From a virus: a DNA stretch of 42,337 nucleotides. How positions within the stretch are numbered: the first letter of the stretch is position 1; the number at the start of each line of letters is the position of its first letter. Below are positions 1 through 42,337 of the stretch, in pieces. The notes beneath the pieces are model-generated. The model had not been told where the DNA came from, made no database searches, and saw only the letters and a list, made by a program, of their open reading frames with translations. Made by a program: the position numbers and the translations under genes. Location: positions 1 to 42,337 of IMG/VR virus record IMGVR_UViG_3300020370_000010, one strand, 5' to 3'.

Positions 1-2
1 AA

Positions 3-248
3 TGTAATGTCGATGATGCATTGGATAAATCACTACCATATACTGCCTATCTGGTTGAGTATAAGGTAGATGATCAACCTGCATATGATATTGCTATTGC
101 AACTAAAGCAGTAGAACTTTTTGATTATTATTATGATCTTTATAAAAAGAACTTTGTAAAATTTACACAATCAGAGGGCAGAATTAATCCTAAATTATGG
201 AACGATCCAACCAAACCAAAACCTCCAAAGAAAGGCAGGAAAAAGTGA
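3..248 (+). CDS. Conserved phage protein, 5' end outside the window
   Basis: The frame is open from the first complete codon of the window with no stop before it, so the gene very probably starts upstream; a TTG at 21 is a possible but unconvincing internal start. About 81 residues are visible. They are rich in Tyr, Asp and Lys (a YYYDLYKK run) and end in a basic Pro/Lys tail (KPKPPKKGRKK). No known domain is recognised. Its stop codon overlaps the GTG start of the next gene (GTGA), so the two are likely translationally coupled. Confidence 0.6.
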   Translation, partial: CNVDDALDKSLPYTAYLVEYKVDDQPAYDIAIATKAVELFDYYYDLYKKNFVKFTQSEGRINPKLWNDPTKPKPPKKGRKK

Positions 249-520
249 CAATATACTTTGACAAACGTGCCTTAGAACAACAGAAAAAAGAAGACGAAGA
301 AATAAAACAGGAAGAACTAGATAAGAAGGCAGAAAAAGAAAGGAATGAAGAGAAGGGTAGGGAAGTTGTCAATGCAATTGGGAACTTATTTCTATCACCT
401 TTAGCTCTTATGCTAGTATGGAATGCTTGTATACCAGGTCTCTTTGGGTTAGCAACTCTAGGATACTGGTCTGCAATGGGATTGTATGTAGTCTTTCGTA
501 TATTATTAAGAAATTCATGA
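245..520 (+). CDS. Small membrane protein with charged N-terminal helix
   Basis: This gene encodes 91 residues from GTG 245, which overlaps the previous stop; an in-frame ATG at 197 would place 16 residues inside the upstream gene and is less likely. Residues about 8-40 are almost entirely Lys/Glu/Arg, a probable helix or coiled coil. The C-terminal half is hydrophobic and looks like two membrane segments (around LFLSPLALMLVW and LGYWSAMGLYVVFRILL). The stop overlaps the thyX start (ATGA), so it sits in the same operon. The function is unknown. Confidence 0.6.
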   Translation: MTIYFDKRALEQQKKEDEEIKQEELDKKAEKERNEEKGREVVNAIGNLFLSPLALMLVWNACIPGLFGLATLGYWSAMGLYVVFRILLRNS

Positions 521-1227
521 CTAAAGTATGTTTAATCTCTGTTACTCCTGATGCAGAGAAGACCATTGGATACATTGCTCGTGTGAGTAATCCTAACAAT
601 CAGGAAAACCCTAAAGTAGCAGGGTTATTAAAGTATTGTATTAAGCATGGTCATTGGTCTGTCTTTGAGCAAGCATCAATGACTGTGGAGATTCATACTA
701 CTCGTGCTATCGCTGCTCAAGTGCTGAGGCATAGGTCGTTTACATTTCAAGAATTTTCACAGAGATATGCTGACTCTTCTCTACTTGGAGATAGCATTCC
801 TTTGCCACAACTACGTCGTCAAGATGATAAGAATAGACAGAATAGCATTGATGATATAGATCCATTTGTCAGACAGGACTACGAATTAAAAATGCAAAGA
901 CATTTTGTAGATGGGATGAATCTCTACAAAGAAATGCTTGCTTCAGGTATTGCAAAAGAATGTGCAAGGAATGTATTGCCTCTTGCAGTACCAACAAAAA
1001 TGTATATGACTGGCAATCTTCGCAACTGGATTCATTATATCGAATTACGTTCTTCCAATGGCACCCAGAAGGAGCACCAAGACATTGCACTCCTTGTTAA
1101 GGATCATTTCACCTGTCAGTTCCCAGTGATCTCTGAGGCACTTGGATGGTGTCCTGAGGAAGAGGATGAATGTCCTTGTCGCTATACTGATTGGGAAGAT
1201 GTACAACCATGTTTGAGGATTGAGTGA
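517..1227 (+). CDS. thyX: FAD-dependent thymidylate synthase ThyX
   Basis: This is the flavin-dependent thymidylate synthase, which converts dUMP to dTMP using methylenetetrahydrofolate, FAD and NADPH and so supplies dTTP for phage DNA synthesis. The 236-residue protein carries the ThyX signature RHR followed by seven residues and Ser, then QRY (R71-H-R to S81-Q-R83-Y84). It has the usual early region ARVSNP and a late ELRSSNGTQKEHQDIA stretch with conserved Arg, Gln and His. The start at ATG 517 overlaps the upstream stop; an upstream in-frame start at 418 would lie inside the previous gene and was rejected. ThyX is common in T4-like cyanophages, where it takes the place of T4 td. Confidence 0.95.
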   Translation: MTKVCLISVTPDAEKTIGYIARVSNPNNQENPKVAGLLKYCIKHGHWSVFEQASMTVEIHTTRAIAAQVLRHRSFTFQEFSQRYADSSLLGDSIPLPQLRRQDDKNRQNSIDDIDPFVRQDYELKMQRHFVDGMNLYKEMLASGIAKECARNVLPLAVPTKMYMTGNLRNWIHYIELRSSNGTQKEHQDIALLVKDHFTCQFPVISEALGWCPEEEDECPCRYTDWEDVQPCLRIE

Positions 1228-1235
1228 TCTAAATA
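1228..1235 (+). promoter_or_regulatory. Candidate T4-type late promoter
   Basis: The box TCTAAATA lies directly behind thyX and ahead of the small gene at 1264. It resembles the T4 late consensus TATAAATA, and the same CTAAATA variant occurs at 3668, 7895 and 9181. This is inference from the motif and position only. Confidence 0.45.
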
Positions 1236-1263
1236 GTTGATTAGTACAAATGCCTAGTTAATT

Positions 1264-1407
1264 TTGAAGGATAAAAAAGCAGCGAAAAAGATTATAAAAC
1301 TTGCAAAAAAACACCCAGACTGGTATACTGAGGAGGAAGTTAAATATGCCAAACAATTTAGATGGCGTATTAAGCAAGAACAAAAACAACAAAAGGAGGA
1401 AACTTGA
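1264..1407 (+). CDS. Small basic protein
   Basis: A 47-residue frame starts at TTG 1264; there is no ATG, and a stop lies upstream at 1255-1257. It is Lys-rich, and its middle reads KKHPDWYTEEEVKYAKQFRW, a plausible amphipathic helical unit. It ends in GAGGAAACTTGA, where AAGGAGG serves as a strong ribosome binding site for the ATG at 1408 that follows the stop directly. The function is unknown. Its place in the thyX-phoH operon and tight spacing support it being real. Confidence 0.6.
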   Translation: MKDKKAAKKIIKLAKKHPDWYTEEEVKYAKQFRWRIKQEQKQQKEET

Positions 1408-1638
1408 ATGCCCACCTACCCTGTTCTAAATAAAAATACTGGAGAGAAAAAAGAACTCTCTATGTCAATGAGTAATTACGATCAGTGGCGTAAAGACAAT
1501 CCCGATTGGGATAAAGATTGGAGTGCAGGTATAGGTGGTCATATGTATGGCAAACCTAAAGCTGATGATGGTTTCAAAGAAGTCATGTCCAAAGTCCAAG
1601 CAGCACACCCTCGATCAAACTTGAGTCGTTTTACATAA
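1408..1638 (+). CDS. Conserved phage protein upstream of phoH
   Basis: This gene encodes 76 residues beginning MPTYPV and containing the unit YDQWRKDNPDWDKDWSAG. The N-terminus resembles FmdB-type short regulatory proteins, but the zinc-binding cysteines of that family are absent here, so that assignment is not made. It has a strong Shine-Dalgarno (AAGGAGG at 1393-1399) and its TAA overlaps the phoH ATG by one base. The protein is probably soluble and its role is unknown. Confidence 0.65.
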   Translation: MPTYPVLNKNTGEKKELSMSMSNYDQWRKDNPDWDKDWSAGIGGHMYGKPKADDGFKEVMSKVQAAHPRSNLSRFT

Positions 1639-2408
1639 TGCCAAGAGCAAGAAAGAAATCCAACGGTAATGGCAATGGTACTGCACCACTTCAACCAATG
1701 TCAAAGAAGATGATGAAGAGAAAGAAACCTATTGATTCATCTTACATGGTTCCTGTCAATCCATTGACTCCTAATCAGGAGTTAGTGTTTGAAAGGTATG
1801 CAGAAGGACAGAACCTTCTGTTACATGGTGCTGCAGGTACAGGTAAGACTTTTATTACATTGTATCTTGCTTTGAAAGAAGTACTTGACGAGAGTACACC
1901 TTATGATAAGATATACATTGTCAGGTCTCTAGTACCTACTAGAGAGATTGGTTTCTTACCTGGTGACCATGAAGATAAGTCTGCACTATATCAAATACCA
2001 TACAAAAATATGGTTAGATTTATGTTTCAGATGCCTGATGACAATTCTTTTCAGATGCTCTATGAAAATCTTCGTGCTCAAGAAACAATAAGTTTCTGGT
2101 CTACAAGTTTCATTCGTGGTGTTACTCTCGATAATGCTATTGTTATAGTTGATGAATTCAGTAACTTGAATTATCATGAACTTGATAGTATAATAACAAG
2201 AGTTGGTCAAGATTCTAAGATTATGTTCTGTGGTGACATCACTCAAACCGATCTCACTAGAGAGTATGAGAAGTCTGGTATCTCAAACTTCATTAATATC
2301 CTACAGCAAATGCGTGAGTTTACTTGCGTTGAGTTTGGTATTGATGACATCGTGAGGTCTGGACTGGTCAAATCTTATCTTGTCACTAAGTATAATCTAG
2401 GTTTTTAA
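1638..2408 (+). CDS. phoH: PhoH-like ATPase
   Basis: This is a P-loop NTPase of the PhoH family, 256 residues. Walker A is GAAGTGKT (residues 64-71) and Walker B is IVIVDEF (D172-E173). The segments IVRSLVPTREIGFLPGD and FCGDITQTD are typical of PhoH. The first 30 residues are a basic, Asn/Gly-rich extension. PhoH genes are widespread in marine phages. Their role is not settled; ATP-dependent RNA or nucleic-acid work is likely, and they are often linked to phosphate stress. It overlaps its neighbours on both sides by one base and belongs to the DNA metabolism operon. Confidence 0.92.
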   Translation: MPRARKKSNGNGNGTAPLQPMSKKMMKRKKPIDSSYMVPVNPLTPNQELVFERYAEGQNLLLHGAAGTGKTFITLYLALKEVLDESTPYDKIYIVRSLVPTREIGFLPGDHEDKSALYQIPYKNMVRFMFQMPDDNSFQMLYENLRAQETISFWSTSFIRGVTLDNAIVIVDEFSNLNYHELDSIITRVGQDSKIMFCGDITQTDLTREYEKSGISNFINILQQMREFTCVEFGIDDIVRSGLVKSYLVTKYNLGF

Positions 2409-3091
2409 TGTTTAAATTTATTGATACTGACCTCAAAGAACATGTTGAGGTTGATGCTATTGACCGTAATGGTACTAGATTCTACCCTATTCCTGGTGCG
2501 GATAAATATTATCCGAGTGTAACTTCCATCACATCGTTTAAGAACGCTGCTTTCTTCTCAAAATGGAGAAAGAGAATTGGTGAAACGGAAGCGAACAGAA
2601 TTACTGCCAGAGCAACCCAAAGAGGTACAGCATTCCATTCTATTACTGAAGATTATTTCAACGGTGAATTAGATACAGACAAATACTTGGAAAATAATCC
2701 ATTGTCTGTTAGAATGTTTCACATAGCAAAGCCTACGTTAGATCGTATCAATAACATTCATTGTTTAGAGACTTTTCTATACTCTCATTACCTTGGTCTT
2801 GCTGGTCGTGTAGACTGCATCGCTGAGTTTGATGGTGAGTTGGCAGTAATCGATTTCAAAACTTCAACAAAAGAAAAGAAGGAAGATTGGGTTGAACATT
2901 ATTTTGTTCAAGAAACTGCGTATGCAGCAATGTTCCTCGAACGTTCAGGTTTAGAGGTGCAGAAAATTGTCACACTTATCGCCACTGAAGAGGGATCTGT
3001 TCAAGTATTTCAGAAGTACAATCTTGATGACTATTTACAATTACTCAAATCCTATATTGAAGAATTTGTTAGGGGAAGAACGAATGCCTGA
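2408..3091 (+). CDS. PD-(D/E)XK family exonuclease
   Basis: The 227-residue protein has a RecB/Cas4-like nuclease core. RGTAFHSITEDYF (residues 72-84) is the N-terminal helix with its conserved His77. The core continues with GRVDCIAEF (D136) and AVIDFKTS (D149-x-K151). The later QETAYAAMF helix matches the family's QxxxY motif region. It should be a metal-dependent DNA exonuclease acting in phage recombination or host DNA degradation. It lies between phoH and the gp33-like gene and overlaps the latter by 8 bases. Confidence 0.85.
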   Translation: MFKFIDTDLKEHVEVDAIDRNGTRFYPIPGADKYYPSVTSITSFKNAAFFSKWRKRIGETEANRITARATQRGTAFHSITEDYFNGELDTDKYLENNPLSVRMFHIAKPTLDRINNIHCLETFLYSHYLGLAGRVDCIAEFDGELAVIDFKTSTKEKKEDWVEHYFVQETAYAAMFLERSGLEVQKIVTLIATEEGSVQVFQKYNLDDYLQLLKSYIEEFVRGRTNA

Positions 3092-3335
3092 TAAAGAAGT
3101 TGAGGACAAGTTTTTAACGCCCACTAAATTCTCTCAAGAAATTGAAGTATTGGTGAAGCGTAGCAGCGGTCTTATTTCATACATTGAAGCAGTAGTAACA
3201 TACTGTCAAGAGAATGAAATTGAGATTGAAACTGTTCCAAAACTAATGTCCAAACCCCTCAAAGAACGCTTGCGACATGAAGCAGAGCGTTTAAATTACA
3301 TGAAGAAAAGATCCAAAGGAGTTCTACCATTGTAA
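3084..3335 (+). CDS. 33: Late promoter transcription accessory protein, gp33-like
   Basis: An 83-residue protein starts at ATG 3084, inside the end of the exonuclease gene; a start at 2967 would overlap that gene by 125 bases. The segment SYIEAVVTYCQENEIEIETV followed by a KLMSKPLKERLRHEAERLN helix resembles T4 gp33 (SYLEATTAFLEENSIPE and following). Gp33 links the sliding clamp to RNA polymerase for late transcription, which fits the late-promoter boxes throughout this window. The assignment comes from remembered similarity over a short protein. A UvsY-type mediator would be an alternative for a gene in this place. Confidence 0.65.
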   Translation: MPDKEVEDKFLTPTKFSQEIEVLVKRSSGLISYIEAVVTYCQENEIEIETVPKLMSKPLKERLRHEAERLNYMKKRSKGVLPL

Positions 3336-3336
3336 A

Positions 3337-3666
3337 ATGAGTAAATTTTTCAACTCAGACCAAGTACAAAACAATCTACAAGATATCTTCAACACTTATC
3401 AAGAAGTTGCAGCGATGACAGCACAACTTTCTACAATGAGTAGAGAAGAGAGACTAGATCATATTGAAGATTGTAAAGACTTGATTGACAAACAAAAGAC
3501 TTTTTATGGTAGACTATGCCTTGCTGCATCAGAGGACAGGGAAGCAGCAGACATGAAATCTAGGATCAATGCCCTGTCCAATGCTTTTGGGTATAAAGAC
3601 CTCTTAGAGTGCATGGATGCTATGATCAAGACACTTGAAGTAACTGCACGACGAGGGGTTGACTAA
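3337..3666 (+). CDS. DUF1825-like protein
   Basis: This helical protein of 109 residues begins with MSKFFNSDQVQNNLQDIF and carries TMSREERLDHIEDCKDLIDKQK in its first half. That layout (a short FF-S-x-x-VQ start, then a YQ helix, then a long charged helix) resembles DUF1825, a small family known mainly from cyanobacteria and their phages. The function is unknown. It sits one base behind the gp33-like gene and directly before the late promoter for gene 32. Confidence 0.6.
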   Translation: MSKFFNSDQVQNNLQDIFNTYQEVAAMTAQLSTMSREERLDHIEDCKDLIDKQKTFYGRLCLAASEDREAADMKSRINALSNAFGYKDLLECMDAMIKTLEVTARRGVD

Positions 3667-3667
3667 A

Positions 3668-3675
3668 CCTAAATA
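3668..3675 (+). promoter_or_regulatory. Candidate T4-type late promoter for gene 32
   Basis: The box CCTAAATA lies 60 bases ahead of the gp32 start. The leader ends in CGGAGAATACGAAATG, giving a GGAG ribosome binding site at 3723-3726. Confidence 0.55.
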
Positions 3676-3734
3676 GTATGTTACGATTACACAGTAACAA
3701 TCCAAAACAACACACTTAATACGGAGAATACGAA

Positions 3735-4658
3735 ATGTCATTTGCCTCTCTTAAAAAGGCATCATCTAAGGGTGATACCTTTGCAAAACTATCCAGAGAG
3801 ATTGAGAAATTGAATCAGCCTGCTGCTGGTTCTTCTGCTGATGAGCGTTTCTGGAAACCTGAACTTGATAAGTCTGGTAACGGTTACGCAGTTATACGAT
3901 TCCTTCCTGCTCCTGATGGAGAAGATATGCCTTGGGCAAAGGTTTGGAGTCATGCTTTTAAAGGTCCAGGTGGACAGTGGTACATTGAGAACAGTCTTAC
4001 TACACTTGGTAAGGATGATCCCGTTGGAGAACTGAACAGGGAACTTTGGAACAGTGGTCGTGATAGCGATAAGGAAATCGCACGTACTCAGAAGCGTAAA
4101 CTTTCCTACTACAGCAACATATATGTTGTTCAAGATCCTGCTCATCCTGAGAATGAGGGTCGTGTCTTCCTATACAAATTTGGTAAGAAGATTTTTGATA
4201 AACTTGTTGAAGCAATGCAACCTGCATTTGCAGACGAGAGTCCTATTGATCCTTTCAATTTCTGGAAGGGTGCTGACTTCAAATTGAAGATACGCAAGGT
4301 TGATGGTTACTGGAACTATGATAAGTCTGAGTTCGCTGCACCTAAAGTGTTAGGTAACTTCGATGATGATAAACTAGAAGGTATCTGGAAAGAGGGTTAC
4401 TCTCTTGCAGAGTTTGAAGCAGAGAAGAACTTCAAGTCATATGAAGATCTACAGAAACGTCTTAACTTAGTTCTTGGTAAAGGTGCTGCACCTGTACGTC
4501 CTAACCTTGGTGTGGATAGTGAGGAGTATGAACCAAAACCTTCTGCTGGTTTCAATGATTCTGACCTTGCTGGTCTTAAGAATGCAGTTGCTTCGTCTCC
4601 TGTTGAGGATTCCGAAGACACTCTTTCATACTTTGCTAAACTTGCGGGGGAAGATTAA
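3735..4658 (+). CDS. 32: Single-stranded DNA-binding protein gp32
   Basis: The protein (307 residues) coats and protects single-stranded DNA and organises the phage replication and recombination machinery. It starts MSFASLKKASSKGDTFAKL, the cooperativity (LAST-type) segment. The core has KRKLSYYSNIYVVQDP followed by ENEGRVFLYKFGKKIFDK, closely matching T4 gp32. The C-terminus is acidic (DSEDTLSYFAKLAGED), as expected for the protein-interaction tail. There is no cysteine at all, so the zinc site of T4 gp32 (three Cys and one His) is missing. A late-type box and a GGAG site precede it. Confidence 0.92.
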   Translation: MSFASLKKASSKGDTFAKLSREIEKLNQPAAGSSADERFWKPELDKSGNGYAVIRFLPAPDGEDMPWAKVWSHAFKGPGGQWYIENSLTTLGKDDPVGELNRELWNSGRDSDKEIARTQKRKLSYYSNIYVVQDPAHPENEGRVFLYKFGKKIFDKLVEAMQPAFADESPIDPFNFWKGADFKLKIRKVDGYWNYDKSEFAAPKVLGNFDDDKLEGIWKEGYSLAEFEAEKNFKSYEDLQKRLNLVLGKGAAPVRPNLGVDSEEYEPKPSAGFNDSDLAGLKNAVASSPVEDSEDTLSYFAKLAGED

Positions 4659-4859
4659 TTGATTAATTTATTAGGTGCTGCTTCATTAGATCTTAATGAA
4701 GCATGGAATTTATCATGGGGTGAAGGTATTCAATTTATATTGGTACTTGCCTTTGTATACTGGTTAAAGGTACAAATTGATACACGTGCTGGTCTTGGTA
4801 AGAAAAAACTAAGACAATTAAAGACGGTGATTAAAGAAGCAATTCTAGAAACCAAATAG
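4659..4859 (+). CDS. Small single-span membrane protein
   Basis: A 66-residue frame starts at TTG 4659 directly behind the gp32 stop; no ATG is available. Residues about 23-40 (GIQFILVLAFVYWLKVQI) look like one membrane span. The C-terminal part is basic and probably cytoplasmic (GKKKLRQLKTVIKEA). It is the last gene before a clear terminator. The function is unknown. Confidence 0.6.
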   Translation: MINLLGAASLDLNEAWNLSWGEGIQFILVLAFVYWLKVQIDTRAGLGKKKLRQLKTVIKEAILETK

Positions 4860-4870
4860 GAAACTGTTAC

Positions 4871-4895
4871 AAGGGGGTTAAACACCCCCTTTTTA
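4871..4895 (+). terminator. Rho-independent terminator
   Basis: An AAGGGGGT / ACCCCCTT stem with a five-base loop (TAAAC) is followed by a T run. It closes the thyX-gp32 region. The stem sequence is nearly identical to that of the terminator at 37289. Confidence 0.88.
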
Positions 4896-4899
4896 TTCT

Positions 4900-5421
4900 A
4901 TGATATTGATTGAAGATGCCATCAGTAATGATTTGTACCAAAAATGTTTAAAGGAACTTGATGAAAGGGTTAACATATATTGTTGGGCATCAAGTAGTCT
5001 AACTTGGGATCCTGGAGTAAAACAAGGAGATATTGGTAGTTGTATGACTACTCCTGTATCAGATAATATACAACAGTTATTAGATCAAGAATTAAAATCA
5101 TCACTTCCAAAATATACACAATTAGTATGTAAATATTATATCTGGCAACCTATGTCTGCAATTGCTTGGCATAATGACAAAGGATCTATCGATAGAACAT
5201 TTGGTGCTACTTTATATCTTAATGAGGAATGGCATCCTAATAATGGAGGATGGTTTATCTGGGAAGATGATGATGGTTATCATACAATTCTTCCTAAGAA
5301 AAAACTTTTAGTTCTTAATGATAATTTGCAACATCATTGTGTTACTCCAGTTTCTTTAGGTTTTCGTTGCACTATTCAAATGTGGGACAAACAAAAAACT
5401 GTCACAAAGGAGGGTGTATAA
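4900..5421 (+). CDS. 2OG-Fe(II) oxygenase
   Basis: A prolyl-hydroxylase-type dioxygenase of 173 residues. The iron ligands are visible as H91-N-D93 (AWHNDKG) and a distal His in LQHHCVTPVS (H145/H146). R156 (FRCTIQ) is placed to bind 2-oxoglutarate. The strand TFGATLYLNEEW with a downstream GGWFIWED is typical of the jelly-roll core. It would couple 2-oxoglutarate decarboxylation to hydroxylation of an unknown substrate. It starts just behind the terminator, so a promoter for it is not obvious. Confidence 0.82.
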   Translation: MILIEDAISNDLYQKCLKELDERVNIYCWASSSLTWDPGVKQGDIGSCMTTPVSDNIQQLLDQELKSSLPKYTQLVCKYYIWQPMSAIAWHNDKGSIDRTFGATLYLNEEWHPNNGGWFIWEDDDGYHTILPKKKLLVLNDNLQHHCVTPVSLGFRCTIQMWDKQKTVTKEGV

Positions 5422-5431
5422 CTCCCTTTTT
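5403..5431 (+). terminator. Weak candidate terminator at the oxygenase stop
   Basis: AAGGAGGG can pair with CCCTTTTT (including two G-T pairs) across a nine-base loop and runs into Ts. It overlaps the end of the oxygenase gene. The stem is weaker than the other terminators in this window. Confidence 0.35.
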
Positions 5432-5433
5432 CA

Positions 5434-5442
5434 TGCTATAAT
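5434..5442 (+). promoter_or_regulatory. Extended -10 host-type promoter
   Basis: TGCTATAAT is a perfect extended -10 box about 22 bases ahead of the signal-peptide gene at 5465. No good -35 box is seen at the right distance. Confidence 0.5.
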
Positions 5443-5464
5443 ATACATATTAAAAAGGATTACA

Positions 5465-5986
5465 ATGAAAGCATTACCTCTGTTGTTACTACCATTTCTA
5501 ATTGCTCCTGTTAGTGCAGAGAGTATTGGTGATCGTAGTAATCGTAAAGCATATGAAGATGCTCCCTCTAGAAATTGGAATTGGTTTGATAGTATACTTG
5601 GACCACCATCAAGTTCTACTCCTTACAATGATAGAGTAGCGAGAAACAGTTATCAACCAGGTTATTCATCTAGTAGTACATGTACTCGTAAAGAGTATAG
5701 AGAAGAGTATGTTCCTGGCACAGCAAGAAATCCAGGTTATATTAACTCATGGTATGATACTGTTGAAGTACCATGCTGGAGACGCAGACCATCGAGACCA
5801 TCACCACCAATTTGGCAAAGAGAACCATCACCTGATGGTAATGAGTGTAGTGAAGGTGCAATCCTTGGTGGAATACTAGGTGGGGGAGCTGCAGCAGCAA
5901 TGTCTCAAGGAGATGGACGTTGGTGGGCAATCCCTCTTGGAATTGTCAGTGGTAGTGTGATAGGTTGTGATATTGATGGAGGTTGA
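5465..5986 (+). CDS. Exported glycine-zipper protein
   Basis: This 173-residue protein starts at ATG 5465, chosen because it opens a clear signal peptide (MKALPLLLLPFLIAPVSA, then ES) and has AAGGA upstream; the frame extends to 5414 without a convincing start. The mature part has Cys residues, a proline-rich linker (RRRPSRPSPPIW) and a C-terminal glycine zipper, GAILGGILGGGAAAAMSQGD then GIVSGSVIGCD, resembling the outer-membrane 2TM glycine-zipper type. It may act at the host envelope. Its substrate or partner cannot be seen. Confidence 0.7.
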   Translation: MKALPLLLLPFLIAPVSAESIGDRSNRKAYEDAPSRNWNWFDSILGPPSSSTPYNDRVARNSYQPGYSSSSTCTRKEYREEYVPGTARNPGYINSWYDTVEVPCWRRRPSRPSPPIWQREPSPDGNECSEGAILGGILGGGAAAAMSQGDGRWWAIPLGIVSGSVIGCDIDGG

Positions 5987-6010
5987 TATATTATTCGACT
6001 TTTAATTACC

Positions 6011-6046
6011 AAAATACCCCGAAAAAAAATCGGGGTATTTTTTTGT
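6011..6046. terminator. Bidirectional terminator
   Basis: A 12-base perfect stem (AAAATACCCCGA with TCGGGGTATTTT) around an A7 loop is followed by Ts on the plus strand and, read the other way, also ends in T-rich sequence. It separates the plus-strand exported protein from the convergent minus-strand gene 53. Confidence 0.92.
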
Positions 6047-6059
6047 CTGTAGGGTTTTT

Positions 6060-6941
6060 TTAGTATCCGCCGCCGCTAGAACTTGAAGAAGAACTACTGC
6101 TAGAACTTGAAGAACTACTACTTGTACTTGTGCTAGAAGTGGTAGTTACTGCACTACTAACTCCAGCAGTCAATGATAATGTATTTACAGTATTAACGTT
6201 ACCAGGTCCATCATCATAGGTAAGTTCAGAACTTCCACTTATTACAGAACGAGCTGCACTAGCAAAACTGACAGATCCAGTGTTATCTAAGAATCTAGAG
6301 GTAATATTCAATACTGTCTTTTTATTATTTGCAGCATCAAGTTCAATATGGGGTTCATATGCAACTAAGTCCTCAAACTCTTCAACCATGATTTCCAGCA
6401 TATTACCAACTGGAAGTAAAATTTGTCTTTTTAATTCATTCTTAAAATATTCGTACTCATAGTTAGTTACTTGATATATTGATGTTTCTGCATCTTTTAC
6501 ATCACCATTTGGCATTATAGTTCTCCAGTCTTCAGTTACTTCAATACCTTCTTTGATAACTGGTGTACCATCATCAAGTAGAATCTCATTAGTTTCCCAA
6601 TGATGAATGTCATCTCTTCTTTCAGAGGTATATACTTCATCTACATAATCTTCTAATTGGTCTTGCTCCTTTGGCCATTCTTCATATACGTCAGTGATGT
6701 CATTAATTAAGAGGATTGCCCAATCTAACTTAGGATCATCAAATAACCTTGATGCAAGTGTAGAAGGAGTTTCTCCAACTCTAATTGAATATTGTTCAAA
6801 AAGAGTTGTATATTGATTTAAATCGGGTCTTGCTCTAATTTTTCTAAAAATATTTTTAACTAGTCGGTATTTGAATGCCTCATCATCTTCGACACCCTCA
6901 CCAACATATACGTTAGGAAAATAAGAAAAGTATCCTGCCAT
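6060..6941 (-). CDS. 53: Baseplate wedge subunit gp53
   Basis: Gp53 joins the baseplate wedges to each other and to the hub. The N-terminal 200 residues carry the family pattern: FPNVYVGEG, then FRKIRARPDLNQYTTLFEQY, then GETPSTLASRLFDDPKLDWAILLINDI, then YFKNELKRQILLP. At 293 residues it is longer than T4 gp53 (about 196). The extra C-terminus is low-complexity Ser/Thr, ending in about 16 serines and GGGY. It follows gene 48 by one base on the same strand and is co-transcribed with it. Confidence 0.88.
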   Translation of the reverse strand: MAGYFSYFPNVYVGEGVEDDEAFKYRLVKNIFRKIRARPDLNQYTTLFEQYSIRVGETPSTLASRLFDDPKLDWAILLINDITDVYEEWPKEQDQLEDYVDEVYTSERRDDIHHWETNEILLDDGTPVIKEGIEVTEDWRTIMPNGDVKDAETSIYQVTNYEYEYFKNELKRQILLPVGNMLEIMVEEFEDLVAYEPHIELDAANNKKTVLNITSRFLDNTGSVSFASAARSVISGSSELTYDDGPGNVNTVNTLSLTAGVSSAVTTTSSTSTSSSSSSSSSSSSSSSSGGGY

Positions 6942-6942
6942 T

Positions 6943-7887
6943 TTAGTATCCCTCTGTGATATTAGATTGCATTACAAGTTGAGTCTCTGTAAATCTACAG
7001 TTTACGGTAACTGCAGGAACTTGTAATGGTCTATTGTCTCCTACACCAACACTGTTAATATTTCTACCACCAATAGCATTATATTGACCATCTGGAGTGT
7101 AATTTACATCAATTCCAGTACACACAGATGTATGGATTTTATAATGAAGATCTGGACTTGAATTTAAGGTACCTGATAGGGGATCTAAACGAACAAATTT
7201 AATATCAAATTTATCTGGAATTTCGAAGAAACGAGAAGAAGCGTTAGCACCAGTAGCTGCATCACCATCTACTGTTCCGTATATTGGTAAAGCACCTTGC
7301 TTTAGATATTTAATAATATTATTAATTTCCTTAGATTCTCTCTCACTACGAGCAAAAAACTTAAATGAGAACATGTGATTTCTAAACTGCATATTGCTGA
7401 ATAGTTGCTCTTGGTAAGGGTTAAAAACCTTTCCTTTAGCTAATGCCATTATATCATTCCTAGTAGCATTACCTGCTAGTCCTAAAAATTGTGCAGCACC
7501 AGAAGCAACCTCCGATATGGCACCTGCTGTAAATTCTGGAATTGCATCTTTAGCAGCTTGCTGTAATGCTTTAGCTAGATCATCAAAACCTTCAGTACCT
7601 AATCCACTAGCCGCTGCCATTCCAGTGACACCCATATCAACTGTACGATATGTTGGTGCATACTGAGTTGAGAGATTCTGAGGCATGTTAATATAGATGC
7701 GATCAGTATTCTTCTCCATCGCAACATTATTGTTAGGGATGTTTAAACCATAATAAGAACTACCATTACTATCATCATACTGAATTCTTTTTCTCTGAAA
7801 CATTACATAGTCAATCATCTCCGTAGGATTATCTACAGAAGTGCTTCCAGTAGCGGGTGGACTTAGGGGGTAACGATATATTGTCAA
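6943..7887 (-). CDS. 48: Baseplate tail tube cap gp48
   Basis: The 314-residue protein caps the baseplate hub and helps start the tail tube. The core segment FNPYQEQLFSNMQFRNHMFS with FKFFARSERESKEINNIIKYLK is characteristic of gp48/gp54 proteins. The C-terminal VPAVTVNCRFTETQLV is the typical last strand. The start codon is TTG at 7887, with no ATG nearby. It lies about 25 bases behind a minus-strand late promoter box. The related gp54 is encoded on the other strand at 8343. Confidence 0.87.
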   Translation of the reverse strand: MTIYRYPLSPPATGSTSVDNPTEMIDYVMFQRKRIQYDDSNGSSYYGLNIPNNNVAMEKNTDRIYINMPQNLSTQYAPTYRTVDMGVTGMAAASGLGTEGFDDLAKALQQAAKDAIPEFTAGAISEVASGAAQFLGLAGNATRNDIMALAKGKVFNPYQEQLFSNMQFRNHMFSFKFFARSERESKEINNIIKYLKQGALPIYGTVDGDAATGANASSRFFEIPDKFDIKFVRLDPLSGTLNSSPDLHYKIHTSVCTGIDVNYTPDGQYNAIGGRNINSVGVGDNRPLQVPAVTVNCRFTETQLVMQSNITEGY

Positions 7888-7894
7888 CTTTTTA

Positions 7895-7902
7895 CCTAAA
7901 TA
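7895..7902 (+). promoter_or_regulatory. T4-type late promoter for gene 4
   Basis: The box CCTAAATA is followed about 20 bases later by the ATG of gene 4 at 7924. It is back to back with the minus-strand box at 7919. Confidence 0.6.
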
Positions 7903-7918
7903 CTACGTGACTTGTATG

Positions 7919-7926
7919 TATTTATG
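7919..7926 (-). promoter_or_regulatory. T4-type late promoter for genes 48 and 53
   Basis: The minus strand reads CATAAATA here, one base off TATAAATA. The expected start of transcription is near 7912, giving a leader of about 25 bases to gene 48. Confidence 0.6.
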
Positions 7927-8343
7927 AGATATCGAGGTAAGTATCGTGTTTCCAATCCTAGGAAATACAAAGGTGATGCACGAAACGTGGTATATCGCTC
8001 CTCGTGGGAATATAAATTTATGGAATGGTGTGATTCTCATCCTTCTGTAGAAGAATGGGCTAGTGAAGAAATTATTATACCTTATATTTCACCTGTTGAT
8101 GGTAAACGACATAGATATTTTCCAGATTTTTACGTTAAAGTAGGAAAAAAGAAATATATTGCAGAAGTTAAACCATCTTATCAAACGAAAGAACCAAAAA
8201 CTCAAAAGCGAAACACTAAAAAATATATAAGTGAAGTTATGACTTATGCTGTAAATCAAGCAAAGTTTAAAGCAGCAGATGAGTTTTGTAAAGATCACGG
8301 TTGGGAATTTATGGTAGTCACAGAAAAGGAACTTAAAATCTAA
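7924..8343 (+). CDS. 4: Head completion protein gp4
   Basis: The 139-residue protein matches T4 gp4 (gp50/gp4 head completion). It opens with RYRGKYRVSNPRKYKGD, then YRSSWEYKFMEWCDSHPSV, RHRYFPDFYVK and YIAEVKPSYQTK, and closes with SEVMTYAVNQAKFKAADEFC. The D68 and E81-V-K83 arrangement fits the PD-(D/E)XK nuclease fold proposed for gp4, which is thought to trim DNA ends before tail joining. ATG 7924 is preferred over the TTG at 7912 because it starts the conserved region. Its last A overlaps the gene 54 ATG. Confidence 0.88.
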   Translation: MRYRGKYRVSNPRKYKGDARNVVYRSSWEYKFMEWCDSHPSVEEWASEEIIIPYISPVDGKRHRYFPDFYVKVGKKKYIAEVKPSYQTKEPKTQKRNTKKYISEVMTYAVNQAKFKAADEFCKDHGWEFMVVTEKELKI

Positions 8344-9185
8344 TGTCAATCCCAAATCCTCAAGGAGCAAGATATCCTTCATTTCAGGAGTTTATATCTA
8401 GAACAAAGGGCAAAGACAATGCTCCTAGTTTTACCAATTTATATTCGGTCAGATTTATGTCACCGAGTATGATGAGAACTTATACACCAGCAAATTTTCT
8501 AGGACCAGTTCAAACTGAAAAATTTGATATTGGTATGTCTAATGATTTGGAATGGTTACTTGATTACTATGCTGATACTGTAAATCTTCCAAGTAAGCAG
8601 ATTACTACTTCACAAACTCCTTATGTTGGATCACCATTTAAGTATGCAACAAATACAGCATATAGTCAGATTAGTATACAATTTAGAATGCCACGTTCTC
8701 AGTATTCAAGAAACTTCTTTGAGAGATGGACAACCTTGATGGCAAGCGATAGTGAGCAATATACAAGATATTATAATGATTATGTTTGTCCTAAAATGAT
8801 GATTTATAAGTGGGAAAGAGGTGGTGGAGGTTTAGCAGTTAGTGATCCTGAGTTAATTGCTTCTATAAGAGAAAGTGGAAACGCAGATATATTATTGGCA
8901 AGAAAGTATCAATTAACTGCTGCTTGGGAACTTAGGAATTTATATCCATATAATATTGGTTCGATTCAGTTGAATAACTCTAATGCTCAGACAATGACTT
9001 TGAGTGTAGGATTCTACTATGAGAGATATAGATTCTATACTGCTGATAGGTTTGATCAGGATACTATTCAATTCCTTACTGTTGGTTCTGGAATTGATAA
9101 TAGTACCGATCAATCAACTTCCAATAACCAAACAATCACCTTAGCTGCAAATAACGAAGTATTGACTGTCACTGGAAACACCTAA
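8343..9185 (+). CDS. 54: Baseplate tail tube initiator gp54
   Basis: The 280-residue protein starts tail tube polymerisation on the baseplate. Typical segments are ARYPSFQEFISRTKGKDNAP, LPSKQITTSQTPYVGSPFKY, QISIQFRMPRSQYSRNFFER and WELRNLYPYNIGSIQLN, followed by FYYERYRF. It starts inside the TAATG overlap with gene 4, and its stop codon TAA is part of the next late promoter box. Together with gp48 it forms the hub-tube junction. Confidence 0.88.
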   Translation: MSIPNPQGARYPSFQEFISRTKGKDNAPSFTNLYSVRFMSPSMMRTYTPANFLGPVQTEKFDIGMSNDLEWLLDYYADTVNLPSKQITTSQTPYVGSPFKYATNTAYSQISIQFRMPRSQYSRNFFERWTTLMASDSEQYTRYYNDYVCPKMMIYKWERGGGGLAVSDPELIASIRESGNADILLARKYQLTAAWELRNLYPYNIGSIQLNNSNAQTMTLSVGFYYERYRFYTADRFDQDTIQFLTVGSGIDNSTDQSTSNNQTITLAANNEVLTVTGNT

Positions 9186-9188
9186 ATA
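9181..9188 (+). promoter_or_regulatory. T4-type late promoter for gene 26
   Basis: The box CCTAAATA overlaps the gp54 stop and lies about 21 bases ahead of the gp26 ATG at 9210. Confidence 0.6.
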
Positions 9189-9209
9189 AATGTACTGATG
9201 TGAATATCT

Positions 9210-9917
9210 ATGGCATTACCTAAGATTAGTGTACCTAAGTACAAATTGAAACTACCTTCAGACGGTAGAACTGTGAATTTTAGACCATTTCTTGTAAAGG
9301 AGGAGAAAATCCTTCTCTTAGCTACTGAAAGTGGTGAACAAGCTACTATTGTTGAAGCAATCAAAGATATTATCAAAGATTGTACAGACATTACCGATGT
9401 AGATAAACTTGCCACATTTGACATTGAATTCGTTTTCTTACAGATTCGCACAAAATCTGTTGGTGAAAGTGTTGATGTCACTGTAACTTGTCCTGATGAT
9501 GACGAAACTACTGTATCAGTCTCAATTCCCTTAGACGAAATTAAAGTCAAGAAGACTAGAGGTCATAAAAAAGATCTTAAAATTTCTGATGAAGTTGCTA
9601 TTACGATGGGATACCCCAGTCTTGAAACATTTGTTCAAATGAATTTTGGTGATGAAGCTGGTGTTGATCAGGTTTTTGATATGGCAGCAAGTTGTGTGGA
9701 ATCAATTTCTGATGCTAATCAAGTTTATGATTGTTCTAACATTCCTCAAAAGGAACTGCTAGAATTTTTTGATCAATTGAATAGTAAGCAATTTATGATG
9801 ATTCAAGAGTTCTTTGAGAAAATGCCTAAATTGACTCATACTGTTAAGGTTACTAACCCTAATACTGGAGTTGAAAGTGATGTTGTATTGGAGGGTCTAG
9901 CGAGTTTTTTCGAATAG
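9210..9917 (+). CDS. 26: Baseplate hub chaperone gp26
   Basis: The 235-residue protein resembles T4 gp26, a hub assembly factor. It opens with MALPKISVPKYKLKLPSDGR and FRPFLVKEEKILLLATES. A middle part follows around IVEAIKDIIKDCTD and VFLQIRTKSVGE with an acidic CPDDDETTVS strand, then the C-terminal helix LLEFFDQLNSKQFMMIQEFF. The gene ends GLASFFE-stop, and the last codons form the slippery site T TTT TTC. Its layout (chaperone followed by a frame-shifted extension) resembles the lambda G and GT tail assembly chaperones. Confidence 0.85.
   Translation: MALPKISVPKYKLKLPSDGRTVNFRPFLVKEEKILLLATESGEQATIVEAIKDIIKDCTDITDVDKLATFDIEFVFLQIRTKSVGESVDVTVTCPDDDETTVSVSIPLDEIKVKKTRGHKKDLKISDEVAITMGYPSLETFVQMNFGDEAGVDQVFDMAASCVESISDANQVYDCSNIPQKELLEFFDQLNSKQFMMIQEFFEKMPKLTHTVKVTNPNTGVESDVVLEGLASFFE
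9905..9911 (+). promoter_or_regulatory. Predicted -1 programmed ribosomal frameshift site
   Basis: In the gp26 frame the codons are AGT TTT TTC GAA TAG, so the heptamer T TTT TTC fits the X XXY YYZ rule exactly. A -1 slip bypasses the TAG at 9915 and enters the gp51-like frame without a break. No strong stimulatory stem is seen within 10 bases; a short AAGGAA/TTCCTT hairpin lies at 9951-9966. Confidence 0.65.
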
Positions 9918-10105
9918 CTCTTCTTCACACCAATCTACAGGCTTATTATGAAGGAAACTTTTCCTTAATGCATCATCATAAATGGAGTATCGCTCATATC
10001 GATAATCTGATGCCTTGGGAAAAGGAGATCTACGTGAATTTGTTAGTTAATTTCCTTAAAGAAGAGGAACGTAGAATGAAGGAGCAACAAGCATCTGGTG
10101 GCTAA
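9911..10105 (+). CDS. 51: gp51-like hub chaperone domain, probably made as a gp26-gp51 frameshift fusion
   Basis: This is the -1 frame after gp26. It encodes 64 residues, including LLHTNLQAYYEGNFSLMHHH, then KWSIAHIDNLMPWEKEIYV and a charged helical end. The frame opens at 9881 after a TGA and contains no ATG, GTG or TTG before the conserved part; the first ATG (9968) would remove the segment HTNLQAYYEGNF. The likely product is therefore gp26 residues 1-234 fused to these 64 residues (298 in total). HHHKWS and PWE are typical of gp51/T-type chaperone tails. The stop overlaps the GTG of the next gene. Confidence 0.7.
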   Translation, partial: RIALLHTNLQAYYEGNFSLMHHHKWSIAHIDNLMPWEKEIYVNLLVNFLKEEERRMKEQQASGG

Positions 10106-12896
10106 ATTACAAACCTATAAATTTGTAAATCCTGGAGTTTCAAATACGAAATCTCCAACAGTTGCTGCTGCAAGAAAACAAACCTTAGCATTGAATAGAC
10201 TAGGGAGTACAATTTCTGGAATAGGAACGGTTGTTAGTGATATAGAGAAAATTTCAATTGCTCAAATTAAGAATGATAGGTTAAGAGCAAAAGCAGAACG
10301 TCGCAGAGAAAGAAGAGAATTAGATCAGGCGGCAGAAGAAGCAATAGAAAATAAGAAGGCAGCAAAACGAAAACCCAAATTAACCAAAAGATCCTTAAAG
10401 ATTGCTAAGGGTAGTCTTAGTTGGGTAGAAAAATTTTTAGCACCGATTGGAAAATTTCTTGGTGGACTATTTAAATTTGCTATTACAAAGGAAATACTTG
10501 AATGGGTATCAGATCCTGCTAATATTGAGAAATTAACAGTTTTTCTAGAGAAGACGCACTTTGTCTTTAAAAAACTATTTGGTTGGGCAGCAGGATTTAC
10601 TAACAATATTCTAGACGGATTTTCTTCTTTAACGGATCCTAATGGGACATTTGCAGAGAGATTAGGTGGTATTGGAAATATAATGAAGGGTTTGATCGGG
10701 TTAAAGTACCTGATGAACCCATTTAGTCTTATAACAGATATTTTAGGATTAGTCGATTTACTTGGTGGTGGAGATTTAGGGAAACCGAAGAAACCTAAGA
10801 ATTATAATAATAGACCATCAGCCAAAAATCCATCTGGTGCTGATCCTAATATAGATGGACCTAGGGGTAGAGTTAGAGTAAAAACTATTGCTGATCAGTT
10901 TGGTGAAGCAGCAGCAAAACAATATAAGAAGATTCTTGCAGAATACGGTGATGATGCTGCTAGAGCATATGCCAATGCATTAAACAATGCTGGTGGTGAT
11001 GCCGCAAAAGCATTAAAGGCATGGAGAAGACTTAATTTAAAACCAGTAGTATACAAACCAACAAGATTACAGAAAGCTGGGGATTTCTTTACAGGTCTTT
11101 TTGATTCTGGTGTTCAAAAAACCAAGGATTTTGCTGGTACTGTTAACAAAACTCTAAGAAATTTACCTGCTTGGGCAGGAGATCAATATAAAAATTTATC
11201 AAAACATGCTCAAAAAGGTTGGGATAATGTTGTTAAAGCAAGTAATGCAATTTCAGATTGGGGTACAAGAACTTATGCTAAGGCAGGAGATAAATTTAAT
11301 GATGGAATGAAGGGTCTTAAATCTGGTGCTAGAAAATATCTTCAAGAAAAAGTATTAAAACCTCTTGAACCAATTATTAAACCAATTGGTAATAAAGCCA
11401 AAGCAATTGGTCAGGGATTGATGGATGGTTTGATGAAGATTCCTGGCATGGATAAGGCAGCGGATGTTCTTAGAAAGAAAGGTATTGCTGGTTTTGAGGG
11501 TATTGCAAAGGCGGGTAGTAAATTAGGAAAAAGAGCAGCAGCAATTCTTCCTGTTGTTGGTGGTCTTGTAAACCTTTTCTTTGCATATCAACGTTTTTCA
11601 CAAGGTGATTCTATCGGTGGATTGATTGAAGGTACTTCTGGTATTTTGGATGTATTTGGTCTTGCTACTGCTGGTGCTACTAGTGTTATATCCATGCTTA
11701 TGGATGGATACATGTTCGTTCGTGACTTTGTTCCTCAATTACAACAAGGTGAAGAAGCAGTAGTCGATGCTATGGGATTAAGGGGATTTAAAGATAGTAT
11801 TGATAAGGTTTTATCTAAGTTACCTGGTCTTGGTACGATTGTTAATACACTTATGAGTCCATTTAAGAGTGATGAAGAAAAGGAAGAAGAAAAGGAGAGT
11901 AAGAAGGGTAAAAAGGCATGGTGGGATTTTGCAGGAGTGTTTACTGGTAAAGATAAAACAGAACCTTTACCAAAAGATAAACAAACTGACGAAATTAAGA
12001 AAAATCAATGGTGGGATTTTCTTGACTTATTTCCAAACAGAAAGAAAAAACCTCAAGAGATGTTCCTTGGTGGTCTATGGAAGGGTATTAAGAAAACCGT
12101 TAGTAAGGTAATTAGTAATCCTATAGTTCAAATTGGAGCATCCTTTATTCCTGGTGCTGCCCCAATCATGGCGGGACTTAACATGGTTGCTAGTGGTAAT
12201 CCTTTAGGTGCGTTGAGTATGATTCCTGGTGTGGGAGGAGTAGTAGGTCAAGTCCAGAACTTTATGGCTAGTCCTTGGGGTCAGGTAGCAGGTAATCTTA
12301 TGAGTGGTAATTATGCTGCTGCTATCACTGGTGGTATAAGTCAATTCAATCCAAAGTGGGGTAGTATTGCTGGTGATGTTATGAGTGGCAACTATATGGG
12401 TGCTTTAAATACATTCAATCCTAAGTGGGGTGGTATTGCTCAAAATATTATGGATGGTAATTATGGAGGTGCTTTAAGTGCTTTCAATCCTGAAATGGGT
12501 GCGATGGTTACGAAGGGAATGGCAATGATAGACTCATTTAGGCAAGATCCTATGGGTTTAATTACTAATATTGCAGAACAACAGGGTATGGGAGGAGTCC
12601 TTAAGGCAGTTACTGGTCTGTTTGGTGGTGGAGATAAGATTACTGCTCTAACACAAATTGCATCAGAGATGGGTATCGATCCTAAAGTTCTTGGTGCAGT
12701 AAAGTCGGTACATCAGCAAGCACTAAGTGAAGGTGGTATTTCTGCTGAATATGCTATGGAACAAGCTATGGAATTTATTCCTATTCCCACGATCATTGAG
12801 AAGATTGTTCCTATCCCTCAAGGAGTAGCAATAAATACTGGTGGTAACCAAATAGTAATAACTGCACCTAATTCATTACTTGAGCGAATGAAATAA
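10098..12896 (+). CDS. Tape-measure-like tail protein (large paralogue 1)
   Basis: This 932-residue protein starts at GTG 10098, overlapping the gp51-like stop. An Arg/Glu/Lys-rich coiled coil (about residues 55-95) is followed by hydrophobic helical stretches, long Ala/Lys/Gly-rich helices, and a C-terminal set of short repeats around FNPKWG. This composition, and the position between the hub chaperones and gp27, fit a tape measure or hub length protein (the role of T4 gp29). Residues about 105-215 (WVEKFLAPIGKFLGGLFKF onward) are similar to residues 100-210 of the next gene, so the two are paralogues. No enzyme motif is seen. Confidence 0.7.
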   Translation: MAKLQTYKFVNPGVSNTKSPTVAAARKQTLALNRLGSTISGIGTVVSDIEKISIAQIKNDRLRAKAERRRERRELDQAAEEAIENKKAAKRKPKLTKRSLKIAKGSLSWVEKFLAPIGKFLGGLFKFAITKEILEWVSDPANIEKLTVFLEKTHFVFKKLFGWAAGFTNNILDGFSSLTDPNGTFAERLGGIGNIMKGLIGLKYLMNPFSLITDILGLVDLLGGGDLGKPKKPKNYNNRPSAKNPSGADPNIDGPRGRVRVKTIADQFGEAAAKQYKKILAEYGDDAARAYANALNNAGGDAAKALKAWRRLNLKPVVYKPTRLQKAGDFFTGLFDSGVQKTKDFAGTVNKTLRNLPAWAGDQYKNLSKHAQKGWDNVVKASNAISDWGTRTYAKAGDKFNDGMKGLKSGARKYLQEKVLKPLEPIIKPIGNKAKAIGQGLMDGLMKIPGMDKAADVLRKKGIAGFEGIAKAGSKLGKRAAAILPVVGGLVNLFFAYQRFSQGDSIGGLIEGTSGILDVFGLATAGATSVISMLMDGYMFVRDFVPQLQQGEEAVVDAMGLRGFKDSIDKVLSKLPGLGTIVNTLMSPFKSDEEKEEEKESKKGKKAWWDFAGVFTGKDKTEPLPKDKQTDEIKKNQWWDFLDLFPNRKKKPQEMFLGGLWKGIKKTVSKVISNPIVQIGASFIPGAAPIMAGLNMVASGNPLGALSMIPGVGGVVGQVQNFMASPWGQVAGNLMSGNYAAAITGGISQFNPKWGSIAGDVMSGNYMGALNTFNPKWGGIAQNIMDGNYGGALSAFNPEMGAMVTKGMAMIDSFRQDPMGLITNIAEQQGMGGVLKAVTGLFGGGDKITALTQIASEMGIDPKVLGAVKSVHQQALSEGGISAEYAMEQAMEFIPIPTIIEKIVPIPQGVAINTGGNQIVITAPNSLLERMK
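12299..12512 (+). repeat. Coding tandem repeats in tape-measure-like protein
   Basis: The encoded unit, about 22-26 residues long, occurs three times: MSGNYAAAI...FNPKWG, MSGNYMGALNTFNPKWG and MDGNYGGALSAFNPEMG. The DNA copies differ at many synonymous sites, so the repeat is kept at the protein level. Confidence 0.75.
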
Positions 12897-15511
12897 TGGC
12901 AACTATACGAAAAAATTCAAAAATTAATTTCTACAAGTTTGTACAGGTACAGGTACCTAATGTTAGTGCAAAAACGAAAATGGAGTTGAAACCCATTATT
13001 TCGAATACTGTCGCTATCAATAATTTGGGTGCAACTGTAAATTCTATTGCAGTAATCGTTAACGATTTTAAAAAGATTCAACTTGAAAAGTTAGTACTTT
13101 CAAGGAAATCTCTAAAGGATTTTGAAGCAAACTATACAAAAACACAAAAAAAGAAATCTTTTGCTGGATTTAGTCCTGCTGCTTTAGTAAAAAAACCTAG
13201 TTGGTTAGAAGGTCTGTTCAAGATGTTGAGTGGACTGATTAAAGCAGCGATTGTTATTCCTGCTCTGAAATGGTTGAGTGATCCCAAGAACAGGGATAAA
13301 GTAGCAAGGATGATCGAAGCCCTTTCTAAGTTGGCAACGTTCATCTTTAAAGTTGCGGAATTTGGTGTTGTTAATACTATTGAAGGGTTATATACGTTAC
13401 TATCAGATCAATCTAGTCCTTGGGAGAAGATAGGAGGACTTGTACGAGGATTAACTGGACTTGGAACTTTATTATTGGGTATGCGTTGGTTAAGTAATCC
13501 AACTAGAATTATTACAGATTTTGGTAATGTACTAATTTTCCTTCATAATAATCTAATTAGAGGTAGAAGGGGATTACTAGGTAGAGCTGGAGCACTTGGA
13601 TTACTAGCAGGTGTTGCTTATGGAGGATATAAACTTTATACTCACCTAAATGAAGATGGGTCTGGTGGAAAACCTGATCCAAATGATAAAGAAGGAAAGT
13701 CTCAGGGTGGTAAAGTCAAGATCTTACCTTCATTTGCACAAGGAGGATGGATTAGTGGACCACAATCAGGATATGGAGTTTCATTGGATGGAGGGAGATC
13801 CACTTCGTTCATCGGACACGGCACTGAGTACGTTGCTAGAAAGGCAGATGGGGGAGCTTTCGTCGTTCCTTTTAATACTCCTGCAACAAAAACACAACCA
13901 AACCTAACCCAAAAGAGACTAGGTGAAGCTAAGAGTCAGGGATTTAGTTTACCTGGTTTTGATAGAGGAGGAACCCTACCAAAACTTAAGAAACTTTCGC
14001 CAAAAAGTGCATTTGATCATATATTTGGATTAGCAAAAGATGCAGGAGGAGCAAAGTATCCTGAACTTGTTGCTGCTTCAGCAATGAACGAAACAGGATA
14101 TTTGAATCCTAGGAAGAAGAAAAGTGTTTATGTTGGTACAAATAGAACTAATGCTTTTGGTCAAATAGGTGACAGAGGATTTGGTACTATTGATAGAAAG
14201 GGTCATAATGAAGGTTGGTCAAAATATAACAATTTATTCAGTGCAGTAAAAGATAATATTAGTCTTTGGCATGATACAGGTAAACATTCTAATAATTTTA
14301 ATGCTTTTGGTAATGTTTTAGATGGTATTGCCTCAATTGCTCCATCATTTTCTCCTGATGCAGATCCTGAAAAGATTAAAAAAGGATTTTTCAATGACAA
14401 GTGGAGTAAAGGAATGGTTAGAGCATTAAAAGTTGGTGGGTTTGATATTAATAATTTGAAAGATCAAAGTTTTGAATCTTCTAATAGTGGTTCGGGACAA
14501 AGAAAGAGTGGTAACATCTTCTCAAACTTTATGGGTGGTGTTAAGAGTTTCTTTGGATTTGGTGCTCAAACAGATAAGAGTAATAAGAAGACAAAAACAC
14601 AAAATAAAGTAAAGGCAATCAAACCTGCATCACACCCTGATACAGGTTCTGGATTTACTGTTGCAGGAACAAGGGATCAAAGTGGTAGACCTCTAGTATT
14701 TTCACAACCAGCAGCACAAATGTTTGCTGCAGCAATGAGAGATTCTGGAATCGATCTAGGATCATATGTTGCAAGTTCTGGTAGAAGTAAATCTAAAAAC
14801 GATGAAATTGGTGGAGATCCTAATTCACATCATCTATATGGTGAAGCACTTGATATTAATGGTAAAGGATATCAATGGTTGAAAGCAAATGGTAAACGTT
14901 TTGGTTGGCAATATGTTTACAATCATAATCCTGACAGTGCTCACTTTAAGTATGTTGGTGCTAAATCAGGTACTACACCGATTTTATCAGAAGCTGGTAA
15001 GGAATATGCTGGTGGTAATAGTCTTGAAGGACATATAGGTGAAGGTTCTCGTGAAGGTTCTCATGGAGATGGTGCTAAAAAGAAACAGGAAGAATTATCT
15101 CCAAAAGTGAAAAAAATGGCAGAGATGTTTGGAAAATCATCAAGTTCTGCAGGAATGAGAATTGGTGGTGGTAGAGGTGCTAGTGGTTCTGCTCCTGCAA
15201 GTCAATTCCAACAAACAAGGCAACAGAAAAAACTAGAGCAACAAACAAAAAGTAGAAATGATGCACGTCGTCAAGTAACTGAAAGAAGTCAAGAAATGAT
15301 TAAAGAAGTCATGGCAGCAGTTGCTCAACAAAATGGGGTAAATAGTCAAGCAATCCAAGCAGCACAACAAGCATTGGCACAAGTTGCTAGTGCTAGTTCT
15401 GGTGGTGGACAACCACAGATGATTTCTTCTGGTGGAGGTGGTTCAAACTCAGGATCGATTGCATCCATTTTACAATCCACTCTTAATCCTTTGAGAGGTT
15501 TACTTAGATGA
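12896..15511 (+). CDS. Tape-measure-like tail protein with M15 peptidase-like and lysozyme-like domains (paralogue 2)
   Basis: The protein has 871 residues. Residues 100-210 resemble the preceding protein. Residues 271-325 hold the Gly-rich GGWISGPQSGYGVSLDGG block common near the ends of tape measures. Residues 365-510 look like a glycoside hydrolase or glucosaminidase-type domain (AASAMNETGYLNP, candidate catalytic E399). Residues 590-690 are VanY/M15-like, with S644-x-H646-x-x-G649-x-A651-x-D653 and a second zinc His in SAHFKYVG (H683). The end is Gln-rich and coiled. It probably cuts peptidoglycan cross-links and glycan during DNA entry. It starts on the last A of the previous gene. Confidence 0.72.
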   Translation: MATIRKNSKINFYKFVQVQVPNVSAKTKMELKPIISNTVAINNLGATVNSIAVIVNDFKKIQLEKLVLSRKSLKDFEANYTKTQKKKSFAGFSPAALVKKPSWLEGLFKMLSGLIKAAIVIPALKWLSDPKNRDKVARMIEALSKLATFIFKVAEFGVVNTIEGLYTLLSDQSSPWEKIGGLVRGLTGLGTLLLGMRWLSNPTRIITDFGNVLIFLHNNLIRGRRGLLGRAGALGLLAGVAYGGYKLYTHLNEDGSGGKPDPNDKEGKSQGGKVKILPSFAQGGWISGPQSGYGVSLDGGRSTSFIGHGTEYVARKADGGAFVVPFNTPATKTQPNLTQKRLGEAKSQGFSLPGFDRGGTLPKLKKLSPKSAFDHIFGLAKDAGGAKYPELVAASAMNETGYLNPRKKKSVYVGTNRTNAFGQIGDRGFGTIDRKGHNEGWSKYNNLFSAVKDNISLWHDTGKHSNNFNAFGNVLDGIASIAPSFSPDADPEKIKKGFFNDKWSKGMVRALKVGGFDINNLKDQSFESSNSGSGQRKSGNIFSNFMGGVKSFFGFGAQTDKSNKKTKTQNKVKAIKPASHPDTGSGFTVAGTRDQSGRPLVFSQPAAQMFAAAMRDSGIDLGSYVASSGRSKSKNDEIGGDPNSHHLYGEALDINGKGYQWLKANGKRFGWQYVYNHNPDSAHFKYVGAKSGTTPILSEAGKEYAGGNSLEGHIGEGSREGSHGDGAKKKQEELSPKVKKMAEMFGKSSSSAGMRIGGGRGASGSAPASQFQQTRQQKKLEQQTKSRNDARRQVTERSQEMIKEVMAAVAQQNGVNSQAIQAAQQALAQVASASSGGGQPQMISSGGGGSNSGSIASILQSTLNPLRGLLR

Positions 15512-16896
15512 GCACACAAAGCGGAAGTATTAGAAGAAGTGAATCAGGTGATGTTGAGGTAAAAGTTAATGTCTTTAGAAATGGTCAGAAACTTCAAAGT
15601 TCTGATGGTGCTGATGATATATACGATTTTATTACAGGTATTGAAATCTATGAAAGTATTACTTCATCAACTGTAGAGGCAAAACTTCTTTTTAATGATG
15701 GTTCAGGATTCATAGGTGCTATGACTGGATCTGAACAGTTTAGAATTATAATTAGAGGAACAATTCTTGATAGAGTTTATTATGTTCGGGCATATGATAT
15801 TGAGGCAAGATCAAGACTAAACACTACAGATTCATTTATAGTTAATTGTGCTAGTGATGAATTTTTCCAGAATGAGATCACTAACGTATTTGGAAATAGT
15901 CAGGTTGTATTTAATTCTACATCATCTTCTGAAATTGTAGAACAAATTTTAAAAACAGATAATAGGTATATAAACACTAAAAAGAAGATTTATATTGAAG
16001 AATCTACAAATAAACAGCAGTTTATAGCAACAAATTGGAGACCATATGATTGTATCTATTGGCTTTCACAAAGGTCAGTGCGAAAAGCAAGAAAGGGTGG
16101 TACTCTTCAAAATGGATTTGTTTTCTATGAAAATGGTTTAGGTTTTAATTTTAAGTCTATTGATAAAATTATTGATGATGTAAACAATCAAACTGAATCA
16201 GATACTAATTTTACTTCAGGTGATAGTAAGTTGTACACCTATGTGTATTCAACAAAATCATCTGGTTCGGAAGAAAGTGATCAATTTAAAATTGAAACTA
16301 TAGTATTTCCAGAAGAGAGAGATTTCTTAACTGGATTGCGTAACGGTGCTTGGGCAGGATTTAGTATAGGGTTTGATCCTGTTACTGTAACACAATCTAA
16401 GATGGGATTGAGTACAGATATGTCAGTGGATGCTTACCGTTATGGTATTAATGTTATGTGGCCAAAGATGTCACATTTAAATGAAAGTGGATCGGTCAAT
16501 CCATTATCACAATTAGATACTTCAATTAAAAGTATTGTTGACTATCCAAGACGCACAAGATATACTATTCTATCAAATCAAATTTTTGATCCAAAATTTC
16601 AAAATAATCCTCAAAAAAATTATGAGGAATTGGTAGAACTTCAGGCATATCAATGGATGAGGTTTGAATCTTTAAAGAATATTAAGTTAATGATTAAATT
16701 TCCTGGTAATCTTGATCTGTATGCAGGAAATGGAATTAATATAATTATACCTGCAACATATAAAAGGAATCAAACCACAGATGTGGATAGGAAATATAGT
16801 GGAAAATATGTCATTGGTGGGTTGACACATAAGATTGTTGGCACTACAATGTCTACCGAAGCATTATTATTGAAAGATTCGATACCAAGAAACTAG
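15508..16896 (+). CDS. 27: Baseplate central hub subunit gp27
   Basis: The 462-residue protein forms the trimeric collar of the hub on which the spike sits. Segments typical of gp27 in cyanophages are the early GIEIYESITSSTVEAKLLFN, then QFIATNWRPYDCIYWLSQRS, FVFYENGLGFNFKSIDKI and the C-terminal GKYVIGGLTHKIVGTTMSTE. It overlaps the upstream gene by four bases (ATGA). A late promoter for the metabolic cassette follows it. Confidence 0.85.
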   Translation: MSTQSGSIRRSESGDVEVKVNVFRNGQKLQSSDGADDIYDFITGIEIYESITSSTVEAKLLFNDGSGFIGAMTGSEQFRIIIRGTILDRVYYVRAYDIEARSRLNTTDSFIVNCASDEFFQNEITNVFGNSQVVFNSTSSSEIVEQILKTDNRYINTKKKIYIEESTNKQQFIATNWRPYDCIYWLSQRSVRKARKGGTLQNGFVFYENGLGFNFKSIDKIIDDVNNQTESDTNFTSGDSKLYTYVYSTKSSGSEESDQFKIETIVFPEERDFLTGLRNGAWAGFSIGFDPVTVTQSKMGLSTDMSVDAYRYGINVMWPKMSHLNESGSVNPLSQLDTSIKSIVDYPRRTRYTILSNQIFDPKFQNNPQKNYEELVELQAYQWMRFESLKNIKLMIKFPGNLDLYAGNGINIIIPATYKRNQTTDVDRKYSGKYVIGGLTHKIVGTTMSTEALLLKDSIPRN

Positions 16897-16906
16897 TATT
16901 AATGCT

Positions 16907-16914
16907 CATAAATA
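16907..16914 (+). promoter_or_regulatory. T4-type late promoter for the CP12 cassette
   Basis: The box CATAAATA lies 25 bases ahead of the CP12 ATG at 16939. It suggests that CP12, CpeT-like and PcyA are read late, or also late, in infection. Confidence 0.6.
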
Positions 16915-16938
16915 CTAATGTATCAACGAGGTACAACA

Positions 16939-17166
16939 ATGAAAACAATAGAACAGCATATTGAAAAAGACCAAGAGATTCTTGGCGATCCAACTACTAA
17001 TCCACAGATGCGTCGTCACATTGAAGGCGAACTACATGACTTAGAAGAGTATGCTTCACATCATGCAGCAGAGATCAAAGCAGGAGATCATCACGATCCC
17101 AACACAATAGAACTATGGTGTGACCAGCATCCAGACGAGCCAGAGTGCTTAGTATATGACGATTGA
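16939..17166 (+). CDS. cp12: CP12-like Calvin cycle inhibitor
   Basis: The 75-residue protein ends in the CP12 signature ELWCDQHPDEPECLVYDD, with the C-terminal cysteine pair C61/C70. CP12 uses this disulphide loop to bind glyceraldehyde-3-phosphate dehydrogenase and, with phosphoribulokinase, shuts the Calvin cycle. The N-terminal half is a charged helix with no cysteines. ATG 16939 is preferred because it has a GAGG site eight bases upstream and lies downstream of the predicted transcription start; the ATG at 16918 lies before it. It heads a three-gene cassette between genes 27 and 5. Confidence 0.85.
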   Translation: MKTIEQHIEKDQEILGDPTTNPQMRRHIEGELHDLEEYASHHAAEIKAGDHHDPNTIELWCDQHPDEPECLVYDD

Positions 17167-17597
17167 TGACAAACTTTTTATCATGGTTACTTGGAACTTG
17201 GTCTAATAAGCATCAAGCACAATCAGCTCCTACTTTGTATAAATCTGTAACTGTTAAGTGGGAGCAAAATGATGAGTTTATAAATTCGATTCATTGGGGT
17301 AGAAGAAAATCTGATGATCCGTATTTAAAAACTTATAAGAAATTGGTAGAGGTGTCGGATAAAGAAGTTATTTTAGAACATTGGGGTGGAACCTATAGTG
17401 GTTTAACTCGCAATGAAGAATGTGATATGGTATTAAAATTTGATGGTACAGTATGGATGGGTCAGTTTGATACTGATAATATTCATGCTGAACTTGCTGT
17501 GTATGGCACTAAACTTTTTATGAGAGATAAATTCTTAGACTCTAAAGGTAGGATTGTTTGGGGTGCAGATGAAATATATAAGTTTGTAAGAGTTTAA
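17166..17597 (+). CDS. cpeT: CpeT/CpcT-like bilin lyase
   Basis: The 143-residue protein starts at ATG 17166, overlapping the CP12 stop. It opens with FLSWLLGTWSNKHQAQSAPT, resembling the N-terminal signature of CpeT (W-L-x-G-x-x-S-N-x-x-Q-A). The later ECDMVLKFDG and RIVWGADEIYKFV match the Cys-Asp strand and the C-terminal strand of that family. CpeT-type lyases attach bilin chromophores to phycobiliproteins. It is shorter than cellular CpeT (about 200). The adjacent PcyA gene supports the call, which rests on short motifs. Confidence 0.6.
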   Translation: MTNFLSWLLGTWSNKHQAQSAPTLYKSVTVKWEQNDEFINSIHWGRRKSDDPYLKTYKKLVEVSDKEVILEHWGGTYSGLTRNEECDMVLKFDGTVWMGQFDTDNIHAELAVYGTKLFMRDKFLDSKGRIVWGADEIYKFVRV

Positions 17598-17599
17598 TT

Positions 17600-18316
17600 A
17601 TGGATTCTGGAAAGTATATAAAACCATGGGTTCGTCTTTCAATTGAAGTTGCCAACTACTTGAGAGAAGAATTAAAAAGTTTTCCTGATGTTACACATAT
17701 GGAAAACAAATATCCTATTGTGGAAAATGATAATGTATTCATTATCAATGAAATGCATCAGAGTAAGAAACTTAGAAAGATGCATTTGGAAACTGGATAT
17801 ACGGAAAATATTTCTGTAATGCATTGTGTATTATATCCTATTCCTGATTATCCTATACCTATTTTTGGTGCTGATGTTGTAGAAACTCCTCATGCAGTTA
17901 CTGCAGCAATTGTTGATATATCACCTGTGTTTGGAACTCAAAAATATGTGGATGTATATAAGGACATAGCATACAAGTATAAGTTTAAAGAGAATAGAGT
18001 TTTACCTTTATGGACTGATGAGGTTTTCTCACAAGGATGTAAGTTTATGCGTATCAGAACGGATGAAGAAAGAGAAATGTATATGAATCTAATTAAAGAA
18101 TCTATTCAACTCTATAAAGGTATAGTAGAAAACTCTGAGTTTGATATGCAGTGGATTAATACTATGAAGAGAATTGATGATCAGATTTATTACTCTAAAC
18201 AACAGAGAAAGAATAAAAAGACTAAAGCAGTTTTGAGTCAATGGTTCGATCCCCAATGGGCAGAGGATTACATTAATGAAATTCTCTTTGACACAAACGT
18301 AATAAATAAATCGTAA
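17600..18316 (+). CDS. pcyA: Phycocyanobilin:ferredoxin oxidoreductase PcyA
   Basis: The 238-residue protein is a ferredoxin-dependent bilin reductase converting biliverdin IXalpha to phycocyanobilin. LRKMHLETGY, then SVMHCVLYPIPDYPIPIFGA, then TAAIVDISP line up well with cyanobacterial PcyA (RKMHLE, LHCVMFPEPLYGLPLFG, SAAIADLSP). The PcyA catalytic residues Glu76, His88 and Asp105 correspond to E64, H75 and D107 here. The C-terminal QQRKNKKTKAVLSQWF and NEILFD also match. PebS, the phage four-electron enzyme, fits less well. It follows the CpeT-like gene by two bases; no heme oxygenase lies in this window. Confidence 0.9.
   Translation: MDSGKYIKPWVRLSIEVANYLREELKSFPDVTHMENKYPIVENDNVFIINEMHQSKKLRKMHLETGYTENISVMHCVLYPIPDYPIPIFGADVVETPHAVTAAIVDISPVFGTQKYVDVYKDIAYKYKFKENRVLPLWTDEVFSQGCKFMRIRTDEEREMYMNLIKESIQLYKGIVENSEFDMQWINTMKRIDDQIYYSKQQRKNKKTKAVLSQWFDPQWAEDYINEILFDTNVINKS
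18301..18308 (+). promoter_or_regulatory. T4-type late promoter for gene 5
   Basis: AATAAATA lies at the end of pcyA, about 23 bases ahead of the gp5-like start. Confidence 0.5.
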
Positions 18317-18331
18317 GGATAAAAGTATACA

Positions 18332-20881
18332 ATGTCTTCAATTGAAGGAATCATTAATGAACCTGCGGTAAACTTTGTAGGGAAAGACGGATTTTTCTGG
18401 TGGGTTGGAGAAGTCGAAGATAATGAAGACCCTATGGAATTGGGTAGGGTTAGAGTTCGTGTGCTTGGATATTATACTAATGTTCGTGGTGGTACTACAG
18501 CAGATCTTCCTACTGAAAATCTCCCATGGGCAACAGTTTTACAACACACATGCCAACCAGGAAATGATGGTCAGGGTGAAAGTTCTGGTCAACTGCAACC
18601 TGGTGCTATTGTTATGGGTTTCTTCATGGATGGAGAGAACGCTCAAATGCCAATAGTTATTGGTGTTATGAGAGTTAAAAAATCTCCAGAATCAAAAGAG
18701 ACGAAGCAATTTGCTTTTACTGGTGAAAAGATGGAAGTTGGAACTGGTGTTAATACAACAACCAACCTAATTAGCTATCCCACTACAAGTACTGCAAGAA
18801 CAAAAGCGGAAGGACATACTAGGGCAAAAATAGATAACACTGTAGATCTTCCTAATCAAAAAGGTCAGAATGGTTCTGGTCAAATTTCTGGTGCTGGTTC
18901 TCCTAATAATGTAGGAACTGTAATGAATGGTAGTGGTGGTAATCCCGTCAAACCAAGAAATTCAAACAAACCCAATCCTGCTGCTAATGGTGTTGGTGGT
19001 CCTTGGAAAACGTTAGAGTATAAGTTATCATACCTTGTAGAAGATCTTGCAGATCATGCTGGTTCTTTGATTCGTGCAGAGGATGGTGATTTCTTAGATG
19101 TTGTTACTGGTAAGTTAGTTAGTGCAAAACAACTTACTGTAAAACTTCAAAACTTTTTAAGTTCAGTATTTGCTCAAGTAATTTCTGCAATGCGTCAAGC
19201 ACTTGCTAATCTTGCCGAACAATTAGAGTTGGTTAATCTTCTTGGTGGTGCAACTGGTGTGCCATTTGTTGTGTTTACGGCAATTCAAGCAGCAGTTAAA
19301 TTAATTCTTTCATCTCTTTGTAATGTTGATAGTAGGTTACTTAGTTTTATTTCAGATCCTGTAGGAAGTGTTGTTGGGATTCTTGAAAGTTTTCTTGATG
19401 GAATTATTGATAAAGCAACCATGGTTATGCAGGGTGTTCAGGCAGCAATCGATGGTGTTATCTGTCAGGTTCAAAACCTTCTTGATTCAGTTTTAGGTAT
19501 TGTTGATCAAGTAACAACAATCGTAGATGGTATTGGTAAAGCAAAAGAAATTATTGATGCATGGAAAGCAGGTAGTGAAATTTTTGAATCGGGAACTGAC
19601 CTTCTTAAGAAAGGTATCACCAGTATTACTGGATTAATTGCACTCTTCATTAAGTTTGCTGGTAGTAATTGTGATCGTAAACCTGATGGTGGTAAAGATA
19701 CGGTAGGTTGGTATCCTTTATTTGGTGTTACTCATTGTACTCCTGAAGAACTTGCAGAAATTAATGCAATTAGAGGACAGAGTAGAGGAACTTGTGGTGG
19801 AGATGCTGGATCTGGTGGTCTTTTTGATAATATTTTCAATGAAGCAGATCCATATTTAACTGCTGCTAAAACTTTCTTAGACGGTTCTTATGAACTATTT
19901 GTTGGAACTCCTGGTCGTCAGGCAAGTGTAAACAAAAAAGCAAGTGGAACAACATCAACATCTATATGCTGTAATCAAAACGAATACGCAAAGTATGTTG
20001 CTGCTAAAGCAATTCGTGAACAAAATCCAGACATAGATGACGAAGAACTTCAAAAACAAGTAGATGCTTCCGTAAAGGCAGCAAATAATGGTAAGGGTGA
20101 TACTGGTTCTTTAGTTGCTGATCACACATCATTTGCTGGTAATTATACAGAAGAAACTCATGGTGACCAGTGTAAACAAATTGATGGTGATCTTGTTCAT
20201 AACGTCGATGGTGATTATTTCTTAAAAGTTACTGGTGATTGTCATGTTGAAGTTGGTGGTGGTTTCTTCTTTACTGCTACAGGTGCTCCTAAAATTGTAG
20301 ACAAAAAAGGTAATAAGAAGAACGAAAAAATTCAAAAACATACAATCAAATTTGAATCTGATGTTGACATCAATACTGTTGGTGCTAAGTTTGAAGTTCA
20401 AGGTGCAGAATTTAATGTAGGATCTGTTTCTAGTAAATTTACCAGTAGTGTTTTTGAATCTAGTGGTGGACAAGCAGCTATTTCTGCAGGAGAAGTTATT
20501 ATTAGTGGAGATAACTCTATTGATCTTATTACACCTTCATTAGTTGAAATGATTAACTCACCACCTTCTCCTATTCCTAAGGCAATTACAGGTATTCGTA
20601 GAATGGTTGGTGGTTCTGTTGAAACAATTATGGTTCCTGGTATGTCTGCTGATTCTATTCCCAGATATATTGTTGGTAACCCTGTAGGACCAATTTCATT
20701 GACATGCGGTGCAACAGGATATAACTGTAATGTTGTGACTGGAATGTATAATGTTAATGTTCTAGCAGGTGCAATGATTATGAACGCAAGTCTTGCTTGT
20801 ACAATAACCTGTGGTACTGGTATGCTTCTTGAGGCAAAAGCAGCAGTCCTAATCCTTGGTAAGACAGTCTTTATAAATTGA
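18332..20881 (+). CDS. 5: Baseplate central spike gp5-like protein without a visible lysozyme domain
   Basis: The 849-residue protein begins with an OB-fold module: GFFWWVGEVEDNEDPMELGR, RVRVLGYYTN, LPWATVLQHT, PGAIVMGFF and QMPIVIGVMR. The centre is long and helical (many Val/Leu/Ile/Asp residues, about 260-440) followed by a Cys-containing part, where T4 gp5 would carry its lysozyme; no T4-lysozyme motif is seen. The C-terminus from about residue 610 consists of short strands (HNVDGDYFLKVTGDCHVEVGG onward), as in the triple beta-helix needle. It should be the membrane-piercing spike below gp27. Confidence 0.8.
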   Translation: MSSIEGIINEPAVNFVGKDGFFWWVGEVEDNEDPMELGRVRVRVLGYYTNVRGGTTADLPTENLPWATVLQHTCQPGNDGQGESSGQLQPGAIVMGFFMDGENAQMPIVIGVMRVKKSPESKETKQFAFTGEKMEVGTGVNTTTNLISYPTTSTARTKAEGHTRAKIDNTVDLPNQKGQNGSGQISGAGSPNNVGTVMNGSGGNPVKPRNSNKPNPAANGVGGPWKTLEYKLSYLVEDLADHAGSLIRAEDGDFLDVVTGKLVSAKQLTVKLQNFLSSVFAQVISAMRQALANLAEQLELVNLLGGATGVPFVVFTAIQAAVKLILSSLCNVDSRLLSFISDPVGSVVGILESFLDGIIDKATMVMQGVQAAIDGVICQVQNLLDSVLGIVDQVTTIVDGIGKAKEIIDAWKAGSEIFESGTDLLKKGITSITGLIALFIKFAGSNCDRKPDGGKDTVGWYPLFGVTHCTPEELAEINAIRGQSRGTCGGDAGSGGLFDNIFNEADPYLTAAKTFLDGSYELFVGTPGRQASVNKKASGTTSTSICCNQNEYAKYVAAKAIREQNPDIDDEELQKQVDASVKAANNGKGDTGSLVADHTSFAGNYTEETHGDQCKQIDGDLVHNVDGDYFLKVTGDCHVEVGGGFFFTATGAPKIVDKKGNKKNEKIQKHTIKFESDVDINTVGAKFEVQGAEFNVGSVSSKFTSSVFESSGGQAAISAGEVIISGDNSIDLITPSLVEMINSPPSPIPKAITGIRRMVGGSVETIMVPGMSADSIPRYIVGNPVGPISLTCGATGYNCNVVTGMYNVNVLAGAMIMNASLACTITCGTGMLLEAKAAVLILGKTVFIN

Positions 20882-20884
20882 TCC

Positions 20885-20913
20885 TTGACAGGGTATCTCT
20901 TGACTGCTATACT
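20885..20913 (+). promoter_or_regulatory. Sigma-70 type promoter
   Basis: A perfect TTGACA, 17 bases, and TATACT preceded by TGC (extended -10). It starts the accessory island just behind the gp5 stop; transcription should begin near 20920. This is a host-polymerase (early) promoter by sequence. Confidence 0.8.
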
Positions 20914-20935
20914 AGATACTATAGTATGGAGTCAC

Positions 20936-21133
20936 ATGGTGGAATCTGAACTAGCACACGTTTTTGTCAACTTTTCAAAAAGAACGATCAAGGTCGTTGA
21001 TGATGAAGGATATGATAAGACCGTAAATTGGAAATGGGATAACGAAGGTTCTGAAGGTTTCTCTGAAACTGTAAAGGATATCGAAGATATTCTTGATCCT
21101 GATATGATCACTTATTGCTATGCTGTAACATGA
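20936..21133 (+). CDS. Small acidic protein
   Basis: The 65-residue protein starts at ATG 20936; the longer frame from TTG 20885 would include the promoter itself and is rejected. It reads MVESELAHVFVNFSKRTIKV, then an acidic half (DDEGYDKT, WDNEGSEGFSETVKDIED). The stop overlaps the next ATG (ATGA). It is the first gene behind a strong sigma-70 promoter, so probably early; no family is recognised. Confidence 0.65.
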   Translation: MVESELAHVFVNFSKRTIKVVDDEGYDKTVNWKWDNEGSEGFSETVKDIEDILDPDMITYCYAVT

Positions 21134-21354
21134 TTGGACCTATTGGAATCACACAACGTCAAGCAGAAGAACACTTTGACTTTATTTTGAGTCTAACAGA
21201 TACACAACGTGTTTGTTGGAGAATTATTCGTGAAGATGCAGGATCTGCTATGATTACTCCTGTAAATGAAGTCTCTCCAATTCCTAATGAGATACAAAAC
21301 CAAGTAGAAGAATTTCAAAAACAGTTTTTTGATAAGACCATCAGTGATAGTTAA
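21130..21354 (+). CDS. Conserved small phage protein
   Basis: The 74-residue protein starts at ATG 21130, within the stop of the previous gene. It is soluble and rich in Gln/Glu (ITQRQAEEHFDFILSLTDTQ), with a WRIIREDAGSAMITPVNEV centre. The function is unknown. The end of the gene overlaps the next frame by about 26 bases. Confidence 0.6.
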   Translation: MIGPIGITQRQAEEHFDFILSLTDTQRVCWRIIREDAGSAMITPVNEVSPIPNEIQNQVEEFQKQFFDKTISDS

Positions 21355-21892
21355 AAACCTACCTGAATGGAGTTTAATTAGTGTTGAGAATTTTGCGGAG
21401 GTAAATTCGCAAGAGAGAATACTAATTAATAATTCTATTGAGAAAAATTATTCCCAAAATCCTTTTGATGATTCTACGAATAATCAATTCCCTTTATATG
21501 ATGATCCTACTTCATTTTTTTCGTATCTATATGAACAATATAAATCATTGTGTTATGAACTTTTTGGAAACTTTCATATTACCCCACAAAATAAAACTAC
21601 GTGTTGGTGTTATAGGAGTAATATAAATGATTTCAGATCTGGGTGGCATAATCATCTTTACAGTTCTACTATAAATGGTGTATACTATTATCAAGTAGAG
21701 GGAGATGGGATTTTCTTTGAACGTAATGGAAAAGAATTCCATTATATACCTCAACAAGGAGAATTACTTATTTTTCCTAATGATTTAAATCATAACGCTG
21801 CGAGAACTACTTCTCAAAATTGGAGATACTCTATTAATATGGAAATATTAACTGAAGAATCTGCATCAACATTATTTAAAAAATACAAATGA
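21329..21892 (+). CDS. Putative 2OG-Fe(II) oxygenase with HxH motif
   Basis: The frame encodes 187 residues from TTG 21329 (GTG 21344 is an alternative). The core GWHNHLYSSTINGVYYYQVE, then IPQQGELLIFPNDLNHNA and WRYSINMEI, follows the double-stranded beta-helix layout of a putative oxygenase family (TIGR02466-like: WHxH...GVYY...FP...H...R). The metal ligands would be H107, H109 and H155, with R166 for 2-oxoglutarate. The substrate is unknown. It overlaps the previous gene and is followed by a PsbN-like gene. Confidence 0.65.
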   Translation: MIRPSVIVKNLPEWSLISVENFAEVNSQERILINNSIEKNYSQNPFDDSTNNQFPLYDDPTSFFSYLYEQYKSLCYELFGNFHITPQNKTTCWCYRSNINDFRSGWHNHLYSSTINGVYYYQVEGDGIFFERNGKEFHYIPQQGELLIFPNDLNHNAARTTSQNWRYSINMEILTEESASTLFKKYK

Positions 21893-21915
21893 TTTTTTTA
21901 TCAAAACCATCAGTG

Positions 21916-21921
21916 TATAAT
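21916..21921 (+). promoter_or_regulatory. Possible -10 box ahead of the PsbN-like gene
   Basis: TATAAT lies 27 bases before ATG 21949 without a convincing -35 box. If used, transcription would start near 21928, which favours the 21949 start. Confidence 0.3.
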
Positions 21922-21948
21922 TTACCTGGTACATGGGAGAAACAACCT

Positions 21949-22188
21949 ATGATCCAACATTTAAACCTTACTCCTGATCAAGGATTTATTTTATTCTTTG
22001 GTTTAGTTCTTTTTGGTTTAGTTGGATGGGGATTATATCTTACAGTAGGAGGAGGTAAGAAAAAATTAAGAGATCCTATTGATGAACATGCTAAAATGCA
22101 TGAACTAGGCATTGCACACGGACACGGTGGAAACAAAGGTGCATATGAAATGTCTGGTAAACTTGAACATAAACATGAAGACCAATGA
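21949..22188 (+). CDS. psbN: PsbN-like membrane protein
   Basis: The 79-residue protein has one membrane span (FILFFGLVLFGLVGWGLYLT) followed by GGGKKKLRDPIDEHAKMHE. Photosystem II protein PsbN has the same plan, a single span, then a Gly/Ser turn and LRDPFEEH. PsbN is needed for assembly of the photosystem II reaction centre. The tail is His-rich (GIAHGHGGN, LEHKHEDQ) and longer than in cellular PsbN (about 43 residues). ATG 21949 has GGGAG nine bases upstream; an ATGA-coupled ATG at 21889 is the alternative and would add 20 residues. Confidence 0.55.
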   Translation: MIQHLNLTPDQGFILFFGLVLFGLVGWGLYLTVGGGKKKLRDPIDEHAKMHELGIAHGHGGNKGAYEMSGKLEHKHEDQ

Positions 22189-22382
22189 TTACTAAAGAAA
22201 AACAAAGAGCACAAGTGAAATCTAAATTTTATTACATCTTTTGGGGTGTAGCAACAGCATCTGTACTATTTGGTCAATTATATGTTGGATCAGGATATAG
22301 ACAGTTTGCTCGTTCATTAAATAGAATCTTCGATACCATTGAAGTACAACTTGGTAGTGGTCCCTATGAGAGGTTTTATTAA
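22185..22382 (+). CDS. Small membrane protein, tandem paralogue A
   Basis: The 65-residue protein overlaps the PsbN-like gene (ATGA) and the next gene (TAATG). Its layout is a charged N-terminus, KFYYIFWGVATASVLFGQLY as one membrane span, then a helix YRQFARSLNRIFD. The next gene has the same plan and similar key residues (YYxFW), so the two look like a duplication. The function is unknown. Confidence 0.65.
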   Translation: MITKEKQRAQVKSKFYYIFWGVATASVLFGQLYVGSGYRQFARSLNRIFDTIEVQLGSGPYERFY

Positions 22383-22555
22383 TGAGAACACAAAACAAAG
22401 AAAATTATTATTATGTTTTTTGGGTGATAGCAATGGTTGCTTTTATAGTGCCACAAGTATATACTGCAATAGCATACAATAAACTTGCTGATATTCTTGA
22501 GTCTCCTATTAAAGTTAAGGTTGTAAAACCATCTCATTTAAAGGTAGGATTATAA
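22382..22555 (+). CDS. Small membrane protein, tandem paralogue B
   Basis: The 57-residue protein begins MRTQNKENYYYVFWVIAMVA, a single membrane span, followed by YNKLADILESPIKVKVV. It starts on the last A of the preceding stop. The similarity to the upstream protein (YYxFW, then a span ending near QxY, then a YxxxAxxL helix) is visible by eye. The function is unknown. Confidence 0.6.
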   Translation: MRTQNKENYYYVFWVIAMVAFIVPQVYTAIAYNKLADILESPIKVKVVKPSHLKVGL

Positions 22556-22566
22556 AAATAAATAAC

Positions 22567-23358
22567 GTGCTGAACTTATTCAAAAAGAAAAAGAAAAAAC
22601 CAAAACCTTGGGTTAGGTTTCATAGTTTAGAACCTGGGTTGGCAGAATGTTATCCAGTTATGCCAACATCTAAGATTAAACGTGCTTGGCAAGAAAAAGA
22701 AACAAAGGACAAAAAATGCCCTTTCCAAGGATCACCGAATAGTTCAAACTGCCCTAGTATCAAGCAAATTGTGAGAATGGGATGGGTAGTTGTTGCACCT
22801 ATGGATTTTATTATTGTCACAAATGGTGATGGTGTATCTTTTAATTGGGAAACTCCTGGACGATTCTCAAGACTTGATAATTACATTAGTAATCACACAC
22901 CAGACCAGGTTATTCCATTAATTGACAGTCCACGTGACACATTAGCACACATAATTAAGGTGGAAACACCTTGGCGACTGACATCTAGTGATGATATTGT
23001 TCTATTGCAACAACACGTTCATTGGAATAATGAAGATCGTTTTACTGCTGCAACTGGGATCTTTGATCCTAAATATGCTATGCAAGTTAACGTGCAATTA
23101 CAATGGCACGTTATGGATAGTGGCACAGATGGAACACTTGTGAAAGCAGGTACTCCATTAGCACAATATATACCCATACCACGTATTTACTTAGAGAAAG
23201 GGTGGTATGATATGACAGTCAATAATGGGACTGATAAAGATTGGGATTTAGAACACGCTTTTAATTACTCAGTCAATGCAGAGTATAGGACACACGATAA
23301 TGATCAAAGTCGTATATCTCGTGCTATGAAGGCAATCAATTACTACAAAAACAAATGA
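22567..23358 (+). CDS. Conserved phage protein of unknown function
   Basis: The 263-residue protein starts at GTG 22567. A Lys-run (KKKKKKPKPW) leads into a soluble, Trp-rich protein with CPFQGSPNSSNCP, GWVVVAPMDFIIVTNGDG, VETPWRLTSSDDIVLLQQ, and VHWNNEDRFTAATGIFDP followed by QVNVQLQWHV and GTPLAQYIPIPR. The pattern of a CP motif, GWxVxxP and a late PLAQYIPIPR resembles the DUF6065 type, though this is uncertain. It looks like a cupin or jelly-roll, but no metal set can be proven. Confidence 0.6.
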   Translation: MLNLFKKKKKKPKPWVRFHSLEPGLAECYPVMPTSKIKRAWQEKETKDKKCPFQGSPNSSNCPSIKQIVRMGWVVVAPMDFIIVTNGDGVSFNWETPGRFSRLDNYISNHTPDQVIPLIDSPRDTLAHIIKVETPWRLTSSDDIVLLQQHVHWNNEDRFTAATGIFDPKYAMQVNVQLQWHVMDSGTDGTLVKAGTPLAQYIPIPRIYLEKGWYDMTVNNGTDKDWDLEHAFNYSVNAEYRTHDNDQSRISRAMKAINYYKNK

Positions 23359-23438
23359 ATTATGTTGGACTAGAAGTTGTTTTTTGGACAACTCTTACAA
23401 TCTACATCTTAATGAAGTTAGGTGTATTTAAAAAATGA
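23355..23438 (+). CDS. Very small membrane peptide
   Basis: The 27-residue frame is coupled by ATGA on both sides. It reads MNYVGLEVVFWTTLTIYILM followed by KLGVFKK, that is, one membrane span with a basic end. Single-span peptides of this size are common in photosystem and cytochrome complexes, but no specific match is claimed. Confidence 0.5.
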   Translation: MNYVGLEVVFWTTLTIYILMKLGVFKK

Positions 23439-23614
23439 GATTAACACAAAAAGTAATTGATGAAATTCAATTAGCAATGACACACACCAAAATGAATGGT
23501 GAAACCAACTGGAAAGATGGTGATGAGATAGATGTCTGTCTTGGTGGTACATTTGCAGGTGATAAGTTCATATCTATTATCAATCGAACACGTAGCAACA
23601 CAACAAAGAAATGA
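23435..23614 (+). CDS. Small soluble protein
   Basis: The 59-residue frame starts at ATG 23435, overlapping the previous stop, and its own stop overlaps the lipoprotein start at 23611. It reads MRLTQKVIDEIQLAMTHTKM, then an acidic middle and a basic end. The tight coupling on both sides is the main support. The function is unknown. Confidence 0.55.
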   Translation: MRLTQKVIDEIQLAMTHTKMNGETNWKDGDEIDVCLGGTFAGDKFISIINRTRSNTTKK

Positions 23615-23808
23615 AAAAACTATTATTACTAGCACCATTTCTACTAACAGGATGTGGAACAAATATAGGTGGTGGAATAGCATTGCCATCTAATTTTAAA
23701 TGGACACCACCTACTGAAGATCAACTATGGAATTGTACCGTAACAGAATCTGCTGGTACATCCGAGCACTGGTGTGAAAATGGATACCCTGATCTGTGTG
23801 ATTGCTGA
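23611..23808 (+). CDS. Small lipoprotein
   Basis: The 65-residue protein has a type II signal peptide MKKLLLLAPFLLTGC; the lipobox LLTG with Cys15 would be lipidated. The mature part is short with four more cysteines (WNC, HWC, DLCDC), so disulphides are likely in the periplasm. Phage lipoproteins of this kind can act in superinfection exclusion or in lysis, but nothing here proves either. Confidence 0.72.
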   Translation: MKKLLLLAPFLLTGCGTNIGGGIALPSNFKWTPPTEDQLWNCTVTESAGTSEHWCENGYPDLCDC

Positions 23809-23820
23809 TGCGTAATTAAA

Positions 23821-24936
23821 ATGAAAAAGATTGCAATTATAGGTGCTGGTAATGCAGGGTGTATTAGTGCATTACATTTTTATTATCATTCCCATGATAA
23901 GTATGAGATTGAAATCTATCATAGTCCAGAGGAACATCCAATAGAGAGAGTAGGACAGGGAACAGTAGTTCCACCTGCGGGACTTATTGCTAGTGTGTTG
24001 GATTTAAATTGGTATGAGAATCCTATAGGTGCTACATTTAAGAGTGGTATATTATATGAAGGATGGGGTAAGTCTAAGGATGAACTCTTTCATCCTTTTC
24101 CAATGACTAACATGTCAATGCATTATGTTCCTAAAAAATTATCAAATGCTGTATTAGAATCTGGTTTATTCAAAGTTAAGCAACAAACTATAAATGATCC
24201 TGAAAAAGAAATAGATGCTGATATAATAATTGATTGTAGAGGAAGGCATAATCGAGATAGAGATAACTATGAACCACTTATCAGTCCTTTAAACTCTGCA
24301 TTTCTTTATCAGAAGGAGGGTAGAGATCCACTTTTAAATTATACTAGAACTGTTGCTACTCCTAATGGGTGGACATTTGTTGTTCCTAATAGTGATAGTG
24401 TTTCTTATGGGTATTTGTATAACAATACTATAACATCTAAAGAAGATGCTACAGAAGATTTCCTAGAGAGATTTGAGTTACCTGAAATTGATGGTGATTT
24501 AACCTTTGAGAATTATATTGCTAAGAATGTTTGTGTGGGTGAGAGAACTTTCTTAAATGGGAATAGATGTGGATTCCTAGAACCTTTAGAAGCAACTGCT
24601 ACAGGGTTCTATCAGAATGTATGTCAGGCAATTTATTGTACGACTATTGATAAACCGATATCTAGGCAAAGTGTTAATAAGTATGTTAGAGAGGAAATGT
24701 TTAGATTGGAAACATTTATACTGTGGCACTATCAATTTGGATCAAAGTATGATACTCCTTTCTGGAAATATGCTAAATCTCTTCCATTTAATCCTGATAA
24801 TAAATTTAATCATATGCTAGAGAAATCCAAGGGTATGACTTACTTAGAAATAGATAAACAGTATGATCCTAATGTTAGTGAGTTATATGGACAATGGTCA
24901 TATCTTAGTTTTAAAAATTGGGTTGACATTTCCTGA
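23821..24936 (+). CDS. Flavin-dependent tryptophan-halogenase-like protein
   Basis: The 371-residue protein starts with an FAD-binding Rossmann fold (IAIIGAGNAGCISALHF, GxGxxG at 8-13). The segments IERVGQGTVVPP, ADIIIDCRGRHN and GFLEPLEATATGFY are typical of flavin-dependent tryptophan halogenases. The family motif WxWxIP is only partly present as WTFVVP, and the protein is about 150 residues shorter than PrnA. Genes of this type are frequent in T4-like cyanophages; the substrate is unknown, and it may be a monooxygenase rather than a halogenase. A sigma-70 promoter overlaps its end and serves the next gene. Confidence 0.75.
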   Translation: MKKIAIIGAGNAGCISALHFYYHSHDKYEIEIYHSPEEHPIERVGQGTVVPPAGLIASVLDLNWYENPIGATFKSGILYEGWGKSKDELFHPFPMTNMSMHYVPKKLSNAVLESGLFKVKQQTINDPEKEIDADIIIDCRGRHNRDRDNYEPLISPLNSAFLYQKEGRDPLLNYTRTVATPNGWTFVVPNSDSVSYGYLYNNTITSKEDATEDFLERFELPEIDGDLTFENYIAKNVCVGERTFLNGNRCGFLEPLEATATGFYQNVCQAIYCTTIDKPISRQSVNKYVREEMFRLETFILWHYQFGSKYDTPFWKYAKSLPFNPDNKFNHMLEKSKGMTYLEIDKQYDPNVSELYGQWSYLSFKNWVDIS

Positions 24937-24950
24937 TATTGCTATATAAT
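24923..24950 (+). promoter_or_regulatory. Sigma-70 type promoter
   Basis: Perfect TTGACA, a 16-base spacer, and perfect TATAAT. It overlaps the end of the halogenase-like gene; transcription should begin near 24957 and read the small basic gene at 24972. Confidence 0.82.
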
Positions 24951-24971
24951 AGACGAGTACAGGGCAAGACG

Positions 24972-25115
24972 ATGCACCTCAAAAGTCACGAAACACCAAG
25001 AAAAAGAGGTCGCAACGATAAATCGAGAAAAAGTCCTGTTGCGATCAGACAAGCAAAAGCAAGACTCCAAGCACTTAAACGCAAATTAGGGGGAGTACAA
25101 AAGATCTCTAGGTAG
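24972..25115 (+). CDS. Small highly basic protein
   Basis: The 47-residue frame lies directly behind a strong sigma-70 promoter. It is dominated by Lys/Arg (HETPRKRGRNDKSRKSPVAI), then a helical RQAKARLQALKRKLGG. Such small basic early proteins often bind nucleic acid or host polymerase; that is an inference from charge only. It has no clear Shine-Dalgarno. Confidence 0.6.
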   Translation: MHLKSHETPRKRGRNDKSRKSPVAIRQAKARLQALKRKLGGVQKISR

Positions 25116-25140
25116 AAAGAGTGCCCCCTTAGTAATTTTT
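25089..25140 (+). terminator. Candidate terminator
   Basis: GGGGG at 25089-25093 can pair with CCCCC at 25124-25128, with an inner CTCT/AGAG pair, and a T run follows at 25135-25141. The stem has an internal loop and overlaps the end of the small basic gene. Confidence 0.45.
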
Positions 25141-25150
25141 TATTATCATT

Positions 25151-25432
25151 ATGATATTCTGGATTGGTTTCACCCTCATGGTTCTTAATGAGGGTTTTGT
25201 TATGATGAGGCATGTTTCACCATGGTTCTCAAAACAAAGACAAAAATTTATTGATAAGTATAGTGCTAATGCATGGTATCGTTTTCATGGTACATTAGAT
25301 TATACATGGATAGGACTTGTAACCATTGGATTAATAGTTAATCCTAATAGGATACTACATATTGCAGCGTTAGCAACCTTCTGGTCTTTAAGTTTCATTA
25401 TATTTTATTTACCAAGATGGATAAAAAGATAA
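25151..25432 (+). CDS. Membrane protein
   Basis: The 93-residue protein has three hydrophobic stretches: IFWIGFTLMVLNEGFVMM, YTWIGLVTIGLIV and HIAALATFWSLSFIIFY, separated by a charged loop (SKQRQKFIDKYSANAWYRFHG). It overlaps the next gene by 16 bases. No family is recognised. Confidence 0.65.
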   Translation: MIFWIGFTLMVLNEGFVMMRHVSPWFSKQRQKFIDKYSANAWYRFHGTLDYTWIGLVTIGLIVNPNRILHIAALATFWSLSFIIFYLPRWIKR

Positions 25433-25908
25433 CAGATAACTTTTTGCCACAGGATTACTTTGAGTATTTACAGCATATGATGTTGGGTCCAACTAATTTT
25501 CCTTGGTTGTATAACGCAGAGGTTGCTAATACAGGTGAGATCCAAGACGAACATTTTTATTTTACTCATAACATTTATCAGGACTTTCAACCTACCAGTT
25601 CATTCTTTGAAGAGTTTATACCTTTCTTTAAACAGTTAGAGATGAATGCTATGGTTAGAGCTAGAGCATTGTTGTATGCTAACCAAGGTAAACAAATTGT
25701 ACATGAAAAGCATATTGATTTTAAATTTCCACACAAAACTGCTGTATTCTATATGAATACTAATAATGGTTACACAGAGTTTGAAGATGGTACAAAAGTA
25801 GAGAGTGTGGAGAATAGGATAGTCTTTTTTGATGGGTCGATACCGCATAATAGTTCTACTTGTACAGATCAAAAGACAAGAGCAGTAATATCCGTTAATT
25901 ATTTCTGA
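25417..25908 (+). CDS. 2OG-Fe(II) oxygenase
   Basis: The 163-residue protein has the full iron and cosubstrate set: H99-I-D101 (KHIDFKFPHKTAVFYM), distal H144 (DGSIPHNSS) and R155 (KTRAVISVNYF). The FYMNTNNGYTEFEDGT strand region is as in phage prolyl-hydroxylase-like enzymes. The substrate is unknown. ATG 25417 lies within the end of the upstream membrane protein gene. Confidence 0.82.
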   Translation: MDKKITDNFLPQDYFEYLQHMMLGPTNFPWLYNAEVANTGEIQDEHFYFTHNIYQDFQPTSSFFEEFIPFFKQLEMNAMVRARALLYANQGKQIVHEKHIDFKFPHKTAVFYMNTNNGYTEFEDGTKVESVENRIVFFDGSIPHNSSTCTDQKTRAVISVNYF

Positions 25909-25916
25909 TATATAAC

Positions 25917-25945
25917 TTGACGCTTTTAAAAACCCATGGTACACT
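25917..25945 (+). promoter_or_regulatory. Sigma-70 type promoter
   Basis: TTGACG, a 17-base spacer, and TACACT lie between the oxygenase stop and the acidic gene at 25967. There is one mismatch in each box. Confidence 0.6.
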
Positions 25946-25966
25946 ACATTTGGATTCCCCTTCAAG

Positions 25967-26155
25967 ATGATTAATGTCAAAGACAACGAAGACGGTTCGT
26001 TCACAGTCGAATGGGACGAAAACGACGAAGACGAAAGTTTCTTCAACAACTGGACGAAAGAAGACTTCACGAGGTTCTTCCGTCTCTGTGCAGAACGTGA
26101 AAACGCAGAAAAACTTAGAGAAGAATCTCAAGAGTCTAGCATCAACGAAGGTTAG
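25967..26155 (+). CDS. Small acidic protein
   Basis: The 62-residue protein (MINVKDNEDGSFTVEWDEND followed by EDESFFNNWTKEDFTRFF) has a strongly acidic first half and a helical end. A sigma-70 promoter lies 22 bases upstream. The third codon positions are unusually rich in C (GTC, GAC, AAC, TTC) compared with the T/A-ending codons elsewhere in the window. The whole gene is overlapped by a long open +1 frame (25974-26387). It is probably an early gene of unknown function. Confidence 0.65.
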   Translation: MINVKDNEDGSFTVEWDENDEDESFFNNWTKEDFTRFFRLCAERENAEKLREESQESSINEG

Positions 26156-26387
26156 AAAGACAAGGATTGATAAGAAACCAGTATTCACTAAAGTTAAGTC
26201 TGGTGATCTATGGGAACTAGGTAATGGTAATGGTAATATAAAAAATACAATGCCTTGGTATCTCCATCCAGTTGAAAAGGATACATTTAATAGGTCATGG
26301 TTCAGAGACTATGATGATGTATGTAAACAAATTGCACGATTAAAACTAAGACCAGAACAATACACACTAACAAAATACAATGGGTGA
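25974..26387 (+). CDS. Uncharacterised protein overlapping the acidic gene; start uncertain
   Basis: The frame encodes up to 137 residues from ATG 25974. The first 55 or so residues are Ser/Thr/Lys-rich and could be only the shadow of the acidic gene. From about residue 60 the sequence looks like real protein (FTKVKSGDLWELGNGN, MPWYLHPVEKDTFNRSWFRD, LKLRPEQYTLTKYNG). No normal start lies between 25974 and the ATG at 26250. Either a dual-coding overlap, a frameshift from the acidic gene, or the short start at 26250 could be true. The 3' end overlaps the next oxygenase. Confidence 0.5.
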   Translation: MSKTTKTVRSQSNGTKTTKTKVSSTTGRKKTSRGSSVSVQNVKTQKNLEKNLKSLASTKVRKTRIDKKPVFTKVKSGDLWELGNGNGNIKNTMPWYLHPVEKDTFNRSWFRDYDDVCKQIARLKLRPEQYTLTKYNG

Positions 26388-27012
26388 ACCAATTTATTAT
26401 AATGAACCTTTTCCCTATATTTTGATTGATGATTTTTATGATCAATCTGAATTAGATCTTATTTGGGAAGAACTAGACTATTTGTGTAACCCAAAAAGAA
26501 TGGGTAGATCTAGTGTGGAAACTGGTGCTGCAACGAACGTACTTTCTGATGGATCAGTAGTATCCATAAAAAATACATGGGATATGTTCTTGGATAGTTT
26601 TTTTACCTCAAGAGATTCTTCTAATATTCTCGAAGTTAATAGGAAATTACTTAGACAGATAATTAATAATCATCCTCATTGGTTATTTAATCATGTTGAT
26701 GCTCTTAATGAAGATACTACTCAAATTTTATACTATGAAAATAACGATGAATACAAACCACATAGAGATCTTGCAAGATTGACAGGTATTACTTGGTTTT
26801 ATAGAGAACCAAAAAAATTTACTGGTGGAAATTTAAGATTTCCTCGGTTTGACATAGAAATTGAGTGTAAACATAATAGAGTTATAGTATTTCCAGGATC
26901 AATACACCATGGAGTAGATAAAGTTAGTATGGAAGAAAAAGATATGGGTAAGAAACTTGGTAGATTTGCTATGTCACAGTTTCTATCTTGTCTAGACATA
27001 CAAAGATTATAG
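26380..27012 (+). CDS. 2OG-Fe(II) oxygenase
   Basis: The 210-residue protein has iron ligands H128-R-D130 (YKPHRDLARLTGITWFY) and H177 (PGSIHHGVDKV), with R195 for 2-oxoglutarate. FTGGNLRFP and NRVIVFPGS are classic prolyl-4-hydroxylase-like strands. The N-terminus (FPYILIDDFYDQSELDLIW) is that of the phage/bacterial P4H subtype that acts on peptides or small molecules. It is the last gene of the accessory island, ahead of a perfect late promoter. Confidence 0.85.
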   Translation: MGEPIYYNEPFPYILIDDFYDQSELDLIWEELDYLCNPKRMGRSSVETGAATNVLSDGSVVSIKNTWDMFLDSFFTSRDSSNILEVNRKLLRQIINNHPHWLFNHVDALNEDTTQILYYENNDEYKPHRDLARLTGITWFYREPKKFTGGNLRFPRFDIEIECKHNRVIVFPGSIHHGVDKVSMEEKDMGKKLGRFAMSQFLSCLDIQRL

Positions 27013-27028
27013 AACTATTATATACCTT

Positions 27029-27036
27029 TATAAATA
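27029..27036 (+). promoter_or_regulatory. T4-type late promoter for tail fibre genes
   Basis: TATAAATA matches the T4 late consensus exactly. It lies 27 bases ahead of the GTG at 27063 and starts the fibre gene block. Confidence 0.75.
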
Positions 27037-27062
27037 ACTTGTAGCAAATCGTGTGATTATTC

Positions 27063-28385
27063 GTGGGAACTCGTAAAATTTCTCAACTGGATACAATATC
27101 AGATTCAAATCTATCTGGAGAAGGAATTCTACCTGTAGTTGTATCTGATCCGTTGATCCCAAATAGAAAAGTAAAGATAAATCAACTCCATAAAGGTCTT
27201 GCTCAAGGATCAAAGGGAACTCCTGGACTTTGTTTCGATCTTGATCGTAACACTGGTTTATATCAATCTGCATATGACCAGTTAGGATTATCTTTTGGTA
27301 CAAGTGGTTTTTATATGACCACTATCTCAAATAGTGAAACTAGTAAATCTCTTTACATTACTGCGGTTCACGAAACTTCTACAAATGCTGATATTGTTCT
27401 TGCCCCCAAAGGAACTGGTGCTGTAAAGGTTACTGGTAACTTTGTAGTTTCTGATCAAACTTTTATTCTCGAAGATGCTCAAGGTCCAAAAGCAAGATTT
27501 GAAGTTAGCAATATTGGTACTGGTACTAATACTCGTATCTTTACCCTTCCCGCCATTACCTCTGGTAACGGAACTACCGTTGTTGGTGATAATACTACTC
27601 AGACATTAACTAATAAGACTCTTCTTATTGATGAAGATAATTTAGTTATTACTGATGGTGATGAAGAAGCAATCTTCCAAATTAACTGGACAACTACATC
27701 TGATACTCGTCGATCTTATTTGCTTCCTGATGCAGGAACTGTAACGACAACTGCTGAACCTACTGCTACATCATCTACATTACTTGATACTAAAGCAGAA
27801 CAAACTGTTCTTAACAAGAGTTTTGTTGATATTAAGTTTCAAACTGATGCTGAGATTGGAACTGCTTTTGCACAACTTAATACAGATGCTTTAACAGCAA
27901 ATAGAATTATCACAGTTCCAGATTTAAGTCTTACATTAGTTGGTACGGAAACTACTCAAACTCTTCAAAACAAGACTGTTGAGCAATTAATTCTTCAGGA
28001 TGATGCAGATGGATCTAAGAAGATTACTTTTAGTGTCACTAATCAAAACGCATCATCTAACCAGACATTTGAAGTTCCACCTACAAATGATCTAAATAAT
28101 GGCAGTGACAATAATGTATTTGTTACCAATACAGCAACTCAAATTTTATCTAATAAAACTATAGTTGCCCCTGTTCTCAAACAGTCGGTTGGTTCAACTA
28201 CAACTGTTACTCTTGATACTAGTAACATTACTGGAACTAGAACAATCAAATTTCCAGATTCAGATGCAACTTTACTATCTACGGAAAACGTAACTCTAGA
28301 AGATGTTTCGTTTGGTGCTGGTATTGGTGGTAACAACCTTACTGGATTAACCAGACATCAACAATTCTTCTACGCAGGATTCTAA
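27063..28385 (+). CDS. Virion structural / tail fibre-like protein
   Basis: The 440-residue protein starts at GTG 27063 (MGTRKISQLD). It is rich in Thr, Asn and Gly, and repeats the short unit TTQTLTNKTL / TTQTLQNKTV / ATQILSNKTI, known from phage tail fibre and neck appendage proteins. The GLCFDLDRNTGLYQSAYDQL segment is a further structural motif seen in such proteins. It should be part of the external fibre or baseplate periphery. A late promoter precedes it. Confidence 0.7.
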   Translation: MGTRKISQLDTISDSNLSGEGILPVVVSDPLIPNRKVKINQLHKGLAQGSKGTPGLCFDLDRNTGLYQSAYDQLGLSFGTSGFYMTTISNSETSKSLYITAVHETSTNADIVLAPKGTGAVKVTGNFVVSDQTFILEDAQGPKARFEVSNIGTGTNTRIFTLPAITSGNGTTVVGDNTTQTLTNKTLLIDEDNLVITDGDEEAIFQINWTTTSDTRRSYLLPDAGTVTTTAEPTATSSTLLDTKAEQTVLNKSFVDIKFQTDAEIGTAFAQLNTDALTANRIITVPDLSLTLVGTETTQTLQNKTVEQLILQDDADGSKKITFSVTNQNASSNQTFEVPPTNDLNNGSDNNVFVTNTATQILSNKTIVAPVLKQSVGSTTTVTLDTSNITGTRTIKFPDSDATLLSTENVTLEDVSFGAGIGGNNLTGLTRHQQFFYAGF

Positions 28386-28394
28386 TAACTAACC

Positions 28395-29852
28395 ATGGCT
28401 AAACAAGGACTTCTAGCACAACTTAAACCATCTGCTAACACTGATACGGTGTTATACTCAGTACCTATTAATAGGACTGTTAGTACGGTGTTGACGATTG
28501 CCAATGACGGAACAGGTTCCGCTTATGATGTGGCACTAAAGAATTACGATCAAAAATTTACTCTTGATGCTGCAACATATAAACTTCACGAAGGTGATGT
28601 GATATCATCTTCTGTTGTCGAAGTTGGAACTGCAATTTCAGGAACGGGTTCACTTACTGTTGGTGATACAATTACTACAACCGATCAGGAAAAAACATTT
28701 AAATTTGAATCATTTTATACTCCACCATTCACAGAAATTTTTGTCAAAGTATTTGCTATTAGAGCAATTCCTGTAGAGTCTCAAACTGGTTCATTCGCTG
28801 CTGGTGATACAATTAGTAAAGGTACTTCTCCTAACGATACTACTGCAGTTGTATATGGTGTAGATGGTGTTCTTCTTCATATTGGTCCTTCTACACTTAA
28901 TGGAACTGGAACTGAATTCGCTGCTGGTGACAGTATAGGTGTTTCTGGTGGTGCTTCTGCAACTATCTCAGCATCACCTGCTATTACTGCCGCAAATAAT
29001 GAATTTGCATTCTCAACTACAACTGCTGGTGGAGTTTACAATCTTTTTATGGGAGGTGGAAATATCTTTCAAGTTTTTGATGATCGTACCTATAGATTTA
29101 ATGTTGCAGACTCATCGATGAGTGGTAGAGATTTTCATATCTCTGAAACTATAAATGGTGAGTATGGACCTGATGGTGATGCTTCTACAACAGCAGATAA
29201 TGGTACAGAATATACTACTGGTAAAACTACCAATGGTACTGCTGGTTCCTCTGGTGCATATGTACAATATGCGTTCGGAGATAGCACAACTCCAGCAGTT
29301 TTATACATGTATGATGGTGGAACAGGTACTGCATCCAATGCTAATTATGGTGGAGTTGATAGACTCATTACTTTCTCTAACATTTATACCTATCCTGGAG
29401 TTTATGTTTTTGATAAAGTAGGTACTATCGTTGATAATACTGATACTTTTCTTTTAGATGGTGTTACTTATACTATTACCAGTCAAACTGCTGGTGCTTA
29501 TGGATATGTTAGAGACTATACTGGTAGTGTTTTAACGTTTATTAAGGGACTTAATTCTGGTGACTTTTCTGGTTCAGATACGTTTAGGGATGTTCCTAAA
29601 CTAAACAGTGCATCTAGAACTACTGCAACTATTAATAGTGTTGATGTTGCATCTGCAGCAGTAGAGGTATCTAATTATCTTGTTGATGGTGATGCTACTG
29701 GTAACAATGAAGTAGATAAAATTACTTCATTAGTTGTTGGACCTGGTGAAACACTTGTTGTAAAATCAACAACAGCAAATAATATATTCAGTTTAGTTGG
29801 TTTTGAAGATGCTTCGAATGCAATTACGACTAGAATATTTGGTCAATCATAA
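28395..29852 (+). CDS. Virion structural protein
   Basis: The 485-residue protein is Thr/Gly/Asp-rich with repeated beta-strand units (AAGDTISKGTS, AAGDSIGVSGGA, DTFLLDGVTYTITSQ), no signal peptide and no enzyme motif. MAKQGLLAQLKPSANTDTVL opens it. It lies between the fibre-like proteins and ends in a TAA that is part of the next late promoter. A baseplate or fibre accessory role is inferred from composition and place. Confidence 0.6.
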   Translation: MAKQGLLAQLKPSANTDTVLYSVPINRTVSTVLTIANDGTGSAYDVALKNYDQKFTLDAATYKLHEGDVISSSVVEVGTAISGTGSLTVGDTITTTDQEKTFKFESFYTPPFTEIFVKVFAIRAIPVESQTGSFAAGDTISKGTSPNDTTAVVYGVDGVLLHIGPSTLNGTGTEFAAGDSIGVSGGASATISASPAITAANNEFAFSTTTAGGVYNLFMGGGNIFQVFDDRTYRFNVADSSMSGRDFHISETINGEYGPDGDASTTADNGTEYTTGKTTNGTAGSSGAYVQYAFGDSTTPAVLYMYDGGTGTASNANYGGVDRLITFSNIYTYPGVYVFDKVGTIVDNTDTFLLDGVTYTITSQTAGAYGYVRDYTGSVLTFIKGLNSGDFSGSDTFRDVPKLNSASRTTATINSVDVASAAVEVSNYLVDGDATGNNEVDKITSLVVGPGETLVVKSTTANNIFSLVGFEDASNAITTRIFGQS

Positions 29853-29855
29853 ATA
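29848..29855 (+). promoter_or_regulatory. T4-type late promoter
   Basis: CATAAATA overlaps the stop of the preceding gene and lies 21 bases ahead of ATG 29876. Confidence 0.65.
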
Positions 29856-29875
29856 ATCAAAAGGCAGTATAAGTA

Positions 29876-32800
29876 ATGGCACTCACCAGGTTAAAGAATA
29901 TTATTACGTCCAGAACTGGACGTATCATATATGTCAACCCAGATGACTTCGATGCTTCTGATGCTATTGACAATAGAGGAAACTCAGCACTGCGACCTTT
30001 TAAAACTATTCAAAGAGCGTTTCTAGAAGTTGCTAAGTTTTCATATAGAGTTGGTTTAAGTAATGACGAGTTTGATGCTTTTAGTATCATGCTCTATCCA
30101 TCTGAATATGTTATTGATAATCGTCCTGGTGAGGTTCTTTATACTAATGTTCCCCCTATTGATTCTAACTCTAACTTAGATATTACATCATCTAGTAATG
30201 TACTATACAAATACAACTCCGTTGAAGGTGGTGTCATTGTACCTAGAGGTTGTTCTCTTGTTGGTACTGACCTTAGAAGAACTAAAATAATTCCAAAGTA
30301 TGTACCTTATCCAACAACGTATGCTGCGAAAGGTATTAATACTGAAGCAGATATTCCCCCACGCACAGCATTATTCAAAGTAACTGGTGGTACTTATTTC
30401 TGGCAATTCTCATTCTTTGATGGTGCAGAAGAAGGTGTGTACTACAAACCTGATAGTACGGATACATTAGCACCTAAGTATTCACATCATAGACTTACAT
30501 GTTTTGAGTTTGCTGATGGTTTGAATCCATTATCAACTCTTATTTCTCAAGGTACTGTACCTAACTCAGATTATACTGCTGTTGCAAATATTCAAGAGAG
30601 AACTGATCTAGAAATTTATTATCAAAAAATATCTAAAGCATTTGCTGCTGTTCCTGATACATCTGGTGATCCTGATACCGACCAGATTCAGGCAAGGGTT
30701 GAAGAAAATAGAATTGTTGGTCCTATTTCTGATGAATATAGAGTCCTACAGATTACAAGAAACGGTCAAACTGCTACTGCTGTTACTGTTGATGAATTTG
30801 ATAACCCAAGAGATCATGGATTCTCTGTTGGTGTTAACATTAACATTTCTGGAGTTACTGGATCAACTGGACCTTCATCTGAAGCAGACGCAGGAGTTTA
30901 TAACGGATCTTTCACGGTCACATCTGCATCTGGTAACGTCTTTACTTACCAAATGCAATCAGAACCAACAGGTAATGCTGTAGGTTCAAACATAAGTGTT
31001 AAGACTGAAATTGATACAGTCGACTCAGCGTCACCTTATGCTTTCAACCTATCACTAAGATCAGTGTGGGGTATGAATGGTATGCACGCTGATGGTAGCA
31101 AGGCAACTGGTTTCAAATCAATGGTTGTTGCTCAGTTTACTGGACTATCACTACAGAAAGATGATAGAGCATTTGTAAGATATAATGCATCAACTGGTAA
31201 TTATGATACTGCAACTGCTGGAGATGGTGCCCACTTAGATGGTTTTGCTGAATACCGTAAAGGATGGGGGCATGAGCATATTAAGGCAAGTAATGACGCA
31301 TTTATTCAAGCGGTCTCAGTGTTCGCTGTTGGATACTATGCTCACTTCACTGCTGAGAGAGGTGCTGACATGTCAATTACCAACAGTAACAGTAACTTTG
31401 GTAATACTGCACTTAGATCTGCTGGATTTAAAGCAAAGGCATTTTCAAAAGATAAGGCAGCAGCGATTACTCATATCATACCACCTAAAGCGTTAGGTGT
31501 TATTTCAACAACTGGTACTGGTAATTCAGGTGGTACAACAATTACTATTGCTGATGATGGTTCTGTTAATGGACTTGTTCAAGGAGTTACAGTTAATGGT
31601 ACTGGTATTGCTGCTGATGCAACAATCGTTTCTTTTAACACAAATACTAGAGTAGTTACTCTTTCAGCAGCAAATACTGGAACTGTTAGTGGTAATGTAA
31701 TATTTGGGCAAGAAACTACTGTCAACTGGGTAAACGTTGATATTCAAAGAACTAGAGTAATTAATCAATCACTCGCAAGTGGTGGTGGAACACCTGGAAC
31801 TAGACTTTACTTATATGGTTATACTGTTGAAGCATCTCCACCAACAAGTAAAGTACAGGGTTTCACAGTTGGTGCAAGACAAGATGGCACAGGTGGAACT
31901 GCTGTACCTGATAAATTGAATTGTTTGTTAATTGCTAGTGGTGCTAGTGAAGCAACTGTTCAATCTGCAACAATTACTCCTTATGGACCTTCTGTCTCTG
32001 GTAAAACACCAGGTACTGTAGGTTCACCATTACAATATGATGATGGTACATATACTATCGGTGGAGTAGCAGGTACTGTTGGTGGTTGGTATATTACTGT
32101 ATCAGAGGTTAATAATGAAATTTACACATCAATCAACACAAATACACAATATAATAATGTAAGTTTTACTCCTACAACTTTCATTAAGAGAATTTCTGAT
32201 GGTAGGGATCTTCAAGATAGAACATATCGTGTTAGATTTGTAATTGATAAGGATAAGGCAAATCCATTACCAAGAGATCCTCTATCTGGTTATGTAATGC
32301 AACCTTTGAATACTGATACTACCTCTTATGCTTTAAATAAATGTTATTATGTTTATGATATTGAAGTAGTACAACCATTTGTTCGAGGTGTTGATGATGG
32401 TATCTATTATATAACTCTCCTATGTGGATCTATTGCACCTTCAACTTCTAATTTCAATGATAGGAAGTTCTCTCAAAATGTTAACGAAGTATATCCTACG
32501 TTTGACAGAGATAACCCTGTTGCTGACCCTGATGGTGCTGTATCTGTTGCTGATAATGAAGTTATAGGTCTTGTAAATGCAACTGATGGTGCAACACCAA
32601 CACCAAATAAAGATCCTAAATTGTCTATTACTAAAGAAGCAATAGAATTCATTCTTGCTGATAATGGATGGACACAACCAGGTACAACTCCTGGATGGGA
32701 TGCAATTAATAGAGAACTTTCTGATGTTGAATTAACTGCTCGTGCTGGTGATGAGGAAGTTAGAAAGATTAATATTAGAGAAAATAATGATGGTTCTGTA

Positions 32801-33838
32801 GCACCTATTCCTGTTGAGTTTAGACGACATTCTATTCTAAGATCAGGTAACCATACGTTTGAGTATCTTGGTTTTGGTCCAGGTAACTACTCAACTGCGT
32901 TCCCTCAAACACAGGTTGAAACTCTAGATGCTAACCAAGTTAAATTCTCTCAGTCTATTAAAGAAGAAGCAGGAGTTGCTTTCTATTCTGGACTTAACTC
33001 TAATGGTGACCTATTCATTGGTAACCAAGTTATTAACCCAGTTACAGGTCAGATCACTAACGAGGATATTGCACAGTTAAATGTTATTGGTGAAGAAAAC
33101 ACAACCATCGAAACATTCTCAGAGATTGTTCTTACTGATAAATTAACAGTTATTGGTGGAGCATCTAACCAGTTAGAATCTATATTCGCTGGTCCTGTTA
33201 CATTCCAAGGTCAAGTATCAACTACTGACAATCTTATTGCAAAGAAATTAACTTATAATAATCAAGATGGTACTGTAATTAAACAAACATTACTAGCACC
33301 TGAAAATGCTTTGGGAAATCCTGACTTTAGTAATATTACAGGATACGATACTCCTGGTGATGGTGACATAGTTTATAATATTAACTGGACTCCAGGTAAA
33401 TCTCTAGGTTGGATATATTATGGTCAAACGTGGCATGAATTTGGTCTAACTGATACTGGAGATATTAATATTGCTACGTTCAGTGGTGAACAGCATCTTG
33501 GTATTGGTAAGGAAGCAACTACTGATTTTAGGGTTGATGTTTTAGGTAATGCTAAGATAGATGGTAACTTAGTTGTTACTGGACAAGGTGGTGTTTCTGC
33601 TGATAACTATAATACTAGAGAATATAATGGTGATGGAACACAATTAACATTTGCGATCACAACATACGCTGGTGGTATTAAACATACCGCAGATTCTGTT
33701 CTAGTATTCTTGAACGGTGTTGCTCAGGTTGGTGGAACTGATTATACAGTTGATGGTACTGGTTCAAACATTGTGTTTGCGTCAGGATCAGCACCACTTG
33801 CAAGTGATGATGTCCATATTGTAGAATTGCCTATCTAA
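29876..33838 (+). CDS. Very large tail fibre-like structural protein
   Basis: This is the longest protein of the window, at 1320 residues. The N-terminus (RTGRIIYVNPDDFDASDAID, RGNSALRPFKTIQRAFLEVA) is like the start of pectate-lyase-type beta-helix fibres. The middle includes variable Gly/Thr-rich modules. The C-terminus carries NYNTREYNGDGTQLTFAITT and DSVLVFLNGVAQVGGTDYTV, a common phage fibre end module. No catalytic site is visible. It probably forms a trimeric fibre or the baseplate outer ring; the host-binding role is inferred. Confidence 0.68.
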   Translation: MALTRLKNIITSRTGRIIYVNPDDFDASDAIDNRGNSALRPFKTIQRAFLEVAKFSYRVGLSNDEFDAFSIMLYPSEYVIDNRPGEVLYTNVPPIDSNSNLDITSSSNVLYKYNSVEGGVIVPRGCSLVGTDLRRTKIIPKYVPYPTTYAAKGINTEADIPPRTALFKVTGGTYFWQFSFFDGAEEGVYYKPDSTDTLAPKYSHHRLTCFEFADGLNPLSTLISQGTVPNSDYTAVANIQERTDLEIYYQKISKAFAAVPDTSGDPDTDQIQARVEENRIVGPISDEYRVLQITRNGQTATAVTVDEFDNPRDHGFSVGVNINISGVTGSTGPSSEADAGVYNGSFTVTSASGNVFTYQMQSEPTGNAVGSNISVKTEIDTVDSASPYAFNLSLRSVWGMNGMHADGSKATGFKSMVVAQFTGLSLQKDDRAFVRYNASTGNYDTATAGDGAHLDGFAEYRKGWGHEHIKASNDAFIQAVSVFAVGYYAHFTAERGADMSITNSNSNFGNTALRSAGFKAKAFSKDKAAAITHIIPPKALGVISTTGTGNSGGTTITIADDGSVNGLVQGVTVNGTGIAADATIVSFNTNTRVVTLSAANTGTVSGNVIFGQETTVNWVNVDIQRTRVINQSLASGGGTPGTRLYLYGYTVEASPPTSKVQGFTVGARQDGTGGTAVPDKLNCLLIASGASEATVQSATITPYGPSVSGKTPGTVGSPLQYDDGTYTIGGVAGTVGGWYITVSEVNNEIYTSINTNTQYNNVSFTPTTFIKRISDGRDLQDRTYRVRFVIDKDKANPLPRDPLSGYVMQPLNTDTTSYALNKCYYVYDIEVVQPFVRGVDDGIYYITLLCGSIAPSTSNFNDRKFSQNVNEVYPTFDRDNPVADPDGAVSVADNEVIGLVNATDGATPTPNKDPKLSITKEAIEFILADNGWTQPGTTPGWDAINRELSDVELTARAGDEEVRKINIRENNDGSVAPIPVEFRRHSILRSGNHTFEYLGFGPGNYSTAFPQTQVETLDANQVKFSQSIKEEAGVAFYSGLNSNGDLFIGNQVINPVTGQITNEDIAQLNVIGEENTTIETFSEIVLTDKLTVIGGASNQLESIFAGPVTFQGQVSTTDNLIAKKLTYNNQDGTVIKQTLLAPENALGNPDFSNITGYDTPGDGDIVYNINWTPGKSLGWIYYGQTWHEFGLTDTGDINIATFSGEQHLGIGKEATTDFRVDVLGNAKIDGNLVVTGQGGVSADNYNTREYNGDGTQLTFAITTYAGGIKHTADSVLVFLNGVAQVGGTDYTVDGTGSNIVFASGSAPLASDDVHIVELPI

Positions 33839-33843
33839 GAACC

Positions 33844-34554
33844 ATGCCTACCTCAAGAATTAGTGGTAATCAGATTGAAGAAACCACAAATGCAACACTT
33901 AACGGATTAGATTTCGCTGTTCAAGAAGCAGAACTAAAACTTCCTACAGGAACAGAAAATGAGAGACCTGCCTCTGGTGCTATTGGCATGTTGCGTTTTA
34001 ATACTACAGAGGATAAAGTAGAGCAATATTTAATTAATGGACCTGATAATCTACCTGGTTGGAAAAAGGTAAAGGGTGGTGGTAGTGCTAGTGGATTAGG
34101 AGAATTTGGTATAATTAAAGGTAATGGGAGAAATATTGAGGAAGATATAATTATTCCTGCAGTTACTGTGGATCCAGTATATGCTTTTGAATATGCATTT
34201 ACAGTAGGACCAGTTGTTACTATTGCAAGTGGTTATGAAGTTACAGTTGGACAGGGTGTATCGTATGTTATTGTTGGTGATAATCCAGATACATGGGTTG
34301 TTATGGATGGTGGGTATTTTGGATCTAAAGTTGGACCAGGTTGGACAATTATCGGATCTGATGATGGACTTGGGGAAGTTAATTTGATTCGTGGTAATTC
34401 GAGAACTATAGATGAAAATCTAACTATCCCATTCACAACACTTGATCAGGAAGGTTATGCCTTTGAAAATTCTTGTTCAGTAGGACCAACTATTACTATT
34501 AGTAGTGGTTTTACTGTCACCGTCACTGAAGGTGTAACTTACGAAATACTATGA
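33844..34554 (+). CDS. Tail fibre-like protein with two repeat modules
   Basis: The 236-residue protein has an N-terminal module (TSRISGNQIEETTNATLNGL, then ASGAIGMLRFNTTEDKVEQY) also present in the next gene. Two copies of a C-terminal module follow: IIKGNGRNIEEDIIIP...VGPVVTIASGYEVTV, and LIRGNSRTIDENLTIP...VGPTITISSGFTVTV. The next gene has one copy. It is probably a small trimeric fibre or adhesin. It starts five bases behind the large fibre gene. Confidence 0.65.
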   Translation: MPTSRISGNQIEETTNATLNGLDFAVQEAELKLPTGTENERPASGAIGMLRFNTTEDKVEQYLINGPDNLPGWKKVKGGGSASGLGEFGIIKGNGRNIEEDIIIPAVTVDPVYAFEYAFTVGPVVTIASGYEVTVGQGVSYVIVGDNPDTWVVMDGGYFGSKVGPGWTIIGSDDGLGEVNLIRGNSRTIDENLTIPFTTLDQEGYAFENSCSVGPTITISSGFTVTVTEGVTYEIL

Positions 34555-34560
34555 TAAATA
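34553..34560 (+). promoter_or_regulatory. T4-type late promoter
   Basis: GATAAATA overlaps the previous stop. A GGAGG lies at 34564-34568, rather far from the ATG at 34584. Confidence 0.5.
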
Positions 34561-34583
34561 CAAGGAGGACAGTGTTATAAAAC

Positions 34584-35024
34584 ATGGCAACTACAAGAAT
34601 TAGCGATAACCAAATTGATGAAGCGACTGCTGCAACAATTACGACACTGAATTTTCTAAATACTAACAGTGAATTTAAAATTCCTGTTGGTGACACTGCA
34701 GCAAGACCAGGCACTCCTGCTATTGGTATGTTGCGGTTTAATTCAGAAAATGATAAAGCAGAAATTTATGTTCAGGATTTTGATGGTGATGGTAATCCTG
34801 GATGGATTAATCTAGGTGCTGGTGCTGGCGGTTCTGTTAGTCTTCTAGGTGATGCTAATAATATTAGGGGAAACCCTAAAACTATTGCCGAGGATATTGA
34901 AATTCCTAATCCTGCAACAGATAAAACATATGAAAATTCTTTCACTCTCGGACCAAAAATACGTATTGCCACTGGTTTTACTGTTACAGTCCCAGTTGGA
35001 GTTAATTGGCGTATCTTCGATTAA
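34584..35024 (+). CDS. Tail fibre-like protein, paralogue of the preceding gene
   Basis: The 146-residue protein has the same N-terminal module as its upstream neighbour (TTRISDNQIDEATAATITTL, then TPAIGMLRFNSENDKAEIYV) and one C-terminal module (NIRGNPKTIAEDIEIP, then LGPKIRIATGFTVTV). Copies in the two genes differ by many substitutions, so the duplication is not recent. A late promoter is present directly upstream. Confidence 0.65.
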   Translation: MATTRISDNQIDEATAATITTLNFLNTNSEFKIPVGDTAARPGTPAIGMLRFNSENDKAEIYVQDFDGDGNPGWINLGAGAGGSVSLLGDANNIRGNPKTIAEDIEIPNPATDKTYENSFTLGPKIRIATGFTVTVPVGVNWRIFD

Positions 35025-35040
35025 TTATAGGTTTTAACTA

Positions 35041-35667
35041 ATGTCACAAATAAACGTAAATAAAGTTTTCTCTCCATCTCAAGCAGGAATTCCTGGACCA
35101 AATATTGATATTGCTTCTAATGGTAATATGTCTATGGATACGGATACGGTTTTTGTAGATTCTACAAATGATCGCCTGGGAATAGGAACTTCAAATCCTA
35201 GTAGGACATTAGATATACAACAAGTTGGTGGTATATCATTTAATGCTGGTGTTATTTTTGAAGATTGTCAATTAACTGGATCTGGACTAAGTGGAACATC
35301 ACATCATAGTGTTGAAGCAGATAACGCTAGGTATTGGAACTCTGCTGCATCTGGAAACTGGACTTATAACATAAGATATAATTCTTCTACAACATTAGAT
35401 TCAAAAATGAGTAATGGTGAGACTATTAATGTCTCATATATAACTGGGGTTGGAGGAAGTAGTTACTATCAATCAGGATTTCAGATTGATGGTCAGGGTA
35501 GAACTGTACAGTGGGTAAGTGCTCACCCACCTGTTCAGGGTGGTGGTAGAGAGGCAAGTGATGATGCGGCAACAACAGGATTTGATGTTTATAGTTATGC
35601 TATTACTAAATATTCTGGTAACGCATTTTATGTTGTAGGAGGACATAACCACTTCGGTTCTTACTAG
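35041..35667 (+). CDS. Tail fibre-like protein (pair member 1)
   Basis: The 208-residue protein starts SQINVNKVFSPSQAGIPGPN, followed by VFVDSTNDRLGIGTSNPSRT, the typical fibre motif with GIGT-x-x-P. The C-terminal half (SGNWTYNIRYNSSTTLDSKM, then FQIDGQGRTVQW and GFDVYSYAITK) is closely similar in layout to the next gene, so the pair is a duplication. A role in fibre tips is inferred. Confidence 0.65.
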   Translation: MSQINVNKVFSPSQAGIPGPNIDIASNGNMSMDTDTVFVDSTNDRLGIGTSNPSRTLDIQQVGGISFNAGVIFEDCQLTGSGLSGTSHHSVEADNARYWNSAASGNWTYNIRYNSSTTLDSKMSNGETINVSYITGVGGSSYYQSGFQIDGQGRTVQWVSAHPPVQGGGREASDDAATTGFDVYSYAITKYSGNAFYVVGGHNHFGSY

Positions 35668-35675
35668 TATAAATA
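35668..35675 (+). promoter_or_regulatory. T4-type late promoter
   Basis: TATAAATA matches the T4 late consensus exactly. It lies directly behind the preceding stop and 22 bases ahead of ATG 35698. Confidence 0.72.
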
Positions 35676-35697
35676 ATCAAACGATAGGTATAACGAG

Positions 35698-36288
35698 ATG
35701 TCTCAATTAAATGTAGATACATTAAAACACTCCCAAGGCACTGGACCTGGTATTGATTTACAAAGTAGTGGTAACTTTGCATTTGATACCAATACATTAT
35801 ATGTCGATTCTGTTAATGATAGAGTCGGAATTAATGATGCAACACCAAGTCATTCTTTAGATGTTGCGGGTAGTGATGGTGTTAATCTTGGTTGTGGTGC
35901 TATATTTGAAAAGGTTAATATTATTAGCAACACATCTAACAGTACCACTAATATTGATCTATTAACCTCGTCAGTCTGGTTATTTACTTCTGGTAATAAT
36001 GGTAACTGGACTCCTAACTTTAGAGGAAATTCAACTACCAGTCTAGATAGTATAATGTCTACTGGTCAGGTTATTGTTGCAACTATTATTTCTCAAAATG
36101 GTGGAAGTAGTGGTTATTCAAATAACATGAATATTGATGGTAACGGACAAACTGAGTATTGGTCAAATGATGAAACTCCTGACGAAAGAGGTGGTACATC
36201 TGGATATGATGTATACCAATACAGTATAATTAAAACTGGTGCTGGTAACAGTTACCTAGTTTTGGCAAATAGAACTTATTGCGATTAA
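35698..36288 (+). CDS. Tail fibre-like protein (pair member 2)
   Basis: The 196-residue protein parallels the upstream gene: SQLNVDTLKHSQGTGPGIDL, LYVDSVNDRVGINDATPSHS, NGNWTPNFRGNSTTSLDSIM, MNIDGNGQTEYW and GYDVYQYSIIK. A late promoter and a separate start suggest separate expression. The glycine-rich adhesin gene follows. Confidence 0.65.
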   Translation: MSQLNVDTLKHSQGTGPGIDLQSSGNFAFDTNTLYVDSVNDRVGINDATPSHSLDVAGSDGVNLGCGAIFEKVNIISNTSNSTTNIDLLTSSVWLFTSGNNGNWTPNFRGNSTTSLDSIMSTGQVIVATIISQNGGSSGYSNNMNIDGNGQTEYWSNDETPDERGGTSGYDVYQYSIIKTGAGNSYLVLANRTYCD

Positions 36289-36305
36289 AACGGAGGATTT
36301 AAACT

Positions 36306-37253
36306 ATGACACCACCAATTTTTTCTCAATACTCATCTGGCGGAGGCGGTAGAGCAACTGGTTTCGGTATGGGACCAATGACAGGAGGTGGTTTATATAG
36401 ATTTTCTGTTGCTTATTTTTCTGGTACAGGAAGTAATCCAGATGGTCCCAGTCTTTCACAAGCACGTTCGGGATTATATGGAGGGGAAACATCTCAATGG
36501 AAAAATAATACTTCCTTCTTTAATACTCAGAGTGGAATTCAATTATGGACTGTACCGCAGACAGGGAACTATCGAATTGAAGCAGAAGGTGCTAGAGGTG
36601 GATATCCCAGAGGTCAAGGATATGGTGCTCGGATGCGAGGAGATTTTAATTTAGAAGAAGGTGAGATCGTAAGAATGGTTATTGGACAACAAGGTCAGCA
36701 AGGTGGACATCCTTGGGGTGGTACTCAAGGTGGTGGCGGTGGCGGTACATATGTTGCCAGAACTCCATATAATAGTAATGGATCTATTTTAGTAGTCGGT
36801 GGCGGCGGTGGTGCTGGTGCTGGTACTCCATGGTCTAATCAGGGAGGAGATAACGCAAACACTGGAACCAGTGGTAATGGTCCTGGTGGAGGCGGTAATG
36901 GTGGTAACGGTGGAGGTGGATTCTGGGGTGCTGGTGGTGCAGGATTCTTTGGAGATGGACCCACTAACTCTGGAACCCCATCATCTCAACGATCAAGATC
37001 TTACACTAATGGATCAAGGGCAGGTCGTGGTCCAAACAGTTGGGGTGGTACATACTGGGGCGGTTTTGGAGGCGGTGGCGGTTCTGGTGTTGCTGGCGGT
37101 GGAGCAGGAGGATACTCTGGTGGTGGTTCTGGAGACTGGTCATCTCAACTGAGAGGTGGTGGTGGCGGATCCCGTAATAATGGGAGCAATCAAAGTAACT
37201 CCCGATCTAATCGTGGTGGTAGTGGAATAGTTACTGTTACATTTCTAGGATGA
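36306..37253 (+). CDS. Glycine-rich adhesin-like tail tip protein
   Basis: The 315-residue protein has a middle IQLWTVPQTGNYRIEAEGAR domain followed by VRMVIGQQGQQGGHPWGGTQ and then long polyglycine tracts (GGGGGG, VVGGGGGAGAG, GGGGNGGNGGGG), and ends GSGIVTVTFLG. This is the plan of glycine-rich receptor-type domains. Its polyglycine runs recall T4-like gp38 adhesins, which recognise the host receptor. GGAGG at 36292-36296 is a strong ribosome binding site. A terminator closes the block. Confidence 0.68.
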   Translation: MTPPIFSQYSSGGGGRATGFGMGPMTGGGLYRFSVAYFSGTGSNPDGPSLSQARSGLYGGETSQWKNNTSFFNTQSGIQLWTVPQTGNYRIEAEGARGGYPRGQGYGARMRGDFNLEEGEIVRMVIGQQGQQGGHPWGGTQGGGGGGTYVARTPYNSNGSILVVGGGGGAGAGTPWSNQGGDNANTGTSGNGPGGGGNGGNGGGGFWGAGGAGFFGDGPTNSGTPSSQRSRSYTNGSRAGRGPNSWGGTYWGGFGGGGGSGVAGGGAGGYSGGGSGDWSSQLRGGGGGSRNNGSNQSNSRSNRGGSGIVTVTFLG

Positions 37254-37288
37254 TGGTAGACTGATGTGACAATCGACATAAGTGGCAC

Positions 37289-37315
37289 AAGGGGGTTTAC
37301 ATACCCCCTTTTTTG
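37289..37315 (+). terminator. Rho-independent terminator
   Basis: An AAGGGGGT / ACCCCCTT stem with loop TTACAT is followed by a T run; outer CAC/GTG bases extend it. It closes the fibre gene block. Confidence 0.9.
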
Positions 37316-37347
37316 TGGGATAATACCGAAGTATTCAATGTAGGATC

Positions 37348-37563
37348 ATGCCTCAATTTAAACTCGTCTGTACTGACGAGGATCAAACAATCTCAACTAA
37401 AGAATTTGAAGCGACTATTCTTGATGAAGTCGTAGAAAAAACAGAAGACTTTCTTAGGGGAGTTGGTTATGTTTTTGAAGAACTAAACACAGAGGTTAAT
37501 CCTGTAAACAAAATGAACAAATTACATGAGGATTACATCACTACCTACAGAGATGTAGAGTGA
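37348..37563 (+). CDS. Conserved small phage protein
   Basis: The 71-residue acidic protein starts MPQFKLVCTDEDQTISTKEF, followed by LDEVVEKTEDFLRGVGYVFE, a strand and helix pattern. It is the first gene behind the fibre block terminator. The function is unknown. Confidence 0.6.
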   Translation: MPQFKLVCTDEDQTISTKEFEATILDEVVEKTEDFLRGVGYVFEELNTEVNPVNKMNKLHEDYITTYRDVE

Positions 37564-37606
37564 TATATAACTGTAAGTAGTTTATCGTAACTTCAAACTC
37601 ACTATA

Positions 37607-37786
37607 ATGGGCAAGACTTTTAGGCGTGGCGGTAGTGAACAGGGGAACTATTCTCCTGGAAAATCTATCCGAGATAAACGACAAAATTCGAATAAATTTC
37701 GGAATTTAAACGAAAACAATCAATCAAAAACTAACATGGGAAAACGTAAAAAGTTAGACCGATTCACTGATAATAATGAATGGTAA
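37607..37786 (+). CDS. Small basic protein
   Basis: The 59-residue frame starts at ATG 37607 and is very rich in Asn, Lys and Arg (GKTFRRGGSEQGNYSPGK, KRQNSNKFRNLNENNQ, MGKRKKLDRF). It probably lacks a stable fold of its own. It overlaps the next gene by 11 bases. The function is unknown; nucleic-acid binding is possible from its charge. Confidence 0.5.
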   Translation: MGKTFRRGGSEQGNYSPGKSIRDKRQNSNKFRNLNENNQSKTNMGKRKKLDRFTDNNEW

Positions 37787-37949
37787 TGACACTGATAAAT
37801 TCAACAGAGGATTAGATCTCTTTGCTGAATCGGTTATGAAACCTGACCACGCACTTCGTCAATGTGCCCACAACCAAAAATGCTATCACGAATTAATGCA
37901 CATTCGTGAGCATGTCCTTGATTATCTTAAAACTTTGCGACAGCAATGA
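37776..37949 (+). CDS. Small Cys/His-rich protein
   Basis: The 57-residue frame starts at ATG 37776. CAHNQKCYHELMH offers a Cys-x5-Cys set with histidines that might bind a metal. The rest is helical and charged. It overlaps its upstream neighbour. The function is unknown. Confidence 0.5.
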   Translation: MNGNDTDKFNRGLDLFAESVMKPDHALRQCAHNQKCYHELMHIREHVLDYLKTLRQQ

Positions 37950-37990
37950 CCATTGGCATACACTCAGCGATCCTTATTAAGGAGCAAAAA

Positions 37991-38152
37991 ATGATCTTAA
38001 AAGATGCGTTACTTTTGTATGTCTCTGACTTGCAAAAGAAGTATTTTGGTGCTAAAATAATTGACAGAGATGATTATCTTTCTAAAATGAAAGAAGTAGA
38101 AGAGATTGTCAAGATATTACATCTCAATGATCTCTACAAGTATGCCAGTTGA
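37991..38152 (+). CDS. Small helical protein
   Basis: The 53-residue protein starts at ATG 37991, chosen for the AAGGAG site at 37979-37984; the frame extends back to 37946, which would overlap the previous stop (ATGA). It reads MILKDALLLYVSDLQKKYFG, then a charged helix KMKEVEEIVKILHL. The function is unknown. Confidence 0.6.
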   Translation: MILKDALLLYVSDLQKKYFGAKIIDRDDYLSKMKEVEEIVKILHLNDLYKYAS

Positions 38153-38203
38153 AGAACCTGCACACATCTTCACACATCATTCTAAACTCACATTATACTA
38201 AGC

Positions 38204-38392
38204 ATGTTTAACAAAGACATTCGCCTATTGAACAAAGTCATTCGCTTAGGAGAAAGCGGCAAAGTCCAATATACGGACGAAGAACTGATTAGATTAAAGA
38301 AAAAACGTAATCAGTTGCGTGATTGGAAACAATCTGCTAAAATTTCACAAAACAACGGTTTCGGACACTATGAACAAAAAACTGACAGTTGA
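38204..38392 (+). CDS. Small basic helical protein
   Basis: The 62-residue protein MFNKDIRLLNKVIRLGESGK is followed by YTDEELIRLKKKRNQLRDW, a coiled-coil-like basic helix. It overlaps the next small gene by 23 bases. The function is unknown. Confidence 0.55.
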   Translation: MFNKDIRLLNKVIRLGESGKVQYTDEELIRLKKKRNQLRDWKQSAKISQNNGFGHYEQKTDS

Positions 38393-38498
38393 GTATGATG
38401 AGCAGTTTGATAACTGCCAAGAGCAAGAAGATGATTGGGTTTCTTCAATTATCGGATCTGAAAATGATGCAATTTATGACGTTCTTTCTGAAATCTAA
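38370..38498 (+). CDS. Small acidic protein
   Basis: The 42-residue frame, MNKKLTVEYDEQFDNCQEQE followed by DDWVSSIIGSENDAIYDVLS, ends in TAATG shared with the ParB-like gene. The coupling to that gene suggests a shared transcript. The function is unknown. Confidence 0.5.
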   Translation: MNKKLTVEYDEQFDNCQEQEDDWVSSIIGSENDAIYDVLSEI

Positions 38499-39706
38499 TG
38501 ACAACAACTAATGAACCAAACGTAGTACAAGACTACGACAATCTCAATAGTGCATTTAATTCGCTATTCCCTGACTATCAACCCAATGAAAATCTTCTAT
38601 TTAATACTGAGTTATTAAATCGTTGTCGTCAGGAATGTAAGCATAAAATTGATGTTCAAGTTCTTGCTTATGGTGGCAAGATGGTTACAGATGTATTGGA
38701 GTTAATTGATATTCGTACAGTACATCCAGCAGGTAAAGAGATAAAGAATAATAAGACTGGTAAAGTTTTACCTAAAGGGTTTCAGATTCGTTTTGATACT
38801 AATATCGATATTGCACACAAGAATGATATTCTTGAGGATATATGGAATAAAGATTGGTTACCTTCTGCACCTCAAATGGTATTCTTTCGTTTACCTAAAG
38901 AGTATCAATATGTTGGTGATGATGGTGTTCAAGTAGTCTGGGGTATTATTGATGGGGCACACCGTTATGATGCTGCGGATGATGCTAACGAAACAAGTGT
39001 TATTGGTTGGTTGGTTGATATGGAAATTGATAAGATTCGTAAGTTTGCTAATGCTGAACTAAACAGAGTTAAGTATGGTGCAAAGGCAAGAACTAATAAT
39101 GATATTGCTGCGTCAGTTTGTATTTCATATAAAGATGAAACATCTGATCTTTATGCAAAGATTCAAGTGGCAGAGGAAGGAGATGTCAATCAGATTCTAC
39201 TTGATGAGATTATGACTTATCATGTTAAGAGTCAAACTGCTGGTGCGATTCTTCGCATTATTATGCACGATCCTGATGTAGTTGTTGACCGCAAAGAGTA
39301 TGACTCTAAGCGTATGTCTAACTACATTGCAGAGCATAAGTTAGATTGGATTAAAACTAAAGATCCTCATTGTGATTATGTTAGTGGTAAAGGTGTAAGG
39401 ATTATTGTTACACAAGCGTCAGGTTCTAACCATGTAATCGTTGCACATGATATATGTCAGTTGTTACGAGTTAGTAATGATCCTATTAGTGTTGTATTCG
39501 CAACTGCTATTACAGATAAGTTAAACAAGGCAAATTCACTTGAAAAACGTTTAGCATTTAAACGTAAAGTGATTGGAGTTATCAGGGTCATGGGTGAAGG
39601 GTATAAAGCAATGTTTGAGGATCTAACAGCAGTTAATCCTAACTGGTTATGTTTTCCTGAACTTGCTGATGAATTTGATGATGGTCTAATTAACATCACA
39701 GTGTGA
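38498..39706 (+). CDS. ParB/Srx-like domain protein
   Basis: The 402-residue protein carries VVWGIIDGAHRYDAADDA (D152-G-A-H155-R156), which matches the ParB/sulfiredoxin-fold motif D-G-x-H-R. The rest is helical, with two Cys/His-containing parts. ParB-like proteins in phages often stand beside DNA methyltransferases and may act as nucleases or CTP-dependent DNA-binding switches. Here it lies upstream of a nuclease and two methylases but is separated from them by a terminator-like hairpin. Its exact role is not known. Confidence 0.65.
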   Translation: MTTTNEPNVVQDYDNLNSAFNSLFPDYQPNENLLFNTELLNRCRQECKHKIDVQVLAYGGKMVTDVLELIDIRTVHPAGKEIKNNKTGKVLPKGFQIRFDTNIDIAHKNDILEDIWNKDWLPSAPQMVFFRLPKEYQYVGDDGVQVVWGIIDGAHRYDAADDANETSVIGWLVDMEIDKIRKFANAELNRVKYGAKARTNNDIAASVCISYKDETSDLYAKIQVAEEGDVNQILLDEIMTYHVKSQTAGAILRIIMHDPDVVVDRKEYDSKRMSNYIAEHKLDWIKTKDPHCDYVSGKGVRIIVTQASGSNHVIVAHDICQLLRVSNDPISVVFATAITDKLNKANSLEKRLAFKRKVIGVIRVMGEGYKAMFEDLTAVNPNWLCFPELADEFDDGLINITV

Positions 39707-39722
39707 CAATCGAACAACCTAC

Positions 39723-39750
39723 ACAGCATCCTACTCAAGGGTGCTGTTTT
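39723..39750 (+). terminator. Rho-independent terminator
   Basis: ACAGCATCC pairs with GGGTGCTGT (nine pairs, one G-T) around a seven-base loop and is followed by TTT. It separates the ParB-like gene from the nuclease and methylase genes. Confidence 0.7.
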
Positions 39751-39782
39751 GGTTTATATTATGAGTATCTAAGCAAAACACA

Positions 39783-40346
39783 ATGTTTACTGCAATATTT
39801 GAAGATGGATCTCTTCAGGAGTACATCATCCAAAATACTCAAGATCCTTGGGTAGGTACAAACTTTGAAGGATATGTGTTTATGTCACCTAAGCAAAAGG
39901 GTGAATTTGGTGAGCGTTTTGTTCACAAATACATGGAACTTCTTGAATATAGATTAGAACGTGCTGCTACTTCTACTGCTGGACATGATCGTATTGTTCT
40001 ACAGTATTTGGAGGAAGTAATGACTAGCAGGTATCTTACAGAAATTAAATTCTCTCTTGCTTGTCGTAATACTAAAGGTACTGTAACTGACGATAAGTTT
40101 ATTATTAATCATGTATCTGTAGGTAAAGATTGGGAAAGACTTATATTCTGTGGTATCAATCCTAATGAAGAGGATGTTCGTTTTGTTTTTATCACTAAAG
40201 AAGACTTTGAAGCACACTTAAAAACTGATAAACCATTATTCAATGTTCAACAAGGTGGAAAGAAAGTTGGTAATGATGACTATATTTGCACAAAAGTTGC
40301 AACTCTGCTAGAATGTGATTTCGTGAAGGATATTTCTGAATGGTAA
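39783..40346 (+). CDS. PD-(D/E)XK restriction endonuclease-like protein
   Basis: The 187-residue protein has GEFGERFVHKYMELL (E41/E44), AGHDRIV (D69) and LTEIKFSLA (E87-I-K89), the arrangement of a PD-(D/E)XK restriction nuclease. The middle IINHVSVGKDWERLIFCGIN with VRFVFITKEDF is a conserved block in nucleases of this type. It is five bases upstream of the first methyltransferase. The most direct reading is a type II-like restriction enzyme with its modification partners, though a phage nuclease acting on host DNA is also possible. Confidence 0.65.
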   Translation: MFTAIFEDGSLQEYIIQNTQDPWVGTNFEGYVFMSPKQKGEFGERFVHKYMELLEYRLERAATSTAGHDRIVLQYLEEVMTSRYLTEIKFSLACRNTKGTVTDDKFIINHVSVGKDWERLIFCGINPNEEDVRFVFITKEDFEAHLKTDKPLFNVQQGGKKVGNDDYICTKVATLLECDFVKDISEW

Positions 40347-40350
40347 ATTT

Positions 40351-41112
40351 ATGACTCTATTAGCATCCACTAAGAATATATCAAATCTACTGCTAGGTGA
40401 TTGTTTGGAGTTACTACCAACAATCGCAGATAATTCTGTAGATATGGTACTGTGTGATTTACCTTATGGTACAACTGCATGTAAGTGGGATAGTATTATA
40501 TCTCTTGATGAATTATGGAAACAATATAATCGAATATGTAAAGAAGATGCTGCAATGGTATTTACTGCTGCTCAACCATTTACAACTGTGTTGGCATCAT
40601 CCAATATCAAGAACTTTAAGTATGAATGGATATGGGAGAAACCGCAAGGAACTAATCCTATGAACTCTAAGATCATGCCATTAAAGTCACATGAGAATAT
40701 ATTGGTATTCTATAGAAAGAAACCAACGTATAATCCTCAGATGTGGTATTCAACTCCTTATAGTGGATTTAAATCTGATACTGCAAAGATAGGTGAAGTC
40801 TATGGTGAAGCACAGTCTAAACATAGAGACAATCCTGAAGGGTCACGCTACCCTAAGACTATATTGAAATATAAGCAAGAGAAGGGATTACACCCTACAC
40901 AAAAACCAGTAGGATTAATGGAGTATTTGATTATGACATATACCAATAAAGGTGAAACTGTTCTTGATAATACTATGGGAAGTGGTACAACTGGTCTTGC
41001 TTGTGCTAATCTTGATAGAAATTTTATAGGGATGGAAAGTGATGAGAAATACTTTAAGATAGCAGAAGATCGTATTGGATCTTTAAGTAATCCACTTACT
41101 GAGTTATTCTAA
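40351..41112 (+). CDS. Beta-class DNA methyltransferase (N6-adenine or N4-cytosine)
   Basis: The 253-residue enzyme has the beta-class order: catalytic DLPYG (36-40), then HPTQKPVGLMEYLI (181-194), then the S-adenosylmethionine motif VLDNTMGSGTTGLAC (D206 and GSGTT). The start LLLGDCLELLP is typical of the family. DLPY instead of DPPY is an accepted variant. Its stop overlaps the start of the second methyltransferase, so both are made from the same transcript. Its target sequence cannot be read from the gene. Confidence 0.88.
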   Translation: MTLLASTKNISNLLLGDCLELLPTIADNSVDMVLCDLPYGTTACKWDSIISLDELWKQYNRICKEDAAMVFTAAQPFTTVLASSNIKNFKYEWIWEKPQGTNPMNSKIMPLKSHENILVFYRKKPTYNPQMWYSTPYSGFKSDTAKIGEVYGEAQSKHRDNPEGSRYPKTILKYKQEKGLHPTQKPVGLMEYLIMTYTNKGETVLDNTMGSGTTGLACANLDRNFIGMESDEKYFKIAEDRIGSLSNPLTELF

Positions 41113-42095
41113 TGAGAGACAGAACTGATTTAAGAGACACAATACTATTTGGTGATTGTCGTGAAACATTACCTATGTTTAATGTTAAAGCGAGGATGTG
41201 TGTAACATCACCACCTTACTACGGTCTTAGAGACTATGGTGGAGAAGATTCACAAATAGGACAAGAGCAGAGTCCTGAAGAATTCATAGATGAGTTAGTT
41301 AAAGTATTTCGAGAAGTAAGAAATGTGCTTACTGATGATGGAACTTGTTGGGTTAATCTAGGTGATAGTTATTACAACTATAGAAAAGATGGTTGCATAC
41401 CTAAGCAAACATTCTCTGCTAATAGACAAGATCTACCTAAGACAACACCCAGAAGATCTAATAAACTTGTAGGATATAAAGATAAGGATCTTATTGGTAT
41501 TCCATGGATGTTTGCTTTTGCAATGAGAGCAGACGGATGGTATCTAAGACAAGATATAATATGGCATAAACCAAACCCTATGCCAGAGTCAGTAAAGGAT
41601 AGATGTACTAAAGCACATGAGTATATTTTTCTATTCAGTAAGAGTAAATACTACCACTATGATAATGAAGCAATAAAAGAACCCGCAAAGGACTGGGGTA
41701 CACGTGACAGAACAAATGGTAAGTATCACAATCCTGGAACTGGTCTATCTCCTCATACTGGTCTAACTAAATCCTATGAGAAGAAAAATAAGAGATCTGT
41801 ATGGACAGTAAACAAGAAACCATACAAGGGGGCACACTTCGCTACATATCCACCCGACCTGATTGAACCTTGTATCAAGGCAGGAAGCGAGAAGGGTGAC
41901 ATTGTATTAGATCCATTCATGGGATCAGGAACTACTGCTGCTGTGGCAAAATCACTAGGTAGAGACTACATTGGATGTGAGTTGCATGAAAATTATGGTG
42001 ACCTGATTAGGAAGAGAGTAAGTGAATATCATGTGCCAATCGAAGTAGTGTCACAGAATGGACTGACAGACCTGTTGGATAGTGCTATATTATAA
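41112..42095 (+). CDS. Beta-class DNA methyltransferase (SPPY type, probably N4-cytosine)
   Basis: The 327-residue enzyme has a catalytic TSPPYYGLRDY motif (32-42), common in N4-cytosine and some N6-adenine enzymes. WHKPNPMPESVKDRCTKAHE (151-170) is the typical middle block, and the S-adenosylmethionine motif VLDPFMGSGTTAA follows (D267 onward). It overlaps the first methyltransferase by one base. No coding sequence follows it in the window. Two enzymes beside one nuclease could modify the two strands of an asymmetric site or two different sites. Confidence 0.88.
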   Translation: MRDRTDLRDTILFGDCRETLPMFNVKARMCVTSPPYYGLRDYGGEDSQIGQEQSPEEFIDELVKVFREVRNVLTDDGTCWVNLGDSYYNYRKDGCIPKQTFSANRQDLPKTTPRRSNKLVGYKDKDLIGIPWMFAFAMRADGWYLRQDIIWHKPNPMPESVKDRCTKAHEYIFLFSKSKYYHYDNEAIKEPAKDWGTRDRTNGKYHNPGTGLSPHTGLTKSYEKKNKRSVWTVNKKPYKGAHFATYPPDLIEPCIKAGSEKGDIVLDPFMGSGTTAAVAKSLGRDYIGCELHENYGDLIRKRVSEYHVPIEVVSQNGLTDLLDSAIL

Positions 42096-42337
42096 ATGTT
42101 GAGAGATCACTAGGTTTCTTTCTAGTCTGACAAGGCATCCTCAGATCGGGACAACACTCTAAGAGTTAGTAATCCTCATGTAAAGGAACATAAGTCCTAA
42201 GAAGCAGACACATGATGAAAGAGTAATTTACTTACCCTAGTCTTTCAACACTTGAGGCATACGCAAGGCAAGGGTGAGCAACAATTCAGATGATCTTAAG
42301 ATCACGCTGTGGATAACTGCTCTTTATGTTTGGAGAC
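42096..42337 (+). other. Non-coding end with several inverted repeats
   Basis: No frame of useful length is seen on either strand. Short hairpins or inverted repeats lie at 42109-42126 (ACTAG/CTAGT), 42156-42166 (ACTCT/AGAGT), 42176-42215 (TCATGT/ACATGA enclosing AGGA/TCCT) and 42217-42246 (GAAAGA/TCTTTC). A 14-base palindrome TGATCTTAAGATCA lies at 42291-42304, and TGTGGATAA, the complement of a DnaA box, at 42308-42316. A structured RNA or a replication-related region is possible; neither is proven. Confidence 0.45.

What the first reader, a model, noticed from the sequence alone, without database searches (positions are those of the whole stretch)
38498..42095. Restriction-modification-like cassette in a cyanophage: ParB-like, PD-(D/E)XK nuclease, two beta-class methylases
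A nuclease followed by two overlapping methyltransferase genes looks like a full type II-like system carried by a virus. It could protect phage DNA, attack host DNA or rival phages, or work with the ParB-like protein as an epigenetic or partition switch. A terminator splits the ParB-like gene from the rest.
Basis: partly seen in the sequence, partly recalled or inferred. Interest (0 to 1): 0.55.

Follow-up and report, generated by a model that had tools for sequence, protein, structure and literature searches.

The report
Cyanophage restriction enzyme with erased sites
A marine virus of cyanobacteria carries a probable DNA-cutting enzyme next to a DNA-marking enzyme, and most of the relatives examined that carry the cutter without that marker have lost all or nearly all copies of one four-letter DNA word, TCGA, which suggests the word the enzyme cuts and two ways such viruses stay safe from their own weapon.

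Summary
The window is a 42.3-kb cyanomyovirus fragment near Prochlorococcus phage P-SSM7. The 187-aa nuclease is a PD-(D/E)XK enzyme (AlphaFold pLDDT 92; invariant E44, D69, E87-x-K89), and a type II REase profile matches 79 of 79 family members. Its regular partner is the first methylase (MT1). MT2 is a widespread cyanophage orphan; the 'ParB-like' gene is a neighbour in few lineages and matches no curated ParB profile.

New result: the likely site can be read from genomes. Without MT1 nearby, TCGA is mostly erased: S-SSM4 0 of 501 expected, a 178-kb IMG/VR record 3 of 400, and no TCGA in 27 of 39 distinct solitary loci against 1 of 62 with MT1. Nuclease-free cyanophages keep TCGA (0.43-1.10 of expected, 18 of 18 evaluable). 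A distant homologue in S-ShM2 goes with erased TTAA (0 of 963); S-SSM5, from the same host strain, has 292 of 335.

Best reading: a phage-borne, TCGA-specific type II restriction pair; MT1 protects the phage here, site loss protects most MT1-less relatives. The DNA attacked (host or rival phage) is untested. Exceptions exist (ACG-2014f). New variant of a known kind.

The parts
38498..39706 (+). 402-aa 'ParB-like' protein; neighbour in few lineages, function unknown
   Evidence: no ParB profile in Pfam/NCBIfam; weak phrog_1504 match 3e-4 at residues 175-232; 14 IMG/VR loci; model pLDDT 58.7, too poor to use
39723..39747 (+). terminator-like hairpin between the ParB-like gene and the nuclease
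   Evidence: 10 pairs, 5 G-C; RNA fold z -5.0; in P-SSM7 the next gene overlaps the ParB-like gene, leaving no such gap
39783..40346 (+). 187-aa PD-(D/E)XK nuclease, inferred TCGA-specific type II restriction endonuclease
   Evidence: phrog_6927 4e-79; PADLOC REase_II PDLC03515 2.5e-5 for the window protein, 79 of 79 family members; AF2 pLDDT 92.1; structure matches; site purge in relatives
39912..39914 (+). codon of invariant E44 of the nuclease
39987..39989 (+). codon of invariant D69 of the nuclease
40041..40049 (+). codons of E87-I-K89 (ExK) of the nuclease
40351..41112 (+). MT1: 253-aa N6_N4 DNA methylase, inferred cognate (protecting) methylase of the nuclease
   Evidence: PF01555 9e-32; PADLOC MTase_II 7e-85; within 2 kb downstream of the nuclease in 58 of 80 loci
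41112..42095 (+). MT2: 327-aa N6_N4 methylase with SPPY motif; widespread orphan of cyanomyoviruses, not a regular member of the pair
   Evidence: PF01555 1.2e-59; orthologues in P-SSM2, P-SSM4, P-HM1, P-HM2, P-RSM4 and others that lack the nuclease; also in TCGA-purged S-SSM4

Best explanation
The nuclease and MT1 are a compact type II restriction-modification pair of phages that acts on TCGA. The nuclease cuts unmodified TCGA in DNA that is not the phage's own; MT1 methylates TCGA (probably the adenine) in the phage genome and so shields it. In many relatives MT1 is absent, and there the phage DNA has mostly lost its TCGA sites instead: self-protection by erasing the target. A distant branch of the same nuclease family (S-ShM2) has specificity TTAA and a similar solution. 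Shown here: gene order, predicted fold, conserved catalytic residues, homology to a type II REase profile, recurrent MT1 adjacency, and a site purge that goes with the nuclease and the absence of MT1. Inferred: cleavage and its exact site, MT1's specificity, the order of events (methylase loss before or after purge), and the target DNA. The most likely use, I think, is early fragmentation of host DNA to feed phage replication, with attack on co-infecting phages the next most likely.
For: PD-(D/E)XK fold and invariant E/D/ExK residues. REase_II profile PDLC03515 in 79 of 79 family members, best 1.5e-27. MT1 within 2 kb downstream in 58 of the 80 loci nearest to the window's nuclease. TCGA counts against an order-1 Markov expectation: S-SSM4 0/501, G001 3/400; with an order-2 expectation the ratios stay 0.00 and 0.01. 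TCGA and CCGG are the only absent ones among S-SSM4's testable 4-mers, and TCGA is the lowest in G001. Zero TCGA in 27 of 39 solitary loci against 1 of 62 MT1-paired loci; median observed/expected 0.00 against 0.39. Of 16 tetramer palindromes TCGA shows by far the largest drop from MT1-paired to solitary loci (next: CCGG 0.12 to 0.00, TATA 1.11 to 0.97, TGCA 1.02 to 0.89). The window (58/68) and P-SSM7 (259/346), both with MT1, keep TCGA. Nineteen nuclease-free cyanomyoviruses (absence, positive control): TCGA 0.43-1.10 in the 18 with a usable expectation, TTAA 0.59-1.16 in 19 of 19. TTAA branch: S-ShM2 0/963 with no N6_N4 methylase and one D12 methylase in its genome; the branch's median TTAA is 0.10 (15 loci) while its TCGA is 0.75; L264 has a methylase of the S-BM3 type directly downstream of the nuclease and keeps 19/64 TTAA. 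Phages isolated on the same strain: WH8102 S-ShM2 TTAA 0/963 and S-SSM2 0/43.5 in 10 kb against S-SSM5 292/335; WH8109 S-SSM6b TCGA 0/28.7 in 10.5 kb against Syn19 61/80 and S-SSM7 64/69.
Against: ACG-2014f has an intact-looking solitary nuclease, no MT1, yet keeps TCGA 335/482; it carries one other N6_N4 and two D12 methylases of unknown specificity. Eight of 39 solitary loci exceed 0.10 of expected (ACG-2014f, L281, L284, L301, L305, L319, L337, L339); among the 20 solitary contigs searched for PF01555 two are over the cut-off (L284's and L301's, both TCGA-keeping), but L339 and L281 keep TCGA without such a hit in their fragments. Left out of the count because cut or with another methylase near, and TCGA-keeping: L335 6/12, L336 7/17, L270 10/14, L046 13/39. 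MT1-paired phages are depleted too (median 0.39), 13 of 62 at 0.10 or less. TTAA branch: L258, L261 and L262 keep 0.3-0.45 of TTAA with no PF01555 hit in their contigs, and the cut locus L259 keeps 13/13. On the tree only 4 well-supported independent pairs exist, 2.6 for and 0.3 against on average, too few for significance; the Fisher value (8e-9) ignores relatedness. Loci were gathered partly by MT1 queries and partly by solitary-nuclease queries, so 62:39 is not a natural ratio. Other tetramers are purged without this nuclease family (CCGG in nearly all controls; GTAC in S-SM1 and Syn1; CTAG in S-SM2), so a purge alone does not prove a phage nuclease. No activity, methylation or expression data.
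Confidence: 0.8

Rival explanations
1. The TCGA and TTAA purges answer restriction systems of the hosts; the phage nuclease has some other job.
For: Avoidance of host restriction sites by phages is described in print (PMC6286503, seen as search listing). CCGG, GGCC and AGCT are low in most cyanomyoviruses examined whether or not they have the nuclease.
Against: TCGA and TTAA are kept in the nuclease-free phages tested, including phages isolated on the same strains WH8102 and WH8109. The purge follows the nuclease branch: TCGA in one, TTAA in the other.
Confidence: 0.1
2. The nuclease is a helicase partner in repair or recombination, not a restriction enzyme.
For: In S-SSM4 and S-ShM2 it lies directly after the T4-GC36 helicase; a helicase homologue is within 6 kb on the same strand in 30 of 98 nuclease loci of at least 8 kb. 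The fold also resembles the Hjc resolvase (Z 9.3, rmsd 2.6, 106 aligned).
Against: A helicase ends within 200 bp before the nuclease in only 4 of 131 distinct loci, while MT1 adjacency is common; REase profile match in 79 of 79; a resolvase would not explain loss of one tetramer.
Confidence: 0.05
3. The pair works mainly against competing phages (exclusion of co-infecting phages), not on the host chromosome. This shares the restriction core of the best reading and differs in the target.
For: Marseillevirus R-M does not degrade host DNA and is read as a weapon against competitors (PMC7253447, passages). The nuclease-free cyanophages examined keep TCGA and so could be cut.
Against: Nothing here tests the target; TCGA in host chromosomes was not counted here.
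Confidence: 0.35
4. All four genes are one functional epigenetic or partition cassette.
For: They are consecutive in the window, and the ParB-like gene ends 26-86 bp before the nuclease in six distinct loci, the window included.
Against: MT2 is mostly elsewhere and independent; the ParB-like gene is in few lineages, split from the nuclease by an oxygenase in P-SSM7, and no ParB profile matches.
Confidence: 0.04

Closest known systems
Type II restriction-modification systems; PADLOC family PDLC03515 (REase_II)
   Same: Nuclease matches the profile in 79 of 79 family members; PD-(D/E)XK fold; adjacent N6_N4 methylase; 4-bp palindromic site inferred
   Different: Carried by cyanomyoviruses and other viral contigs; two pattern scans of 84,980 bacterial and archaeal genomes found no relative; the methylase is often missing and the carrier's own sites are then mostly erased
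Restriction-modification of chloroviruses (CviAI and others)
   Same: Virus-encoded REase + methylase; [quoted passage not shown]
   Different: Prokaryotic virus; site erasure in methylase-free relatives; host attack untested here
Solitary REase with a site-free genome: PacI of Pseudomonas alcaligenes (PMC3488263, passages)
   Same: REase without methylase, its carrier explained by absence of the recognition sites
   Different: Here a 4-bp site expected hundreds of times is absent, in several lineages of one nuclease family and at two specificities, with methylase-bearing relatives for comparison
Host-DNA-degrading nucleases of phage T4 (denA, denB)
   Same: Possible role: breaking host DNA while sparing phage DNA
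   Different: T4 tells DNA apart by modified cytosine (recalled); here by TCGA methylation or absence; no sequence relation tested

Membership tests
Type II restriction-modification system | Nuclease with a restriction-endonuclease fold and catalytic residues | tested here: met
   AF2 pLDDT 92.1; Eco15I Z 10.7 (rmsd 3.2, 117 aligned), I-Ssp6803I Z 10.5 (3.0, 119), NhoI Z 10.3 (3.6, 123); E44/D69/E87xK89 invariant in 79
Type II restriction-modification system | Homology to known type II REases | tested here: met
   PDLC03515 REase_II in 79 of 79 family members, best 1.5e-27; the window protein itself only 2.5e-5
Type II restriction-modification system | Linked methylase | tested here: met
   MT1 4 bases downstream here; within 2 kb downstream in 58 of 80 loci
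Type II restriction-modification system | Nuclease and methylase share one recognition site | tested here: inconclusive
   TCGA inferred for the nuclease from the purge; MT1's site inferred only from its association with kept TCGA
Type II restriction-modification system | Site-specific cleavage blocked by methylation | not testable with these tools
   needs biochemistry
Solitary restriction endonuclease with site-free carrier | No cognate methylase and no recognition sites in the carrier genome | tested here: met
   For S-SSM4 (no MT1 in the record, TCGA 0/501) and S-ShM2 (no N6_N4 methylase, TTAA 0/963), with the site inferred; not true of the window, which has MT1 and 58 TCGA, nor of ACG-2014f (335 TCGA)
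ParB/RepB partition protein | Match to a curated ParB profile | tested here: not met
   No ParB family at E up to 1 in Pfam for 10 of 10 members, nor in NCBIfam for the window protein
ParB/RepB partition protein | ParB/Srx fold of the N-terminal part | tested here: inconclusive
   model pLDDT 58.7; its matches are not usable
Virus-encoded host-DNA-degrading R-M (chlorovirus kind) | Attack on host DNA during infection | not testable with these tools
   no expression or infection data

The most novel reading that the evidence does not exclude
Cyanomyoviruses run an exchangeable set of 4-bp restriction enzymes as offensive DNA shredders: a still undescribed way in which some of these T4-like phages, which lack denA, ndd and denB, break host DNA. 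Each carrier becomes immune either by a cognate methylase or by genome-wide erasure of the site, so the site of each enzyme can be read from the missing tetramer.
Probability: 0.33. Interest if true: 0.85.

Novelty: new variant of a known kind. Interest (0 to 1): 0.72.

Why it matters
[quoted passage not shown] This gives a concrete candidate nuclease with a predicted site in cultured phages (P-SSM7, S-SSM4, S-ShM2). It also shows an unusual footprint: S-SSM4 has the nuclease, no MT1, and not one TCGA in 183 kb. And it suggests how the specificity of unknown phage nucleases might be predicted from a missing word.

Tried and rejected
Four-gene cassette: rejected, since MT2 and the ParB-like gene are independent. 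Helicase-nuclease unit: the tight helicase adjacency in S-SSM4 and S-ShM2 was the first rival, but a helicase ends within 200 bp before the nuclease in only 4 of 131 distinct loci. MT1 homologues alone: 46 loci with an MT1 homologue and no nuclease detected show TCGA at 0.06-2.13 of expected, so an MT1-like gene does not by itself go with a purge; a few are low (L155 2/36, L111 7/48). Bacterial relatives: two genome-contig scans (A4; A8) found none; they need exact short patterns, so distant relatives may be missed. Solved structures by sequence: best E 0.09 for the nuclease, 0.77 for its profile. ParB-like model: pLDDT 58.7; weak matches of its C-terminal part to restriction enzymes (Z 5-6) are not used. 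GTAC in S-SM1: the ORF in the same slot after the helicase (SSM1_072) is a tempting GTAC nuclease (GTAC 0/253 in 83 kb), but only S-SM1's own records have it and no PADLOC or PHROG profile matches it, while Syn1, also GTAC 0/77, lacks it; left as a lead. Paper searches for the finding itself listed no report of it in the open-licence library; one search was swamped by 'TCGA' as the cancer atlas, and most subscription papers are not held. Rows dropped before the count: of 131 distinct loci, 15 in the TTAA branch, 9 cut by a contig end, 3 with a different methylase nearby (L046, L266, L268), 3 with expectation under 10; 101 remain. 'Solitary' there means no methylase of the ten seed kinds within 1.5 kb on either side and at least 900 bases downstream; whole records were searched for methylases only for some.
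Full report
What is there. The window is a whole 42,337-base virus record, itself probably a fragment, closest among listed phages to Prochlorococcus phage P-SSM7 (85% identity over 82% of the last 6.3 kb). Seventy-six bases lie between the ParB-like gene and the nuclease, with a terminator-like hairpin in them; MT1 follows after 4 bases, and MT2 overlaps MT1 by one base.

Who belongs to whom. In P-SSM7 the order is ParB-like, 2OG-Fe(II) oxygenase, nuclease, MT1, MT2, and a T4-GC36 helicase further on. In S-SSM4, S-SSM6b, S-ShM2 and S-SSM2 the nuclease sits directly after that helicase with no annotated methylase in the 10 kb shown, and in ACG-2014f it stands alone. In IMG/VR, 80 nuclease loci were kept from 215 relatives found; MT1 begins within 2 kb downstream in 58 of 80, is absent in 17 with enough sequence, and 5 are cut. 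With further scans there are 219 loci with the nuclease, 131 distinct; some of these came in through MT1 queries and some through solitary-nuclease queries. MT1 homologues also occur far outside cyanophages: 557 phage records, 545 of them under 60% identity. MT2 is found in many cyanomyoviruses that lack the nuclease. The ParB-like gene was found in 3 GenBank records and 14 IMG/VR loci; in L090, a close relative of the window, ParB-like, MT1, MT2 and helicase are kept but another 195-aa ORF fills the nuclease's place.

The nuclease. Ten columns are invariant in 79 family members, among them E44, D69, E87 and K89. An AlphaFold2 model from 73 sequences has mean pLDDT 92.1. Foldseek gives 8 PDB matches at E 0.001 or better, from SPARDA complexes, the homing nuclease I-Ssp6803I and the restriction enzyme NhoI. 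The structural aligner gives Z 10.7 for Eco15I (rmsd 3.2, 117 aligned), 10.5 for I-Ssp6803I (3.0, 119), 10.3 for NhoI (3.6, 123), 9.3 for the Hjc resolvase (2.6, 106), and 6-7 for EcoRV and PvuII, a level that may be only a common arrangement. PADLOC's REase_II model PDLC03515 matches 79 of 79 family members. The window's protein has a 9-residue insertion between D69 and E87, and a few close relatives have the same or similar length; the model is confident there.

The missing word. If a phage carries a restriction enzyme without its methylase, its own DNA should lack the site. Tetramer palindromes were counted against a dinucleotide expectation. S-SSM4 has no TCGA where 501 are expected; G001, a 177.7-kb IMG/VR record, has 3 of 400; S-ShM2, whose nuclease is 28-29% identical to the window's, has TCGA at 0.75 but no TTAA where 963 are expected; S-BM3, of the same branch, has 76 of 884. 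Among 4-mers with enough expectation TCGA and CCGG are the two absent ones in S-SSM4, TCGA is the lowest in G001 and TTAA the lowest in S-ShM2; an order-2 expectation gives the same. The window and P-SSM7, which have MT1, keep TCGA (58/68 and 259/346).

Across relatives. In 101 distinct TCGA-branch loci that could be scored, TCGA is wholly absent in 27 of 39 without a methylase nearby and in 1 of 62 with MT1; observed/expected is 0.10 or less in 31 of 39 and 13 of 62. Of 16 tetramers TCGA shows by far the largest drop (median 0.39 to 0.00; next CCGG 0.12 to 0.00, TATA 1.11 to 0.97, TGCA 1.02 to 0.89, ATAT 1.06 to 1.00), and the others rise. The nuclease tree (a quick one) needs at least 8 changes of MT1 state, and solitary, purged lineages sit beside or inside MT1-bearing ones: L045 and kin within a supported clade with L043, L097, L007 and L035; L033, L034, L036 and L056 in a weakly supported clade with the window's group. 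A strict paired test has 4 supported pairs, on average 2.6 for and 0.3 against, and cannot reach significance; the same test on AGCT gives 1.0 and 1.0.

Controls. Nineteen cyanomyoviruses without the nuclease (positive control, 5 of 5 carriers found) have TCGA at 0.43-1.10 of expected in 18 (P-TIM68, poor in CpG, has 0 of 5) and TTAA at 0.59-1.16 in all 19 (segments of 25-50 kb each). Host restriction as the cause is unlikely: among phages isolated on WH8102, S-ShM2 has no TTAA but S-SSM5 has 292/335; on WH8109, S-SSM6b has no TCGA in 10.5 kb (28.7 expected) but Syn19 and S-SSM7 keep it.

What does not fit. ACG-2014f keeps TCGA (0.70) with a solitary nuclease and three other methylases of unknown specificity. 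Seven other solitary loci exceed 0.10; in two (L284, L301) the contig has an N6_N4 methylase over the cut-off, in the others none is over it. Among loci not counted, L335, L336, L270 and L046 keep part of their TCGA. MT1 carriers are depleted too (median 0.39), as if methylation were imperfect or MT1 recently gained. In the TTAA branch L258, L261, L262 and the cut locus L259 keep much TTAA. Other tetramers are purged in phages without this family: CCGG in nearly all controls, GTAC in S-SM1 and Syn1, CTAG in S-SM2. So a purge can have other causes, and the case rests on its tracking of this nuclease.

How it works. Shown: predicted fold, catalytic residues, recurrent pairing, and the footprint. 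Inferred: TCGA cleavage, TCGA methylation by MT1, and the target. The host chromosome is my first guess because cyanomyoviruses lack the T4 genes for host DNA breakdown and a review calls any replacement undescribed (PMC2984593, passage), while host DNA is reported to be degraded within hours in Syn9, P-HM2 and P-SSP7 infections (PMC7852597, passage). That report also shows that breakdown does not need this nuclease, since Syn9 and P-HM2 lack it. Rival phages are an equally testable target.

Known and new. Virus-encoded restriction systems (chloroviruses, marseilleviruses; PMC7253447, passages) and a solitary enzyme in a site-free genome (PacI; PMC3488263, passages) are known. What my searches did not list (open-licence papers only) is a phage nuclease family in which methylase and site erasure stand in for each other as self-protection, at two specificities. 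T4-like cyanophage comparisons by Sullivan and colleagues mention no restriction genes in the held text (PMC3037559: 0 occurrences of 'restriction' in the main text).

Noticed in passing
L346:18523-19035 (S-SM1, SSM1_072) and L239: GTAC is absent in 83 kb of S-SM1 (0 of 253 expected); a 170-aa ORF with a DLID...ESK stretch sits in the same slot after the T4-GC36 helicase, a candidate solitary GTAC nuclease. Syn1 (L349) also has GTAC 0/77 but no match to that ORF.
   Followed up: partly
L350 (S-SM2, 25 kb): CTAG is absent (0 of 71 expected).
   Followed up: no
L230-L241, L347-L353 and the window: CCGG is absent or nearly so in most cyanomyoviruses examined (S-SM2, S-CAM7 and ACG-2014f keep some); GCGC and CGCG are zero in the window, P-SSM7, P-SSM2 and P-RSM6.
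   Followed up: no
L236:25682-27044 (ACG-2014a) and L235:22918-24263 (S-CAM22): Other nuclease-like or unknown ORFs with a methylase lie upstream of the same T4-GC36 helicase: the helicase neighbourhood looks like an exchange site for restriction genes.
   Followed up: partly
L090:2587-3174: A different 195-aa ORF replaces the nuclease between ParB-like and MT1 in a close relative of the window; MT1 and MT2 are kept and TCGA is 16 of 24.9 expected. No PADLOC profile matches it.
   Followed up: partly
L353 (P-TIM68, 25 kb): Strikingly CpG-poor segment (ACGT, CCGG, GCGC, CGCG and TCGA all expected 5 times or fewer).
   Followed up: no
OQ319121.1 3552-4049 (S-BM3, minus strand): The annotated restriction endonuclease uses a late start; an intact 165-aa frame with an upstream ATG exists.
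   Followed up: yes
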